Assembly: GCA_025612245.1 (NCBI GenBank)
Contig: JAAXKQ010000009.1
Span: 100,567 to 164,566 of the forward strand
DNA length: 64,000 nt
Direction of reading: 5' to 3'
From: Ignavibacteria bacterium
GTDB taxonomy: Bacteria > Bacteroidota > Ignavibacteria > Ignavibacteriales > SURF-24
This document shows positions 1-64,000 of this stretch, one piece after another. Each line of letters begins with the position of its first letter. The first letter of the stretch is position 1. The notes under the pieces were generated by a model that saw only the letters and a program-made list of their open reading frames with translations, was not told where the DNA came from and made no database searches. The translations under genes were made by a program, and so were the position numbers.

Positions 1-2
1 AT

Positions 3-500
3 ATGACAAACGTCCATCTGCTCATAGACAGGCGCAACTATAAGCTGGATCTGTATTCCGATACCGTCCTGGTAAAATCCTACAGGGCAGTTTTCGGCAG
101 AAACAACAATGGCCTGCGCAGGCCTTCGCTTGAGAGCCAGATTACTCCTGTTGGCAGTTACCAGATATGCGAGATTGACACTATTTCAGGATATCACAAG
201 TTCTTAAGGCTGAATTTCCCGAACTACAAGGATATCACAGAGGCCTATAAGGCCGGAATGATTACAGAAAGGGAATATGAAACATTCTATGACGAGCTTG
301 AAGCGGGTGGGTGCGCAAAATCTGCCGGCAAAAAATTCCCAAGAATTGGGATCCATGGTACCGGGAGGTTAAATTTTATCTTTAAGAATTTGCCATTTAC
401 ATTTAACTGGACTAACGGCTCTGTTGCTGTAAGCAATGAAAATATTGACGAAATCTATTCTGTAATAAAACCCGGGACTGAAGTTGACATTAAAAATTAA
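3..500 (+). CDS. L,D-transpeptidase (YkuD)-like protein, probable catalytic Cys replaced by Ser
   Basis: ORF with IHGTG and NWTNGSVAVSNENIDEIY, matching the YkuD family pattern (HG ... NWTxGCIAVSNxEIDEI) except C->S; close to the window edge. Confidence 0.75.
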   Translation: MTNVHLLIDRRNYKLDLYSDTVLVKSYRAVFGRNNNGLRRPSLESQITPVGSYQICEIDTISGYHKFLRLNFPNYKDITEAYKAGMITEREYETFYDELEAGGCAKSAGKKFPRIGIHGTGRLNFIFKNLPFTFNWTNGSVAVSNENIDEIYSVIKPGTEVDIKN

Positions 501-1137
501 ATTATCGCTAAAAGTAGCATCTTTTTTATTCCTTTCAATAATTCTTGCCTCGTGCGAGAAAAAAGAGACCCCAAAGCCACAGGTTCCTGTTGTTTCAGCC
601 GACTCGGCTAAGAAACTGGATAGGAAATTTGCCCGGGAAAGAGTAGGGCAGATATTGGGCACAAAGGTCAGCTTCTTTGAGGAAGGGAAGTTCCAGGAAG
701 ATTCCACCGCGGGTGTGGCTGCAGGTACCGAAAAGAATGACAAGACCAGCTGGGGAATCAGATTCTACTATTTCAAGAAAGCAAATAACGACTTAAATAA
801 ATCTTATGAAACCCCCTTATTAAAAGGGTCATTTTCTGAAAGTCTGGTTAAAAAAATAAAGCTTTCATCGGCAGACTACGAGATGCTTTATTACGATTCA
901 CAGGCCTATTTCATGGGAAGCGGTGGAGGCGAAATCTTCTCTTATATCGTGGATTTCAACAAAAACCAGGTTTACTATGCTCACTTTTTTACGGTGGAGA
1001 AACACCCTACTTCACTTTATTTGTCGCCTAATACGGACGTTAAAGAAATTAGAAATTTCTTCATCAGGCACTTCCAAAAGGATTATCCCGACCTGAAGAT
1101 AGTCAATAAGGATTATAACCTGGAAGATATATTTTAA
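484..1137 (+). CDS. hypothetical lipoprotein
   Basis: TTG-start ORF overlapping the previous gene; signal peptide with lipobox-like LASC. Confidence 0.6.
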   Translation: MTLKIKLSLKVASFLFLSIILASCEKKETPKPQVPVVSADSAKKLDRKFARERVGQILGTKVSFFEEGKFQEDSTAGVAAGTEKNDKTSWGIRFYYFKKANNDLNKSYETPLLKGSFSESLVKKIKLSSADYEMLYYDSQAYFMGSGGGEIFSYIVDFNKNQVYYAHFFTVEKHPTSLYLSPNTDVKEIRNFFIRHFQKDYPDLKIVNKDYNLEDIF

Positions 1138-1171
1138 GGAATAAAACAGAATTTTCAGAAACTGACATAAT

Positions 1172-3331
1172 ATGACCAGATACAAGATTTTGCTGCTTGC
1201 AATAGTCATTGCCGTTTCAGGCAACAACTTCCTGTTTGCACAGCAGGGCAGGGGCGAAGAGAACATTGAGCAATATGAGCTTGTCAGCATTGAATTCCAC
1301 GGAAACCAATCAATTCCAGGTTCGGTCCTTGAAACCATAATTTCTTCAAAGTCCACCCCGAACTGGTTTTATAAGCTTCTGCACAAGGTATCGGGCAGCC
1401 TGGGCCTTCCGCCCCAGTATTTTGACTCTCTTAAGATACCCGAGGACATGAAGGCGCTTGAGAAATACTACAGGGATAACGGTTTCTTTAAGGCCAGGTT
1501 CTCAAACGAGTACAACATAGACAAGGATAAAAAAGAAGCCACACTGATCTATTCCATCATAGAGGGTCCGGAGTTTAAGATCAGGAAATTTGGCTACCAG
1601 GGCCTTGATTCACTGCCGGTGGAATTCAGGCAGAAGATTGCAAGCGATTACTGGGTGGATACCACAAAACCATTCTCTAGGGGACTTGTTGAACAGGAGA
1701 CAAAGCCAGTAATAAGTTTTCTCAGGGATAATGGCTACATGCAGGCAGACGTCAATAAGCCAGAAGTATTTGTCTATACCGATTCCAATTTCGTGGATAT
1801 CAGGGTGGGCCTTACATCGGGCCGCCGCTACAAGGTAAATGCCCTTGAGGTTGAAAAAAAAGGCCCGGGCAAGGAATACGTGGAAGATACGCTCATTAAG
1901 AAGATCGTCAGCATTACACCCGGAGATTACTACAGTGCTGAGGAAAAGCAGAGGGCACAGGTAAGGCTTTACCGTACTAATCTTTTTTCCTCTGTGCTCA
2001 TAAGCGGATTTGTTCCCGATACGAATAAAAGCCTCGTTAACCTGAATATAACGGGTGACATAACGAAAATGAACGATCTTTCACCTGAAATTATTATTAA
2101 TAACCAGGAAAGCGCCTTTAACGTAGGTCTTGGCACTACCTATACAAGGAAGAATTTCCTTGGCAATGCTCGTACATTTACACTCGGGGGCAGCTTTGCC
2201 GTGCAGGATGTGTTTAACGTCAATTACAGCAAAATATTCGGCTTTGTGACATCAATACGCGATACGTCGATTTTAGGGTACGTTGACCTCCGCGCATCCG
2301 TTGAGCAGCCTTTCCTTTTTGACCGTAAGATCTCGAGCAAGCTTGAAGGTTACTTTACCATCAACAAGCAGAAACAGTACAGGTCGCTCATCTACGGAAC
2401 CAAGATCAGCCTTGATTTTGAACTTCCCAGAAATGTTTACATAAATTCGCTGGTTACCTATTACCAGGCTGAAAGGACAATAGATAATCTTCTGGAAGAC
2501 TATGTAAGGACCGTAATAAGGAACAATGCCGCTTCCACTGACGTTCCTTTAACTCCGGCAGAAGAGGATTCAATTGTCAGCAACCTGCGCAGCTCCAGAA
2601 ACATTACCTCTATTATAGGAGCCGATATAGGGGCGAACAAGACGAACGACATTATGTTCCCAACCAAGGGATACAATTTATCCCTGACCCTTGAGGAAGG
2701 AAATCTCCTTCCATCAATTTTCAAAAGACTGGGTGCAGATTACATTAACGTCAGGTCGCAGTTTTACCGCCTGCAGACCACGGTTTCTTATTTCCCTAAT
2801 GTCTATAATTCGCCTGTAGACGCGTTTGGCATTAAATTCAGGCTGGGTTACCTTCAGACTTATCAGGGAACGAAAAATGACGTTCCATTAAACAGGTTCT
2901 TTTCGGCAGGAGGATCCAACTCAGTGCGCGGCTGGCGAGCAAGGCAACTGATACCAAAGGCTGCAAACATCCCCATACTTACCGCAGCGGATTTTCAAAA
3001 CCTGTTTTTGCGCAACATTCCCCTTGGCGGCACTTTTCTCATGGAAGGCTCCTTTGAAACGAGGAACCGCATCATAGGCAGCCTCGGCAGCGCGGCCTTT
3101 ATTGACTATGGTAACACATTTACAGGTTATAACAGCTTCAGCTTTAATCAGCTTGCAGTAGCCGTAGGCCTGGGCCTGAGGTATTACTCTTCCTTTGCCC
3201 CAATAAGGGTGGACATAGGCCTTAAGGCATACGACCCCTATGAGAGGAAGGCTTTTATGAACCTTTACCGGAACCAGCACTTTTTCCAGAATTACATAGA
3301 AATCCACTTCGGAATCGGGGAGGCTTTCTAG
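1172..3331 (+). CDS. BamA/TamA-like outer membrane protein (POTRA plus Omp85 barrel)
   Basis: Signal peptide, POTRA-like repeats, C-terminal GGSNSVRGWRARQL motif typical of Omp85 proteins. Confidence 0.88.
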   Translation: MTRYKILLLAIVIAVSGNNFLFAQQGRGEENIEQYELVSIEFHGNQSIPGSVLETIISSKSTPNWFYKLLHKVSGSLGLPPQYFDSLKIPEDMKALEKYYRDNGFFKARFSNEYNIDKDKKEATLIYSIIEGPEFKIRKFGYQGLDSLPVEFRQKIASDYWVDTTKPFSRGLVEQETKPVISFLRDNGYMQADVNKPEVFVYTDSNFVDIRVGLTSGRRYKVNALEVEKKGPGKEYVEDTLIKKIVSITPGDYYSAEEKQRAQVRLYRTNLFSSVLISGFVPDTNKSLVNLNITGDITKMNDLSPEIIINNQESAFNVGLGTTYTRKNFLGNARTFTLGGSFAVQDVFNVNYSKIFGFVTSIRDTSILGYVDLRASVEQPFLFDRKISSKLEGYFTINKQKQYRSLIYGTKISLDFELPRNVYINSLVTYYQAERTIDNLLEDYVRTVIRNNAASTDVPLTPAEEDSIVSNLRSSRNITSIIGADIGANKTNDIMFPTKGYNLSLTLEEGNLLPSIFKRLGADYINVRSQFYRLQTTVSYFPNVYNSPVDAFGIKFRLGYLQTYQGTKNDVPLNRFFSAGGSNSVRGWRARQLIPKAANIPILTAADFQNLFLRNIPLGGTFLMEGSFETRNRIIGSLGSAAFIDYGNTFTGYNSFSFNQLAVAVGLGLRYYSSFAPIRVDIGLKAYDPYERKAFMNLYRNQHFFQNYIEIHFGIGEAF

Positions 3332-3430
3332 GCCCGAAAACGGGGGCTTAATTGCGTTCGGGGCTATTTATAAGTTGTTAAACTTAGGAATTTTAACTAA
3401 TTTATTGAACTAAATTTTTAGGATTTTTCG

Positions 3431-4306
3431 ATGATTTCCAGTATGACCGGGTTTGGCAAAGGTACAGCCCAGAATAATCATGTTAACGTAGAAGCCGAAA
3501 TAAAGAGCGTCAACAGCAGGTACCTCGAGGTATCCTTAAAGCTGCCGAAAAACCTGCAGAGCAAGGAATACGAGATAAGGGAGCTCATAAGGAGCAGGAT
3601 AAAAAGGGGGAAAATTATACTGAACGTTCAGGTAAAGAAAAACGGTCTGGTAAATGAAAAACCCTCGCTCGATAAAGAAGGTGTTGAGTATGCGGTTAAA
3701 TTCCTGAAGGAGCTGAAAAAGACCGCAAAGCTGAAGGATAAGATTACGCTTGAACAGCTTCTGACGTTTCAGGACCTTTTTTCATCCGATATGAGCGATG
3801 AGCTGGAAAGTGAATTCCAGCTGGTCCGTGAGGCCATTGAAGCCTCAATTGGTGAGCTTCTGACGATGAGAAACAAGGAAGGCGAGGAACTGTCAAAAGA
3901 CCTTGCAATGCGCATAAATAACATACAGCAGACTGTATCGATCATTGAAGAGCTTAGCAAGAACAGCGCTCAGGAAAATTTTGAGAAAATGAAGGAAAGG
4001 GCCAGGCAGCTTCTTGGAGACATTTCCGCATACACAGACAGGCTGGAAATGGAGCTCGCAATTCTGGTGGATAAAGCCGACATTACGGAAGAATGCGTAA
4101 GGCTGAGAAGTCATGCAAAGTTTTTCCTGGAAAGCTTGAAGCAGAGCGCCGAGGTTGGCCGCAAGCTTAATTTCCTCTGCCAGGAAATTAACCGTGAAGC
4201 CAACACGATAGGCAGCAAAACACTTTCTACGGAAATATCTCACTACACGGTTTATATAAAGGAAGAACTCGAAAGGATCCGCGAGCAAATTCAAAATATT
4301 GAGTAA
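3431..4306 (+). CDS. YicC family protein (putative endoribonuclease)
   Basis: MISSMTGFGKG start and C-terminal REANTIGSK...IKEELERIREQIQNIE. Confidence 0.93.
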   Translation: MISSMTGFGKGTAQNNHVNVEAEIKSVNSRYLEVSLKLPKNLQSKEYEIRELIRSRIKRGKIILNVQVKKNGLVNEKPSLDKEGVEYAVKFLKELKKTAKLKDKITLEQLLTFQDLFSSDMSDELESEFQLVREAIEASIGELLTMRNKEGEELSKDLAMRINNIQQTVSIIEELSKNSAQENFEKMKERARQLLGDISAYTDRLEMELAILVDKADITEECVRLRSHAKFFLESLKQSAEVGRKLNFLCQEINREANTIGSKTLSTEISHYTVYIKEELERIREQIQNIE

Positions 4307-4324
4307 TTCAAAACCGAGTGCTAA

Positions 4325-4906
4325 TTGACTGATAACAAAGGATGTATTATTGTAGTTTCCGCTCCGAGTGGAGCCGGAAAGACCACGATTGTTAAAAATG
4401 TACTGAAATCTTTCCCTGAGATAATCTTTTCAATTTCTGCCACAACCAGAAAGAAAAGAGAAAGTGAAACAAATGGCGTTGAGTATTTTTTTATTTCAGA
4501 GGAAGAATTTCTTCAGAAAATACGCGATGACGAGTTTATAGAGTGGGAAAAGTTCTACGATTACTATTATGGCTCGTTAAAAAGCTTTGTTAATGAGAAC
4601 GTTGAGAAGGGAAACTGTGTTCTGTTTGAAGTAGACGTTAAAGGCGCCCTCAACATAAAAAAGATTTATCCCGGGGCGGCTATGATTTATATTATGCCTC
4701 CAAGCCTTGAGGAGCTGAAAAAACGCCTTAGCAACAGAATGACTGAAACGAAAGAGGATTTAAAGAAGAGGCTGGACAGGGCCGAGATGGAACTGGGCCT
4801 TAAAGATGAGTTTGACTATATTGTAATTAACGATGAACTGGAAACGGCAATTTCTGAAGTAAAAGAGATAATAAAGAACAAAATAAATAAAGAGGAGAAA
4901 ATCTGA
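4325..4906 (+). CDS. gmk: guanylate kinase
   Basis: P-loop SAPSGAGKTT, ISATTRKKRESETNGVEYFF; TTG start. Confidence 0.95.
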   Translation: MTDNKGCIIVVSAPSGAGKTTIVKNVLKSFPEIIFSISATTRKKRESETNGVEYFFISEEEFLQKIRDDEFIEWEKFYDYYYGSLKSFVNENVEKGNCVLFEVDVKGALNIKKIYPGAAMIYIMPPSLEELKKRLSNRMTETKEDLKKRLDRAEMELGLKDEFDYIVINDELETAISEVKEIIKNKINKEEKI

Positions 4907-5196
4907 TGGGAATACAGCCTATTGATTTGCGCAAACTTGACGAAAAAACGGCAAATACTTATGAAGCCGTAATTGTTGCGGCAAAAGAAGGTAGAAGAGT
5001 TAACGAAGAAACCAGACTGGAATACAACTCCCTGGTTAATACAATACCCTCAAAAGGTATTGATGACGACAGTGAAGACATTGAAAACCCCGATCAGCTG
5101 AAGATTTCTCTGGAATTTGAAAAAAGACCCAAACCGCATCTTCAGGCTCTTAATGAACTGCTGAAGGGAAAAATTGAATACCGCTATAAATCCTGA
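4906..5196 (+). CDS. rpoZ: DNA-directed RNA polymerase omega subunit (Rpb6/RpoZ)
   Basis: Small protein with NTYEAVIVAAKEGRRVNEE pattern, between gmk and coaBC. Confidence 0.85.
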   Translation: MGIQPIDLRKLDEKTANTYEAVIVAAKEGRRVNEETRLEYNSLVNTIPSKGIDDDSEDIENPDQLKISLEFEKRPKPHLQALNELLKGKIEYRYKS

Positions 5197-5201
5197 CAAA
5201 A

Positions 5202-6404
5202 ATGGACAGTTTTTTTTCGGGTAAAAAAATCATTCTGGGCGTTACGGGCGGGATTGCAGCTTACAAATCCTGCCTCTTAGCCCGACTTTTAGTTAAGCTT
5301 GGAGCGGAAGTAAGAGTTATCATGACTCCTTCCGCTCTTGAGTTTGTAACCCCCCTTACATTTTCCACGCTTACCGGCAACGAGGTAATTGTAAACATTT
5401 TTCCGGAGACACAGAAAAACGGCGTAAGCCTTAAGACCTGGCACATTGAATATGCGCTCTGGGCCGACCTGATGATAATTGCTCCTCTTACGGTAAATTC
5501 GCTTGCTAAAATTGTGCATGGATTTGCCGATAATGCTCTTACGACGGTCGTTGCTGCCTTAAGATGCCCCCTGGTTGCGGCTCCTGCGGCGGATGTGGAC
5601 ATGTACAACAATAAAGTTACGCAGGAGAACCTGAAAATCTTGAAGGCCATGGCCTACATTGTGGAGCCTGAAGAAGGCTTCCTTGCAAGCGGGCTTAGCG
5701 GACTTGGGAGAATGGCCGAGCCGGAGAAGATACTGGAGGCTTCGGAGCTGGTTTTAGCTGGATTTTCTAAGGACCTTGAAGGGAAAAATATTCTTGTAAC
5801 GGCTGGGCCAACATATGAGGACATTGATCCCGTGAGGTTTATTGGCAACCGTTCTTCGGGGAAAATGGGCTTCCAGATTGCAAAAGCTGCCAGCCTGAGG
5901 GGCGCCAGGGTGACACTCGTTTCGGGGCCAACGGCAGAGACGGCTTACCCCGGAATAAAGCAGCTCAAGGTAAGAAGCGCCGCTGAGATGAAGAAAGCAG
6001 TCGATAAGAACCTCAGCGAAAGCGACATCCTTGTCATGGCTGCCGCTGTTGCCGACTACCGTCCGGAGAGTGTGGCGGCAAAAAAGATTAAAAAAGAAGA
6101 AAACATAAAATCGATAGAGCTTACAAAGACAGAGGACATTCTGGGCTCTATTGAAAAGGGTGATAAAAAGATCGTTGGCTTTGCGCTTGAAACCGACAAC
6201 GAATTCGGCAATGCAAAAGACAAGTTGACGAGAAAAAAACTGGATATGATAGTGCTGAATTCCTTAAAGGATAAAAGCGCTGGTTTTGAGTTCGATACGA
6301 ACAAGGTTACAATTATCACCAAAGAAGGCAAAATAAAAGAATACCCTCTCATGAGTAAATTCTTAACAGCTAATTATATCCTTTCAGAAATAAGCGAACT
6401 TTAG
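5202..6404 (+). CDS. coaBC: bifunctional phosphopantothenoylcysteine decarboxylase/phosphopantothenate-cysteine ligase
   Basis: [45 protein letters not shown]. Confidence 0.96.
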
Positions 6405-6408
6405 TAAA

Positions 6409-7155
6409 TTGGTTGAACAAAGCATTCAGAAATTAATTGAAGCATTAAAGGATCAGGATTCCATTTTCGGGCCCCTTATGTTTGAAAACAGGAGGTTTGA
6501 GAAAATTGACCCGGATCTGTGGGCTGAAGCATTAGAAGACCGTGCAGACGGGGAGGATAGTATGGAAAATGAACTGGACAAAGAGGGATTCATTCACGCC
6601 AGGAATTTAACAGAGTTACAAGGCTTCATGCTGGAATGCCACAAGTGCCCGCTTGAAAAGACACGCACCAACCTGGTATTCGGTTCCGGCAATCCCAAGG
6701 CAAAGGTAATGGTTATCGGTGAAGCCCCCGGTGCAGAAGAGGACCTGCAGGGAAAGCCCTTTGTAGGGCGGGCAGGAAAACTTCTGACGGATATTCTTGC
6801 GGCAATAAAGTTTTCAAGAGACGAAGTATATATAACCAACATACTCAAATGCCGACCTCCCGGAAACAGGAACCCTCTGCCAAGTGAAATGGAAGTTTGC
6901 ATTCCATACCTTCACAGGCAGATAGAAATGATAAAGCCAAAGCTGATTTTGTGCCTGGGCCTCATATCGGCCTCAGGGCTGTTGAACCTGAAACTTTCGC
7001 TGGGGAAAATGAGGGGGAACATTTACGAGCTCGGTAATGCGAAAGTAATGGTAACTTATCATCCTGCAGCACTCCTGAGAAACCCCCAGTGGAAAAGGCT
7101 TGCCTGGGAGGATGTTCAGAAATTCAGGAAATTATACGATGATATGGTGGGGTAA
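6409..7155 (+). CDS. type 4/5 uracil-DNA glycosylase (Fe-S)
   Basis: VIGEAPGAEEDLQGKPFVGRAGKLL, CRPPGNRNP, YHPAALLRNP. Confidence 0.93.
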   Translation: MVEQSIQKLIEALKDQDSIFGPLMFENRRFEKIDPDLWAEALEDRADGEDSMENELDKEGFIHARNLTELQGFMLECHKCPLEKTRTNLVFGSGNPKAKVMVIGEAPGAEEDLQGKPFVGRAGKLLTDILAAIKFSRDEVYITNILKCRPPGNRNPLPSEMEVCIPYLHRQIEMIKPKLILCLGLISASGLLNLKLSLGKMRGNIYELGNAKVMVTYHPAALLRNPQWKRLAWEDVQKFRKLYDDMVG

Positions 7156-7166
7156 TTAAAAATTAT

Positions 7167-8612
7167 ATGAGTAAGACGAAAAAAGAAACCACGGAAGACA
7201 TTAATATAAGTGCACTCCAGAGTGCCTCTGTAAAGCCGCCTTCGGCGCCGGAGGTGGAGATGGCCGTTCTGGGTGCAATGATGATAGAAAAAGAAGCGGT
7301 TCCAAAAGGAATTGAGCTTCTTACGCCTGAGGCTTTTTATGTCAAGCAGCACAAGCTTATTTTTGAAGCCATCCAGTCGCTCTTTGAAGCCAATGAGCCT
7401 GTTGATACGGTAACGCTTTATGAAGAGCTGAAGAAAAAAGGGCAGATCGAGGAAGCAGGCGGGGCAGTGTACCTAAGCCGCCTGTCGCAGAATATTTCTT
7501 CAGCGGCAAATATTGAGTATCACGCCAAGATAGTGCTGGAAAAGCACATATTAAGGGGTCTTATTACGGCTTCAATGGAAATTGCGCAAAGTGCCTACGA
7601 AGGGAGTGAAGACGCCTTCGACCTTCTTGACAGGGCCGAGCGCCAGATCTTTGAGATCACGGAAGCCCACATGAAAAAGTCTTATTCGCAGATGAATAAG
7701 GCCGTAATTGAGGCGATGGAGTACATTGAACTTATACATTCCAAGAAACACCAGCAGTTTGCAGTTCCAACCGGGTTCTATCAGCTGGACGATATGCTTG
7801 GCGGATTCCAGAAGTCGGATCTCATAATTATTGCAGCCCGCCCTTCAATGGGTAAAACGGCTTTTGCTCTTTCACTTGCGCGCAACGCCGCCGTGGATCA
7901 CAAGGTGCCCGTGGCTATATTCAGCCTTGAAATGGCTACCATACAGATGGTTATCCGTATGATATGCTCCGAGGCCAGGCTTAATGCCCATCTGGTAAGA
8001 ACCGGAAAGCTGCCAAACGAGGAAGGCCCCAAGCTCAGCCGTAACATACACAAGCTCAGCGAGGCTCCGATATTTATTGACGACTCCCCAAGCCAGACGA
8101 TTCTTGAAATAAGGGCCAAATGCAGAAGACTCAAAGCAGAGAAAAAGCTCGGTCTTATTATGATAGATTACCTTCAGCTTATGAACGCGTCTTCCAAGAT
8201 GGAAAGCCGTGAAAGGGAAATTTCACACATATCCAGGTCCTTAAAAGCCCTGGCAAAGGAGCTTAATATACCTGTAATTGCCCTTGCTCAGCTTAACCGT
8301 GCCGTGGAATCAAGAAACGATAAAAGGCCGATGCTTTCGGATTTGCGTGAATCGGGTTCTATTGAACAGGATGCCGACGTTGTTATGTTTATTCACCGTC
8401 CCGAGTACTATGGCATGAAGCAGGACGCCGACGGCAACAGTCTTGAAGGTGTAGCTGAAATTATCGTGGGAAAACAGAGAAACGGTCCTACGGGCGACGT
8501 AAGACTGAAGTTCTTTAAGGATTATGCGCGTTTTGAAAATCTGGAACTTGTCAGACATATTGAAGAAGCAAACCAACAACCAACTACAATTGAGGAAGAT
8601 TATCCGATATGA
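7167..8612 (+). CDS. dnaB: replicative DNA helicase DnaB
   Basis: N-terminal PPSAPEVEMAVLGAMM, Walker A ARPSMGKTAFAL, IMIDYLQLM, LSDLRESGSIEQDADVV. Confidence 0.97.
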   Translation: MSKTKKETTEDINISALQSASVKPPSAPEVEMAVLGAMMIEKEAVPKGIELLTPEAFYVKQHKLIFEAIQSLFEANEPVDTVTLYEELKKKGQIEEAGGAVYLSRLSQNISSAANIEYHAKIVLEKHILRGLITASMEIAQSAYEGSEDAFDLLDRAERQIFEITEAHMKKSYSQMNKAVIEAMEYIELIHSKKHQQFAVPTGFYQLDDMLGGFQKSDLIIIAARPSMGKTAFALSLARNAAVDHKVPVAIFSLEMATIQMVIRMICSEARLNAHLVRTGKLPNEEGPKLSRNIHKLSEAPIFIDDSPSQTILEIRAKCRRLKAEKKLGLIMIDYLQLMNASSKMESREREISHISRSLKALAKELNIPVIALAQLNRAVESRNDKRPMLSDLRESGSIEQDADVVMFIHRPEYYGMKQDADGNSLEGVAEIIVGKQRNGPTGDVRLKFFKDYARFENLELVRHIEEANQQPTTIEEDYPI

Positions 8613-9466
8613 TGAAATTATTTACATTTTTAGCCGTTATGCTATCAGTTACAACAATGTCGTTTTCACAGACAATTTACACACAGAAAGACAAAGAAAT
8701 CTGCAAGGAAAAGTTTACGCTTGCAGTTGAAAAAGATCTGAACAAAAAGCCGATAAACGATGTGATAGCAGAAATCGGCAAGAGCTTCCTGGGCCTAAAC
8801 TATGAAGCACATACGCTTGAAAGGGAAGGAGACGAGAGGCTGGTGATACACCTTACCGGGCTTGACTGCACTACTTTTCTTGAAAATGCGCTCGTTTTTT
8901 CAAGGTGCATAAAAAGCGGCAAAACCTCGTTTGAAGATTACCAGAATGAGCTTACAAAAGTCAGATACAGGGAAGGAAAGCTTGACGGATATCCTTCCAG
9001 GCTGCATTATTTTTCGGACTGGATTTTCGACAACAATGCAAAAGGTATCGTAAAGGACGTAACAAAAGAAATTGGCGGAAAGCCTTATAACAAGACGATC
9101 AACTTTATGACCAAAAACCGCAGCGAGTACGCTCAGATCAGCAAGAATGAGAAATTCTTTAATGCCATAAAAGACGCCGAGGCCAGGATCAACTCAAGGA
9201 AATATTACTACATTCCGAAAGAAGACATAAAGAATGTTGAAAGCAGGATCAAGAACGGCTACCTCATAGCAATTACAAGCGGCCTTGAAGGAATGGATAT
9301 AGCCCACGTAGGAATTGCGGTTAAGCTTGATGACGGAAGGATTCATTTTCTGCATGCCCCGATCGTAGGTTCAAAGGTTCAGATTACGGATAAGCCCCTT
9401 GCAGACTACCTCATGAAAAATAAAAAGCAGACGGGCATAATGGTTCTTCAGCCCATTGAGCCGTAA
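8609..9466 (+). CDS. DUF1460 / N-acetylmuramoyl-L-alanine amidase-like secreted protein
   Basis: Signal peptide; LDCTTFLENAL and HVGIAVKLDDGRIHFLHA motifs. Confidence 0.8.
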   Translation: MMKLFTFLAVMLSVTTMSFSQTIYTQKDKEICKEKFTLAVEKDLNKKPINDVIAEIGKSFLGLNYEAHTLEREGDERLVIHLTGLDCTTFLENALVFSRCIKSGKTSFEDYQNELTKVRYREGKLDGYPSRLHYFSDWIFDNNAKGIVKDVTKEIGGKPYNKTINFMTKNRSEYAQISKNEKFFNAIKDAEARINSRKYYYIPKEDIKNVESRIKNGYLIAITSGLEGMDIAHVGIAVKLDDGRIHFLHAPIVGSKVQITDKPLADYLMKNKKQTGIMVLQPIEP

Positions 9467-9485
9467 AACAAAATGACTTTATGCT

Positions 9486-9522
9486 AAAAATCCGGTTTCA
9501 GGACCTCTGAGACCGGATTTTT
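9486..9522. terminator. bidirectional intrinsic terminator between convergent genes
   Basis: aaaaatccggtttca-ggacctc-tgagaccggattttt, flanked by A and T runs. Confidence 0.85.
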
Positions 9523-9549
9523 TGTTTTTAAGCGAATTTTTGATGAAAG

Positions 9550-10413
9550 CTACTTTTTGCTAAGGCTGAGGAGGGTTTCTATATTCTTCAGATCCTCGAG
9601 CTGTTCTTTTGAATCCTTCGGGGTCTCAAGTATCTTGGGGACGTTCTCAAGCCTCGTGTCGTTCATGATATTCCTGAAGCCTTCCAGGCCAATAAAGCCC
9701 TCGCCAATATGCGTATGGCGGTCGACACGGCTTCCGAGCTCCTTTTTAGAGTCGTTCATATGAATGCAGCTTAAGAGGTCAAGGCCTATGATTGCGTCAA
9801 ACTCCTTCATTGTATCTTCATATGCTTTTTCGCTTCTAAGGTCGTAGCCTGCCGCAAAAATGTGTGCCGTATCGATGCAGACCCTCATCCTGTCTTTATC
9901 TTCCACGCCGTCTATAATTATTCTTATTTCCTCAAACCGGCTTCCGAGAGTTGAACCCTGTCCTGCCGTCAGCTCCAGCATGCTTTTAACCTTAAAGTTC
10001 TGGGTCCTTTCATGTGCAGCGTTAAGCGAATCGATGATGGTCTTAAGTCCGTCCTCTACGCCGCGTCCGGTGTGAGCGCCGGGGTGGAAGTTAAGGGATT
10101 CAATCCCAAGTTTTTCGCAGCGCTCAAGTTCCTCAACAAAGGCGTCAACTGACTTTTTTAAGAGATCATCCTTACTGGCACAAAGATTAATAAGATAAGA
10201 ATCGTGGGCGATTACGGGTGAAATTTTTGTTTTACTAAGTTTATTTTTATAATTTTCAATTGTTTGTTCGCTGAGCGGTCCGTCGCTCCAGCGGTTGCCG
10301 TTTTTGGTAAATATCTGCATTGTCCGGAAGTTAAGCTTTCCTGCCAGGTCCACGGCTTTATCAACTCCGCCGGCAATTGAAGTATGTGCACCAAGTATAT
10401 GGTTAATTTTCAT
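9550..10413 (-). CDS. nfo: deoxyribonuclease IV (endonuclease IV)
   Basis: GAHTSIAGG, NFHPGAHTG, CIDTAHIFAAGYD, HMNDSK. Confidence 0.95.
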   Translation of the reverse strand: MKINHILGAHTSIAGGVDKAVDLAGKLNFRTMQIFTKNGNRWSDGPLSEQTIENYKNKLSKTKISPVIAHDSYLINLCASKDDLLKKSVDAFVEELERCEKLGIESLNFHPGAHTGRGVEDGLKTIIDSLNAAHERTQNFKVKSMLELTAGQGSTLGSRFEEIRIIIDGVEDKDRMRVCIDTAHIFAAGYDLRSEKAYEDTMKEFDAIIGLDLLSCIHMNDSKKELGSRVDRHTHIGEGFIGLEGFRNIMNDTRLENVPKILETPKDSKEQLEDLKNIETLLSLSKK

Positions 10414-10453
10414 GCGATAGTTTAAATATTTTTATTTGTAACAAATAAGTTGT

Positions 10454-11707
10454 ATGCAACGTTCACCGCTTTATGCGGTGAAAAACCAAAAAAATCTTGA
10501 GAGGATTAAAAGCAGCAATATGCAAAACTTAATTCAACTAAACAACAAGGGGAAAAAATACGTCATCGGGCTCATGTCCGGCACCTCGCTTGACGGGGTG
10601 GATGCCGTACTGCTGGAAATTACGGGTAATGGCACATCTACAAAGCTCAGGCAGATAGACTTCCTGGCCTACCCGTTTCCTGAAGGGCTCAAGGACCTTG
10701 TGCTTAAAAACTCAGCCCGCGAGACGAGCAACGTAGAAGACATCTGCAGGCTGAACTTCCTCATTCCAATGATATACGCCGATGCAATTAAGGCATTATG
10801 CAACAAGAACAGTTTCCCGCTGGAAAACCTGGATTTAATAGGAAGCCACGGGCAGACGATACACCACTTGCCGGATAAGCACAATATGTTCGGCTATGAG
10901 GTCAGGTCCACGCTTCAGATTGCGGATCCTGCCGTAATTGCAAAGTTAACCGGTGTTGTTACAGTTGGTGACTTCCGTACCGGGGATATTGCCCTTGACG
11001 GGCAGGGAGCGCCGCTAGTACCATTTTTTGATTACCTGCTCCTTTATTCGGATGAGCATAACCGCGCTTTGCTGAACGTGGGCGGGATATCGAACTTTAC
11101 CATACTTAAAAAGGGCGCAAAGCCGGCTGAAATAAGGGCTTTTGACACAGGTCCCGGCAATATGATGATAGACATACTGGCTCGCCGCTTTATGGGGAAA
11201 GAATATGATGAGGACGGTAAAACGGCACTTAGGGGAAAGGTTAATGAAAAACTTCTTGCGGCCTTAAAGGCCAAGGACACATATATAGAAAAGGCACCCC
11301 CAAAGTCGACCGGACGAGAGCTTTACGGGGAAGCTTACCTGAAAGAATTACTTGAAAAATACGTGGACGTTTCCACGGAAGACTGGATGTCGACTGTTAC
11401 AAACTTTACGGCCTATGCAATTTTCAGGAATTATGAGAAGTTCATAAGGGAGAAAATTGAAATAGACGAGCTTATTATCAGCGGCGGGGGAGCCAGGAAC
11501 CTGGCGCTCATAAAATTCCTGAAGGATTACTTTGGAGATAGTGTCAGTGTAATGAATATCGAAGAGCTAGGAATATCCTCAGATGCCAAGGAGGCAATCT
11601 GCTTTGCCGTACTGGCAAATGAGACAGTTTCAGGAAACACCTCCAACCTTCCAAGCGTAACTGGAGCTAAAAAGGAAACAATACTGGGAAAAATATGCCT
11701 GCCCTGA
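10454..11707 (+). CDS. anmK: anhydro-N-acetylmuramic acid kinase
   Basis: GLMSGTSLDGVDAV, GSHGQTIHH, NVGGISNFT, FDTGPGNMMID. Confidence 0.95.
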   Translation: MQRSPLYAVKNQKNLERIKSSNMQNLIQLNNKGKKYVIGLMSGTSLDGVDAVLLEITGNGTSTKLRQIDFLAYPFPEGLKDLVLKNSARETSNVEDICRLNFLIPMIYADAIKALCNKNSFPLENLDLIGSHGQTIHHLPDKHNMFGYEVRSTLQIADPAVIAKLTGVVTVGDFRTGDIALDGQGAPLVPFFDYLLLYSDEHNRALLNVGGISNFTILKKGAKPAEIRAFDTGPGNMMIDILARRFMGKEYDEDGKTALRGKVNEKLLAALKAKDTYIEKAPPKSTGRELYGEAYLKELLEKYVDVSTEDWMSTVTNFTAYAIFRNYEKFIREKIEIDELIISGGGARNLALIKFLKDYFGDSVSVMNIEELGISSDAKEAICFAVLANETVSGNTSNLPSVTGAKKETILGKICLP

Positions 11708-12597
11708 AGGTTTTAATTACGGGAGGAAGCGGGCTTTTAGGCCAGTACCTTAATAAAGAGCTGAGCCGGAATTTTGAGATACTTACTCTTTATAACAGGA
11801 ATGAGGGTAACTGCAAAGGTTTTAATTCTGCGCGTGTTAATATACTTGATACAAACGGCCTTAGAGCTGCATTCAAGGCATTCTGTCCTGATGTTGTAGT
11901 TCACACTGCAGCCGTAGCCAATTCGGCAAAGGCAGAAAAAATGGCCTGGAGTGACGTTCTGGCAATTAATGTGGAAGGCACCAGAAACATTGCCCGGCTT
12001 TCTGAAGAATGCAATTCGAGGCTTATATATACCTCCACGGACCTTGTCTATGACGGCAGCCTTGGAATGATGCTGAAGGAAGATGCGGAATTAAACCCCA
12101 GGTCTCTTTATGCCGAAACCAAGCTGCTGTCTGAGGAGGCAATAAAAAACATAACCGGCAGTTACCTTATACTCAGGACTTCGCTTCTTTACGGCATGGG
12201 CCTTAACCATTCGGACTGTCACTTCCAGAGGATGTATGAAAGCCTGAAAAAGGGAGAAGAGGTAAGGGTTTTCTACGACCAGTTCAGAAGCCCGCTTTCT
12301 CTTTTTAATGCCGCTGAGATAATTTCCTGTCTCGTTGAAAAAGGGTTCACAGGTGAAATCATTAATTTGGGTGGGAGTGAAAGAATTTCGCGCTACGGTC
12401 TGGGAAGCATTCTCTGCGAGGAAGCCGGATTAGATAAATCATTTCTTAAGGCAATCTCTATGGATGAAGTTGAGGCTTCAGCGGTAAAGGATGTTTCCAT
12501 GGACACCGGAAAACTCCGGCAACTTCCGGGAATAGAACAAAAGAGCATAAGGCAGTCCGTAAGGGAAATAGTGGACCGGGAAAAAGAAAAATCCTGA
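11695..12597 (+). CDS. NAD-dependent sugar reductase, dTDP-4-dehydrorhamnose reductase (RmlD)-like
   Basis: GGSGLLGQYL, STDLVYDG, YAETKLLSEEAI; overlaps the anmK end. Confidence 0.8.
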   Translation: MPALKVLITGGSGLLGQYLNKELSRNFEILTLYNRNEGNCKGFNSARVNILDTNGLRAAFKAFCPDVVVHTAAVANSAKAEKMAWSDVLAINVEGTRNIARLSEECNSRLIYTSTDLVYDGSLGMMLKEDAELNPRSLYAETKLLSEEAIKNITGSYLILRTSLLYGMGLNHSDCHFQRMYESLKKGEEVRVFYDQFRSPLSLFNAAEIISCLVEKGFTGEIINLGGSERISRYGLGSILCEEAGLDKSFLKAISMDEVEASAVKDVSMDTGKLRQLPGIEQKSIRQSVREIVDREKEKS

Positions 12598-12874
12598 GTT
12601 TTAAATTATTTTATTGCGAAATTAAAAAAATCTTTTAGTTTATACATGAATTTAGTATTTAAGAAAATACTCTTTTTAGGTTGAAAGGTTAAATACTTTA
12701 TTTATGTCTTTTCAGCCTCCTTGCACAGGTCAAATTAGTGATTCTTGGTTAATTTAACATACATTCAGAAAACAAAGCGTCCCCGTGCTTTTCTCTGACG
12801 GGAAAGTCAATTTCCCATTTTAAGGGCGAACAAAAAATGCACCGGGATCGGAATCAAAATAAAAGGAGGAAAAA

Positions 12875-13471
12875 ATGGCTCTTTCGTTACCCGATTTACC
12901 TTATGCTAAAGATGCACTTGAACCTTACGTCAGTGCAAAGACACTTGAATTCCATCACGACAAGCACCACAATGCTTATGTTCAAAACGCCAATAAAATG
13001 CTTGAAGGTACAGACCTGGCAAATGCCGACCTGGAGACTATAGTAAAGAAGACTTACGGCGACCAGTCAAAAACCGGGCTTTTCAACAATGCAGCCCAGG
13101 TGTGGAACCACACATTTCTCTGGAACTCAATGAAGCCGAATGGTGGTGGAATGCCTACGGGCGAGATTGCAGGAATGATTGAAAGGGATTTTGGAAATTA
13201 CCAGAAATTTGTAGAAGAGTTTAAGAATGCCGGTGCCACACAGTTTGGTTCAGGCTGGGCCTGGCTCGTCTTAAAAGACGGCAAGCTTCAGGTTACAAAG
13301 ACTCCGAATGCCGATACGCCGATTGCACACGGCGAAAAACCTCTTCTGACAGTTGACGTCTGGGAACACGCCTACTACCTGGATTACCAGAACAGAAGAC
13401 CCGACTATCTTACTACATTTGTCGAAAAACTTATAAATTGGGATTTTGTAAACCAAAATCTCAAAAAATAA
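12875..13471 (+). CDS. sodB: Fe/Mn superoxide dismutase
   Basis: LEFHHDKHHNAYVQ, FGSGWAWLV, DVWEHAYYLDYQNRR; strong Shine-Dalgarno (aaaaggagg). Confidence 0.95.
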   Translation: MALSLPDLPYAKDALEPYVSAKTLEFHHDKHHNAYVQNANKMLEGTDLANADLETIVKKTYGDQSKTGLFNNAAQVWNHTFLWNSMKPNGGGMPTGEIAGMIERDFGNYQKFVEEFKNAGATQFGSGWAWLVLKDGKLQVTKTPNADTPIAHGEKPLLTVDVWEHAYYLDYQNRRPDYLTTFVEKLINWDFVNQNLKK

Positions 13472-13523
13472 TTGTTTTTTTTGACTATTCCTAATTGAAA
13501 ATAAGCCTTTTTGTTTTTAATTT

Positions 13524-13563
13524 GGGGCGCATGGGGGAAAGATTTCTCCCAACAATGCGCCCC
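13524..13563 (+). terminator. probable terminator hairpin after sodB
   Basis: ggggcgcat ... atgcgcccc with a nested gggg/ctccc stem, followed by a T-rich stretch. Confidence 0.65.
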
Positions 13564-13602
13564 ATTGTTATTTATTTTTGAACTTTTTGAAAGGGAGTTA
13601 CT

Positions 13603-14262
13603 ATGAAAAAATTGTTGACTGTCTTAGTACTGTCTATACTGTTTGTTTCTTTTTCCTCGAGTAACAGCCAGGCACAGTTCAGGCTTAAGGTAGGCCCGCA
13701 AGTGGGTTTGAACTTTAATATTGGTACCGGATCTGATTTCGATAACACCTATACCGGTTTCGGTGCCCTCATAGGTGGTCAGGTGGATATGAACTTTACC
13801 CCGGTTTTAGGGTTAATTGCTAACATGCAGTTCTACGATAACAGGTATTGTTCATATGCAGAAGACCATACTACAGGGAATGGTATTCCGTATACTATGA
13901 CCAATTCTTTAAACCTTGCTTATTTTATGATTGAGCCTTTGTTCAAGGTCAGCTTACCTAACAGCAACTTTTTCTTCTTTATCGGACCTGCTATTGGTTT
14001 TCCGGTTGAATCAACAAATGAATTAAAACTTTCGGGCGATGTGACATTCGATAATGGCACAAAGAAAATTAAGGAATCGATGCAGGATACAAATGCCCGT
14101 TTTGAGCTTAAGCTGGGATCAGGCGTTGATATCAATCTGGGCGGCGTTTATTTAACTCCCCAGCTCTCGTTTGGATATGGCCTCACAAATATCGTGGAGA
14201 ATTCTGAAGCAAAAATTCTTACCATACAGCTTATGACAACTGTAAAGTTCAACGTGCTGTAA
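13603..14262 (+). CDS. outer membrane beta-barrel protein (PorT-like)
   Basis: Signal peptide, FRLKVGPQVGLNFN start, alternating strands. Confidence 0.7.
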   Translation: MKKLLTVLVLSILFVSFSSSNSQAQFRLKVGPQVGLNFNIGTGSDFDNTYTGFGALIGGQVDMNFTPVLGLIANMQFYDNRYCSYAEDHTTGNGIPYTMTNSLNLAYFMIEPLFKVSLPNSNFFFFIGPAIGFPVESTNELKLSGDVTFDNGTKKIKESMQDTNARFELKLGSGVDINLGGVYLTPQLSFGYGLTNIVENSEAKILTIQLMTTVKFNVL

Positions 14263-14287
14263 TCTGAAAGTTTGAATAGAATAAAAA

Positions 14288-14321
14288 GCCTGCCCGACTT
14301 TTTTCGGGCAGGCTTTTTTTT
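14288..14321. terminator. bidirectional intrinsic terminator
   Basis: gcctgcccga-ctttttt-cgggcaggc plus T-tract, A-tract on the other side, between convergent genes. Confidence 0.92.
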
Positions 14322-15762
14322 ATCTCAAAGCATTTAGTCTTTTTCTCAGAATTTCGTTTACTGCCTTCGGGTTAGCCTTTCCTTTAGTCTCTTTCATTAT
14401 CTGGCCAACAAAAAATCCTATAACCTTTTCTTTTCCTGAGAGGAATTCTTTTACGTCCTTGGGATTACTTTCAAGCACGCTGTCTATTACACCTTCTAAT
14501 TCAGAAGTGTCGGTAATCTGTACAAGATTCCTTTCCTTGATAATTACGGCCGGATCCTTGTCCTCACCAAGCATAATCTGGAAGACGTCCTTTGCGATTT
14601 TTCCGCTTACTGTGTTGTCGTTAATGAGGTTAATGAGCCTGCCCAGGTTCTCCGGCCGAATGGAAAAGCTGCTGACAGTAATTTTGTTCTCGTTGACAAT
14701 TTTAAGGACTTCACCCATTACCCAGTTGCTTACAGATTTATAATCCTTGGTTACAGACACCGCCTTTTCGTAATAGTCTGCCAGATCTCTTGAAGAAGTC
14801 AGGATTTCGGCGTCATAGACAGGTAGGCTGAATTCTGAAATGAACCTCAATTTTCTTTCTTTCGGGAGCTCAGGCAGCCCGGCTTTAATCTCATTAAACC
14901 ATTCCTGGCTAATTGCAACGGGCATGAGGTCGGGTTCGGGGAAGTAGCGGTAGTCGTGCGCCTCTTCCTTGCTTCTCATTGGAAGTGCAATGTTATTGCC
15001 GGCATCCCAGAGCAGTGTCTCCTGAATAATCCTGCCACCGTCTTCAAGTATTTCAATCTGTCGGTCAATCTCGTAGAGCAAAGCCTTCTCGACATTTTTG
15101 AATGAGTTCATGTTTTTGACTTCGGTTTTTGTGCCGAGCTTTTTTTCGCCTTTTAGCCTGACGGACACGTTGGCATCGCACCTGAGGGAGCCTTCTTCCA
15201 TATTGCCGTCGCAGATGCCCAGGTACTGAACTGTCTGGCGAATGCGTGAAAGGTACTCGTAGGCCTCTTCGGGAGTATGCATATCCGGTTCACTGACGAT
15301 CTCTATAAGGGGAACGCCGCAGCGGTTTACGTCCACATATGTTGCCTCCGCAAGGTCGTGTATCGATTTCCCGGCATCCTCTTCCATGTGTATGCGTGTT
15401 AGCCCGATATTCCTTTTCGTACCGTCTTTAAGTTCAATTTCCACGAATCCATTTTCACAGATTGGTGCCTCGTACTGCGAGATCTGGTAGCCTTTGGGAA
15501 GATCGGGGTAGAAATAATTTTTTCTCGCAAAAACAGAGTCAAAATTAATTCTGCAGTTGGTGGCAAGCCCCATCAGGACGGCAAACTCGACCACTTTCTT
15601 GTTAAGTACCGGTAGTACGCCCGGGTGTCCGAGGCATATGGGGCAGACATTTGTATTGGGCGGGTTGCCAAACTTTGTAGAGCAACCACAGAAAATTTTT
15701 GTGTCGGTTAGTAGCTGTGCATGGACTTCAAGCCCAATTACCGCTTCGTATTCAGGATTCAT
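14320..15762 (-). CDS. gatB: aspartyl/glutamyl-tRNA amidotransferase subunit B
   Basis: EAVIGLEVHAQL, NVCPICLGHPGVLPVLN, RCDANVSVR. Confidence 0.97.
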   Translation of the reverse strand: MNPEYEAVIGLEVHAQLLTDTKIFCGCSTKFGNPPNTNVCPICLGHPGVLPVLNKKVVEFAVLMGLATNCRINFDSVFARKNYFYPDLPKGYQISQYEAPICENGFVEIELKDGTKRNIGLTRIHMEEDAGKSIHDLAEATYVDVNRCGVPLIEIVSEPDMHTPEEAYEYLSRIRQTVQYLGICDGNMEEGSLRCDANVSVRLKGEKKLGTKTEVKNMNSFKNVEKALLYEIDRQIEILEDGGRIIQETLLWDAGNNIALPMRSKEEAHDYRYFPEPDLMPVAISQEWFNEIKAGLPELPKERKLRFISEFSLPVYDAEILTSSRDLADYYEKAVSVTKDYKSVSNWVMGEVLKIVNENKITVSSFSIRPENLGRLINLINDNTVSGKIAKDVFQIMLGEDKDPAVIIKERNLVQITDTSELEGVIDSVLESNPKDVKEFLSGKEKVIGFFVGQIMKETKGKANPKAVNEILRKRLNALR

Positions 15763-15894
15763 ATAAATTTACTTTTTGAGAAATAATAAAAAAGCAATAT
15801 AAAGAATTCTGAAAAAAGTTTATAGACCTTTTGAAGCGGCATGAGGTGAATATTGAAGGAATTTTTGTTCGGGTAAGCCGAAGAAGAAGCTAAT

Positions 15895-15924
15895 AAGCCG
15901 CAGGACAAATTCATCCTGCGGCTT
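15895..15924 (-). terminator. hairpin, probable terminator of the SGNH hydrolase gene
   Basis: aagccgcagga-caaattca-tcctgcggctt, 11-bp perfect stem just 3' of the gene. Confidence 0.65.
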
Positions 15925-15935
15925 ATATATAAAGA

Positions 15936-16625
15936 TTAATCCAAAAGAGCCTTAAGCATCAGTCCGGCCAGGAATTTATTTCCCTTTGCATTCATGTGCA
16001 CCGCGTCGCGTGTTAAGACGCCCTCGTGGAGCTGTTTGGGATTATTCTTGAGCTCATAGTCAAGAAAAGCCTGCCTGAGATCGAGCAGCTGGCTCTTTGT
16101 CTCGCGGGCAACCCTGCGGCTTATGTCTGAATACTCATTGAGCATGGCGTCGTTTTTATTGAGGCTGTCTGACCTTTCACCAACAACGCTCGGGGTGCAC
16201 AAAATAACGCGGGCGCCTTTTGAAGTGATCTTGCCTATAATGTCTTTCAGGCCAGCTTCAAATTTCTCTTTTGGTGTTCCCCCAATTCCAAGCGCGTAAT
16301 GCCATACGTCATTTATTCCTATGTATATTACAACCGTAGTGGGGTTCTTTGAAAGGACGTCTTTTTCCAGCCTTGCCTGCAGGTCGGGCACCTTATTGCC
16401 GCTTATGCCGGCACCGATGACTTCAACGCCGAAGTCCTTATACTTTGATGCCATCGTGTCGCGCACCAGGGTGACGTATCCGCCGGGCTCATTGCCGAGC
16501 TGAGTAATTGAGTCGCCAAAGAAAACGATTTTTTCCCCTTTCTTGATCGAAAGAAGGCTGTAGGCAGAAAGGGTTGTCAACAGCATTGCTGAAGCCAATA
16601 TGGAGAGCAGAGTGATCTTTTTCAT
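15936..16625 (-). CDS. secreted SGNH/GDSL hydrolase
   Basis: FFGDSITQLG, GINDVWHYA, DAVHMNAKGN; start set at MKKITLLS because the longer ORF runs into a terminator. Confidence 0.85.
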   Translation of the reverse strand: MKKITLLSILASAMLLTTLSAYSLLSIKKGEKIVFFGDSITQLGNEPGGYVTLVRDTMASKYKDFGVEVIGAGISGNKVPDLQARLEKDVLSKNPTTVVIYIGINDVWHYALGIGGTPKEKFEAGLKDIIGKITSKGARVILCTPSVVGERSDSLNKNDAMLNEYSDISRRVARETKSQLLDLRQAFLDYELKNNPKQLHEGVLTRDAVHMNAKGNKFLAGLMLKALLD

Positions 16626-16683
16626 TATTGTTATACCTGAATTTTTAGTTGTCAGTAAAATATTCAGGGTGAAAAGTAAAAAA

Positions 16684-16714
16684 AAAGCGGGCAATAGTCC
16701 ATATTGCCCGCTTT
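16684..16714 (-). terminator. intrinsic terminator downstream of the NfnB-like gene
   Basis: aaagcgggcaata-gtcca-tattgcccgcttt with an A-run on the + strand 5' side (T-tract on the minus strand). Confidence 0.85.
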
Positions 16715-16743
16715 AAGAGAAAGAAAATTTTAACCCGTGTGTA

Positions 16744-18165
16744 TCAGCTTTCAGGATTGGACAGGTAATCATTAATTGCCGAGGCGGCTTTTCTGCCTGC
16801 GCCCATTGCAAGAATGACCGTAGCGCCGCCCGAGACAATGTCACCTCCGGCAAAGACGCCTTTCTTTGAGGTTTTCATTGTGGATTCTTCAATTACAATG
16901 TTACCACGTTTATTGAAGTTAAGGTCGGGTGTGGTCTTCTGCAATATCGGGTTAGATCCGTTTCCGATGGCAATAATTGCCATATCTATATCCATCAGGT
17001 GCTCAGAACCGTCAACAGGTACGGGTTTCCTTCTTCCTGACTGGTCGGGTTCTCCGAGTGCCATCTTCTGGAGCCTGGCCTGTTTAATCCATCCGTCCTG
17101 GCCAATAAATTCAATTGGGTTTTCGAGGAACAGAAATTCAACGCCTTCCTCCTTTGCGTGATGGACTTCCTCTTTTCTTGCCGGAAGTTCCACTTCGCTT
17201 CTCCTATAAATAATATAAGCCTTCTTAGCACCCAGTCTTTTTGCAGTTCTTACCGCATCCATAGCCGTATTGCCGCCGCCGAAGACCGCAACGTTTTTAT
17301 TGCTACAGTTAAAGACGGGAGTGTCGTATTCAGGAAACTTGTAAGCCTTCATTAAGTTAACGCGTGTTAAAAACTCGTTTGATGAATATACGCCGTTCAG
17401 GTTTTCGCCTGGAATGTTGAGGAAATAGGGGAGTCCGGCTCCGACGGCAACAAACACCGCGTCATAGCCGTTCTGTAGGAGTTCGTCTATGGTATCCGTA
17501 AAGCCTATAACGGCATTTGTCTGGAAGTTGACGCCAAGTTTTTGGAGTGCTTCCACCTCAGCCTTCACGATTTCCTTTGGAAGCCTGAACTGTGGTATGC
17601 CGTAGACGAGTACGCCGCCTAATTCATGCAGTGCTTCAAAAATCGTAACCTCGTGCCCCATCTTTATAAGATCGCCCGCGCAGCTAAGGCCTGCAGGGCC
17701 GCTTCCGATGATGGCCACTTTTTTGCCTGTCCTGGCCTTAACCTGTGGTGTACGGATCCCTACGTTCTCCCTCTCGAAGTCGGCTACAAATCTTTCCAGG
17801 CGGCCGATACCAACTGCTTCATGCTTTTTCCCCATGATGCACTGGGATTCGCACTGAACTTCCTGCGGGCAGACGCGGCCGCAGACTGCCGGAAGGGCGT
17901 TGTCTTCTTTAATTTTTGCCGCTGCAGCGAGATAATCGCCCTGGGCTACAAGCCCAATAAAATCGCGTATCTTAACGCCTACGGGGCAGCCCTCAATGCA
18001 GGTAGGCTTAGGGCACTGGATGCACCTCAAGGCTTCCAATTTTGCCAATTCTTCGGTAAAACCCAAATTGACTTCATCAAAGTTTGTGACCCTTTTTTCT
18101 CCGGACTGTTCCGGCATTTTTTGACGTGGGATCTTCATTCTATCTTTTTTTGAAATTTCTTCCAT
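16744..18165 (-). CDS. GltD/NfnB-like NADPH-dependent oxidoreductase (annotated in many genomes as glutamate synthase small chain)
   Basis: Cys-rich N-terminus CIQCPKPTCIEGCPVG, GSGPAGLSCAGDL, FGGGNTAMDA; follows an NfnA-like gene. Confidence 0.88.
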   Translation of the reverse strand: MEEISKKDRMKIPRQKMPEQSGEKRVTNFDEVNLGFTEELAKLEALRCIQCPKPTCIEGCPVGVKIRDFIGLVAQGDYLAAAAKIKEDNALPAVCGRVCPQEVQCESQCIMGKKHEAVGIGRLERFVADFERENVGIRTPQVKARTGKKVAIIGSGPAGLSCAGDLIKMGHEVTIFEALHELGGVLVYGIPQFRLPKEIVKAEVEALQKLGVNFQTNAVIGFTDTIDELLQNGYDAVFVAVGAGLPYFLNIPGENLNGVYSSNEFLTRVNLMKAYKFPEYDTPVFNCSNKNVAVFGGGNTAMDAVRTAKRLGAKKAYIIYRRSEVELPARKEEVHHAKEEGVEFLFLENPIEFIGQDGWIKQARLQKMALGEPDQSGRRKPVPVDGSEHLMDIDMAIIAIGNGSNPILQKTTPDLNFNKRGNIVIEESTMKTSKKGVFAGGDIVSGGATVILAMGAGRKAASAINDYLSNPES

Positions 18166-18193
18166 TTATTTACTCCGCTCGCTTTTTTTGGTT

Positions 18194-19093
18194 TTAACTG
18201 GATATTTTGGAAAAAAACATCTTGTCGTAGTTGCATTCATGTTCTTTTTTTTCCTCTTCGCGGCTCTTCTGTTCGAGGGTCTGTTTTTCCAGGGCCGTTT
18301 TTTCATCTCCCAGGTAGGACTTATTCCTTTGTGCCAGGAGGGCGAAATCGACCTTGTGGGCATCGAATTCAGGGCCGTCGACGCAAACAAATACAGTTTT
18401 GTTATCAACCGTAGCCCTGCAGCCGCCGCACATTCCCGTGCCGTCTACCATTATGGGGTTCAGGCTTACCATGGTTTGTATTCCATAAGGGCGCGTCGTC
18501 TCGGCAATTGCCTTCATCATAGGTATTGGACCAATAGCGAGCACAAAATCTATTTTTCTGCCTGAATCAATCAGTTCTTTTAATTTTTGCGTTACAAAAC
18601 CGTGGTATCCGTAGCTCCCGTCGTCTGTAGTGGGGTAAACTTCATCGCAGACCTTTCGCATTTCATCCTCCAGTATGACAAATTCCCTGGAACGGCCTCC
18701 AATTATTGAGATGGTATGATTGCCTGCCTGCTTTAATGCAACAGCCGTCGGGTAGGCAATTGCAGTACCGACACCTCCGCCGATGGAGACGGCAGTGCCA
18801 AAATTTTCAATGTGTGAGGGTTTGCCCAATGGGCCGACGACGTCCTGAATGCTGTCGCCTGCCTGAAAGGTATTCAGTTCCTTTGTGGTTTTTCCGATCC
18901 CCTGAGCAATTATTGTAATTGTACCCTCGGAAATGTCTGAATCGGCAATGGTAAGAGGGACCCTTTCTCCGCCTTCTTTTATTCTAATAATGACAAACTG
19001 TCCGGCTTTCCTCTTCTCTGCTATCTTAGGTGCTTCGATTACGAATTTCTTGATGTTCGGTGCAAGAAACTCTGCTGATCTGATCTTATACAT
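18194..19093 (-). CDS. ferredoxin-NADP reductase-like subunit (NfnA/SudB-like)
   Basis: PDNR-type fold motifs GPLGKPSHIENFG, SIGGGVGTA, C-terminal MCGGCRATVDNKTVFVCVDGPEFDAHKVDF. Confidence 0.9.
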   Translation of the reverse strand: MYKIRSAEFLAPNIKKFVIEAPKIAEKRKAGQFVIIRIKEGGERVPLTIADSDISEGTITIIAQGIGKTTKELNTFQAGDSIQDVVGPLGKPSHIENFGTAVSIGGGVGTAIAYPTAVALKQAGNHTISIIGGRSREFVILEDEMRKVCDEVYPTTDDGSYGYHGFVTQKLKELIDSGRKIDFVLAIGPIPMMKAIAETTRPYGIQTMVSLNPIMVDGTGMCGGCRATVDNKTVFVCVDGPEFDAHKVDFALLAQRNKSYLGDEKTALEKQTLEQKSREEEKKEHECNYDKMFFSKISS

Positions 19094-19311
19094 AGGCACT
19101 CAAATTATTGAATATTTTTAAAAATTGTTCCAAATATAGCTAATAATAAATAAAATGGATAGAGAATAAATATAGTTATAAATAAAACGGACAACAGGTT
19201 CTATATAAAGGTAAGAAAAAAATGCATGCTTATAAATATTTTAAGAGCGGGTGATGACTTAATTGAATATTTTTCTTATGTTGACTTAACCAAAAACAAC
19301 CATGAAAAACC

Positions 19312-20040
19312 ATGCATATGAACTTAGATGTACTCGTCTTTGCTGCTCATCCCGACGATGCCGAGTTGTCGATGGGTGGTACCATTGCTAAATTTACTAG
19401 AAGTGAATTAAAAGTTGGCATAATAGACTTCACAAAGGGTGAATTGGGCACACGCGGTTCTGCAGACACCAGGCAGAAAGAGGCTTTTCAATCGGCTATC
19501 AGCCTTAAGCTGGCCATTAGGGAAAACCTGCACATCCCTGATGGTGGTATTGAGGTTTCAAAGGAAAATATTACAAAAGTAATTATGTGCATTCGCAAAT
19601 ACAGACCTAAAATAATCTTTGCCCCTTATTTCAACGACAGGCATCCCGACCACATAGATACCAGTGCAGTTGTTAAAAGGGCTATGTTCAGCTCGGGTCT
19701 TGAAAAAATTAAAACATTTGACAAGGAGAAAAAGCAGGACGCCTACAGGCCGAAAAAACTTTATTATTATATGCAGACATACGCTTTTGACCCATCTTTT
19801 ATCGTAGATGTAAGCGATACTTTTGAAGATAAAATGAATGCCGTTAAAGCTTATTCAACGCAGTTTTTTAACCCTAAGAGCGTTGAGCCCGAGACGTTTA
19901 TCAGCCAGCCTAACTTTTTGAAATTTGTTGAATCGAGGGGCAAGCTCTACGGCTTTAAGATAGGAAAGAATTACGGAGAACCCTTCTTTTGTGAAGAAGA
20001 TATAGACATGGATATGGTACATCTGGTAAAATCTTTATAG
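19312..20040 (+). CDS. bshB1: bacillithiol biosynthesis deacetylase BshB1-like
   Basis: AAHPDDAELSMGGTIAK, DFTKGELGTRGSADTR, NDRHPDH. Confidence 0.9.
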   Translation: MHMNLDVLVFAAHPDDAELSMGGTIAKFTRSELKVGIIDFTKGELGTRGSADTRQKEAFQSAISLKLAIRENLHIPDGGIEVSKENITKVIMCIRKYRPKIIFAPYFNDRHPDHIDTSAVVKRAMFSSGLEKIKTFDKEKKQDAYRPKKLYYYMQTYAFDPSFIVDVSDTFEDKMNAVKAYSTQFFNPKSVEPETFISQPNFLKFVESRGKLYGFKIGKNYGEPFFCEEDIDMDMVHLVKSL

Positions 20041-20103
20041 TTCTGGATTTGCCGGTTCATTCCGAAGCCGGTAATTAGTCCTGAATGCAGTAACTTGTTT
20101 TAT

Positions 20104-20135
20104 GCCCTGCAGATCCTCACTGCGGGGTTTTTTTT
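20104..20135 (+). terminator. intrinsic terminator
   Basis: gccctgcag-atcctca-ctgcggggttttttttt. Confidence 0.75.
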
Positions 20136-20287
20136 GCCCTATCAGGCAGCCTTTCACTTCTTTATTACAACTGAAGCCATAAGTACACTAAAGCATTGGT
20201 TGATAAATTCTCAAAAGATAAGTAAGATATTTAATATATTGGTACCAAAAGACTGACATATTTATCTAATATAAAGGAGTTTTTGAG

Positions 20288-21154
20288 ATGCAGGTTTCAT
20301 TTATAGGAACCGGACTTATGGGAAGTCCGATGGCCGAAAGGCTACTAAAAGCCGGCCATGAGGTTTATGTGTATAACCGGACGCTTGAGAAAACAGTGCC
20401 TCTTAAGCAAAAGGGGGCAAAAGTTGCCCTTACGGCACACGAGGCCAGGCACTTGGGTGAAGCGGTTTTCCTGATGCTTTCTGATGCAGTGGCAGTAAAT
20501 GAAATGCTGTTTCCGACCGATGAGGAAGAGAAGTTTACCGGGCAGACTGTAATACAGATGAGTACCATTTCGCCAGATGAAAGCAGGGCTGTGGCGGAAA
20601 AAATCATTACTGCCGGTGGGGACTATTTAGAGGCTCCCGTCCTGGGCAGCATCCCACAGGCAACCGAAGGCAAACTGGTTGTAATGGTTGGGGCTCAGGA
20701 AAAGCTCTATGAGAAGTGGCACACTCTGCTGGAAGCCTTTGGCCCGGCCCCGATTCATATTGGTGAGGTTGGTAAGGCGGCAGCCATGAAACTTGCACTT
20801 AACCAGCTTATTGCATCGCTGACTTCTGCTTTTTCACTGAGCCTGGGTATGATTATGAAAGAGGGAATTGAGGTTGAACAGTTCATGAATGTCCTTAGAA
20901 ACAGCGCGCTTTACGCCAAGACTTTTGACGTAAAGCTGAACTACATGCTGAAGAATGATTTTTCGAGCGTAAATTTCCCGGCAAAGCATCTTCTTAAAGA
21001 TGTCAGGCTTACCCTTGATGAGGCAAAGAGTCTGGGACTTGAAACAGTAATGCTCGAAGCTGTGCAGGAAATACTAAAGAAAACCGTAGCAATGGGCTCT
21101 TCGGATATGGATTACTCAGTCCTCTTTAATGCCGTAACAAACCGCAAGGTCTAG
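20288..21154 (+). CDS. NAD(P)-dependent 3-hydroxyisobutyrate dehydrogenase-family oxidoreductase
   Basis: FIGTGLMGSPMAERLLKAGHEVYVYNRT, EAPVLGSIPQATEGKL, GKAAAMKLALNQ. Confidence 0.9.
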   Translation: MQVSFIGTGLMGSPMAERLLKAGHEVYVYNRTLEKTVPLKQKGAKVALTAHEARHLGEAVFLMLSDAVAVNEMLFPTDEEEKFTGQTVIQMSTISPDESRAVAEKIITAGGDYLEAPVLGSIPQATEGKLVVMVGAQEKLYEKWHTLLEAFGPAPIHIGEVGKAAAMKLALNQLIASLTSAFSLSLGMIMKEGIEVEQFMNVLRNSALYAKTFDVKLNYMLKNDFSSVNFPAKHLLKDVRLTLDEAKSLGLETVMLEAVQEILKKTVAMGSSDMDYSVLFNAVTNRKV

Positions 21155-21223
21155 AAACCGGAGAATCTACGGGGTGGCTTCCTGCATCACATATAAAACA
21201 AAATAGATGGAGGGAAGAGAAAA

Positions 21224-21610
21224 ATGGATTATTACAATACGAAGGTTGTATACCTATCATTTGATGAGGCGATCAGCAAGGTTACCGAAGAGCTGAAAAA
21301 AGAGGGGTTTGGAATTCTGACGGAAATTGACGTCAAGGAGACGCTCAAGAAAAAACTGGACGTGAATTTCAGGAAGTATAAGATACTTGGGGCCTGTAAT
21401 CCTCCTTTTGCCTACAAGGCCCTTCAGGCCGAGGGCAAGATTGGCACAATGCTTCCATGCAACGTTATTGTTCAGGAGACAGAAGAAGGAAAAACCGAAA
21501 TTTCATCCATAAATCCAAGGGTTTCAATGCAGACGGTAAAGAACAAGGAGCTTGAGAAGGTTGCCTCCGAAGTAGCCGATAAACTGCAAAAGGTGTTGGA
21601 AAACGTGTAG
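21224..21610 (+). CDS. DUF302 domain protein
   Basis: EALKKEGFGILTEIDVKETLKKKL-type motif, GACNPPFAYKAL, LPCNVIV. Confidence 0.88.
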   Translation: MDYYNTKVVYLSFDEAISKVTEELKKEGFGILTEIDVKETLKKKLDVNFRKYKILGACNPPFAYKALQAEGKIGTMLPCNVIVQETEEGKTEISSINPRVSMQTVKNKELEKVASEVADKLQKVLENV

Positions 21611-21650
21611 CAGGCGTTAAAAACTTAATTTTATCCATTCTTTGAATTAT

Positions 21651-21671
21651 GGGCGGGCCTTGTGCCCGCCC
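21651..21671 (+). terminator. GC-rich hairpin, probable terminator
   Basis: gggcgggc-cttgt-gcccgccc followed by ttctcct. Confidence 0.6.
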
Positions 21672-21796
21672 TTCTCCTCTAAGGCATATTACAGAAAAAT
21701 ATCCGTTCCAGAGGGCCTCATTGGCCTGTTTTTTCCTTTTGGGCTTAATTCTTAACGCTATTTGTGTTATTTTTCTATGTTAAAATAAAGGATTTA

Positions 21797-22969
21797 ATGT
21801 TGGCACAAGTATATCTCAGAAAAAACGAGGAACACCGCCTGAAACACGGGCACCTCTGGGTTTTCAGCAATGAAATTGGAAAACTTGAAGGCGAAGCGCA
21901 AAATGGCGACATGGTGGAGCTTTTCGACTCCAGAAATAACTTCCTGGGTACAGGGTTTTATAACAAAAATTCACTTATTGCGGTAAGGCTCCTTAGCCGC
22001 TCAAAGATCGAGAACCTGGAGGATTTCTTTGAGGGGGGGATTAAAAGGGCTTATGAGCTAAGGAAGAGTCTTTACCCAAGGAGAGAGTCTTTCAGGCTTG
22101 TCTTCAGCGAAAGCGATTTTATGCCGGGGCTCATCATAGATAAATACAACAATACCTATGTGCTGCAGGTCTATTCATTCGGCATGCAGAAGAACATAGA
22201 GAAAATTGTTTCTGTGCTGAAATCCGGGCTCGGGGCTGAAAATGTATTCAGCAAAAACGAGTCGTACTTCAGGCGCCTGGAAGGGCTTGAAGAAGAGGAT
22301 ACGGTTTACCTTGGAAGCAATAAGTCGGAAGTGATCAGTGACGGGCAGGTAAACTACAGGATTGATTTCGAAGGAGGGCACAAGACTGGCTTTTACTTCG
22401 ATCAGGCAGACAACAGGAGTTTTATTGAAAGGTTTTCAGAGGGAAAAACCGTAATTGACGCATTCTGTAATTCCGGCGGCTTCGGGCTTCACGCAGCACG
22501 TGCCGGGGCAAAATCGGTCACCTTCCTCGACAGCTCTCAGGCGGAAATTGAGAATGCAAAGGGAAACTTCCAGATGAATAAAATGACGCAGAAAGCAGAG
22601 TTTATTGCGGGAGATGTCTTTGATGTATTTACCGGAATGCTAAATGAAAAAAGGAAGTTTGAGGTAGTAATGATAGATCCTCCGGCATTTGCAAAGAACA
22701 AGAAAAGCCTGCCCATGGCGCAGAAAGGCTATGAAAAGCTGAACCGTATGGCGCTCGGGCTTGTTGAAGAAGGGGGCTATTTGGTTACTTCCTCGTGCTC
22801 GTATCACCTTAACCGTGACAGTTTTATACAGATTATAAATACTGCCGCCCAGAAAGCAGGCCGCCAGGTGCAGCTTATTCATTTCAATGGAGCATCACTG
22901 GATCACCCGAGGCTTCCTGCAATGGAGGAAACTTCATATCTGAAGTTTGCAGTTTTGAAAGTCATATAA
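21797..22969 (+). CDS. class I SAM-dependent rRNA methyltransferase (RlmI-like)
   Basis: PUA-like N-terminus HLWVFSNEI, TGFYFDQADNRSFI, MIDPPAFAKNKK; start set at MLAQVYLRK. Confidence 0.9.
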   Translation: MLAQVYLRKNEEHRLKHGHLWVFSNEIGKLEGEAQNGDMVELFDSRNNFLGTGFYNKNSLIAVRLLSRSKIENLEDFFEGGIKRAYELRKSLYPRRESFRLVFSESDFMPGLIIDKYNNTYVLQVYSFGMQKNIEKIVSVLKSGLGAENVFSKNESYFRRLEGLEEEDTVYLGSNKSEVISDGQVNYRIDFEGGHKTGFYFDQADNRSFIERFSEGKTVIDAFCNSGGFGLHAARAGAKSVTFLDSSQAEIENAKGNFQMNKMTQKAEFIAGDVFDVFTGMLNEKRKFEVVMIDPPAFAKNKKSLPMAQKGYEKLNRMALGLVEEGGYLVTSSCSYHLNRDSFIQIINTAAQKAGRQVQLIHFNGASLDHPRLPAMEETSYLKFAVLKVI

Positions 22970-22993
22970 AAATTAAAAACATGGGAGGAAGAA

Positions 22994-23401
22994 ATGAAAA
23001 AGGCAGTTTTGTTTTTATTGTTAGCTTTAATTTTCAGCTCCTGCTACGACGTTACAGGTCCTGACCAGGAAAAATCCTTATACGGCAGCTGGCGTCTGCA
23101 AAAGATTTCGGGAGGCCTTCAGGGTACGACCACTGAAATCAGCCCCGATAAAGCCCCGAAGGTGCTTTTTACTTACGGGGGCACGGTTATTTTTTATTCA
23201 AGTGACAACAAGCTTGCAAGAAGCACCACTTTTACGCTTACTGAGGGAAAAACCATCTATTCTACCGATGAAAAAAGCATAATTCACTTTGCCGACAACC
23301 TTGATAACCCCATGGTGATTTTTTCTATAAGTGAAGACACCCTGGTACTTGCAGATAACGATTATGACGGCTTTTCCTATATTTATCTTAAAGAAAGATA
23401 A
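22994..23401 (+). CDS. small hypothetical lipoprotein (lipocalin-like)
   Basis: Lipobox FSSC, YGSWRLQKI start as in lipocalin-like lipoproteins. Confidence 0.55.
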   Translation: MKKAVLFLLLALIFSSCYDVTGPDQEKSLYGSWRLQKISGGLQGTTTEISPDKAPKVLFTYGGTVIFYSSDNKLARSTTFTLTEGKTIYSTDEKSIIHFADNLDNPMVIFSISEDTLVLADNDYDGFSYIYLKER

Positions 23402-23482
23402 ATATAGGAAACCAATTTATGCTTAGGAATGTAAAAACTGTAATTTTAACTTAAACATTGAGAAAATATTTAGAGGAAAATT

Positions 23483-24469
23483 TTGGAAATAACAGAGCTT
23501 AATGAGAAAATTAAAAATGAAAGCGCTTTTGTTGACCTGCTTTTCAGTGAAATAGGCAAAGTTATTGTTGGCCAGAAGCCGATGGTGGAACGCCTGATTG
23601 TAGGCCTGCTTTCCAACGGGCACGTACTGCTTGAAGGGGTTCCGGGCCTTGCCAAGACGCTTGCCATAAAATCCCTGGCCTCGGCAATGAAGGCAAAGTT
23701 TCAGAGAATACAGTTCACACCTGATCTTCTGCCCGCAGATTTGATTGGTACTATGATCTATAATCAGAAAGACGGCAACTTTTTTATAAAAAAAGGTCCA
23801 ATATTCTCAAACTTCATACTGGCCGATGAAATCAATCGTGCCCCGGCCAAGGTTCAGAGCGCACTCCTGGAAGCAATGCAGGAGCGCCAGGTTACAATAA
23901 GCGAAGAGACCTTTAAGCTTGAAGAGCCTTTCCTGGTGCTTGCTACACAGAATCCGATAGAGCAGGAAGGAACCTATCCGCTTCCTGAGGCACAGGTAGA
24001 CAGGTTCATGCTAAAGGTTAAGATTACCTATCCTTCACGCGAAGAAGAGCTCAAGATCATGCGGCAGAACGTGGAAAATTCGCAGGATGGGGCAATCAGG
24101 CCCGTCATAACGCCGCAGGACATAATGAGGGCAAGAAACCTCATCCAGGAAATTTACGTGGATGAGAAAATTGACCGCTATATACTGGACATTGTTTTTG
24201 CCACGCGTAACCCTAAAGAATACGGCCTCGATTCACTGGCAGACCTCATCAGCTACGGCGCTTCACCAAGAGCTACAATTAACCTGGCTTTGGGTGCAAG
24301 GGCAATGGCTTTCATTAAAAGGCGCGGCTATGTAATTCCTGAAGACGTAAGGGCAATCTGCATGGACGTATTGAGGCACCGCATTGCCGTTACCTATGAG
24401 GCCGAGGCCGAAGAGATTACAACTGAAAACGTCATTCAGGAAATTCTCAATAAGATTGAAGTGCCATGA
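23483..24469 (+). CDS. MoxR family AAA ATPase
   Basis: GVPGLAKT, LADEINRAPAKVQSALLEAMQERQVT, ATQNPIEQEGTYPLPEAQVDRF. Confidence 0.96.
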   Translation: MEITELNEKIKNESAFVDLLFSEIGKVIVGQKPMVERLIVGLLSNGHVLLEGVPGLAKTLAIKSLASAMKAKFQRIQFTPDLLPADLIGTMIYNQKDGNFFIKKGPIFSNFILADEINRAPAKVQSALLEAMQERQVTISEETFKLEEPFLVLATQNPIEQEGTYPLPEAQVDRFMLKVKITYPSREEELKIMRQNVENSQDGAIRPVITPQDIMRARNLIQEIYVDEKIDRYILDIVFATRNPKEYGLDSLADLISYGASPRATINLALGARAMAFIKRRGYVIPEDVRAICMDVLRHRIAVTYEAEAEEITTENVIQEILNKIEVP

Positions 24470-24530
24470 TCTTAGAAAAAACTCAGGAAAAGAATTCTAC
24501 AAGTAAGCTCTTAGATCAAGAAAAAAGGTT

Positions 24531-25406
24531 ATGCTGACAAAAGAAATATTAAAACAGGTACGCCAGATTGAAATTAAGACCCGGGGAGTTGTCAACCAGG
24601 TCTTCAGCGGCGAATACCATTCAGTCTTCAAGGGAAGGGGAATGGAGTTTTCCGAGGTCCGGGAGTACCAGTATGGTGATGACATAAGAAACATAGACTG
24701 GAACGTTACGGCCAGGTTCGGGCACCCCTTTATTAAGGTCTTCGAGGAGGAGCGTGAGCTTACCGTAATGCTTCTGGTTGACCTCAGCGGGTCGCTCATA
24801 TTCGGAAGCGCGGAGAAAACAAAGCAGCAGATTGCTGCCGAGCTGAGCGCGATTCTTGCTTTTTCGGCCTTGAAAAACAACGACAAGGTAGGACTCATTC
24901 TCTTCAGCGACAGGATTGAAAGGTTCGTGCCTCCGCGCAAAGGGCGCAAGCATGTATTAAGAATCATACGTGAACTCCTTTCATTTGAACCCGAAGGCAG
25001 GGAAACCGATCTTAAGAAGGCACTGGAATTCATGAACAATGCCATAAAGAAAAGGAGCATTGCATTCCTGATTTCTGACTTCTTCGATTCCGGCTATGAA
25101 AAGATACTCAGGATTGTGGGCCGCAGGCACGACCTGGTCGGCATTGTCCTAAGCGATGAAAGAGAAAAAACGCTTCCCGGAATTGGGCTGGTGAAGTTCA
25201 GAGATTCTGAAACCGGTGAGGAAAGGTACATCGACACGAGCTCGAAAGAGCTCCAGAAGTATTTTAACGAAAGAAGAAGAAAGTCCATTGAGGAAAGAAA
25301 ATCTCTCTTCCTTAAAAACCGCCTGGATTCCATTGAGGTCCAGACAGATAAATCATACATGAAACCTTTGATTGAATTTTTCAGATTGCGCGAGAGAAGA
25401 TGGTAA
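24531..25406 (+). CDS. DUF58 domain protein
   Basis: GRGMEFSEVREYQYGDDIRNIDWNVTAR. Confidence 0.95.
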   Translation: MLTKEILKQVRQIEIKTRGVVNQVFSGEYHSVFKGRGMEFSEVREYQYGDDIRNIDWNVTARFGHPFIKVFEEERELTVMLLVDLSGSLIFGSAEKTKQQIAAELSAILAFSALKNNDKVGLILFSDRIERFVPPRKGRKHVLRIIRELLSFEPEGRETDLKKALEFMNNAIKKRSIAFLISDFFDSGYEKILRIVGRRHDLVGIVLSDEREKTLPGIGLVKFRDSETGEERYIDTSSKELQKYFNERRRKSIEERKSLFLKNRLDSIEVQTDKSYMKPLIEFFRLRERRW

Positions 25407-26371
25407 GAAAAAAAATAACTATTGCGGCAGTGCTGTTTATGATTTTGGGAACCTGCCTTCATGCACAGAACGTGACGGTAAGGGCGGGAGTGGATAAGCA
25501 GTCCTATGAGGTTGGCGACTACATTAATTATTCAATTAGCTTCAGTGCGGGAAAAGACGTTAAGGTTTTCCCTCCCTCACTCAAAGACAGTCTTAAGGGC
25601 GCTGAACTTGTTGAAACCCTTCAGCCTTCATCTGAGGAAAAAGACGGCAGGCTTGTTACAACTTTCAGATACACGATTTCAAAGTACGATTCAGGAGACG
25701 TCAGAATTCCCCCGCTTCCTGTCTATTACTCCACCAATGGCTCAGAAAAGAAATCCGTTCTTACTAACGGGGTTTTCGTTACGGTTAAGACTCTTAAGGT
25801 ACAGGGAGAGGATATAAAGGACATAAAAGAGCCCGTAAAGATCCCTCTGGACTGGAAGATGATTTTGTTGTGGGGTTTGATTGCCATTCTTTTAATATCA
25901 GGAGCAGTTTATCTCTATCTTTATTTCAGGAAAAAGAGGCTGCAGAAAAAGGGTATTATTCCACTGGTCATTAAGGAGCCCCATGAGGAAGCTCTTGATG
26001 CTCTGGAGGCTCTGGAATCAAAAAAACTCTGGCAGTCGGGACACATAAAAGAGTACCATACTGAAATTACAGGCATTATAAGAAGTTACTTTGAAAAAAG
26101 GTTCCATGTACCGGCTCTAGAGATTACGACAAACGAACTGCTTGATAACCTTTCAAAAGTAAAGGAGACTGAAGCCATAAGGATTATTACCTCCGACTTT
26201 TTGAATAATGCCGACCTTGTGAAGTTTGCCAAGTTTGTACCTATGGGAACAATAAACGAAGAGATGATGAAGCAGGCAAGAAAAATAGTTAAAGATACGG
26301 TGGTGGTGGTGCCGCAGCGGCAGAGTACTTCTACAGCAGAGCAGCAGAAGGAGGCATCTAATGTTTCATAA
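25400..26371 (+). CDS. BatD-like/Ig-fold membrane protein of the aerotolerance operon
   Basis: Signal peptide, beta-rich extracellular part, one TM helix, cytoplasmic helical tail; located in a Bat operon. Confidence 0.6.
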   Translation: MVRKKITIAAVLFMILGTCLHAQNVTVRAGVDKQSYEVGDYINYSISFSAGKDVKVFPPSLKDSLKGAELVETLQPSSEEKDGRLVTTFRYTISKYDSGDVRIPPLPVYYSTNGSEKKSVLTNGVFVTVKTLKVQGEDIKDIKEPVKIPLDWKMILLWGLIAILLISGAVYLYLYFRKKRLQKKGIIPLVIKEPHEEALDALEALESKKLWQSGHIKEYHTEITGIIRSYFEKRFHVPALEITTNELLDNLSKVKETEAIRIITSDFLNNADLVKFAKFVPMGTINEEMMKQARKIVKDTVVVVPQRQSTSTAEQQKEASNVS

Positions 26372-27356
26372 TATAACATTTGCCTATCCGCACCTTTTGT
26401 ATCTTTTGGCCGTAATCCCGCTTATGATGTTCTGGTATTTCAGGAACGGGAAGAACACAACGTCTTCAATCAGATATTCCTCACTCAGCGTCTTCGGTGG
26501 TTACAAGCCCACGCTTAAGGAGAAGCTGCGTCACACGCCCGCATTCTTAAGGATGGGCGCGCTCGCGCTTTTTATTGTGGCACTGGCACGCCCCCAGACG
26601 TTTGCTTCCGGCGAAAATGTTTATACCGAAGGAATTGATATTGCAATGGTTCTCGACATTTCGGGCACCATGCTTGCCGAGGATTTTAAGCCCAACAGAA
26701 TTGAAGCCGCAAAGAAAGTGATCAGTGACTTTATTGAGGGAAGAACTTCCGACAAGATCGGCCTTGTCATATTCTCATACGAGAGCTTTACGCAGTGCCC
26801 GCTTACAATTGATTACCCGGTCTTAAAAGGGCTACTGAAAGAAGTAAAAGGCGGCATGATACAGGACGGAACAGCAATTGGAACGGCAATTGCAAACGGC
26901 GTAAACCGCCTTAAGGACAGCAAAGGTAAGAGCAAGGTTATTATTCTTCTTACTGACGGCGTCAACAACGCCGGTGAAATAGACCCCGTTACAGCAGCAC
27001 AGATTGCTAAGACGTACGGCGTCAGGATTTACGCAATTGGCGTAGGAACAATGGGCGAAGCCCCCTACCCGTTCCAGACCCCCTTCGGCATAAGATACCA
27101 GAACATGCCGGTTGAAATTGACGAGGCAACTTTAAGGAAAGTGGCCGGCATAACCGAGGGAAAGTATTTCCGTGCAACAAATAACAAAAAGCTCGAAGAG
27201 ATCTACCAGTCAATTGATAAAATGGAGAAGACCAGGGTGGAGGTTACATCCTACCGCAATGCTACCGAGCTTTACTATGGGTGGCTTGCCGGGGGTCTGA
27301 TTTTACTCTTATTTGAGATCGGGTTGTCAAGAACCGTATTTAGAAAGATACCTTAA
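26361..27356 (+). CDS. batA: VWA domain protein BatA
   Basis: AMVLDISGTMLAEDFKPNRIEAAKKV (MIDAS), terminal TM helices. Confidence 0.9.
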   Translation: MFHNITFAYPHLLYLLAVIPLMMFWYFRNGKNTTSSIRYSSLSVFGGYKPTLKEKLRHTPAFLRMGALALFIVALARPQTFASGENVYTEGIDIAMVLDISGTMLAEDFKPNRIEAAKKVISDFIEGRTSDKIGLVIFSYESFTQCPLTIDYPVLKGLLKEVKGGMIQDGTAIGTAIANGVNRLKDSKGKSKVIILLTDGVNNAGEIDPVTAAQIAKTYGVRIYAIGVGTMGEAPYPFQTPFGIRYQNMPVEIDEATLRKVAGITEGKYFRATNNKKLEEIYQSIDKMEKTRVEVTSYRNATELYYGWLAGGLILLLFEIGLSRTVFRKIP

Positions 27357-27377
27357 AAAAAGAATTTGAGATAACAA

Positions 27378-28418
27378 ATGTTTCGTTTTGCACATACAGA
27401 ATATTTATATGCACTCTACATAGTACCGGTTATTGTGGCTTTATTTTACCTGGTTTTCAGGAACCAGAAAAAGCTTCTTGCAAAGTTTTCCGATGCAAAG
27501 CTCCTGAGGGTGCTTGTTCCTGAAAGGAGCGTCTTAAAGTACTTCCTGAAAAGCGGAATTATGACGCTGGTACTTATTTTGCTCATACTTGCCCTTGCAA
27601 ATCCTCAGGTAGGAACGCGCTATGAAAACGTAAAGCAGACAGGAATTGACGTTTTTATTCTGCTTGACGTGTCTCTCAGCATGAATGCCGAAGACATAAA
27701 GCCGAACCGGTTGGAAATGGCAAAGCATTCCATCTCCTCACTAATTGACAGGCTGAGGGGAGACAGAATAGGTCTCGTAATTTTCTCCGGGGATGCATAT
27801 ATACAGTTTCCTCTTACGACCGACTACGCCGCTGCAAAGCTTATACTGAATGCCGTAAATACGGGTTCGGTCCCGCAGCCGGGTACGGCAATAGCCTCTG
27901 CAATAAAGCTAGCCGTAAAGTCATTTAAGGGCGGTGAGAAGATCCAGAAATCCATAATCATTATTACCGACGGCGAGGATCATGAGGGCGACGTGGTAGA
28001 TGCCGCCAGGGATGCCGCGGATAAAAACATCGGTATCTACACAATCGGTCTTGGCTCAACAGCCGGAGTACCGATACCGCAGTACAATGCCCAGGGGGCG
28101 CAGACGGGCTATAAACTGGACCGCGACGGGAACGTCGTTGTTACAAAGCTCGACGAATCAATTCTGCAGCAGATTGCACAGGAAGGCAAGGGCCGCTATT
28201 ATCACGGATCTTCAAGCGGAAATGAGCTGGATATGATATACAGCGACCTTTCAAAGCTTGAGAAAACGGAATTCGGCACCACGCGTGTAACAGACTATGA
28301 GGACAGATATTATTACCTCCTGGCGGTTGCAATAGTATTGTTAATAGCAGAGTTCTTTATCTCTGAAAAGAAAAATGCCCTGCTTTCAAAACTGAATAGA
28401 AAACTTGGAATAGAATAG
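27378..28418 (+). CDS. batB: VWA domain protein BatB
   Basis: FILLDVSLSMNAEDIKPNRLEMAKH (MIDAS), order after BatA. Confidence 0.9.
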   Translation: MFRFAHTEYLYALYIVPVIVALFYLVFRNQKKLLAKFSDAKLLRVLVPERSVLKYFLKSGIMTLVLILLILALANPQVGTRYENVKQTGIDVFILLDVSLSMNAEDIKPNRLEMAKHSISSLIDRLRGDRIGLVIFSGDAYIQFPLTTDYAAAKLILNAVNTGSVPQPGTAIASAIKLAVKSFKGGEKIQKSIIIITDGEDHEGDVVDAARDAADKNIGIYTIGLGSTAGVPIPQYNAQGAQTGYKLDRDGNVVVTKLDESILQQIAQEGKGRYYHGSSSGNELDMIYSDLSKLEKTEFGTTRVTDYEDRYYYLLAVAIVLLIAEFFISEKKNALLSKLNRKLGIE

Positions 28419-28427
28419 TTGCACAGT

Positions 28428-29147
28428 ATGAAAAATAAAATTTACAAGGGATCTGCTTTTGTGGCAGGTCTGTTAGCAATATTACTTGTTTTTGCGTTAT
28501 ACACCGAAGGTAATGCACAAAGCCTTCGCGGGCTTGTCAATGACGGAGTGGAGCTCTATAAGCAGAAGAAATATTCCGACTCCGAGGCGAACTTTAAGAA
28601 GGGCGCAGAAAAGGCTCCTAATAACTTTAACAGTTACTTTAACCTTGGCGATGCCCAGTATAAGCAGGGTCGCTATGATGAGGCTGCAAAGTCTTATCAG
28701 CAGGCTCTTTTAAAAACGCAGGATAAACTTCAGAAGGCGAGCACTTACCACAATATCGGTAATTCACTCCTGAAGTCGCAGAAGGTCGAAGAGAGCATCG
28801 GAGCTTACAAGAAAGCGCTTAAACTAAATCCGAATGATGCACAAACAAAATACAACCTGTCCTATGCGCTTAATCTCTTAAAGCAGCAGCAGAATAACAA
28901 GAACAATAAGAATAACAAGCAGAACAAGGATAATAAGCAGAACCAGAACAAAAACGACCAGAATAAGAATGATCAGAACAAGAATGACCAGAATAACAGG
29001 AAACAGAATGAATCGCAGGACAGGAATAAAATGTCCAAGGAAGAAGCCGAGAGGATTCTGAATGCCTTGAAAAACAACGAGCAGGATCTGCAGAAAAAGC
29101 TGCGCAAGCACGAGGGGCGTCCGGTTAAGACCGACAAGGACTGGTAA
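28428..29147 (+). CDS. batC: TPR protein BatC-like with Asn/Lys/Gln-rich linker
   Basis: TPR units and conserved C-terminal MSKEEAERILNALKNNEQDLQKKL; position in operon. Confidence 0.8.
   Translation: MKNKIYKGSAFVAGLLAILLVFALYTEGNAQSLRGLVNDGVELYKQKKYSDSEANFKKGAEKAPNNFNSYFNLGDAQYKQGRYDEAAKSYQQALLKTQDKLQKASTYHNIGNSLLKSQKVEESIGAYKKALKLNPNDAQTKYNLSYALNLLKQQQNNKNNKNNKQNKDNKQNQNKNDQNKNDQNKNDQNNRKQNESQDRNKMSKEEAERILNALKNNEQDLQKKLRKHEGRPVKTDKDW
28947..28991 (+). repeat. 15-nt x3 in-frame tandem repeat (NKNDQ) in batC linker
   Basis: aacaaaaacgaccag / aataagaatgatcag / aacaagaatgaccag. Confidence 0.85.
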
Positions 29148-29152
29148 GATTT

Positions 29153-31024
29153 GTGAAGAAATTTGAAAACAGAATATTGAATAGAAACAACTTTACTATG
29201 TGTAAGACTAAAATATTATTTGGGTTACTTTTTACGGTACTGATTTTCAGTACTAAAATTCATGCACAGTCATTTAATGCAACCGTAAACAGCACGACCG
29301 TCACACAGAATGAGCCATTCCAGGTTTCTTTCCAGTTCGGCGGGGATGACATAAATCATTTAAGGAATTTCAGGGCCCCTGATTTTAAGGGCTTCGAGGT
29401 TCTCTCGGGGCCGAATCAATCGACGAGCATGCAGATTATAAATGGTGCCGTTTCAGCCTCCTTGGCATATTCATTTTACATACAGGCGCCTTCACAGGGA
29501 AAGTTTACAATAGGTTCGGCCACAATTGATTTCAAAGGAAAGACGCTCAGGACCAAGCCAATTACCATAACAGTACAAAAAGGGCAGCCTTCCAGGTCAG
29601 GCGGCAGAAACCAGAACCAGTCTGCCGGCAGCCAGAGCATTGGCGACAACGTATTTATTCGTGCAGTTGCCGATAAGCAGAGGGTATTAAAAGGCGAGCA
29701 GGTTACAATAACCTATAAGCTCTATACGAGGATGGATATTTCATCGCCGCAGATTTCGAAGCTCCCTACTTATCAGGGTTTCTGGGCAGAGGAACTGGAT
29801 GGCAACAGGGTAATCAACTTCACAACCGAGGTAGTCAACGGCAAGCAGTACCACGTAGGAGTCTTAAAAAGGGCGGCCCTTTTCCCTACGCAGACGGGGC
29901 AGCTTTCCGTTACACCGTTTGAACTGAAAATACCCGTTGTTGTCCCAAGGCAGAGAAGACGCAGTGGCGATATATTCGATCAATTCTTTAATGATCCGTT
30001 CTTCAACCAGGGGCAGACTGTTGAATATAATGCAAAATCGAACGTGCTGAAAATTGACGTCCTTCCCTTGCCGCAGCAGAATGTTCCTCAGTCCTTTAAC
30101 GGCGCAGTAGGTTCATATACTTTTAAGGCTGAAGTGGATAAAAATACGGTCAAGGCAAACGAGCCCGTTTCACTTAAACTGACGGTCTCAGGAACGGGAA
30201 ATCTTAATTTACTTGAACTCCGGGACTTGCAGCTTCCGGCAGGATTTGAAAAGTATGAGCCCAAGACGAATGTTCAGGTGAATAAGGGGGGCAGCTATGT
30301 CTCCGGACAGAAGACAGTTGAGTACCTGCTGGTACCGAGAGCCGAAGGGCAAAAGGTAATTCCGCCTATTGAGTTTTCATTCTACAATCCAAGTGCAAAA
30401 AGGTATGTAACCATTACCTCACAGGCTATTACGATCAACGTGCAGAAAGGGGATGGAACATATGCCGGCACCTCCGGCTTTAATAAAGAGGACGTAAAAC
30501 TTCTTGGTGAGGATATAAGGTTTATTAAGACAAATTCCACGAGCCTTTCAAAGAATGGCAGCTACATGCTGAAGTCGCCATTCTTTTGGATATTAGCTGC
30601 TTTGCCGGCTCTCATTCTTGCCGGAGCTGTTACGTGGAAGAAGAAGAATGAAAAGCTTGAAGGGAACGTTCAGCTCATGAAGTACACGAGGGCCGAGAAG
30701 ATGGCGCGCAACAGGCTTAAGACGGCAAGAAAATCCATGGAGACAAATAATCAGGCAGAGTTTTATTCTGACATTTCACTTGCCATGTTCGGCTACCTTG
30801 AAGACAAACTTCACATACCGAAGGCCACATTTACGCTGGAATATGCGCTTGAAAGGCTGAAAGAAAACGCCGTTTCAGAAGAGCTCATTTCAGAGGTAAG
30901 GCAGGCAGTTGAAAAATGTGAATTCGTGCGTTTTGCCCCCATGAATGACGGAGCCCTTGCGATGAAGGAAATGTTTGACCAGGCGGTAAACATTATAGTA
31001 AACCTTGAGAAAAATAAGGTCTGA
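29153..31024 (+). CDS. batD: BatD aerotolerance protein
   Basis: Signal peptide, VNSTTVTQNEPFQVSF, DNVFIRAVADKQRVLKGEQVTITYKLYTR, position in operon. Confidence 0.9.
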   Translation: MKKFENRILNRNNFTMCKTKILFGLLFTVLIFSTKIHAQSFNATVNSTTVTQNEPFQVSFQFGGDDINHLRNFRAPDFKGFEVLSGPNQSTSMQIINGAVSASLAYSFYIQAPSQGKFTIGSATIDFKGKTLRTKPITITVQKGQPSRSGGRNQNQSAGSQSIGDNVFIRAVADKQRVLKGEQVTITYKLYTRMDISSPQISKLPTYQGFWAEELDGNRVINFTTEVVNGKQYHVGVLKRAALFPTQTGQLSVTPFELKIPVVVPRQRRRSGDIFDQFFNDPFFNQGQTVEYNAKSNVLKIDVLPLPQQNVPQSFNGAVGSYTFKAEVDKNTVKANEPVSLKLTVSGTGNLNLLELRDLQLPAGFEKYEPKTNVQVNKGGSYVSGQKTVEYLLVPRAEGQKVIPPIEFSFYNPSAKRYVTITSQAITINVQKGDGTYAGTSGFNKEDVKLLGEDIRFIKTNSTSLSKNGSYMLKSPFFWILAALPALILAGAVTWKKKNEKLEGNVQLMKYTRAEKMARNRLKTARKSMETNNQAEFYSDISLAMFGYLEDKLHIPKATFTLEYALERLKENAVSEELISEVRQAVEKCEFVRFAPMNDGALAMKEMFDQAVNIIVNLEKNKV

Positions 31025-31056
31025 TTCTAAACAATTAAAATAAAAGTTTATTGAAT

Positions 31057-31812
31057 ATGAAATATTTGTCAGTAGTTATTTTAGTCCTCTTCAGCATAAA
31101 ATTTACCTTTGCCTCTGAAGAGGAAAACCGGATGCTAAAGGCCAATAACTTTTACCAGGAAGGGAAGTTTGACAGGGCCGTTGAAATTTACCAGAAATTG
31201 GCAGATGAAGGCTTTTCCGGCAAAGAGCTCTTCTACAACCTCGGTAACGCTTACTTTAAGTCGGGGATGATTGGCTATGCGATATTAAACTACGAGAAAG
31301 CACAGAAGATTTCGCCAAACGACGAGGATATTACTTATAATCTTAAAATTGCCAATGCCAGGACGGTCGATAAAATTGAAGCGATGCCAAAGATATTTCT
31401 TGTAAGGTGGTGGGAAGAGCTTCTAAACTATTATCCGGTAAACGGTTGGACCGTGGTGACCTATTTTATATACCTGGCTTTACTCGGTGTAATTGGCTGG
31501 TACTTTTTCTCCAGAGGAAAGTCAAGACAGCGCTGGATTGTCATAAGCGGACTAGCCATAGCCGTTATCTTTATATTCTCACTCGTTGTCCTGGTGTCAA
31601 AGTACACCTACGATAATGGCAAGGAGTATGCAGTTGTTACTGAATCTGCCGTAACTGTAAAGCTTTCGCCTGATGAGCACAGCGGGGATGCTTTTATCAT
31701 TCATGAAGGAATAAAGCTTAGCCTGGAGGACAAGGTTGACAAGTGGGTGAAGATAAAACTTGCCGATGGTAAGGTGGGCTGGCTTACTCAGGCGGATATG
31801 AAGAAAATCTGA
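31057..31812 (+). CDS. batE: BatE-like TPR plus SH3 protein
   Basis: TPRs FYNLGNAYFKSGMIGYAILNYEKA, two TM helices, C-terminal SH3-like WVKIKLADGKVGWL. Confidence 0.82.
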   Translation: MKYLSVVILVLFSIKFTFASEEENRMLKANNFYQEGKFDRAVEIYQKLADEGFSGKELFYNLGNAYFKSGMIGYAILNYEKAQKISPNDEDITYNLKIANARTVDKIEAMPKIFLVRWWEELLNYYPVNGWTVVTYFIYLALLGVIGWYFFSRGKSRQRWIVISGLAIAVIFIFSLVVLVSKYTYDNGKEYAVVTESAVTVKLSPDEHSGDAFIIHEGIKLSLEDKVDKWVKIKLADGKVGWLTQADMKKI

Positions 31813-31909
31813 TTTTTAAGTGGATTTTTTCTCAAATAAATGTTTATATGTTTATATCCTGGTTCACTATACGTCAAAGAAGAGATAAAATAAGAAAGGC
31901 AAGAAATAT

Positions 31910-32245
31910 ATGAAAAACCTGTTAGCTCTGACATTACTCGTTGTGCTGTCTTTGAGCCTGAGCGTATTTGCACAGAAAAAAGACGACAAAACAGTATACA
32001 AAGCCAAAGTGACTACCACGGTTTCCGCTAAGACAGACAAGGTTCAGGAAGTAAAAGAGGGAAAGGCATTCAATAAGCTTTGCCCTGTTTCAGGTGAGGA
32101 ACTTGAAGACAACGACAACAGGCTCCTTTCCTATAACGGCAAAACATACGGCTTGTGCTGCGATAAATGCGTGGCAAAGTTCAAGAAAGATCCGGCAAAA
32201 TATGCCGCGAGGTTAAGTGAAGACGGAACAAAATATAAAAAATAA
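31910..32245 (+). CDS. secreted YHS/TRASH-like metal-binding domain protein
   Basis: Signal peptide; LCPVSGEELE...YNGKTYGLCCDKCVAKFKKDPAKY. Confidence 0.82.
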   Translation: MKNLLALTLLVVLSLSLSVFAQKKDDKTVYKAKVTTTVSAKTDKVQEVKEGKAFNKLCPVSGEELEDNDNRLLSYNGKTYGLCCDKCVAKFKKDPAKYAARLSEDGTKYKK

Positions 32246-32267
32246 AATTAAAAAGTGTGAACCAGGA

Positions 32268-32295
32268 AAAAGCAGCTTAATTGCTGCTTTTTTTT
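32268..32295 (+). terminator. intrinsic terminator
   Basis: aaaagcagc-ttaatt-gctgctttttttt. Confidence 0.85.
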
Positions 32296-32354
32296 GCTCC
32301 AATTACGGTAATCAATCAGATTGCCTTCAAATAGTGTATTAAGTATTTTTAAGT

Positions 32355-33461
32355 ATGGATTCAAAAAAATATAACAACATAAAACTAAGTGTTAGTATAG
32401 GAAAAGGAATTTTGTCGTTTCTCATCATATTCTTATTCCTTAAATCGGGTCTGGCTCTGGACCTGGAAAATTATCTCTCCAGGTTTATTTCCAACAGTTA
32501 CCTGCTTTTCATTGCGTTTGTAATTGCAGTAAGTGCAGCGGGTTCAATTCTTTCTTTTCCGGTTAGCTATTACCAGGAGTTTTACCTTGAGCACAAGTTT
32601 AAGCTTTCGAACCAGACTTTCGGTGCCTGGCTCTGGGAGGGAGCAAAAGGTACAATGGTTTCAGGAGTAATTGGTATACCGCTTCTGCCCGTTTTTTACT
32701 ATGTCCTTAACCGCTTTGGAAACCTTTGGTGGCTGCCGTTTGCAATCATACTGTTTTTGGTCTCCGTAGTGCTGGCAAGGATAGTGCCCGTTCTAATAAT
32801 GCCTTTATTCTACAAGATTACTCCTCTTGAGAATGAGGAGTTGAAGTTGCGTCTTGAAAAGCTTGCAAGCGAAGCTGGCTTGAAACTAAAGAACGTCTTT
32901 AAGTTCGATATGAGCAAGAATACCAGGAAAGCCAACGCGGCATTTACGGGCATGGGAAAATCCAAAAGGATACTTTTGGGAGATAATCTTCTGGACAGGT
33001 ATTCAGCCGACGAAATTGAGACTGTAATTGCACATGAGCTCGGGCATTACAAGTACAAGCACATAATTATAAATATTATAGTAGGTACCGTATTCAGCTT
33101 CCTGACGCTTTATCTCCTGGCTCTCCTATACAGGATTTCACTCCCTTACTTCGGTTATTTTTCCATAACACAGGTATCTGCCGTGCCTATATTAGTCCTC
33201 TGGGGGATGGTACTTGGTATAGTTGAGACTCCCATAACGAGTTCTCTTTCCAGGAAGCATGAATACCAGGCCGATCAGTATGCAGTAAGTAGCACGGGAA
33301 AAGCCGATGCCTTTATAAGCACGCTTGAGAAACTGAATGAGCAGAACCTGGGAGATAAGGAGCCGCACCCGGTTGTGGAGTGGTTCTTCTACAGTCACCC
33401 TTCAATAAAGAAAAGGATTGCTGCAATAAGAAGAGTTGTGCAGCCGGAGGCTCTTAAATAA
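32355..33461 (+). CDS. M48 family (Ste24-like) membrane metallopeptidase
   Basis: HELGHYKYKH zinc motif, multiple TM helices, EYQADQYA. Confidence 0.93.
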   Translation: MDSKKYNNIKLSVSIGKGILSFLIIFLFLKSGLALDLENYLSRFISNSYLLFIAFVIAVSAAGSILSFPVSYYQEFYLEHKFKLSNQTFGAWLWEGAKGTMVSGVIGIPLLPVFYYVLNRFGNLWWLPFAIILFLVSVVLARIVPVLIMPLFYKITPLENEELKLRLEKLASEAGLKLKNVFKFDMSKNTRKANAAFTGMGKSKRILLGDNLLDRYSADEIETVIAHELGHYKYKHIIINIIVGTVFSFLTLYLLALLYRISLPYFGYFSITQVSAVPILVLWGMVLGIVETPITSSLSRKHEYQADQYAVSSTGKADAFISTLEKLNEQNLGDKEPHPVVEWFFYSHPSIKKRIAAIRRVVQPEALK

Positions 33462-33592
33462 GAATGCTTCAAGATTACCTGCCTGCCTTTGGCTTCAGTT
33501 TCAGCATGGAAATCTCAGGAAAAGATACCTCTTTAACTTAAATATTTCAAAAAGATTATTTATATTAGACGTGAACTAATCAGGTGTTAAAT

Positions 33593-33886
33593 ATGCCAGT
33601 AACAAGAAAAGATGTTGAATATATAGCTGCCCTGGCGAAATTAAGGTTCAGTGAGACTGAGCTGGATAGTTTTACAGGCGAGCTGAATCAGATACTTAAC
33701 TACATAGAAAAGTTAAATGAGCTCGATACCAGTAACGTGGAACCGCTCTCATATCCGGTTGAAGTATCCAATGTCCTGCGCGAGGACAAAAGGATGCCTT
33801 CGGTTACAACACAGGAAGCTTTGAGGAATTCACCCGACTCGACAGAAGAATTTTTCAGGGTACCAAAAGTCATTAATGTAGAATAA
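33593..33886 (+). CDS. gatC: aspartyl/glutamyl-tRNA amidotransferase subunit C
   Basis: VEYIAALAKLRFSETELDSFTGELNQILNYIEKLNELDTSNVEP. Confidence 0.95.
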   Translation: MPVTRKDVEYIAALAKLRFSETELDSFTGELNQILNYIEKLNELDTSNVEPLSYPVEVSNVLREDKRMPSVTTQEALRNSPDSTEEFFRVPKVINVE

Positions 33887-33910
33887 ACAGTAAAATTTAG
33901 GCCTTATAGA

Positions 33911-34669
33911 ATGAATATTGGAATAATTCCGGCCCGGTTTGCTTCGACACGGCTTATGGGTAAGCCGCTTGCCGATATCGGAGGCAAACCAATGATACAG
34001 CATACATATGAAAGCAGTCTGAAATCGAAGATGCTTCATGAAGTCATAATTGCGGCAGATGATGAAAAAGTTGCCCAGGTGGCCAGGGACTTTGGAGCAA
34101 GGGTTATCGTGACCCCAAAGGAAATAGCTACAGGTTCAGACAGGATTGCATACGTGGCACAGAATATGCCCCATGCCGACATAATTGTAAACATACAGGG
34201 CGATGAACCTTTCATAAAGGGAAGAATGATTGACGAGGCAATTGAGCCCTTGTTTTTTGACAGCAGTGTAAACGTTTCGACTCTTGCCAAGAAGATTACA
34301 ACGGTTGAAGAACTGGAAAACCCATCGATACCGAAAGTTGTTTTCGACTATCACAATTTTGCACTTTATTTTTCCCGTTCGCCCATCCCGTTTGTACGGG
34401 ATGCAAGAAGCCTGCTTGACAGCCTGAGGGTGGCAGACATCTACAAACACATTGGGCTTTATGTTTACAGAAGGGAAGCCCTTCTTAAGTTTACAAGTCT
34501 GCCGCCAACTGACCTTGAAAGGATTGAAAAGCTCGAACAGCTCAGGATGCTGGAGAACGGCTTTAAGATAAAGATTGTTGTAACCGAACTGGAGAGCCTT
34601 TCGGTAGATACGCCGGAAGACCTTGAAATTGCCAGGAGGTATTACAATAAAATGTACAGACACTATTAA
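33911..34669 (+). CDS. kdsB: 3-deoxy-manno-octulosonate cytidylyltransferase
   Basis: IIPARFASTRLMGKPLADIGGKPMIQ, NIQGDEPFI, HIGLYVYRREALL. Confidence 0.95.
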   Translation: MNIGIIPARFASTRLMGKPLADIGGKPMIQHTYESSLKSKMLHEVIIAADDEKVAQVARDFGARVIVTPKEIATGSDRIAYVAQNMPHADIIVNIQGDEPFIKGRMIDEAIEPLFFDSSVNVSTLAKKITTVEELENPSIPKVVFDYHNFALYFSRSPIPFVRDARSLLDSLRVADIYKHIGLYVYRREALLKFTSLPPTDLERIEKLEQLRMLENGFKIKIVVTELESLSVDTPEDLEIARRYYNKMYRHY

Positions 34670-34685
34670 CAAAAGATAAAACGTC

Positions 34686-35645
34686 ATGCAATACCCAGGA
34701 AGAATTCCACTTGCGAACATCCCTACTCCCTTAGTGAAAGTGAATTTTGAGGGCTCAAATTTCCGCATTAAGAGGGATGACTTTACAGGCCTTGAGCTTT
34801 CGGGCAATAAGGTAAGAAAGCTTGAATTTATTCTTTACCAGGCAAAAAAAGAAGGCGCTACAACTGTTTTTACCTGCGGAGGTGAGCAGTCGAACCATTC
34901 CAGGGCAACCGTTGCAGCTGCAAAGGCGCAGGGCTTTAAGGTTAAGCTTTTTTTGTGGGGGAAGAAATCACAGAAAGCTGAGGGCAACCTGTTCCTCGAC
35001 AGATTCTTTGGGGCAGAGATCATATACCTGGATAAACAGGAGTACCTCCACGTAAATTCCATAATGGAAAAGGAAAGACTCAGGGACGAGGAAAACGGGG
35101 AGAAGGTTTTCATTGTGCCCGAGGGAGGTTCCTCGGCGCTTGGAATCTGGGGCTACATCAACTTTATTGAAGAGCTGAAACTACAACTAAACCTGGAGAA
35201 GCTGAAAGGAATTCTTACTGCCTGCGGCTCCGGCGGAACAAGTGCCGGACTGATGGTTGGTGCAGCATTAAATAACCTCAGCATGAAGGTTTATGCCGTA
35301 AATGTGCTTTATTCAGCCTCCGAGATGAGAAACAGGATACTTAGCCTTTCTGAAGAATGCATCAGGCAATACAAGCTGCCATGCAGAATAGATGAAAATA
35401 ACCTGGTAATAATGGACGGGTATTCACTTGAAGGTTACAAGCAGATAACCCAGGAGAAGCTTGAGGTTATCAGGTCCTTTGCACACAGCACGGGCATTAT
35501 TCTGGATCCGGCTTATACGGGTAAGGCTTTTTATGCATTCCATGAAAACTTTCTTAAAGGCCGCAATAAAACGGACGTTCTCTTTGTTCATACTGGCGGA
35601 CTTTTCGGCGTGTTTTCCAAAAAGGAGAAATACCTGGCTTTTTAA
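34686..35645 (+). CDS. ACC deaminase / D-cysteine desulfhydrase family PLP enzyme
   Basis: IKRDDFTGLELSGNKVRKLEF, GGEQSNHSRA, CGSGGTSAGL. Confidence 0.9.
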   Translation: MQYPGRIPLANIPTPLVKVNFEGSNFRIKRDDFTGLELSGNKVRKLEFILYQAKKEGATTVFTCGGEQSNHSRATVAAAKAQGFKVKLFLWGKKSQKAEGNLFLDRFFGAEIIYLDKQEYLHVNSIMEKERLRDEENGEKVFIVPEGGSSALGIWGYINFIEELKLQLNLEKLKGILTACGSGGTSAGLMVGAALNNLSMKVYAVNVLYSASEMRNRILSLSEECIRQYKLPCRIDENNLVIMDGYSLEGYKQITQEKLEVIRSFAHSTGIILDPAYTGKAFYAFHENFLKGRNKTDVLFVHTGGLFGVFSKKEKYLAF

Positions 35646-35784
35646 GGATTCTACCATGTGGAATTTCTCCAAGGAGGAAAAATCCTTCTGTGCAAGCAAA
35701 AAAATGAGATTCCTGGCTCCACAATAAAGTGGCGCTTTTAGTGGAAAAATTAGTAATTTTGTCATTAGGAAAATAGCGGGTCAT

Positions 35785-36195
35785 ATGAGCTGTATCTTCT
35801 GTGATATCATAAGCGGTAAATCGCCGGCCGAGATTATTTATGAAGATGACAAGGTGGTTTCATTCCTGGATGTAAAGCCGATACATTTCGGGCACATACT
35901 GGTTGTACCGAAAGGCCACTACGTGGATTTTCTGGACATCCCGGAGGATAACCTTCTTTCGCTCATTCATGCCACCAGAATTGTTGCCGGTGCAATAATG
36001 AAGGGCTTAAAGCCCGACGGGTACAATATATTTTCAAACAACGGGGTTGCTGCAGGGCAGTCGGTTTTTCATTTTCACATGCACATAACGCCGCGCTATT
36101 TTAACGATGAGATCAAATTCATGCTGAATCTAAAAAACTATAAAGAAACTGAAATGAAGAAATTTGCCGACAGAATAAGGCAGGAAATTCAGTAA
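35785..36195 (+). CDS. HIT family protein
   Basis: CIFCDIISGKSPAEIIYEDD, HFHMHITPR. Confidence 0.95.
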   Translation: MSCIFCDIISGKSPAEIIYEDDKVVSFLDVKPIHFGHILVVPKGHYVDFLDIPEDNLLSLIHATRIVAGAIMKGLKPDGYNIFSNNGVAAGQSVFHFHMHITPRYFNDEIKFMLNLKNYKETEMKKFADRIRQEIQ

Positions 36196-36207
36196 AAGGA
36201 GACTTAA

Positions 36208-36615
36208 ATGGATAAAAAAATCAGAGTTCTTGTTGCTAAAGCTGGTCTCGACGGTCACGACAGGGGTGCAAAGGTAATTGCTGCTGCATTAAGAGATGCC
36301 GGTATGGAAGTCATTTACACGGGCTTAAGGCAGACACCGGAGATGATAGTTGAAGCTGCAATACAGGAAGACGTTGACGTAATTGGAATTAGCATCCTTT
36401 CAGGCGCGCATATGACCATTTTCCCAAAGATCCTGACCTTGATGAAGGAAAAAGGACTGAATGACGTTCTCCTTACAGGGGGGGGCATTATTCCTGAAAG
36501 CGACCTGAAGGAATTAAGAAAAATTGGTGTCGGAGAGCTTTTTACTCCGGGAACACCGACGGCCTCAGTAATTGAATTTATTACAAACTGGTGCAATACC
36601 CACTCAAGAGACTAA
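36208..36615 (+). CDS. stand-alone cobalamin-binding domain protein (methylmalonyl-CoA mutase C-terminal type)
   Basis: [16 protein letters not shown] (DxHxxG), [15 protein letters not shown]. Confidence 0.93.
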
Positions 36616-36627
36616 TGCTATTTATTA

Positions 36628-36670
36628 GAAACCGGGGGAAACTGGGGTTTTTACCTCTCCCCCCGGTTTC
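36628..36670 (+). terminator. hairpin, probable terminator
   Basis: gaaaccggggg ... cccccggtttc followed by tttctta. Confidence 0.65.
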
Positions 36671-36876
36671 TTTCTTATCCTTTTGTCTCGAAACCCCCGG
36701 TCACCCATGTCAGAAAATTCTGTTTCAATTCTTCCTTAAATTCGCTATTCTTAGTGTATATGCCAAAAAGAACTACTCATCCTAAATAAGTGTTTAATTA
36801 TTTGGAGAGTTTGCTTATTTTTACGGGCAGAATTAAAGAGTTATGTTTTTGCGATTTTGGAGATACATCGATAATA

Positions 36877-37995
36877 ATGTTGAAAGACAAGAAAAAAAAC
36901 AGGATCATATTTATAGATCTCATGCGGGCTTTTGCCGTACTAATGATGGTTCAGGGACACACGGTAGATACTCTTCTTGCAGACAGTTACAGGACATTTG
37001 ACTCACCTTTATTCAGTTTCTGGTTTTTTATGAGGGGTCTGACAGCACCGATATTCCTCTTTTCCTCCGGTACAGTTTTTTCGTACCTTTTCCGGATGCA
37101 TAACCTTCCTTTTAAGGAAAATCCCAGGGCAAAGAAGGGCTTGAAGAGATTTTTGCTGCTTGTGGGCCTAGCTTACTTTTTAAGATATCCAACGCCATAT
37201 ATATTTGATTTTTCCAACGTTACAGACGTCCAGTGGCAGACTTTTTTTTCCGTTGACGTGCTTCATCTGATCGGTTTCGGAATACTCTTTTTGATCGGAC
37301 TACTGTATATATCCGAAAGATTTAACGTCAGGGACAGCATTACCTTTTCTGCTGCGGCTTTTGTTGCATTTTCACTTTACCCGGTATTTTCGAAAATTGA
37401 ATGGATAAAATTTTTACCGCTGCCCCTGGCAGGATACTTTTATCAGGGTACGGGCTCGCTTTTCCCGCTCATACCATGGGTGGGATTCATGTTTGCCGGT
37501 GCAGTCCTGGGGACTTATCTTGCGCATCACAAGGATGTTTTTACTACAAGGAGATTCAGCCTGAATCTGATGTATTTCGGGCTGATGTTTATTGCCATTT
37601 CCTTGATCGGCAACGCGCTTGAACTGGCAATCTATCAGCAGAGTGATTTTTGGACAACGAGTCCCAACCTGATACTCTTCAGGCTTGGTATCGTTTTACT
37701 CTTGAACAGCGGAATGTCGTACCTGGCAATAAGGCTTACGAAAGTTCCACCTATAGTTTTCCACATCGGAAGAAACACGCTTCCGATCTATGTCGTACAC
37801 CTGATTATTCTATACGGCAGCGCATGGACGCTTGGCTTGTGGAGCATTTTTGCAAAGAGTTTCAGCGTGTGGAGCACAATCGGGGCGGCCATTTTGATGA
37901 TAACCCTTATGGTCAGCATGGTGCAGGGATTTCAGATCGTCAAGGTCAGGATCAAAAAAAGAGAAACTGATTCCGGTAATATGCAGGTTCAATAA
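36877..37995 (+). CDS. DUF1624/acyltransferase-type multi-pass membrane protein
   Basis: [21 protein letters not shown], about 10 TM helices; start set at MLKDKKK. Confidence 0.75.
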
Positions 37996-38012
37996 CATAT
38001 AAAGCAAATTTA

Positions 38013-39041
38013 ATGAGAAAATCAGAAAACACCGATGCAAACGTCAACGACGAGGAAAGGCAGTTTGAACAAAGCCTTCGCCCGAGCCGTTTCGATGACT
38101 TCATGGGGCAGAAGAAGATCACGGATAACCTGAAGGTTTTCATTACAGCTGCCCTGAAAAGGGACGAGGGGTTGGACCACGTGCTGCTGACAGGGCCTCC
38201 GGGGCTGGGTAAAACCACTCTTGCCCACATTATTGCTCACGAGATGGGTTCCAGAATTAAAATTACTTCGGGACCCGTTCTGGAAAAGCCCGGTGACCTG
38301 GCCGGACTATTGACAAACCTCGAGGAAAAATCTGTCCTTTTCATCGATGAAATTCACCGCCTGAGCCCGGTCGTGGAAGAATACCTTTACTCGGCAATGG
38401 AAGATTACACGCTGGATATTATGATAGACAGCGGTCCTAACGCCCGTTCCGTGCAGATCCGGCTTCCTAAGTACACCCTGGTGGGAGCTACAACAAGGGC
38501 CGGTTTACTTACCGCACCGCTGCGCGACAGGTTCGGAATAAAAGCGCGCCTGGACTATTACGATTCTGAGCTTTTAAGCAGAATTGTAGGAAGGTCTGCC
38601 GGGCTCCTTAACCTTAAAATTGAAGATGAAGCTGCCTACGAGCTGGCAAAGCGATCGCGCGGTACACCGAGAATTGCAAACAGGCTTCTTAGAAGAACCC
38701 GCGACTTTGCCGATTATGAAAATAAGAAATCGATCGATCTGGCTGTGGTTAAAAAAGCTCTTAATGCGCTTGACGTGGATGAATACGGTCTCGATGAAAT
38801 GGATAAGGATATAATTCTGACTATAATTGAAAAGTTCAAGGGAGGACCCGTAGGCTTAAGTACACTTGCCGTAGCCGTTAATGAGGATCCCGGAACAATC
38901 GAAGAGGTCTATGAGCCGTTTTTAATTCAGCAGGGTTTTATTCAGCGTACGCCCAGGGGGCGCGAGGCAACCGATCTGGCTTACATCCGCTTCGGCATGA
39001 AAAGGACAAACCCGAATGAAAGCGGCAATCTGTTCGGGTAA
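38013..39041 (+). CDS. ruvB: Holliday junction DNA helicase RuvB
   Basis: [59 protein letters not shown]. Confidence 0.97.
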
Positions 39042-39143
39042 GTTGCTCAAAACAGCCGGCTTGTGACCCGTATCGGTAATGACAAATAATTTTGCTCCCG
39101 GAAGAAAAGTTCAGCTTAAAACTAAAGCAATACAAGAGAATAA

Positions 39144-39965
39144 ATGGTAGAAATTTCAAATATCAGGATCGGAGGCGGCAATCCGCTCGTCTTAATTGCA
39201 GGCCCCTGCGTTATTGAAGGCGAAGAAATTACGCTTAGAACCGCCAAGGAAATTCAAAATATCACCTCGGAACTCGGAATTCCTTTCATATTCAAGTCCA
39301 GCTATAAGAAAGCCAACAGGACTAGCCTGAACTCTTTTACAGGACTGAATGAAGAAGAGGCCATAGGAATACTTGAGGAAGTAAAAAGCCGCTTGGCCGT
39401 GCCTGTCCTGACGGACATTCATACTGAAGCTGAAGCCCACATGGCCTCACGTGTGGCAGACATATTACAGATACCGGCATTTCTCTGCCGGCAGACCGAC
39501 CTTTTAATTGCCGCAGGGGAGACCGGAAAGGCGGTCAACATAAAAAAAGGACAGTTCCTGGCCCCCGAGGACATGCGGCATGCGGCAGAGAAGGTTATTT
39601 CCACGGGAAATAACAAGGTCTTACTGACCGAGCGGGGGACCACGTTCGGATATCACAACCTGGTCGTTGACATGCGTTCACTGGTAGTAATGCGCGATCT
39701 CGGCTATCCTGTTGTAATGGATGCCACGCATGCCGTGCAGATACCATCTCAGGGAGGCATTTCCGGAGGTCAGCCAAAATTCATCGCCCCGATTGCCAGG
39801 GCGGCTGTTGCAGTCGGCATCGATGCTCTCTTTATGGAGGTTCATCCCGATCCGCCTCATGCCCTGAGCGATGCTGCAAGCCAGTTCCCTCTTTCCGGGT
39901 TAAAGAATTTACTCCTGGAAATTAAGAAGCTTGACCAAGCCGTGAAGACAAATGGTGCCTTATAG
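39144..39965 (+). CDS. kdsA: 3-deoxy-8-phosphooctulonate synthase
   Basis: LIAGPCVIEGE, FKSSYKKANRTS, MDATHAVQIPS. Confidence 0.96.
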   Translation: MVEISNIRIGGGNPLVLIAGPCVIEGEEITLRTAKEIQNITSELGIPFIFKSSYKKANRTSLNSFTGLNEEEAIGILEEVKSRLAVPVLTDIHTEAEAHMASRVADILQIPAFLCRQTDLLIAAGETGKAVNIKKGQFLAPEDMRHAAEKVISTGNNKVLLTERGTTFGYHNLVVDMRSLVVMRDLGYPVVMDATHAVQIPSQGGISGGQPKFIAPIARAAVAVGIDALFMEVHPDPPHALSDAASQFPLSGLKNLLLEIKKLDQAVKTNGAL

Positions 39966-40437
39966 CTCGCTGAATAAACTAAAGTTTCTTCTTTTTGACC
40001 TTCATGGAGTTGTAATTCCTCTAGAGAGTTCCAGGGTCGGTGAAAAGAACTTTTCAGACCTGAAAGAAGATCTCTTAAAGGCTGAAGATCTTAGCATCAA
40101 GTGTGGGGTGATTTCTGCCAGTGAGGACGCCAGCCTCCTGGAAAAGGTAAAGATGCTACGCGGCCTGGCAGAAGTGCTTTCGCATTCGATTGATAAGGTC
40201 TCTCAGGCCGAAAAAATCCTCGAAAAGTATGATCTTACTTATGAAGAAGTAGGCTTTATCGGAGATGACATTCTGGATATTCCGCTTTTAATGAAAGCAG
40301 GCTTCAGCGCTGCTCCTAAGGCCGCAAGAAGGGAAGTAAAAAGAATCGTAAACTATGTTACCAGGGATTCCGAAAATAAAACTGCCCTGTCGGACGTTCT
40401 GGATCTGATTTCCAGGGCCAGAAGGGAGCAGAAATAA
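39952..40437 (+). CDS. KdsC-like HAD protein with non-canonical catalytic motif
   Basis: Overlaps kdsA; FDLHGVV, GFIGDDILDIPLLMKAGFSAAP, YVTR; gene order kdsA-kdsC-kdsD. Confidence 0.8.
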   Translation: MVPYSSLNKLKFLLFDLHGVVIPLESSRVGEKNFSDLKEDLLKAEDLSIKCGVISASEDASLLEKVKMLRGLAEVLSHSIDKVSQAEKILEKYDLTYEEVGFIGDDILDIPLLMKAGFSAAPKAARREVKRIVNYVTRDSENKTALSDVLDLISRARREQK

Positions 40438-40634
40438 GGGATCCTGAAGTATTGCTGAATTCAGGGCCGGTCTCTGAGGGTTCGTTTGAGCTTTCAGACC
40501 AGTACATGGAATCGGCTTTTTTAATTTATAGCAAGTACTGGAAGAAAATCAATCCGGATTATTCTATATTTGTAAGTACAGAAAAAAAAGATAAGGGAAA
40601 ATCCTTATTTTTATAATTTTTAAAAGAGGTTAGA

Positions 40635-41612
40635 TTGTCTATAGAAAGTATTATACAGAAAGCAAAAGAAGTAATCTGCAAGGAAGCCGAGGCAGTTTCG
40701 GGTTTAATGGACAGGATAGACGGCGATTTCGTGCGTGCTGTTGAAGTCATTTACGCTTCCAAAGGCAGGGTCATTCTCACGGGTATGGGAAAGTCGGGAC
40801 TGATTGCCCGCAAGATAGTTGCCACAATGAATTCCACCGGTACTCCGGCCATATACCTGCATCCGACCGACGCATTGCACGGTGACCTGGGAATGGTCAG
40901 GCGGGAGGACGTGGTAATTTTAATATCCAAGAGCGGAAATACGGAAGAAATCATAAATCTTATTCCACTCTTAAAGAGGCTCAACGTGGTAATGATTGCC
41001 ATGGTGGGCAACAAGAAGTCCAGAGTGGCAAGAGAATGCAAATTTGTCCTTGACGTGGGCGTAAAAGAGGAAGCCTGCCCATACGACCTGGCGCCAACTG
41101 CCTCAAGCACGGCAACGCTGGTAATGGGGGACGCCCTTTCGATGGCTCTTTTGGAACTAAGGGGTTTTACGAAGGAAGACTTTGCTCTTCTGCATCCGGG
41201 TGGCAGCCTGGGTAAACGCCTCTCGCTTAGAATATCTGAACTGATGATAAAAGGCGAGGACATTCCTGTAGTCAACTGCAAGGCTTCGCTTAAGGACACA
41301 ATACTTGAAATTACTTCAAAGCGCCTTGGAATGACTACGGTTGTGGATGACGATGGTGTACTTGCCGGAATCATCACAGATGGTGACTTGAGGCGTCTGC
41401 TTGAGAAAACAATCAGTTTCAATTCACTCAGGGCCGTAGATATTATGACACGCAATCCTAAGACAATAAAAGAGGATTACCTGGCTTCATTTGCCCTGCA
41501 GTACATGGAAAACTTCAAGATTACCTCACTGATCGTAATTGACGCTGCCAGCCATCCACAAGGAGTAGTTCACCTTCACGACCTTGTAAAACTGGGTCTT
41601 CAGGCAAGATGA
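40635..41612 (+). CDS. kdsD: arabinose-5-phosphate isomerase (KdsD/KpsF family; SIS plus CBS)
   Basis: VILTGMGKSGLIARKI, HPTDALHGDLGMV, CBS pair; TTG start. Confidence 0.94.
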   Translation: MSIESIIQKAKEVICKEAEAVSGLMDRIDGDFVRAVEVIYASKGRVILTGMGKSGLIARKIVATMNSTGTPAIYLHPTDALHGDLGMVRREDVVILISKSGNTEEIINLIPLLKRLNVVMIAMVGNKKSRVARECKFVLDVGVKEEACPYDLAPTASSTATLVMGDALSMALLELRGFTKEDFALLHPGGSLGKRLSLRISELMIKGEDIPVVNCKASLKDTILEITSKRLGMTTVVDDDGVLAGIITDGDLRRLLEKTISFNSLRAVDIMTRNPKTIKEDYLASFALQYMENFKITSLIVIDAASHPQGVVHLHDLVKLGLQAR

Positions 41613-42211
41613 AAATTTTCCGGAATAAGAAAATTACGGGCAGTGCCCTCATGATGGCAGAAATTGCATTTTTCTTTGCTGCTGCCTCATGGCTTTTTAC
41701 GGGCTGTTCTGAAGAAAAGATTAAGCCGCCTGTTCTGGGCGGAAATTCAAAAGGAGAGCTGCCCACACAGGAAAGCTGGAATTTCCAGATGATGTTTACT
41801 GATGAAGGCAAGCTGAAGGCAGTCCTGACGTCTTCGCATGCAAGGGTTTTTGAGGACAAGAAAGAAACCTTGCTCGATACGGTAAGAATTGACTTCTATA
41901 ATGATGCCGGGCAGAAGACTTCTACATTAACCTCGCTTAAGGGCAGGGTTGACGGCTTTACAAATAATATGTATGCCATTGACAGCGTGGTGGCAAGAAA
42001 CGACAGCGGAACAACCCTAAAAACCCAGGAACTAATGTGGCGCAATAAGGACAGGAAGATAGTTTCCGACAAGTTCGTTACCATTGTTTCACCGAGAGAA
42101 AAAATTCAGGGCTACGGGGTAGTTGCCGACCAGAGTCTGCGAAACTATGTTATTTATAAGCCTACGTTTGTTACAGCTCCCGACAATGTATCAGGAGGAG
42201 TAACCCCGTGA
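41609..42211 (+). CDS. lptC: LPS export protein LptC
   Basis: Lipobox-like TGC, LptC-type beta core, operon with LptA-like and LptB. Confidence 0.8.
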   Translation: MKIFRNKKITGSALMMAEIAFFFAAASWLFTGCSEEKIKPPVLGGNSKGELPTQESWNFQMMFTDEGKLKAVLTSSHARVFEDKKETLLDTVRIDFYNDAGQKTSTLTSLKGRVDGFTNNMYAIDSVVARNDSGTTLKTQELMWRNKDRKIVSDKFVTIVSPREKIQGYGVVADQSLRNYVIYKPTFVTAPDNVSGGVTP

Positions 42212-43563
42212 AAAGAGTAATAGTGACATTACTTATACTTATCAGCTCCGTAGCCGTTTATGCCCAGGGCGCACGAGGTTTTATTACAGTTACAGGCGAC
42301 AGTATGTCGGGCAAGCTCCTTGGCGGGGAAAGCATAAGAGAGGTAATTGGCCACGTAAGGCTTCAGCAGGGAAATATAATCATTACATGCCGCAAGGCTA
42401 CGCAGTATCTTGCAAAGAACAACGCAATTCTTGAGGGTAATGTGGTCGTCAGGCAGGATACGCTTACAATTGAGGCTGAGAAGGGGTATTATTACGGCAA
42501 CGAGAGGATTGCCGAGTGCAAGACAGGCGTAAAATTAAACGACGGCAAGGTGATATTAACGGCTGTAAACGGCGATTATTACTTTAATGAGGCAAGAGCT
42601 TATTTTTCACAAAATGTCAGGCTTTACGACACGGTATCGACAATGACGTGTAATGTTCTGAACTATTATAAAAATGAAAACAGGGCTGTTGCCACGGGAA
42701 ACGTGACCATATTCGATTCTGTAAATACGATTATAGCCGACAGCATGACTCACCTGAGGACAACGAGAACCACCTTTGCCGACGGGAAGGTCCAGGTTTC
42801 AAATTCCAGGAACAACGTGATTGTTTACGGAAATCATCTTGAAAATTATGCGCTGAAAAAATACACTATCATTAACGAAAAGCCGCTGCTGATGCAGGTG
42901 GATACTTCGGCAGATGGCAGGCAGCAGGATACGCTCATTATTTCTTCGCGCACGATGGAATCCTTTAATGACACTTCACGGGTTTTCGTTGCAACCGACT
43001 CGGTAAAAATTCTCAGGGGCAATTTTGCTTCAACCAATAATTATTCGATATATTACAGGGATGAGGAAAAAATAATTACATTTAAGCGCCCTAAGGATCC
43101 CGGTGTGCCCGTACTCTGGTATGAAGACTCCCAGCTTTCGGGTGATTCGGTAAACATTTTTACGGCGCGTAACCGCCTGAGGAAAATAGAAGTCTATAAT
43201 AATTCTTTTTTGCTTTCACACAACGAAGGCTTTAATACGAGATACGACCAGATATCGGGCGACCAGATGACTATCTATTTTGACAGCACTGGCATCAACC
43301 ATACGGACGTTAACGGTAACGTGTTGAGCATTTATTATGTGTATGATAAAAATGAGCCTAACGGGCTTACAAAGTCGAGCGCACAGAATGCGAAAATATT
43401 TTTCAGGAATAAGGCTGTAAACGAGGTTAAGATGTTCAATTCGCCCGTAAGCGAATATTATCCTGAGAACCTGGTTGAGAAAAATGAGCTCTCCTATACG
43501 CTGCCCGCATTTTTTATACAGAAGGGCAGGCCTGAGAAAAATACGATGCTTAGTGTATTTTAA
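42208..43563 (+). CDS. LptA/OstA-like periplasmic protein
   Basis: Repeated NAILEGNVVVRQDTLTIEAEKGYYYGNE-type OstA strands; signal peptide. Confidence 0.85.
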   Translation: MKRVIVTLLILISSVAVYAQGARGFITVTGDSMSGKLLGGESIREVIGHVRLQQGNIIITCRKATQYLAKNNAILEGNVVVRQDTLTIEAEKGYYYGNERIAECKTGVKLNDGKVILTAVNGDYYFNEARAYFSQNVRLYDTVSTMTCNVLNYYKNENRAVATGNVTIFDSVNTIIADSMTHLRTTRTTFADGKVQVSNSRNNVIVYGNHLENYALKKYTIINEKPLLMQVDTSADGRQQDTLIISSRTMESFNDTSRVFVATDSVKILRGNFASTNNYSIYYRDEEKIITFKRPKDPGVPVLWYEDSQLSGDSVNIFTARNRLRKIEVYNNSFLLSHNEGFNTRYDQISGDQMTIYFDSTGINHTDVNGNVLSIYYVYDKNEPNGLTKSSAQNAKIFFRNKAVNEVKMFNSPVSEYYPENLVEKNELSYTLPAFFIQKGRPEKNTMLSVF

Positions 43564-43598
43564 TGACATCCGACGGAATTAATTAAACAGAAATTACA

Positions 43599-44339
43599 AT
43601 GGAAAACTCTTTAACATTAAGAAGCGAAGACCTCGTAAAAATATATAAGAAGCGGACAGTAGTTAAAAAAGTATCCGTTCAGGTAACACAGGGTGAAATT
43701 GTTGGTCTCCTGGGCCCAAATGGCGCAGGCAAAACCACGACGTTTTACATGATTGTAGGCATGATAAAGCCCGAGAGCGGAAAGGTGTTTCTGGACTCTG
43801 AGGATATTACAGCAATGCCCATGTATAAAAGGGCACGTCTTGGAATCGGTTACCTGCCGCAGGAGGCTTCCATTTTCCGGCGCCTCAGCGTGGAAGACAA
43901 CCTCATGGCCGTGCTGCAGATGATGGACCTTTCGTCAAAGCAAAGGAAGGAACGCTGTAACCAGCTGCTTGAGGACCTGAACATAACACACATTCGTAAA
44001 AGTCTTGGATTTCAGCTGAGCGGCGGTGAGAGAAGAAGGACTGAAATTGCAAGGGCACTTGCAACAAACCCGAAATTTATACTTCTGGATGAGCCTTTTG
44101 CGGGCGTTGACCCTATTGCAGTTGAGGACATTATGAACATTGTTGCAAACCTCAAGAACCGCGGCATAGGCATTCTTATTACGGACCACAACGTCCATGA
44201 GACGCTAAGCATTGTCGATAAGGCTTACATACTTATAAGTGGAAACATATTCAAATACGGAACAGCCGAAGTTCTGGCTGAAGACGCCGACGTAAGAAAG
44301 CTTTACCTGGGCGAAAAGTTCAAGCTGGACAGGTATTAG
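43599..44339 (+). CDS. lptB: LPS export ABC transporter ATP-binding protein LptB
   Basis: [53 protein letters not shown]. Confidence 0.96.
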
Positions 44340-44346
44340 TAGAAAT

Positions 44347-44372
44347 AAGCATGCTGCAAAAGCAGCATGCTT
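44347..44372. terminator. 11-bp hairpin between convergent genes
   Basis: aagcatgctgc-aaaa-gcagcatgctt. Confidence 0.65.
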
Positions 44373-44392
44373 CTCAAATTTCCGGGAAAACC

Positions 44393-45973
44393 TTATTTCT
44401 TAAACTCACGGATTATCTTATCCAAATCTTCCTTGTTCATTCCGCTGCCGTATATGCCTCCGGACTTTTTTTCAGCAGACTCTCTTTCAGGTTTCTTTGT
44501 TTCAGCTGAAAAGCTAAGGCCGGGGTTCCCTGCGCGTGCCCTCAGCCGGTCCTCAATCTGCTGCATGAAGCTAGAAGAGCCCGCGGCATTTGAGCCGTAT
44601 GAGGAAACGCTCTCGCCTGAGTTTACAGGATTGACCTCAAAGGCAAGAGTCTTTACATTCATAAGGTGTTTTGCTGTTACGTTCTCTGAAACAATTGAGC
44701 CTCCCCAGGTGCCAGGTCCAAGCGTAAGGCTGGGGGCAAGAGCTGTCGTATAGCCCACAGCGCCGAGCGAATTAACCGTGTTGACCATGATTCTGAATGC
44801 GGGTTTTTCAAGGGCAAACTTCATTATTATGTCGTTATCGTTCGAGTGGATGCACATAGAGTGCCCGATGCCTCCGAAATTGAGGATTTCGATGCACTTA
44901 TGGCAGCCTTCAAGCCAGCCCTCTACTGTATAAAATGCAAGTATAGGGGAGAGCTTTTCCATCGAGAGAGGTTCATCTCTGCCGACCTTTGTAATTTCTG
45001 CAACCAGCACCCTCGTAGTTTCAGGAACGGAAAATCCCGCATACTTTGCGATCCATGGGGCGGGCATTCCCACAATATCTGGATTAATTCTCCCTTCCTT
45101 TGCAATTGCACGGGAGAGCATTGCTTTTTCTTCTCCGGCAACAAAATAACATCCCTGGGCTTTTGCTTCCTCGATTACTTTCTGATAAATCGGCCTGTCT
45201 ACAACCATGGCCTGTTCCGAGGAGCAGAGAGTGCCGTTGTCGAATGTGGTTCCGTAGACGATGTCGGCTACGGCTTTCCTGTAATTTGCAGTACGCTCGA
45301 TGAAAGCAGGCACGTTGCCGGGTCCCACTCCGTAGGCCGGTTTTCCGGCGCTATAGGCAGCCTTTACCATCGGGGTGCTTCCGGTGGCAAGAATGACGGC
45401 AACGTTTTTATCCCTCATCAGGGCTTCTGTGCCTTCAACCGTTGGTACACTCATGCACTGCATAAGTCCTTTCGGGGCTCCTGCCTTTTCAGCGGCATCA
45501 GAAATTACCCTCAGGGCTTCCATAGAGCAGTTGACTGTCCTGGGGTGAGGGCTGCATACAATGCCATTGCGGCATTTTAAAGAGATGATGGATTTGAACA
45601 TTGCCGTTGAAGTCGGGTTAGTTGACGGCACGAGTGCTGCAACTACACCCATAGGTTCGGCAATTTTTACCAGCTTACCGTTTTGCTCTGTTGCAATTAC
45701 ACCAACTGTCTTGAGATCTTTAATGTATTCGTAAACAGATTTTGTTGCGAATTCATTTTTTATCTTCTTGTCGGTCCACTTGCCGAAGCCGCTTTCCTCA
45801 CAGGCCATCTTAGCCAGGCGTTCTGCTTCGCTGTAGCCGGCATCTGCCATGGCCCTGATGATTTTATCTACCTGTTCCTGGTTATAGTGCTTGAATTCGA
45901 GTTGTGCTTCTTTGGCTTTTTTTGCCAGGTCCCTGGCTTCCTGAATTGACTGAAGGTCTTTGTCTAGATTCAT
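44393..45973 (-). CDS. CoA-acylating aldehyde dehydrogenase (PduP/EutE-like) with C-terminal encapsulation-peptide-like tail
   Basis: VPSTNPTSTAMFKSI, GTTFDNGTLCSSEQ catalytic Cys region, GAVGYTTALAPSLTLGPGTWGGS; tail GGIYGSGMNKEDLDKIIREFKK. Confidence 0.92.
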   Translation of the reverse strand: MNLDKDLQSIQEARDLAKKAKEAQLEFKHYNQEQVDKIIRAMADAGYSEAERLAKMACEESGFGKWTDKKIKNEFATKSVYEYIKDLKTVGVIATEQNGKLVKIAEPMGVVAALVPSTNPTSTAMFKSIISLKCRNGIVCSPHPRTVNCSMEALRVISDAAEKAGAPKGLMQCMSVPTVEGTEALMRDKNVAVILATGSTPMVKAAYSAGKPAYGVGPGNVPAFIERTANYRKAVADIVYGTTFDNGTLCSSEQAMVVDRPIYQKVIEEAKAQGCYFVAGEEKAMLSRAIAKEGRINPDIVGMPAPWIAKYAGFSVPETTRVLVAEITKVGRDEPLSMEKLSPILAFYTVEGWLEGCHKCIEILNFGGIGHSMCIHSNDNDIIMKFALEKPAFRIMVNTVNSLGAVGYTTALAPSLTLGPGTWGGSIVSENVTAKHLMNVKTLAFEVNPVNSGESVSSYGSNAAGSSSFMQQIEDRLRARAGNPGLSFSAETKKPERESAEKKSGGIYGSGMNKEDLDKIIREFKK

Positions 45974-46120
45974 TTGATTTGCCTTAAAATCTTATTTCGT
46001 GTAAACTGAAATAGGAAAGAAACAAATTTAGCATTCAAAATAAAAAATATTCTTTTTTAATCAAATTGAAATTTATGGGGCAAATATCGGTGCTGAGGCA
46101 GAAAATTAGAGAGGCATTGC

Positions 46121-46171
46121 TTAAAGCCCGGATCTTCCCTCTCTTTGAGAGAGAAGAAATCCGGGCTTTAA
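46121..46171. other. long intergenic hairpin of unknown role
   Basis: ttaaagcccggat ... atccgggctttaa, 13-bp perfect outer stem with inner ctctc/gagag pairing. Confidence 0.7.
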
Positions 46172-46268
46172 GCCAAAACTTTAGTCCGGGGTAAATAAAA
46201 GCCACTATAAGGTAGCCTCGGCAAATCAAGCGAGAAAATATCGGCTAAATTCAATAAACAAAAGCTGC

Positions 46269-46523
46269 CTAGTAGCTGAAAGAGCTGCTGTCTTCTATGG
46301 TCTCTTCATAGGATTTCCTGTCTTCCATTTTCGCTTCCATAGTACTGTTGTTCCCTTGGAGTCTGAAGACTTCATCCTTGGGGATGATGTAACAGTCGCC
46401 TACTTTCTCCACGTCGCGTAGGATGTGGAGCCAGACGTAAAGATTTATCTGGCCAATGCTTTTTCCCAGAATAAAGGCTGCTTCTTCGACGCTTAAATAT
46501 TTTTCGCTTTTCTTGATGAACAT
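46269..46523 (-). CDS. small HTH (excisionase/MerR-like) DNA-binding domain protein
   Basis: KYLSVEEAAFILGKSIGQINLYVWLHILRDVEKVGDCYIIPKDEV resembles an HTH_17-type fold. Confidence 0.55.
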   Translation of the reverse strand: MFIKKSEKYLSVEEAAFILGKSIGQINLYVWLHILRDVEKVGDCYIIPKDEVFRLQGNNSTMEAKMEDRKSYEETIEDSSSFSY

Positions 46524-46653
46524 AATTACCTCTGATTGAAGACCATAGATAGTTAATTAATCTTTACTGAAAAGCGTCAAAAATAAGGCCACGGCAGAAA
46601 TAATCTTTAGGACAGTCTTTTTTAGCCTTGAGAGTAATTGTTACATGTAAGAA

Positions 46654-47403
46654 TTACTGAAAAATTTCCTTGAGTCTGCTGTAACCGCTTTTGCTTACGG
46701 GCAGGAATTTACCGCCTGAGACCTGCAGGCGGTAGGAATCCTTTTCAAAAAGTTCAATCTGTTTTATTTCCGAAATGCGAACAAGATACGACCTGTGTAT
46801 TCTGATGAATTCCTCCGGGTTAAGGTGGTCCTCAAAGAACTTCATCGTTTTCTGTTTCAGGAACCGTCCTTCCGTTGTATATAACATTACGTAATCATCC
46901 TGGGCTTCTATGTATAAGATTTTATCTGATGGGATGATATGGATTTTGGGCCCGTTTTTTACGACTACTCTTTCCAGGAATTCCTGCTGTTTATCCATCT
47001 GTTCAAAGACTTTGCTTATAGTTTCACTATTTTTCTTTTTGTCTGAAAGGAATAATGAAGCCTTTGAAATTGCCTCTTTGAGTCTTTCTTCGGAGAATGG
47101 CTTCAGGAGGTAATCGGCTGCGTTTGTCTCGAAGGCTTTCAGGGCGTACTGGTCGTATGCCGTTGTAAAAATTACAACGGGAAGCTCATCCAGCAATTCA
47201 AGCATCTCGAAGCCGCTAATCTTGGGCATCTGTACGTCGAGGAATATCAGGTCAGGCTTAAACTCATTTATTGCTTTAATTCCCTCGAACCCGTTGCTGC
47301 ATTCGGAGGTTACTTCCACTTGGGGAATGCTTTTCAGGTACGCTTTTATTATCTCTCTTGCAAGAGGCTCATCGTCAATGATAATTGCACTGATTTTACT
47401 CAT
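46654..47403 (-). CDS. LytTR family response regulator
   Basis: IIIDDEPLAREII, DLIFLDVQMPKISGFE, LytTR IHRSYLVRISEIKQIE. Confidence 0.95.
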   Translation of the reverse strand: MSKISAIIIDDEPLAREIIKAYLKSIPQVEVTSECSNGFEGIKAINEFKPDLIFLDVQMPKISGFEMLELLDELPVVIFTTAYDQYALKAFETNAADYLLKPFSEERLKEAISKASLFLSDKKKNSETISKVFEQMDKQQEFLERVVVKNGPKIHIIPSDKILYIEAQDDYVMLYTTEGRFLKQKTMKFFEDHLNPEEFIRIHRSYLVRISEIKQIELFEKDSYRLQVSGGKFLPVSKSGYSRLKEIFQ

Positions 47404-47406
47404 ATT

Positions 47407-48459
47407 CTAAGATTCTCCCAAAGGAATGAAAATGTTTACCTTAAAGATGCCCCGCTTGTTCTCGACTACCAGCAAATTATCCTGGCGGTAAATTAAAGAG
47501 AGTCTATTTTTAATGTTCCTAATTCCGATTTTCTCCCCGGAAGGCGAAAGGCTATCTTCGTCGTAGTTATTTTCAACTGTTATCTTAAGATAATTATTTT
47601 CTTTTTTACAGTTCAGCTTAATTGTAACCTTCTCCAGGCTTTCATATACGCCGTACTTTATTGCATTTTCCAGCAGAGGCTGAAGTATCATTGGTGGAAT
47701 CATAATTCCGGTGCAGCTGTCTTCAAATTCTTCGACGTATTCGAATTTATTGCCGAACCTTACCTTCTCAATATCCAGGTAAAGTCTGAGATTTTTAATT
47801 TCTTCAGAAAGCTTATGAAACTGTTTTTCGCTTTCGGATAAAGTAGCTCTCATGTACTCGGAAAGTTTTATTGTCATTTCCCTTGCCTTTGCCGGATCGA
47901 TCAGCGTAAGTGAGCTGATTGAATTAAGGCTGTTAAAAAGAAAATGGGGATTGATCTGGTACTTGAGAGACTTTAGTTCGGCTTCCCTGGCAAAAGTTCT
48001 GAGTTCAGATTCCTTGAGAAGCTTATCATTATAGCTGCTGTAGAAAATGTAAAGGTAATAAAATGAAGTGTATATTACATAGAGAATAATGCCGATTAAA
48101 ATTCTCCAGGCCAGAGTTTGGAATATAAAGCTTTTAAGGTGACTGTCCGGACTGAATATGAAAAACAGAATAAATAAAGACATCCCAATCCAGAGTGAAG
48201 AGGAAACAATTGCCGAGAGAATGTGCTGTGCTGCAAAACGGAAGCTCGAATTCCTGTCGATTGAAAGATACTTAACCGGGTACCACAGCCCGAGTCCCAG
48301 CCACAGGTAAATTACGTTAAAGACGAGGCTGTCCAGGACTGCATCAGAAAAACCCAAGCCTGCAGCGTTAAGGAGAAAAAGAATATGGATAACTGCAAAG
48401 GTTATCCATATAAACGTGTAGAAAATAAAATTTCTTAATATCAGAAGCGGATTATTCAT
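47407..48459 (-). CDS. LytS-type sensor histidine kinase
   Basis: TM helices then LKYQINPHFLFNSLNSISSL and MILQPLLENAIKYG. Confidence 0.94.
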   Translation of the reverse strand: MNNPLLILRNFIFYTFIWITFAVIHILFLLNAAGLGFSDAVLDSLVFNVIYLWLGLGLWYPVKYLSIDRNSSFRFAAQHILSAIVSSSLWIGMSLFILFFIFSPDSHLKSFIFQTLAWRILIGIILYVIYTSFYYLYIFYSSYNDKLLKESELRTFAREAELKSLKYQINPHFLFNSLNSISSLTLIDPAKAREMTIKLSEYMRATLSESEKQFHKLSEEIKNLRLYLDIEKVRFGNKFEYVEEFEDSCTGIMIPPMILQPLLENAIKYGVYESLEKVTIKLNCKKENNYLKITVENNYDEDSLSPSGEKIGIRNIKNRLSLIYRQDNLLVVENKRGIFKVNIFIPLGES

Positions 48460-48465
48460 TTCTTT

Positions 48466-49224
48466 TTATGCAGTCTTGATTTCTCCGCCGCCGAAGAGAA
48501 GCAGCCCTCTTATTATGAGCTTCCTGTCCTCAGGGTAAGCAATGCCGGGATCTTTTCTCCTTTCATCTGAAAAGCCGCCCAGGATTGGTGTTGCCTCAAC
48601 TATAACTTTCCAGTCCCTTGGAATATAAAGCGTTGTGCCTCCGAAGATTGCGGTAACTTCAAGTATGTTGTTTCCGGGGGCGAGTTTGCAGTTATAAAGA
48701 TCTATTTCCGAGCCTCCGAAGATGGAAGTTATTCTGCCGCCCTGAAATTCTTCCGAAGCAATTGATTTTTTTATGCCGCTGAAGATGGCAGTTTCATCCA
48801 GGAAATTCTCGTTTACGGGGTTACCGCGCTTATAATACCTGCTTTTGAAGTGTTCTGAAACGTGGTCTGCTATCTTCTCGGCAGCCTGATCCCTGAATCT
48901 TCTGCGGGGATGAGCGATGCCAAATAAAATGTAGAGTCCGAGTATTATCAGGAGCACCGGCCAAATAGTCCAGAAATCATAATTGAAGTGGTCTGAAGCC
49001 CAGAAAAGGACTCCAAGCATTATCAGTATTGAGCCTCCTCTGTAATTTCCGTTTGCAATCAGTATTATGCCTATCAGCAGAAGTATTCCCTGTGGGAAGG
49101 TTACAATTTCGCCAAGGGGGAAAAAAAGCATATGAAGGTTAGATAAAAGCAGAATGATGCCCAAAGCCACTATTATTGTGCCCAAAAGAAAAGTTCTTCC
49201 GGATCTTCTTCTTATCTCACTCAT
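48466..49224 (-). CDS. LiaF-like (cell-wall-active antibiotic response) membrane protein
   Basis: TM cluster; C-terminal IFGGSEIDLYNCKLAPGNNILEVTAIFGGTTLYIPRDWKV. Confidence 0.85.
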   Translation of the reverse strand: MSEIRRRSGRTFLLGTIIVALGIILLLSNLHMLFFPLGEIVTFPQGILLLIGIILIANGNYRGGSILIMLGVLFWASDHFNYDFWTIWPVLLIILGLYILFGIAHPRRRFRDQAAEKIADHVSEHFKSRYYKRGNPVNENFLDETAIFSGIKKSIASEEFQGGRITSIFGGSEIDLYNCKLAPGNNILEVTAIFGGTTLYIPRDWKVIVEATPILGGFSDERRKDPGIAYPEDRKLIIRGLLLFGGGEIKTA

Positions 49225-49356
49225 TGTAAAACCTCTATCTTTGAAAGTTAGTTAAATTTCTTACTACAAAATTAACATCAAAGATAATTTCTCAAAGGCA
49301 TAATCGGTGAAAAGGGGAAAATTACCGGTAAATGGGAACTATCTGTCAGAAAAAGC

Positions 49357-51450
49357 CTAAGAGGATTTCCTAAAAGACACAGTAAACGTAGAGCCTTTTC
49401 CTTTTTCGGAACTGACCTTAATATCGGCCCGGTTTAATTCGGCATATTTTTTTACCAGCGCCAAACCCAGGCCGTTACCGTCAAAGCGTCTGGTGTAACC
49501 TGTTTCTTCCTGTGAAAACGGGGTAAACAGGTAGGGCAGGTAATCTTTTAATATGCCTATACCCGTATCTTCAACGTCAACCAAAACGCTTCCGTTATTA
49601 TTATATAGTTTTATGTCAATTTTCCCCGATGGGGTATACTTAATGGCATTTTCAACCAGGTTTTCAAATATCTGGTTCACCGTATACCTGTCGGCAACTA
49701 CCCTGGCCTCAGAGGCGTTGTTGATAAAAGTAAACTCCAGTCCCTTGCGTTCTGCGATGACTGAAAATTCCTGTTCCAGGTGTGCTATTTCCTGCCCCAG
49801 GTCGAGCTCTATATAGTTGCAGTCAATATTACCTGTCTGGACCTGTGCCATGTTAAGAATCAGGTCTATTGTGCGGATAAGCCTTTTACCTCCCTGGTCG
49901 ATTGTTTCAAAGAACATTGGCAGGTCCTGAAACTGCTCATTTTGAATGTCTTCTTTTATCAGCGATATATAGCAGAGGATCGTATTAAGAGGGGTTCTTA
50001 TCTCATGCGACATCTGCGTAAGAAAGTCGGTCTTAAGCCTGTCAGAACGTTCTGCAAGCTGTTTTGCTTTGATGAGTTCATCCTCATAAGAGTTCTGGAG
50101 TATTGCTGCTCCCATCATGTCGCCGGCGGTCTTTAAGGCTTCAATTTCCGTAGGTGACCAGTTCCTTTCCTCAAAACAATCGTCAAACCCTATAAATCCC
50201 CACCAGGTCTTCCCGGAAAAAACCGGTACCAGCAGAAATGATTTCGCATCCAGCCCTGTGATCAGTCTTTTTTCATCCGCGGACAGTTTTTCGGGAGTGC
50301 AAATGAAAACTTCATTTCTGCTCAAGGATTCCATATCAAGGCCTCCAGGGGCAAGGCAGTAAGGCAGCTCCTGAAACAAGGGGTCGTTCATTTTTGAAGA
50401 AACGCCATTTATAGTCCATTCGCAGAGCCGCTGCATTACAACAGAGCCGTCTTCCTTTGTCTCATTTTTGAAGATGTAAACCCGGCTTGCCTGGGCGGCT
50501 TCCCCGAGTCTTTTGAGGACTTCGCTGATATTTTCATTCCACCTGGAAGATTTCAGGAAAACTTCCGCCTGGTAGCTGATAGCCTGAAGTATGGCGTCCT
50601 GGCGCTGGAGCTGAATTTCCGAGAGTTTTCTTTTTGTAATATCCTGCAGCACACCAACCGAACCGATAAGTTTACCCGACTTGTCGAGCCAGGCAAATGA
50701 ATGGTCGCTTATCCAGATGAGCTCCCCGCTTTTTTTGCGTATCAGGTAGTCGGCATAGTATTCCTTAAAGTTCGGGTCAGTTCTGAGTTTTTTTACCTCC
50801 AGGGCATTTGGCTGTGTATGGAATTCGATCTTTTTTATGATCTTTACCAGACCAATACGGTTAATTTCCTTGAATGTATAACCGGTCAGGTTGCTGATGG
50901 CAGGGCTCAGATAGTCGTAGCTTAAGGTGTCGTATCTCAGGCGGTAGAGGACATCCTTGGTCGTTTCTGCCAAAAGACGGAGATTGTCTTCTGTTTCTGT
51001 AAGCGAGTCTTCTATATTCTTTCTTTCTTCAATTTCCCTTTTTAGGAGCTGGTTTGTAACCAATAACTCATTAGTCCTTCTTATTACCCTTTCTTCCAGT
51101 TCGCCATGGGCATTTTTTAGCTCAGATTCTATCTGTAATCTCAGCCTTATTCCTTCTTCTATGTCTTTCTTTTGCTTGAAATAACTAAGAAGAAGGTTTG
51201 CAAATTCCCTGAATTCGGATTTTTCTCTGAGAAATGGAAGCACCAATGAAGGGTTTTCTTCCCGAAGGCATCTGCTGAGCTTATTAATCGGAAGGGCAAC
51301 CCACTTCCAGAGCAGAATGGAGACAGATAAAAAGATCAATCCCTGAAGAAAGATCAGAAGAGATAATCCTAATGATGGAACAACTGAGAGAATAATTAAG
51401 AATAAAATCAGAGCTATGATCGTTAAGATTTTGGTACGGATATTTATCAT
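49357..51450 (-). CDS. membrane PAS-GAF sensor histidine kinase
   Basis: Two TM helices, coiled coil, PAS/PAC (SVGVLQDITKRK), GAF-like segment, FLTQMSHEIRTPLN, GNGLGLALVKK. Confidence 0.93.
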   Translation of the reverse strand: MINIRTKILTIIALILFLIILSVVPSLGLSLLIFLQGLIFLSVSILLWKWVALPINKLSRCLREENPSLVLPFLREKSEFREFANLLLSYFKQKKDIEEGIRLRLQIESELKNAHGELEERVIRRTNELLVTNQLLKREIEERKNIEDSLTETEDNLRLLAETTKDVLYRLRYDTLSYDYLSPAISNLTGYTFKEINRIGLVKIIKKIEFHTQPNALEVKKLRTDPNFKEYYADYLIRKKSGELIWISDHSFAWLDKSGKLIGSVGVLQDITKRKLSEIQLQRQDAILQAISYQAEVFLKSSRWNENISEVLKRLGEAAQASRVYIFKNETKEDGSVVMQRLCEWTINGVSSKMNDPLFQELPYCLAPGGLDMESLSRNEVFICTPEKLSADEKRLITGLDAKSFLLVPVFSGKTWWGFIGFDDCFEERNWSPTEIEALKTAGDMMGAAILQNSYEDELIKAKQLAERSDRLKTDFLTQMSHEIRTPLNTILCYISLIKEDIQNEQFQDLPMFFETIDQGGKRLIRTIDLILNMAQVQTGNIDCNYIELDLGQEIAHLEQEFSVIAERKGLEFTFINNASEARVVADRYTVNQIFENLVENAIKYTPSGKIDIKLYNNNGSVLVDVEDTGIGILKDYLPYLFTPFSQEETGYTRRFDGNGLGLALVKKYAELNRADIKVSSEKGKGSTFTVSFRKSS

Positions 51451-51685
51451 GAAAGAAATTCCAAAGCGTCCTTGTTAATCGTTATAATAAGTAACAACAA
51501 AAATCAGAAGAGCAAATAATCTTAGCTTAATCTGTCTTTGGCATTCTCATCTTACATAATTATCATTTTACCCCCATGGAAAACTTCAAGGGATGCCCCT
51601 ATTATCGAAGGGACAGGACGGAAAATCAAGAGGAACTGTCCAAATCCGCAGAAATTCCCGGGCAAATATAAAAATTTTCCCCGAA

Positions 51686-53047
51686 TTAATCCTCTTCATT
51701 TCCTTCAACGAGCAGTTCAAGGCTCTCTTTTGCAGGAAGAGCCTGCACGTCCTTTAGTTTTCTTTCAATTCTTCTGGAAGCCACAGAGGCATTCTCAATG
51801 GTGTTGCTGGCTTCCTGGAGCTTTTTCCTCGTTTTATCGAGTATTGAGCCAAAGTTGCTGAATTCAGTTTTTACCATGCCCAAAAGGGTCCAGACTTCGC
51901 TTGAGCGTTTTTCTATTGCCAGGGTTCTAAAGCCCATCTGCAGGCTGTTCAGAATTGCAGTTAGTGTTGTTGGTCCGGCAAGTATTACGCGGTAGTCTTG
52001 CTGGATCTTCTCGCACAGGCCGGGTCTTCTTAAAACCTCAGCGTAAAGCCCTTCTACGGGGAGAAAGAGAATGGCAAAATCTGTTGTATTTGGAGGATCC
52101 AGGTATTTTTCCTTTATATCCCTGGCCTCGGACTTAATTCTGTTTTCAAGTGCCTTGGCACTTTCTTCAAGCAAGGCTGCGTCTGCAGAATCCTGTGCCT
52201 CACAGAGGCGCTGGTAGTCTTCCAGAGGGAATTTGGCGTCAATAGGTAGCCAGAGGACTTCCTCCGTGCCGTTGCCCCGCCCAGGCATTTTAACGGCGTA
52301 TTCTACAATGCAGGAGCTGTTTTTCCTGGTGGCAACATTCTTTTCGTACTGCTCGGGAGAAAGGATCTGTTCTATCAGGCTACCAAGCTGAACCTCACCC
52401 CAGGTGCCACGAGTTTTTATGTTGGAAAGAACCCGCTTCAAGTCGCCAACGCCGTTTGCCAGGACTTGCATCTCTCCAAGGCCGCGCTGTACCATCTCGA
52501 GGCGTTCACTTACAAGGCGGAAAGACTCCCCGAGCCTCTTTTCCAGCGTGGACTGGAGCTTTTCGTCTACGGTCAGGCGCATTTCTTCGAGCTTCAGCGA
52601 ATTGCTTTGCTGCAGTTCGGCGAGCTTATCCTGAAGCTTATCTTTTAACTCTTCAAATTTCTTTTCATTGCTGCTTCTAAGAAGTGCTATCTTTTCGTCA
52701 ACCGTTTTGGAAAGCACCACCAGGTTTTCACTGAAAATATCCAGCTGAGACTTCTGGAGACTGGACAAGTCCACCATGCGCTTAAGAAGGGAATCTTCCA
52801 GGAGCCTGAAAATATTGTTTAATTCGCCCCTTAGCTGTACCGACTGGCTGTTTATCTCGGCGCGGTTGGAGGTGAATTCTGCCCGGATCTCTTTTTCTGC
52901 TTTGCTAAAGGCTTCAGTCATTAGGGCTCTGACCTCATCGGCTATCTGCAGGGAATTCTTTCCCGGGGAGCTCTTAATAACATAAATTAAAAAGCCCAAC
53001 ACCACCATCAACAGTGCAAGTATTATAAAAGGAAGTACTTCCAGCAT
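51686..53047 (-). CDS. rmuC: DNA recombination protein RmuC
   Basis: N-terminal TM, coiled coil, RGTWGEVQLGSLIEQIL, LPIDAKFPLEDYQRL. Confidence 0.93.
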   Translation of the reverse strand: MLEVLPFIILALLMVVLGFLIYVIKSSPGKNSLQIADEVRALMTEAFSKAEKEIRAEFTSNRAEINSQSVQLRGELNNIFRLLEDSLLKRMVDLSSLQKSQLDIFSENLVVLSKTVDEKIALLRSSNEKKFEELKDKLQDKLAELQQSNSLKLEEMRLTVDEKLQSTLEKRLGESFRLVSERLEMVQRGLGEMQVLANGVGDLKRVLSNIKTRGTWGEVQLGSLIEQILSPEQYEKNVATRKNSSCIVEYAVKMPGRGNGTEEVLWLPIDAKFPLEDYQRLCEAQDSADAALLEESAKALENRIKSEARDIKEKYLDPPNTTDFAILFLPVEGLYAEVLRRPGLCEKIQQDYRVILAGPTTLTAILNSLQMGFRTLAIEKRSSEVWTLLGMVKTEFSNFGSILDKTRKKLQEASNTIENASVASRRIERKLKDVQALPAKESLELLVEGNEED

Positions 53048-53237
53048 ATATTTACTCCTAAAAATCCGGTTTCTTGATTATTTCTCGGTTCAGTCTGCAA
53101 CTTAGGCAAAAATAATATTTGTATTTATTTTCATAAAGAAAAAATTTACAATAAATTTGTAATTGCCGTTCAGGGAGTACTATTTTTCCCAATCTTAAGC
53201 GCGTTTATTCATATTAACCTTATAAATTTTACAGATC

Positions 53238-55652
53238 ATGCCAAACTGGATGCGAAATACTTTTGCCATTATTGTCTCTCTGGTGATAATTCTAGCCGTA
53301 GGGGCATTTCTATTTTACAGACTCTTGATGAAATCAGTGCCTGAATACCAGGGAGATAAGCTGCTTGGAGGGCTTTCACAAAGCGTGGAAATTTACACCG
53401 ACCAGTATGCAATTCCCCACATTTATGCCGAAAGCGACGAGGATGCAGCTTATGCGCTTGGATATATGCACGCCAGCGAAAGGCTCTTTCAGATGGACGT
53501 TGAACGCAGGGCGGGCGAAGGCAGGCTGAGCGAAATATTCGGCTCAAAGACTCTTCCTTACGACAGGATGTTTAAGACTATTGGCATAGACAGGACTGTA
53601 AAGAGGGATATGGCGAAATTAAACCCGAGGTACCTTTCTCTTTTGAATGCATACTCTAACGGGGTTAATGCCTATATAAAGGAGGCCAAGGGGAAATATC
53701 CCGTTGAGTTTGACGCTCTTGGCTACGATCCTTATCCTTGGAAACCCGAACACAGCCTTATAATTGGTAAACTAATGGCCTGGGAGCTCAACTTAAGCTG
53801 GTGGACAGACATAGCTTTCAGTAATCTCGTACAAAAGCTGGGCGAGGAAAAGGTAAAAGAGATACTGCCGGATTATCCTGAAAATGCTCCAACAATAATA
53901 CCTTCCGGTCTCAGATCTGCCCCGGAAATTCCGACCGCCTTTATAGAAACAGACAGGTCTTTCAGGCAGTTTGCCGGTTTCGGGGGAACGCACATCGGTT
54001 CAAACAACTGGGTCGTCAACAGCCAGAAGTCTGCAAGCGGAAAACCGATTATTGCAAACGATCCGCACCTGGCTCTTCAGGCTCCGGGAAGATGGTATGC
54101 TGCGGTAATAAGGGGGAAAAACTGGAAAGCCGATGGCTTTACACTTCCCGGTATACCGGGGGTTGTGATTGGCAAAAATGAGAATATTTCGTGGGTTATG
54201 ACAAACGTTATGGCCGATGATGCAGACTTCTATGTCGAAAAGCTCGACTCGGCGGGAAAGAAATATTTCTTTAACAATTCCTGGCAGGACCTGAAAAGCC
54301 ACCGCTATACAATTCACGTCAAAGATTCCGATGACGTTGAAATTAATGTAAAAGAAACACACCGCGGGCCAATTGTATCGGATATTCATCCTTATAACAC
54401 GCTCTTTCCGGAGAGGTATAAAAAGAAAGCCACCTTAAGCATGCGCTGGACGGGAAGTGAATTCAGCGACGAGTTCTATGCCATTATGGCGGTAAATATG
54501 TCAAAGAACTGGGGCGAGTTCAGGGAAGCTGTGGGACATTACTACGTGCCGGGGCAGAATTTTGTCTATGCCGATAAAGCAGGCAACATCGGCTATATCT
54601 GCGGTGCAAGGCTTCCAATACGCTCTTCTGTAAGTCCGAGCTTTGTGTACGACGGCTCAACTGACGCATATGACTGGAAGGGCTACGTACCTTATGAGCA
54701 GATGCCTTCTCTTTTTAACCCGCCTGAAAATTACATAGCATCGGCAAACAATAAAACCGTCAGCAGCTTCAGCTATCACATATCCAATCTCTGGGAGCCG
54801 CCTTCAAGGATCGAAAGGATAACGGAGCTTTTAACGGGAAAGCAAAAACACTCAGCAGACGATTTTAAGGGCTACCAGACTGACTTTGTCTCTCCTTATG
54901 CCAGGGAGATGACTCCATACATCGTTTCTGCTTTCAACTCAGTTAAGGTTAAGGACAGGACACTTTCATCAACACTAAACCTGTTCAAAACCTGGAATTT
55001 CAGTCTTGATGAAGGAAGCCAGGTGCCTGCAGTTTTTGAAGTTTTCTTCCAGTTTCTCCTAAGAAATACTTTTGAAGACGAGATGGGGCGTAATCTATAC
55101 AATGAATATGTCTTTATGGCAAACGTTCCCTACCGCAGCATAATGAAAATGCTGAAGGAAAATAATTCTTCATGGTTTGACAACGTTAATACCAAGGCTG
55201 TTGAAACACGTGACGACATAATTCGCCGCAGCTTAATTGATGCCATAAGATACTTTGAAAGCCATTTTAGCTCCTCTATTGAAGACTGGCAGTGGGGAAA
55301 ACTCCACAAGGTTACCTTTAAGCACCTTTTCCACGGGAAATTTGGTGCCCTGGATGACATTGTTGACATAGGCCCTTATTCGGTCGGGGGAAGCGGAACG
55401 AGCCTTTTTAACACGGAATATTCATTCAACGATCCTTATGAAACAATTCTGGGGCCTTCGATGAGATATATATTCGACTTCTCCAGGCCCGATGAATTTT
55501 ACCTCATCCTTACAACAGGACAGTCGGGAAACATCCTGAGCAAGCATTATAAGGACATGACGGAAATGTGGGTCAAGGGCCGCTACATCCGCGTAGCTAC
55601 AGGCGACAGGGAGGTTAGGAACTCCGGCTACAGTCTGATGGTATTAAGATAA
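53238..55652 (+). CDS. penicillin acylase family Ntn-hydrolase
   Basis: YAESDEDAAYALGYMHASERLFQMDVERRAGEGRLSEI, G|SNNWVVNSQKSASGKPI processing site, DPHL. Confidence 0.95.
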   Translation: MPNWMRNTFAIIVSLVIILAVGAFLFYRLLMKSVPEYQGDKLLGGLSQSVEIYTDQYAIPHIYAESDEDAAYALGYMHASERLFQMDVERRAGEGRLSEIFGSKTLPYDRMFKTIGIDRTVKRDMAKLNPRYLSLLNAYSNGVNAYIKEAKGKYPVEFDALGYDPYPWKPEHSLIIGKLMAWELNLSWWTDIAFSNLVQKLGEEKVKEILPDYPENAPTIIPSGLRSAPEIPTAFIETDRSFRQFAGFGGTHIGSNNWVVNSQKSASGKPIIANDPHLALQAPGRWYAAVIRGKNWKADGFTLPGIPGVVIGKNENISWVMTNVMADDADFYVEKLDSAGKKYFFNNSWQDLKSHRYTIHVKDSDDVEINVKETHRGPIVSDIHPYNTLFPERYKKKATLSMRWTGSEFSDEFYAIMAVNMSKNWGEFREAVGHYYVPGQNFVYADKAGNIGYICGARLPIRSSVSPSFVYDGSTDAYDWKGYVPYEQMPSLFNPPENYIASANNKTVSSFSYHISNLWEPPSRIERITELLTGKQKHSADDFKGYQTDFVSPYAREMTPYIVSAFNSVKVKDRTLSSTLNLFKTWNFSLDEGSQVPAVFEVFFQFLLRNTFEDEMGRNLYNEYVFMANVPYRSIMKMLKENNSSWFDNVNTKAVETRDDIIRRSLIDAIRYFESHFSSSIEDWQWGKLHKVTFKHLFHGKFGALDDIVDIGPYSVGGSGTSLFNTEYSFNDPYETILGPSMRYIFDFSRPDEFYLILTTGQSGNILSKHYKDMTEMWVKGRYIRVATGDREVRNSGYSLMVLR

Positions 55653-55665
55653 TTTATTCCAAACG

Positions 55666-55708
55666 TTATTTTTGTGCCTAGCAAGCCAGTTTAAGTGCAC
55701 AAAAATAA
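55666..55708 (+). other. 12-bp inverted repeat upstream of metF, next to GGAGG
   Basis: ttatttttgtgc ... gcacaaaaataa then ggaggaac. Confidence 0.7.
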
Positions 55709-55762
55709 GGAGGAACTTTATTAAAGAAATCATTAAATTACGCCTTCAAAAACGGGAAACTT

Positions 55763-56713
55763 ATGAAAGTTATTGAACATCTTGCTATTAGAAAAGGTCC
55801 ATTGATTAGTTTTGAGATTATTCCGCCGCAGAGAGGAGGAGACATTAAAGCCCTTCTTTCGGTAATAGAGCATATAGCAAAGTATCATCCTCCTTTTATA
55901 GATATAACCAGCCATGCAGCTGAAGTAATTTATGAAGAAACTCCAGGTGGAATTCAGCGAAGGGTAAAAAGAAAGAGACCCGGTACGCTGGGCATCTGTG
56001 CGCTCATACAGAACAAGTATAACATTGATGCCGTGCCGCACATTATCTGCCAGGGCTTTACGCGCGAGGAAACCGAGGATTTTTTAATTGAGCTTCATTA
56101 CCTTGGCATCGATAACGTACTGGCTATAAGGGGTGACGAAAATACATTTAAGAAGCCCTTAGCTTACGGCAGAAGCGCCAATACGTATGCCAGTGAGCTT
56201 GTAAGCCAGATTGTTGCAATGAACCACGGCAGATACCTGGAGGAAGGCCTCCTGGATGCAAAGCCTACAAACTTTTGTGTCGGTGTTGGCGGCTATCCTG
56301 AAAAGCACTTCGAGGCGCCAAACATGAAGATAGACATCAAGCACACAAAGCAGAAGGTTGATGCCGGCGCGGAATATATTGTGACACAGATGTTCTTTGA
56401 TAATCAAAAATATTTTAATTATGTCGATTGCTGCAGGCTGGAAGGTATTGATGTACCGATTATTCCCGGCCTTAAGATAATTACCACAAAGACACAGCTT
56501 ACAAACATTCCCCGGAATTTTTATATAGATATTCCGGATGAATTATCTGAAGAGGTATTAAGCGCAAAGCCCGAGCACGTCATGGAGATTGGTGTCAACT
56601 GGGCGTGTAAGCAGGTAGAGGAACTCTTAAACAGGAACGTCCCGGGGGTGCATTTTTACATAATGCAGAATTCCAAGCCGATACTGATGCTTCTGGAAAA
56701 ATTGAAATTTTAA
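55763..56713 (+). CDS. metF: methylenetetrahydrofolate reductase
   Basis: FEIIPPQRGG, DNVLAIRGDE, YIVTQMFFDNQKYFNYV. Confidence 0.92.
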   Translation: MKVIEHLAIRKGPLISFEIIPPQRGGDIKALLSVIEHIAKYHPPFIDITSHAAEVIYEETPGGIQRRVKRKRPGTLGICALIQNKYNIDAVPHIICQGFTREETEDFLIELHYLGIDNVLAIRGDENTFKKPLAYGRSANTYASELVSQIVAMNHGRYLEEGLLDAKPTNFCVGVGGYPEKHFEAPNMKIDIKHTKQKVDAGAEYIVTQMFFDNQKYFNYVDCCRLEGIDVPIIPGLKIITTKTQLTNIPRNFYIDIPDELSEEVLSAKPEHVMEIGVNWACKQVEELLNRNVPGVHFYIMQNSKPILMLLEKLKF

Positions 56714-56765
56714 TCTTTACTTAAGAGAGCCGGTTCTTCAATGAACTTTAATGTGGGGATAAGGT

Positions 56766-57779
56766 ATGTTAAAAATTGGCGGGAAAATAATCAGACGTTT
56801 GAAATGGGGAGTTGCCGGGTGCGGCAATTTTGCCGAAAGGGCATTCATTCCCACTCTTCAGCTTCTGCCTAAGAGCAGGGTGAACTCCCTCTACAGCAGT
56901 GATATAAACCGTGCAAAGCTGCTGGCCGAAAAGTTCGGCGTTCAGGGCTCTTACGACAGCTTTGAGGAGTTCTTAAAAAGCGACATAGATTGCGTGTATA
57001 TTTCAAGCGCCAATCTTCATCACTACGAGCAGGTTATAAAGGCTGCAAAAGCCGGTAAACACATACTCTGCGAAAAGCCGCTGGCAGTAAATTCCGCGCA
57101 GGCAGAAGAGATGGTTAGAGCCTGTGAAGAGAACAACGTGAAGCTGGGGGTTAATTACGTATACAGGTTTCATCCGCTGGTTATCAAGGCAAAAGAGATC
57201 ATAGACAAAGGGATGCTTGGCAAGATCGTATCCGTTACGGCAAGCTTTAACACGGATTATGCGCCAAATGAAAACTTCCGTTTCAAGAAGGCTTTAAGCG
57301 GAGGCGGAGCCTTAAGGGATATCGGTACGCACATGCTGGATCTGCTGTTGTACTTCGGGGGCGAGGTTTCGGCTATTACAGGCGTTACAGACAACATCAT
57401 CTACAAAAGCGAGGTGGATGATTTTGCCGCTGCAATACTCAAGTACGAGAAAAGCGGATACGGATTCTTCAATGTTTCCTTTAACACAAAGAAAGCCTTC
57501 AACAGAGTGGAAATTTTAGGTTACGACGGGGCAATCAGTATTGAACACCTGATCGGCCGCAGCAACCATCATCCCTGCAAGCTAACGATAGATTTGAACG
57601 GAGAGGCCAGGAAGGCATTCAGGAAAAGAGGGAACAAACTTCTCTTTGCATTACGCGCTTTCCAGAAGTCTTTCTTAAACAATAAGCCACTTCTTGTCAG
57701 CGGAAGGGATGGACTTATAAATATGAAGTTAATGGAAGAGTTGGAAGGTAAAAATGTCAGTACGCAGGGAATTGATTGA
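56766..57779 (+). CDS. Gfo/Idh/MocA family oxidoreductase
   Basis: WGVAGCGNFAERAFIP, AGKHILCEKPLAVNSAQAEEMV, GGGALRDIGTHMLDL. Confidence 0.93.
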   Translation: MLKIGGKIIRRLKWGVAGCGNFAERAFIPTLQLLPKSRVNSLYSSDINRAKLLAEKFGVQGSYDSFEEFLKSDIDCVYISSANLHHYEQVIKAAKAGKHILCEKPLAVNSAQAEEMVRACEENNVKLGVNYVYRFHPLVIKAKEIIDKGMLGKIVSVTASFNTDYAPNENFRFKKALSGGGALRDIGTHMLDLLLYFGGEVSAITGVTDNIIYKSEVDDFAAAILKYEKSGYGFFNVSFNTKKAFNRVEILGYDGAISIEHLIGRSNHHPCKLTIDLNGEARKAFRKRGNKLLFALRAFQKSFLNNKPLLVSGRDGLINMKLMEELEGKNVSTQGID

Positions 57780-58401
57780 AGCCTGTCACAGGGTTTATAA
57801 TAAAGGCTTTGTTGCTGCCTATGATGGCAACCTCTCGGCCAGGATATCCGAAGAGCGAATCCTTATAACTCCTTCGGCAAAATGCAAAGGTGAACTGGAG
57901 GAAGATGACCTACTGGAGATTGACCTCGAAGGGCATCTTCTTGAAGGAAAGGGTAAAGTATCCACGGAAGTTAAAATCCATCTCTTGGCATACCGAGAAA
58001 GAAAGGACATCAATTCTGTAATACACTGTCACCCGGTTTATTCGACCGCCTTTGCAGCTACAAGAGGTGAAGGCTTTGGAAAGCCGGTCTTTCCGGAAGT
58101 CATTCTTTCACTTGGCAAGGTTCCTCTCTGCAAATACGGCACTCCCTCTACGGATGAATTACCCGAGTCAATCAGGCCGTATCTGAATTCCTCATGGGCA
58201 TTTTTGCTGGAGAACCACGGGGCGGTTACCATAGGGCGAAGCATAAAGGAGGCTTACTTCAAAATGGAAAAGCTTGAACACTCTGCGCATACTCTTTTTA
58301 TTGCCAGAACTTTGGGAGGGGAGAAGCCTTTATCAGTCGAAAATGTAAAAAAGCTTTATGATATTGCTGAAAGAGTTTACGGACTGAAGGTAAATAAATA
58401 A
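57754..58401 (+). CDS. class II aldolase/adducin family protein (L-fuculose-phosphate aldolase-like)
   Basis: GFVAAYDGNLSARI, STEVKIHLLAYRERKDINSVIHCHPVYSTAFA, LLENHGAVTIG. Confidence 0.93.
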   Translation: MSVRRELIEACHRVYNKGFVAAYDGNLSARISEERILITPSAKCKGELEEDDLLEIDLEGHLLEGKGKVSTEVKIHLLAYRERKDINSVIHCHPVYSTAFAATRGEGFGKPVFPEVILSLGKVPLCKYGTPSTDELPESIRPYLNSSWAFLLENHGAVTIGRSIKEAYFKMEKLEHSAHTLFIARTLGGEKPLSVENVKKLYDIAERVYGLKVNK

Positions 58402-58429
58402 TTTTTCAATAAACAAAGAAACGATTAAA

Positions 58430-59434
58430 ATGAGCGAGAATAAAAACGTAAAGATTGCACTGTTATTAGGCGGAACATCCCCGGAAAGAGAAGTATCCAA
58501 ACATTCAGGAAAATCAATATACAAGGCGCTAAAGGATTTAGGATATAATGTTAAAGCAATTGACCCGGCGTTAGGAATTAACCAGCCTGAGGATCCGGAA
58601 CTGCTTTTTGAAGAAAAAGACTATGCAGAGATCAGCAACAGAAACTGCATAGAGGCCGTTAATTCGGCAATGTTTGACGACGTCGACCTGGCTTTTCTTG
58701 CACTCCACGGAAAGTGGGGAGAAGACGGTACAATACAGTCGCTGCTGGAATTAAGGGGAATCAAATACACGGGCTCCGGCGTCCTGTCGAGTTCACTGGC
58801 CATGGACAAAAGCATGACAAAGATCATGTTCCAGCACTATGGCGTTCTGACACCCAAGTGGTTTGTTGTCAGTCCTTTCGATTACGATGAAGCTGTAGCT
58901 AAGGACAAGGTCGAAAAGCTGCTGGGATACCCGTGTATCATTAAGCCTAACGAAGGGGGATCGACCATTGGCCTTACAGTCTGCAATAATGAAAGCGAAA
59001 TAGACGATGCCGTAAAGCTCGCTTTGAAGTATTCCGAATCGGCTGTCGTGGAAGAATTTATTCCCGGTCATGAGGTTGCCGTTGGCGTGCTGGATAAAAT
59101 GGCACTTCCGGTTCTTGAGATCAGGCCCAAGCACGGGCATTATGATTATGAATGCAAGTACACTCACGGCATGAGTGAGTACATCGTGCCGGCGGAGTTT
59201 TCAGAGGAAATATCCGAAAAGCTGCAGGAACAGGCAATCCTGGCCTTTAAGGCTGCTGGCTGCAAAGGCTACGGCAGGCTCGATTTCAGGCTTACAGACG
59301 ATGGCCGCATGTACTGCCTGGAAGTAAATACACTGCCCGGAATGACCGATACAAGCCTTGTGCCCAAGATGGCTAAAGCCATGGGTATGAGCTTTAAAGA
59401 ACTACTTGAAAAAATAATAACGCTGTCACTATAA
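58430..59434 (+). CDS. ddl: D-alanine-D-alanine ligase
   Basis: LLGGTSPEREVS, ALHGKWGEDGTIQ, KPNEGGSTIG, LEVNTLPGMTDTSL. Confidence 0.96.
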   Translation: MSENKNVKIALLLGGTSPEREVSKHSGKSIYKALKDLGYNVKAIDPALGINQPEDPELLFEEKDYAEISNRNCIEAVNSAMFDDVDLAFLALHGKWGEDGTIQSLLELRGIKYTGSGVLSSSLAMDKSMTKIMFQHYGVLTPKWFVVSPFDYDEAVAKDKVEKLLGYPCIIKPNEGGSTIGLTVCNNESEIDDAVKLALKYSESAVVEEFIPGHEVAVGVLDKMALPVLEIRPKHGHYDYECKYTHGMSEYIVPAEFSEEISEKLQEQAILAFKAAGCKGYGRLDFRLTDDGRMYCLEVNTLPGMTDTSLVPKMAKAMGMSFKELLEKIITLSL

Positions 59435-59731
59435 ATGTCGATTCCTAAAATACTCAAGAATAAGAAACTGGTTATTGCCGCAGCAGCTGTTTTTGTGCTG
59501 ACTATTGGATTCCTTTTCTTCTACAAGTTTGGAATCTTACAGTACTACAGGCTCTTCAGCCAGAAAAAAGAGCTACTGGGAAAAATCTCAGAGGTTGAAG
59601 AAAAAAACAAGCTCCTGAAGGCAGAAATAGACTCCCTGCAGACAAAGGATTCAAAGATAGAAAGAGTTGCAAGGGAGAAGTACCACATGGTTCGCAAGGG
59701 CGAAAAAGTATATACTATCCAGGAAAAGTAA
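59435..59731 (+). CDS. septum formation initiator (FtsB/DivIC-like)
   Basis: TM helix, coiled coil, IERVAREKYHMVRKGEKVY. Confidence 0.85.
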   Translation: MSIPKILKNKKLVIAAAAVFVLTIGFLFFYKFGILQYYRLFSQKKELLGKISEVEEKNKLLKAEIDSLQTKDSKIERVAREKYHMVRKGEKVYTIQEK

Positions 59732-59795
59732 AAGCACGGGTCAAAAACCTAATTTTCCGCCAAGAGAAAGAATATAGGACTGTAGCAAACAGAAG

Positions 59796-61085
59796 ATGAA
59801 AAAAGAGATACCCCATATCCCGCTGGCTGAAAGGGTGCGCCCCGAGGAGCTGAAAGACTTCCGTGGCCAGGAAGCGCTTTTAGGCAAGGGCAAGCCGATC
59901 CGCCTGATGATAGAAAACGATACACTCAGTTCGTTTATACTCTGGGGCCCTCCGGGAACCGGAAAGACTACAATTGCCAAGATAATTGCGCGCCAGACAA
60001 AGTCGGAGTTCCACCAGATAAACGCGGTTTCTTCGGGTGTAAAGGATATCAGGGAAATCATCGCCCTTTCGGAAGAGAATAAATTCCTCGGGAAAAGGAC
60101 GATCCTTTTCATCGATGAAATCCACCGCTTCAACAAATCGCAGCAGGATGCACTTCTTTCGGCAGTGGAATCGGGCCTCATTGTGCTCATCGGGGCTACG
60201 ACGGAAAACCCTTCATTTGAAGTAATTCCTGCTCTTAGAAGCAGGGTGAGAATTTTCGTCCTTAATGAATTGTCGAAAGATGACCTGGTGAATATTCTAA
60301 ACTTTGCAATTGAGAGGGATGAATTTCTCTCTGCCTTGAAAATAGGCGAGGTTGACACGGATTTCCTGATTTATGTCTCCGGCGGGGATGCCCGCTCGAT
60401 GCTCAACATCCTGGAGGCAGCCGTAATGCAGCAGATCAACCGTGAAAGAATTGAGATTACGAAGGAAGTAATTGAGAATGTCATACAGAGAAAGAACATT
60501 CTCTACGATAAGGCCGGCGAGGAGCATTATAATATCATCTCAGCCTTCATTAAAAGCCTCAGGGGAAGCGATCCCGACGCAGCCCTATACTGGATGGCCC
60601 GAATGTTGGAAGGGGGCGAGGATCCGCTCTTTATTGCCCGCAGGATGATCATCTTTGCTGCTGAGGATATAGGCAATGCTTCCCCGAACGCGCTCTTACT
60701 GGCCGAGACTGTCTTTAGTGCCGTCTCAAAGATCGGTATGCCGGAATCAAGAATTCTTCTTGCTCAAGGGGTTACTTATCTTGCCTCGGCGCCAAAGAGC
60801 AACTCTTCGTACATGGGAATTGAACAGGCGCTTTCAGAGGTCAGGAACAGTCCCCTTTACCCGGTGCCGCTTCACTTGAGGAATGCTCCGACGAAACTTA
60901 TGAAGGAGCTGGGTTATGGAAAGGAATACCAGTATCCTCACGACTTTGAAAACCACTTTATTGAGAAGGATTACCTGCCCGGGGAGCTAAAGGGAAGGCA
61001 GTTTTATAAGCCTACGGAGAACGGGCAGGAAAAGACAATTAAGGAGAGGCTTAAGGCTCTCTGGAAAAACAAAAAGAAGTACTGA
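59796..61085 (+). CDS. rarA: replication-associated recombination protein A (RarA/MgsA)
   Basis: PLAERVRPEELKDFRGQEALLG, WGPPGTGKTTIAKII, FIDEIHRFNKSQQDALL, IGATTENPSFE. Confidence 0.96.
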   Translation: MKKEIPHIPLAERVRPEELKDFRGQEALLGKGKPIRLMIENDTLSSFILWGPPGTGKTTIAKIIARQTKSEFHQINAVSSGVKDIREIIALSEENKFLGKRTILFIDEIHRFNKSQQDALLSAVESGLIVLIGATTENPSFEVIPALRSRVRIFVLNELSKDDLVNILNFAIERDEFLSALKIGEVDTDFLIYVSGGDARSMLNILEAAVMQQINRERIEITKEVIENVIQRKNILYDKAGEEHYNIISAFIKSLRGSDPDAALYWMARMLEGGEDPLFIARRMIIFAAEDIGNASPNALLLAETVFSAVSKIGMPESRILLAQGVTYLASAPKSNSSYMGIEQALSEVRNSPLYPVPLHLRNAPTKLMKELGYGKEYQYPHDFENHFIEKDYLPGELKGRQFYKPTENGQEKTIKERLKALWKNKKKY

Positions 61086-61108
61086 AACTTGCGCGCGCCT
61101 TTTAAAGC

Positions 61109-62230
61109 TCAGGCAGTGGAGAACATTTTCCCCGGGTATTGCCTGACGAGCCCCTTAAATTCAAGCGAGAGGAGATAGACCAGGCAGTCTGAGGTTGAAA
61201 GCGAAGACATCGAAGAGATGAGGTCGATCTGTTTCGGTTCGTTATCCAGGCATGCCATCAGCTTTTCCTCGAACATATTCAGCTCCTCTTCGGCTTTGGG
61301 AATGTTTTTCCCAATGACCGGTTTAAGCTTTATTTCAAGCTCCTGAATCACGTCGTCAACTGTGCAAACAAGTTTTGCCCCGCTTCTTTGAATGAGAGCA
61401 TTTGTCCCTTCACTCTGCCTTACGCCGAGATTTCCCGGTACGGCAAAGACCTCGCGGTTCTGTTCAAGCGCAAAGGCAGCCGTCTGCATTGCGCCTCCGC
61501 TTACGCCTGATTCAACGATTATGCTCCCAAGAGAGATGCCGGAAATGATTCTGTTCCTTCTCGGGAAGTTCTGCGCATCGGGCTTGGTGCCAAGCTCAAA
61601 TTCTGTAAGTACGACGCCGTTGCGTATGATCTCCGAGAAAAGCTGCCTGTTCTCGGGGGGATAAATTACATCCAGTCCTGAGCCAATTACGGCAATTGTA
61701 CGTCCGCCAATCTTTATTGCCGACCTGTGCACAATTGAGTCAATTCCCCGGGCCATTCCGCTTACAACCGTTACGCCCTGGCTGCAGAGGTCCGAAGAAA
61801 ATTTTTCGGCCTGAACTTTCCCGTAATTGGAAGGCTGACGCGTTCCCACGATGGCAACCGAATAGTTGTCAGCTTCGGTAAAAGAGCCCAGTGCATAGAG
61901 TATCAAGGGCGGGTCGTAGATCTTCTTCAGAAGCGGAGGGTATTCAGGGTCCCAGACCGTAATTACTGAGGCTCCCATTTGCGAAAGCCTTTCTATTTCT
62001 TCCTTAATCTTCTTTCTGAATATGTCCCTGGTCAGTGAAGCTTGTCTTATGCGCTGTGCCAGTATCTTGTTTATCTGGTCTGTTTTAGTGAGTTCATTGT
62101 GGCTTGCCGAAAGGATGCTGTTCAGGGATTTGAACTGGGCAAGCAGGTTTCTGATCTTGCCCGGTCCTATGCCTTCTACGTTAAGCAGAAGTCTGAGTGA
62201 GACAAATTGCTCAAAATTAAGCCTTGTCAC
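61109..62230 (-). CDS. dprA: DNA-processing protein DprA
   Basis: VAIVGTRQPSNYG, VVSGMARGIDSIVHRSA, GSGLDVIYPPENR, FAVPGNLG. Confidence 0.95.
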   Translation of the reverse strand: MTRLNFEQFVSLRLLLNVEGIGPGKIRNLLAQFKSLNSILSASHNELTKTDQINKILAQRIRQASLTRDIFRKKIKEEIERLSQMGASVITVWDPEYPPLLKKIYDPPLILYALGSFTEADNYSVAIVGTRQPSNYGKVQAEKFSSDLCSQGVTVVSGMARGIDSIVHRSAIKIGGRTIAVIGSGLDVIYPPENRQLFSEIIRNGVVLTEFELGTKPDAQNFPRRNRIISGISLGSIIVESGVSGGAMQTAAFALEQNREVFAVPGNLGVRQSEGTNALIQRSGAKLVCTVDDVIQELEIKLKPVIGKNIPKAEEELNMFEEKLMACLDNEPKQIDLISSMSSLSTSDCLVYLLSLEFKGLVRQYPGKMFSTA

Positions 62231-62254
62231 TGTATAAAGCCGGTTTTTGTGGAG

Positions 62255-62530
62255 TTATTTTTCTACGTCAATATCGTCAACAATTGCAACAATCATCGTA
62301 TTAACGGGAGCCTTCTTATGCCCTAATATCTGCTGTACGGCATCGCCCTCCTGTGCGACAAGAACGGTATCCCCAATACCGGAGTCGATAAGGTCAAGGG
62401 CAATAACGTCTTTATTGCCGGTGAAATTTCCCTTTAGGTCTACTTTCTGAACCAGCAGGAGTTTATGTCCCTGTAAGTACCGGTTCTTCTGTGTAGAGAT
62501 TACGTTTCCTTTAACTCTGCCCAGGAACAT
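62255..62530 (-). CDS. EutN/CcmL-family bacterial microcompartment vertex (BMC-P) protein
   Basis: MFLGRVKGNVISTQKNRYLQGHKLLLVQKVD...VIALDLIDSGIGDTVLVAQEGDAVQQILG...APVNTMIVAIVDDIDVE follows the family pattern along its length. Confidence 0.93.
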   Translation of the reverse strand: MFLGRVKGNVISTQKNRYLQGHKLLLVQKVDLKGNFTGNKDVIALDLIDSGIGDTVLVAQEGDAVQQILGHKKAPVNTMIVAIVDDIDVEK

Positions 62531-62795
62531 TGTCTGCCTTTTTGTCATTCTGCTTTTTTCTGAAAAAGATTGCAGCAGGCAGCACAACCAGATAGCCAAT
62601 CAAAAGGAGTATTGGCGAGAGGTTAAGGGAAACAGGATTATCCCATTTGCCAAGGGACATGACGAAAAAGCCCGCAATTAGAATGACTGCTCCTAAAATG
62701 AGCAGGTAATAGTTTTCCTTTACCCAGTAGTTTGTAAAAGGTGACGAATAAGATTTTTTTACAGGTCTTGCGTTTTTCTTTACTGTTTTTGACAT
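62511..62795 (-). CDS. small two-TM membrane protein (DUF3098-like)
   Basis: WVKENYYLLILGAVILIAGFFVMSLGKWDNP...LSPILLLIGYLVVLPAAIFFRK; overlaps the BMC-P start. Confidence 0.75.
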   Translation of the reverse strand: MSKTVKKNARPVKKSYSSPFTNYWVKENYYLLILGAVILIAGFFVMSLGKWDNPVSLNLSPILLLIGYLVVLPAAIFFRKKQNDKKADNVPGQS

Positions 62796-62828
62796 ATAGT
62801 TGAATTCCCAAAAATAGGATTAAAAAAA

Positions 62829-62897
62829 GCCCAGTGTTGGGGGGACACTGGGCCGACTCGTCATTTCAAAGTTCTGGGGAGAGAACTTTGATGAGTC
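62829..62897 (-). terminator. two adjacent hairpins downstream of the 62915-63172 gene
   Basis: gcccagtgt-tgggggg-acactgggc with an A-run on the + strand side, and tcaaagttct-ggggag-agaactttga. Confidence 0.7.
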
Positions 62898-62914
62898 ATT
62901 GAAATTATAAAACT

Positions 62915-63172
62915 TTATTTATGAATCTGATAAACAATTTTCCTAATTGTATCAAACTGCAAATATGGATATTCCTCTCTAAGAGCATCTATAGCATCGC
63001 TGGCGCTGAGTTTCGTGGCTCTTAACTCTTTGAACTTATTGCGAATCTGGTAATCTCTTACAGATTTTTCATCAATCAAACCTTTCGAATTCAGGAGCTC
63101 GTAAATCTCATCGCTGATCAAATCGGATAACGGATTATCGATTTTAGATTTAATTGTTTTCATTATACCCAT
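62915..63172 (-). CDS. small conserved-looking helical protein of unknown function
   Basis: 85-codon ORF, charged helical composition, preceded by an AT-rich region and followed by terminator-like hairpins. Confidence 0.6.
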   Translation of the reverse strand: MGIMKTIKSKIDNPLSDLISDEIYELLNSKGLIDEKSVRDYQIRNKFKELRATKLSASDAIDALREEYPYLQFDTIRKIVYQIHK

Positions 63173-63687
63173 CCTTTTCTAGTTATTAAAATAAAATCTT
63201 CTCTTGTTCACCGTATCAATCTTATGCTATTAAATCCTCCTGATATTGTAAAAAACAAAAAAATCTGAGAAAGGATTCAAATCCCAGGACAAAATTATTT
63301 AAATCTTAATAATAAAATACAATAAAAAACAATTTATTGTCAATAGTCACAGAACCGTATCTAAAACTAAGAAAAAAAAATCATAAAAGCAGAACAAACA
63401 TGCCGCAAGGCATGGGACAAATTTTTCCCTAGCAAAATAAAAGTTTTAGCCGCATATTAAACGAAGCAAGTAAGACAATACAACTTTTTCAAAAGCCTGG
63501 AAAAAAATCCTGTATTTAACAATACAGTTGAAAATATGTTCCCGGCATTTCCATTCTTTGATTAAGGCCTGAAGTTACAACAATTTACGGGAACTTCTTA
63601 AGCCATAAATGGGTTAAAACATAACGCAAAGTGCGGGCTGAAAGAGAATCATTACAAATTAAATATTGAAAATCTTAAGTATACCTC

Positions 63688-63718
63688 TTGACAAACGAGG
63701 AATAGTTTAGTAGTTTTG
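63688..63718 (+). promoter_or_regulatory. probable rRNA operon promoter P1
   Basis: TTGACA, 17-nt spacer, TAGTTTTG (fits both a -35 hexamer and the Bacteroidetes TAnnTTTG -7 element). Confidence 0.7.
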
Positions 63719-63890
63719 TAGTCTCTTTTCGACAACGCAACAGCGAAAAAGGAAAGAGAGAAGTTCTTAAAGAGAATGAAAGTAAATGAACCAAGTGCAA
63801 GAGCTAAGAAGAGTTCTTTTTCGAGGAAGAAGTAAAAGTTCAGTGAAAGCAAAGAAACTGAATAAAAGTTGAAAAAGAAAAAGAAAGTTC

Positions 63891-63919
63891 TTGACAAAGA
63901 CAGAAAAAGTTCTTAAATT
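63891..63919 (+). promoter_or_regulatory. possible second rRNA promoter P2
   Basis: TTGACA, 17-nt spacer, TAAATT. Confidence 0.5.
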
Positions 63920-63955
63920 AGAACTCTGAATTTGAAACGGTTCACGAAAATAGAA

Positions 63956-63967
63956 TGTTCTTTGAAA
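63956..63967 (+). promoter_or_regulatory. boxA-like antitermination element of an rRNA leader
   Basis: tgttctttgaaa matches the boxA consensus; rRNA gene expected just beyond the window. Confidence 0.65.
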
Positions 63968-64000
63968 TAGTGAGTGTAAGATAAACTTGTCAGTGAAATT

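What the first reader, a model, noticed from the sequence alone, without database searches (positions are those of the whole stretch)
62255..62530. Isolated microcompartment vertex protein (EutN/CcmL) next to dprA
The minus-strand ORF matches the EutN/CcmL pentamer family along its length (GRVxGxVxSTQK, GHKLLLVQ, SGIGDTVLVAQEGDAVQQIL, APVNTMIVAIVD). No hexameric BMC-H/T shell gene is visible in the window, so it is either a satellite of a BMC locus elsewhere or a shell-protein homologue used outside a compartment. It overlaps a small DUF3098-like membrane protein gene, which is an unusual neighbour.
Basis: partly seen in the sequence, partly recalled or inferred. Interest (0 to 1): 0.72.

Follow-up and report, generated by a model that had tools for sequence, protein, structure and literature searches.

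The report
Scattered DNA-sugar microcompartment: vertex and enzyme
The lone shell-vertex gene is one piece of a complete bacterial microcompartment whose genes are scattered over the genome, and the tagged enzymes that travel with it suggest that this so far unexplained organelle breaks down deoxyribose, the sugar of DNA.

Summary
In detail: window 62255-62530 (-) is a BMC-P vertex protein (PF03319, 84.9 bits). It is not an orphan. The genome has two more BMC-P, two BMC-H and a PduT-like BMC-T beside a PduS gene, on three other contigs. This is the FRAG type catalogued in 2021 in Ignavibacteriae, function unknown. The scatter is ordered: in class relatives the vertex pair sits beside rpoD (usually also deoB), BMC-T beside pduS, and the lone vertex just upstream of dprA. 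New here is the likely cargo. (1) An acetylating acetaldehyde dehydrogenase with a C-terminal encapsulation-type tail lies in this same window (44393-45973); orthologues occur in 29/29 FRAG genomes, and the one strong hit among 18 shell-less genomes lacks the tail. (2) DeoC carries an N-terminal encapsulation-like extension in all 29 class FRAG genomes read and 6 of 7 outside it; shell-less relatives lack it. PduL is absent from 30/30 FRAG genomes. Best reading: a dispersed deoxyribose-5-phosphate metabolosome, chemically like SPU, with electrons leaving through PduS/PduT. The nearby class II aldolase is rejected as signature enzyme; the dprA link looks positional. Encapsulation and substrate remain untested.

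The parts
62255..62530 (-). BMC-P (EutN/CcmL family) shell vertex protein, 91 aa
   Evidence: PF03319 84.9 bits; fold match to CcmL/EutN/HO BMC-P; 80 orthologous loci
44393..45973 (-). Acetylating acetaldehyde dehydrogenase, 526 aa, proposed compartment cargo
   Evidence: TIGR02518 620.7 bits over cut-off; orthologue in 29/29 FRAG genomes; tail conserved
44396..44449 (-). C-terminal encapsulation-type tail GSGMNKEDLDKIIREFKK of that enzyme
   Evidence: linker plus amphipathic tail in every class orthologue read; hydrophobic moment at the 96th percentile of background for the own sequence, range 67-99.8 among relatives
61109..62230 (-). dprA, conserved downstream neighbour of this BMC-P; not proposed as part of the compartment
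   Evidence: next gene in 29/30 and 78/80 loci; link absent outside the class
62511..62795 (-). small DUF3098-like membrane protein gene, overlapping neighbour; not proposed as part of the compartment
   Evidence: 26.1 bits against cut-off 25; upstream in 62/80 loci
57754..58401 (+). class II aldolase, considered and rejected as signature enzyme
   Evidence: no extension or tail; orthologue-level hits (44-50%) also in shell-less G007, G016, G042, G051, G086

Best explanation
The BMC-P caps vertices of a complete but genomically scattered (FRAG-type) metabolosome. Shown by sequence: three BMC-P, two BMC-H, a PduT-like BMC-T with the pore cysteine, a PduS homologue, an acetaldehyde dehydrogenase with a C-terminal tail and a DeoC with an N-terminal extension, found together across relatives. 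Inferred: deoxyribose-5-phosphate, made by DeoB (encoded next to the vertex pair), enters the shell; [quoted passage not shown] the tailed dehydrogenase turns acetaldehyde into acetyl-CoA and NADH; PduS passes electrons to the iron-sulphur pore of the BMC-T and out to the cytosol, so that no alcohol dehydrogenase is needed. PduL is absent, so acetyl-CoA either leaves the shell or is handled by an enzyme not identified here. Scatter among housekeeping genes suggests constitutive rather than substrate-induced expression.
For: Shell set in the own genome. AldDH strong hit in 29/29 FRAG genomes; among 18 shell-less genomes one strong hit, untailed. DeoC extension in 29/29 class FRAG genomes read and 6/7 of other classes, absent in shell-less relatives, two of which (G007, G062) nest inside the extended clade. 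An SPU locus of relative G082 encodes the same DeoC/AldDH combination together with shell genes. deoB upstream of the vertex pair in 16/20 and rpoD downstream in 20/20. PduS beside BMC-T 10/10, pore motif CSGKY in 10/10 (motif PMC6325248). BMC-Ha 91-99% identical across families, a sign of strong constraint.
Against: No experiment shows encapsulation or substrate. G102 has the FRAG BMC-P and AldDH but an unextended DeoC. The DeoC N-terminal helix is only moderately amphipathic by hydrophobic moment. Genomes are related, so the counts are not independent. PduL is missing and the fate of acetyl-CoA is open. RpiB, the other SPU marker, was not searched.
Confidence: 0.68

Rival explanations
1. The FRAG shell is real, but its signature enzyme is a class II (fuculose/rhamnulose-type) aldolase as in PVM-like compartments, for instance the one 4 kb away at 57754-58401.
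For: It is close to the BMC-P in the window and in 40 of 80 related loci, and is found in 23 of 24 FRAG genomes tested. PVM, ACI and GRM5 types use PF00596 aldolases (PMC8217296).
Against: Comparable orthologues occur in shell-less genomes. The window protein has no extension or tail. The nearness is shared with several unrelated genes of the same block.
Confidence: 0.05
2. The compartment processes acetaldehyde from another source, such as ethanol or ethanolamine; DeoC is incidental or works in the reverse direction.
For: DeoC is reversible (general knowledge); the AldDH is linked to FRAG a little more strictly than the DeoC extension (G102); the AldDH belongs to the EutE-like acetylating family.
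Against: The DeoC extension tracks the shell; deoB lies at the vertex-pair address; an SPU locus has the same pair of enzymes.
Confidence: 0.15
3. This BMC-P is an orphan used outside any compartment, for example as a partner of DprA in DNA uptake.
For: Tight, class-wide operon-like link to dprA.
Against: Outside the class FRAG genomes keep a lone BMC-P without dprA beside it. Every other shell gene is also locked to housekeeping neighbours. BMC-P occurs with the rest of the shell set.
Confidence: 0.04
4. The shell genes are relics that are no longer assembled.
For: Scattered genes, no regulator, incomplete core.
Against: All shell genes are intact and conserved over many families, BMC-Ha at 91-99% identity.
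Confidence: 0.04

Closest known systems
FRAG bacterial microcompartments (Sutter et al. 2021, PMC8217296)
   Same: Shell genes at several genomic places, three BMC-P, reported from Ignavibacteriae and related phyla.
   Different: The catalogue gives no signature enzyme. Here a tailed AldDH and an extended DeoC are tied to the shell by co-occurrence, and the gene addresses are shown to be conserved.
SPU (sugar phosphate utilization) metabolosomes (PMC4207490, PMC8217296)
   Same: DeoC-type aldolase plus AldDH. The AldDH is 50% identical to that of an SPU-type locus in a relative, and the DeoC extensions share a segment.
   Different: SPU genes are clustered in one locus and include RpiB, mostly with PduL; here genes are scattered and PduL is absent.
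HO compartment of Haliangium ochraceum
   Same: BMC-P triplet, AldDH without an adjacent signature enzyme, and in some genomes a remote DeoC with an EP-like extension (PMC8217296).
   Different: HO has a main locus with several BMC-T, including double-stacked ones; here a single PduT-like BMC-T.
PduS/PduT electron-transfer pair of Pdu and GRM compartments (PMC2982820, PMC6325248)
   Same: The four PduS Pfam domains and an adjacent BMC-T with the pore cysteine motif.
   Different: No cobalamin-dependent or glycyl-radical enzyme is implied here. The BMC-T scores 121 bits against the TIGR02526 cut-off of 250, so it is a relative, not a PduT orthologue by that model.

Membership tests
EutN/CcmL BMC-P family (PF03319) | Match over the curated Pfam cut-off along the domain | tested here: met
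   84.9 bits against 25, positions 1-83 of 83
EutN/CcmL BMC-P family (PF03319) | Pentamer assembly | not testable with these tools
   Only a single chain was modelled; it has the family fold
FRAG microcompartment | Shell genes dispersed over several genomic places | tested here: met
   Four contigs: C11, C31, C17, C23
FRAG microcompartment | Three BMC-P genes (triplet) | tested here: met
   Three PF03319 genes, two adjacent and one alone
FRAG microcompartment | Shell-protein subtypes as in the published HMM classes | not tested
   The catalogue's subtype HMMs were not available
SPU metabolosome | DeoC-type aldolase with encapsulation signal | tested here: met
   TIGR00126 over cut-off, N-extension; encapsulation itself untested
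SPU metabolosome | RpiB (PF02502) | not tested
SPU metabolosome | Enzymes and shell genes in one locus | tested here: not met
   Genes on different contigs or about 16 kb apart; hence filed as SPU-like in chemistry only
Complete metabolosome core | PduL phosphotransacylase | tested here: not met
   Absent from G000 and from 30/30 FRAG genomes
BMC cargo by encapsulation peptide | Terminal 15-20 residue amphipathic helix joined by a flexible linker | tested here: inconclusive
   AldDH tail fits well; DeoC N-helix fits the pattern but with modest hydrophobic moment
PVM-like compartment | Class II aldolase locus with PduL and clustered shell genes | tested here: not met
   No such locus in G000; G013, G062, G093 have one and look different

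The most novel reading that the evidence does not exclude
FRAG compartments of this phylum are a constitutive, housekeeping organelle for the sugar of DNA, kept by descent at fixed scattered addresses beside rpoD, deoB and dprA, and possibly fed by taken-up or recycled DNA: a metabolosome outside the usual one-operon, substrate-induced pattern.
Probability: 0.25. Interest if true: 0.8.

Novelty: new variant of a known kind. Interest (0 to 1): 0.6.

Why it matters
The 2021 catalogue left the function of FRAG compartments open and listed them among types without an obvious signature enzyme. A specific, testable assignment (extended DeoC plus tailed acetaldehyde dehydrogenase, with PduS/PduT for electrons) would turn a class defined only by its shell genes into a metabolic prediction for many uncultured bacteria. 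It also shows that the genes of one organelle can be kept at scattered but fixed places in the genome over a whole class.

Tried and rejected
Class II aldolase as signature enzyme: rejected. PduL-based core: absent. Orphan BMC-P serving DprA: not supported. Clustered BMC loci of G013, G062 and G093 as a guide to the cargo: PVM-like, a different compartment; the SPU-type locus of G082 was the useful guide. A fused BMC-P suggested in G063 (1755-aa frame) is an artefact of masked N sequence. Searches in the held open-access library found no functional assignment for FRAG; papers outside that library were not searched.

Full report
OBSERVATION. The minus-strand ORF at 62255-62530 encodes a 91-aa BMC-P protein. 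PF03319 scores 84.9 bits over the full model; NCBIfam shows weaker matches to CcmL, EutN and CsoS4, none over its cut-off. The predicted fold matches CcmL, EutN, GrpN and the Haliangium BMC-P. The gene overlaps the DUF3098-like gene by 20 nt, and dprA follows after 24 nt.

NOT AN ORPHAN. The window is G000:C11:100567-164566 and ends at the contig end. The genome has two more BMC-P side by side on C31, two BMC-H on C17 and one tandem BMC-T on C23. On C31 the pair lies between deoB and an rpoD-type sigma factor; on C17 the BMC-H pair follows a ruvX-like gene; on C23 the BMC-T follows a PduS-like gene and a SpoIIE-type phosphatase. This is the FRAG arrangement of Sutter et al. 2021 (PMC8217296), reported from Ignavibacteriae and described there as enigmatic.

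FIXED ADDRESSES. Of 99 genomes of the class, 38 have PF03319. In 29 of 30 fetched loci of lone BMC-P genes dprA is the next gene downstream on the same strand; the thirtieth is a different BMC-P of G063. A scan of GTDB contigs gave 80 loci: dprA follows within 1.5 kb in 78 and lies just over 1.5 kb downstream in the other two. The vertex pair is followed by rpoD in 20 of 20 genomes, with deoB upstream in 16; PduS is beside BMC-T in 10 of 10; the BMC-H pair is intact in 10 of 10, its first member 91-99% identical to the window genome's. Outside the class the vertex pair keeps rpoD as next neighbour in three of five genomes fetched (G102, G158, G103); in a fourth, G163, deoB is adjacent and rpoD 4 kb away. 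The lone BMC-P there has other neighbours, for example a phosphomutase-like gene. So the dprA link belongs to this class only, while fixed housekeeping neighbours are common to the vertex pair as well.

CARGO 1. The AldDH of an SPU-type locus in relative G082 (L014) was used as query. It gives a strong hit (485-541 bits) in 20 of 20 FRAG genomes of the class and none in nine shell-less genomes; G062, which has only a PVM-like locus, gives 120 bits. In the own genome the hit lies in this window, 44393-45973 (-). The window protein in turn finds strong orthologues in G187 and in eight of eight FRAG genomes of other classes; of nine further genomes without a BMC-P match, only G106 has a strong hit (45% identity), and it lacks the tail. 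The protein meets TIGR02518, acetylating acetaldehyde dehydrogenase, by a narrow margin (620.7 against 620.1 bits); among its closest solved structures is an acetylating acetaldehyde dehydrogenase (5j78). Every class orthologue read ends in a variable linker and a tail of the kind YGSGISEEEIEKIIKEF.

CARGO 2. DeoC proteins of FRAG genomes have about 70 residues before the aldolase domain: a helix such as IDKVVSQVFIEKAL, a cysteine-bearing linker, and a segment shared with the DeoC of the G082 locus. This was read in 28 class genomes and G187, and in six of seven genomes of other classes, G102 being the exception. Relatives without a FRAG shell (G007, G014, G001, G062, G051) have DeoC without it. 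In the tree G007 and G062 fall inside the extended clade (98/88), which indicates that the extension was lost where the shell was lost; some long branches leave the deeper order unsure. The own DeoC is a deoxyribose-phosphate aldolase by curated model and by alignment with solved enzymes.

ELECTRONS. The BMC-T is closest to PduT structures and has CSGKY at the cluster site, as do ten relatives; the published motif is C-[PSA]-G-[KRS]-[YF] (PMC6325248). The neighbouring gene has the four domains of PduS. In the Pdu system PduS binds PduT and the pair may pass electrons out of the shell (PMC2982820). By analogy this pair could re-oxidise the NADH made by the AldDH.

WHAT IS MISSING. PduL is absent from all 30 FRAG genomes searched and appears only with PVM-like loci. 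The class II aldolase at 57754-58401 also occurs in genomes without shells and carries no tag. RpiB and other phosphotransacetylases were not searched.

MECHANISM. Shown: presence, co-occurrence, tags and domain identities. Inferred: encapsulation, substrate, direction of flux, electron route and constitutive expression. The counts are not independent, because the genomes are related; the best independent support is the joint absence of shell, AldDH and DeoC extension in lineages of families f4 (G051), f9 (G007) and f18 (G042, whose DeoC is of another subfamily) that have FRAG-bearing or SPU-bearing relatives.

VERDICT. It belongs to a known but functionally unassigned kind (FRAG). The new part is a specific hypothesis for the cargo and the chemistry.

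Noticed in passing
G013: L012, and contigs C17, C36, C45: G013 has the FRAG BMC-H pair, BMC-T, tailed AldDH and extended DeoC, but its only three BMC-P genes lie together in a PVM-like locus, as if one vertex set served two compartments.
   Followed up: partly
L013:4044-4901 and 9685-10458: G090 carries a second BMC-P triplet, about 5 kb from a class II aldolase, besides its FRAG pair and lone BMC-P.
   Followed up: no
L048:5959-6837 and DeoC of L052, L065, L070, L074: The DeoC extension holds conserved cysteines (such as CKDGICTDGLCVVH) between helix and enzyme, which could bind a metal or cluster.
   Followed up: no
L009:10444-11064: The second BMC-H has an acidic C-terminal extension of about 110 residues (206 aa in all), and extensions of differing length occur in relatives.
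   Followed up: no
window 62828-62854: Terminator-like hairpin on the minus strand just upstream of the DUF3098 gene, which would leave DUF3098, BMC-P and dprA in one transcription unit; the number of such sites in the region is near chance.
   Followed up: no
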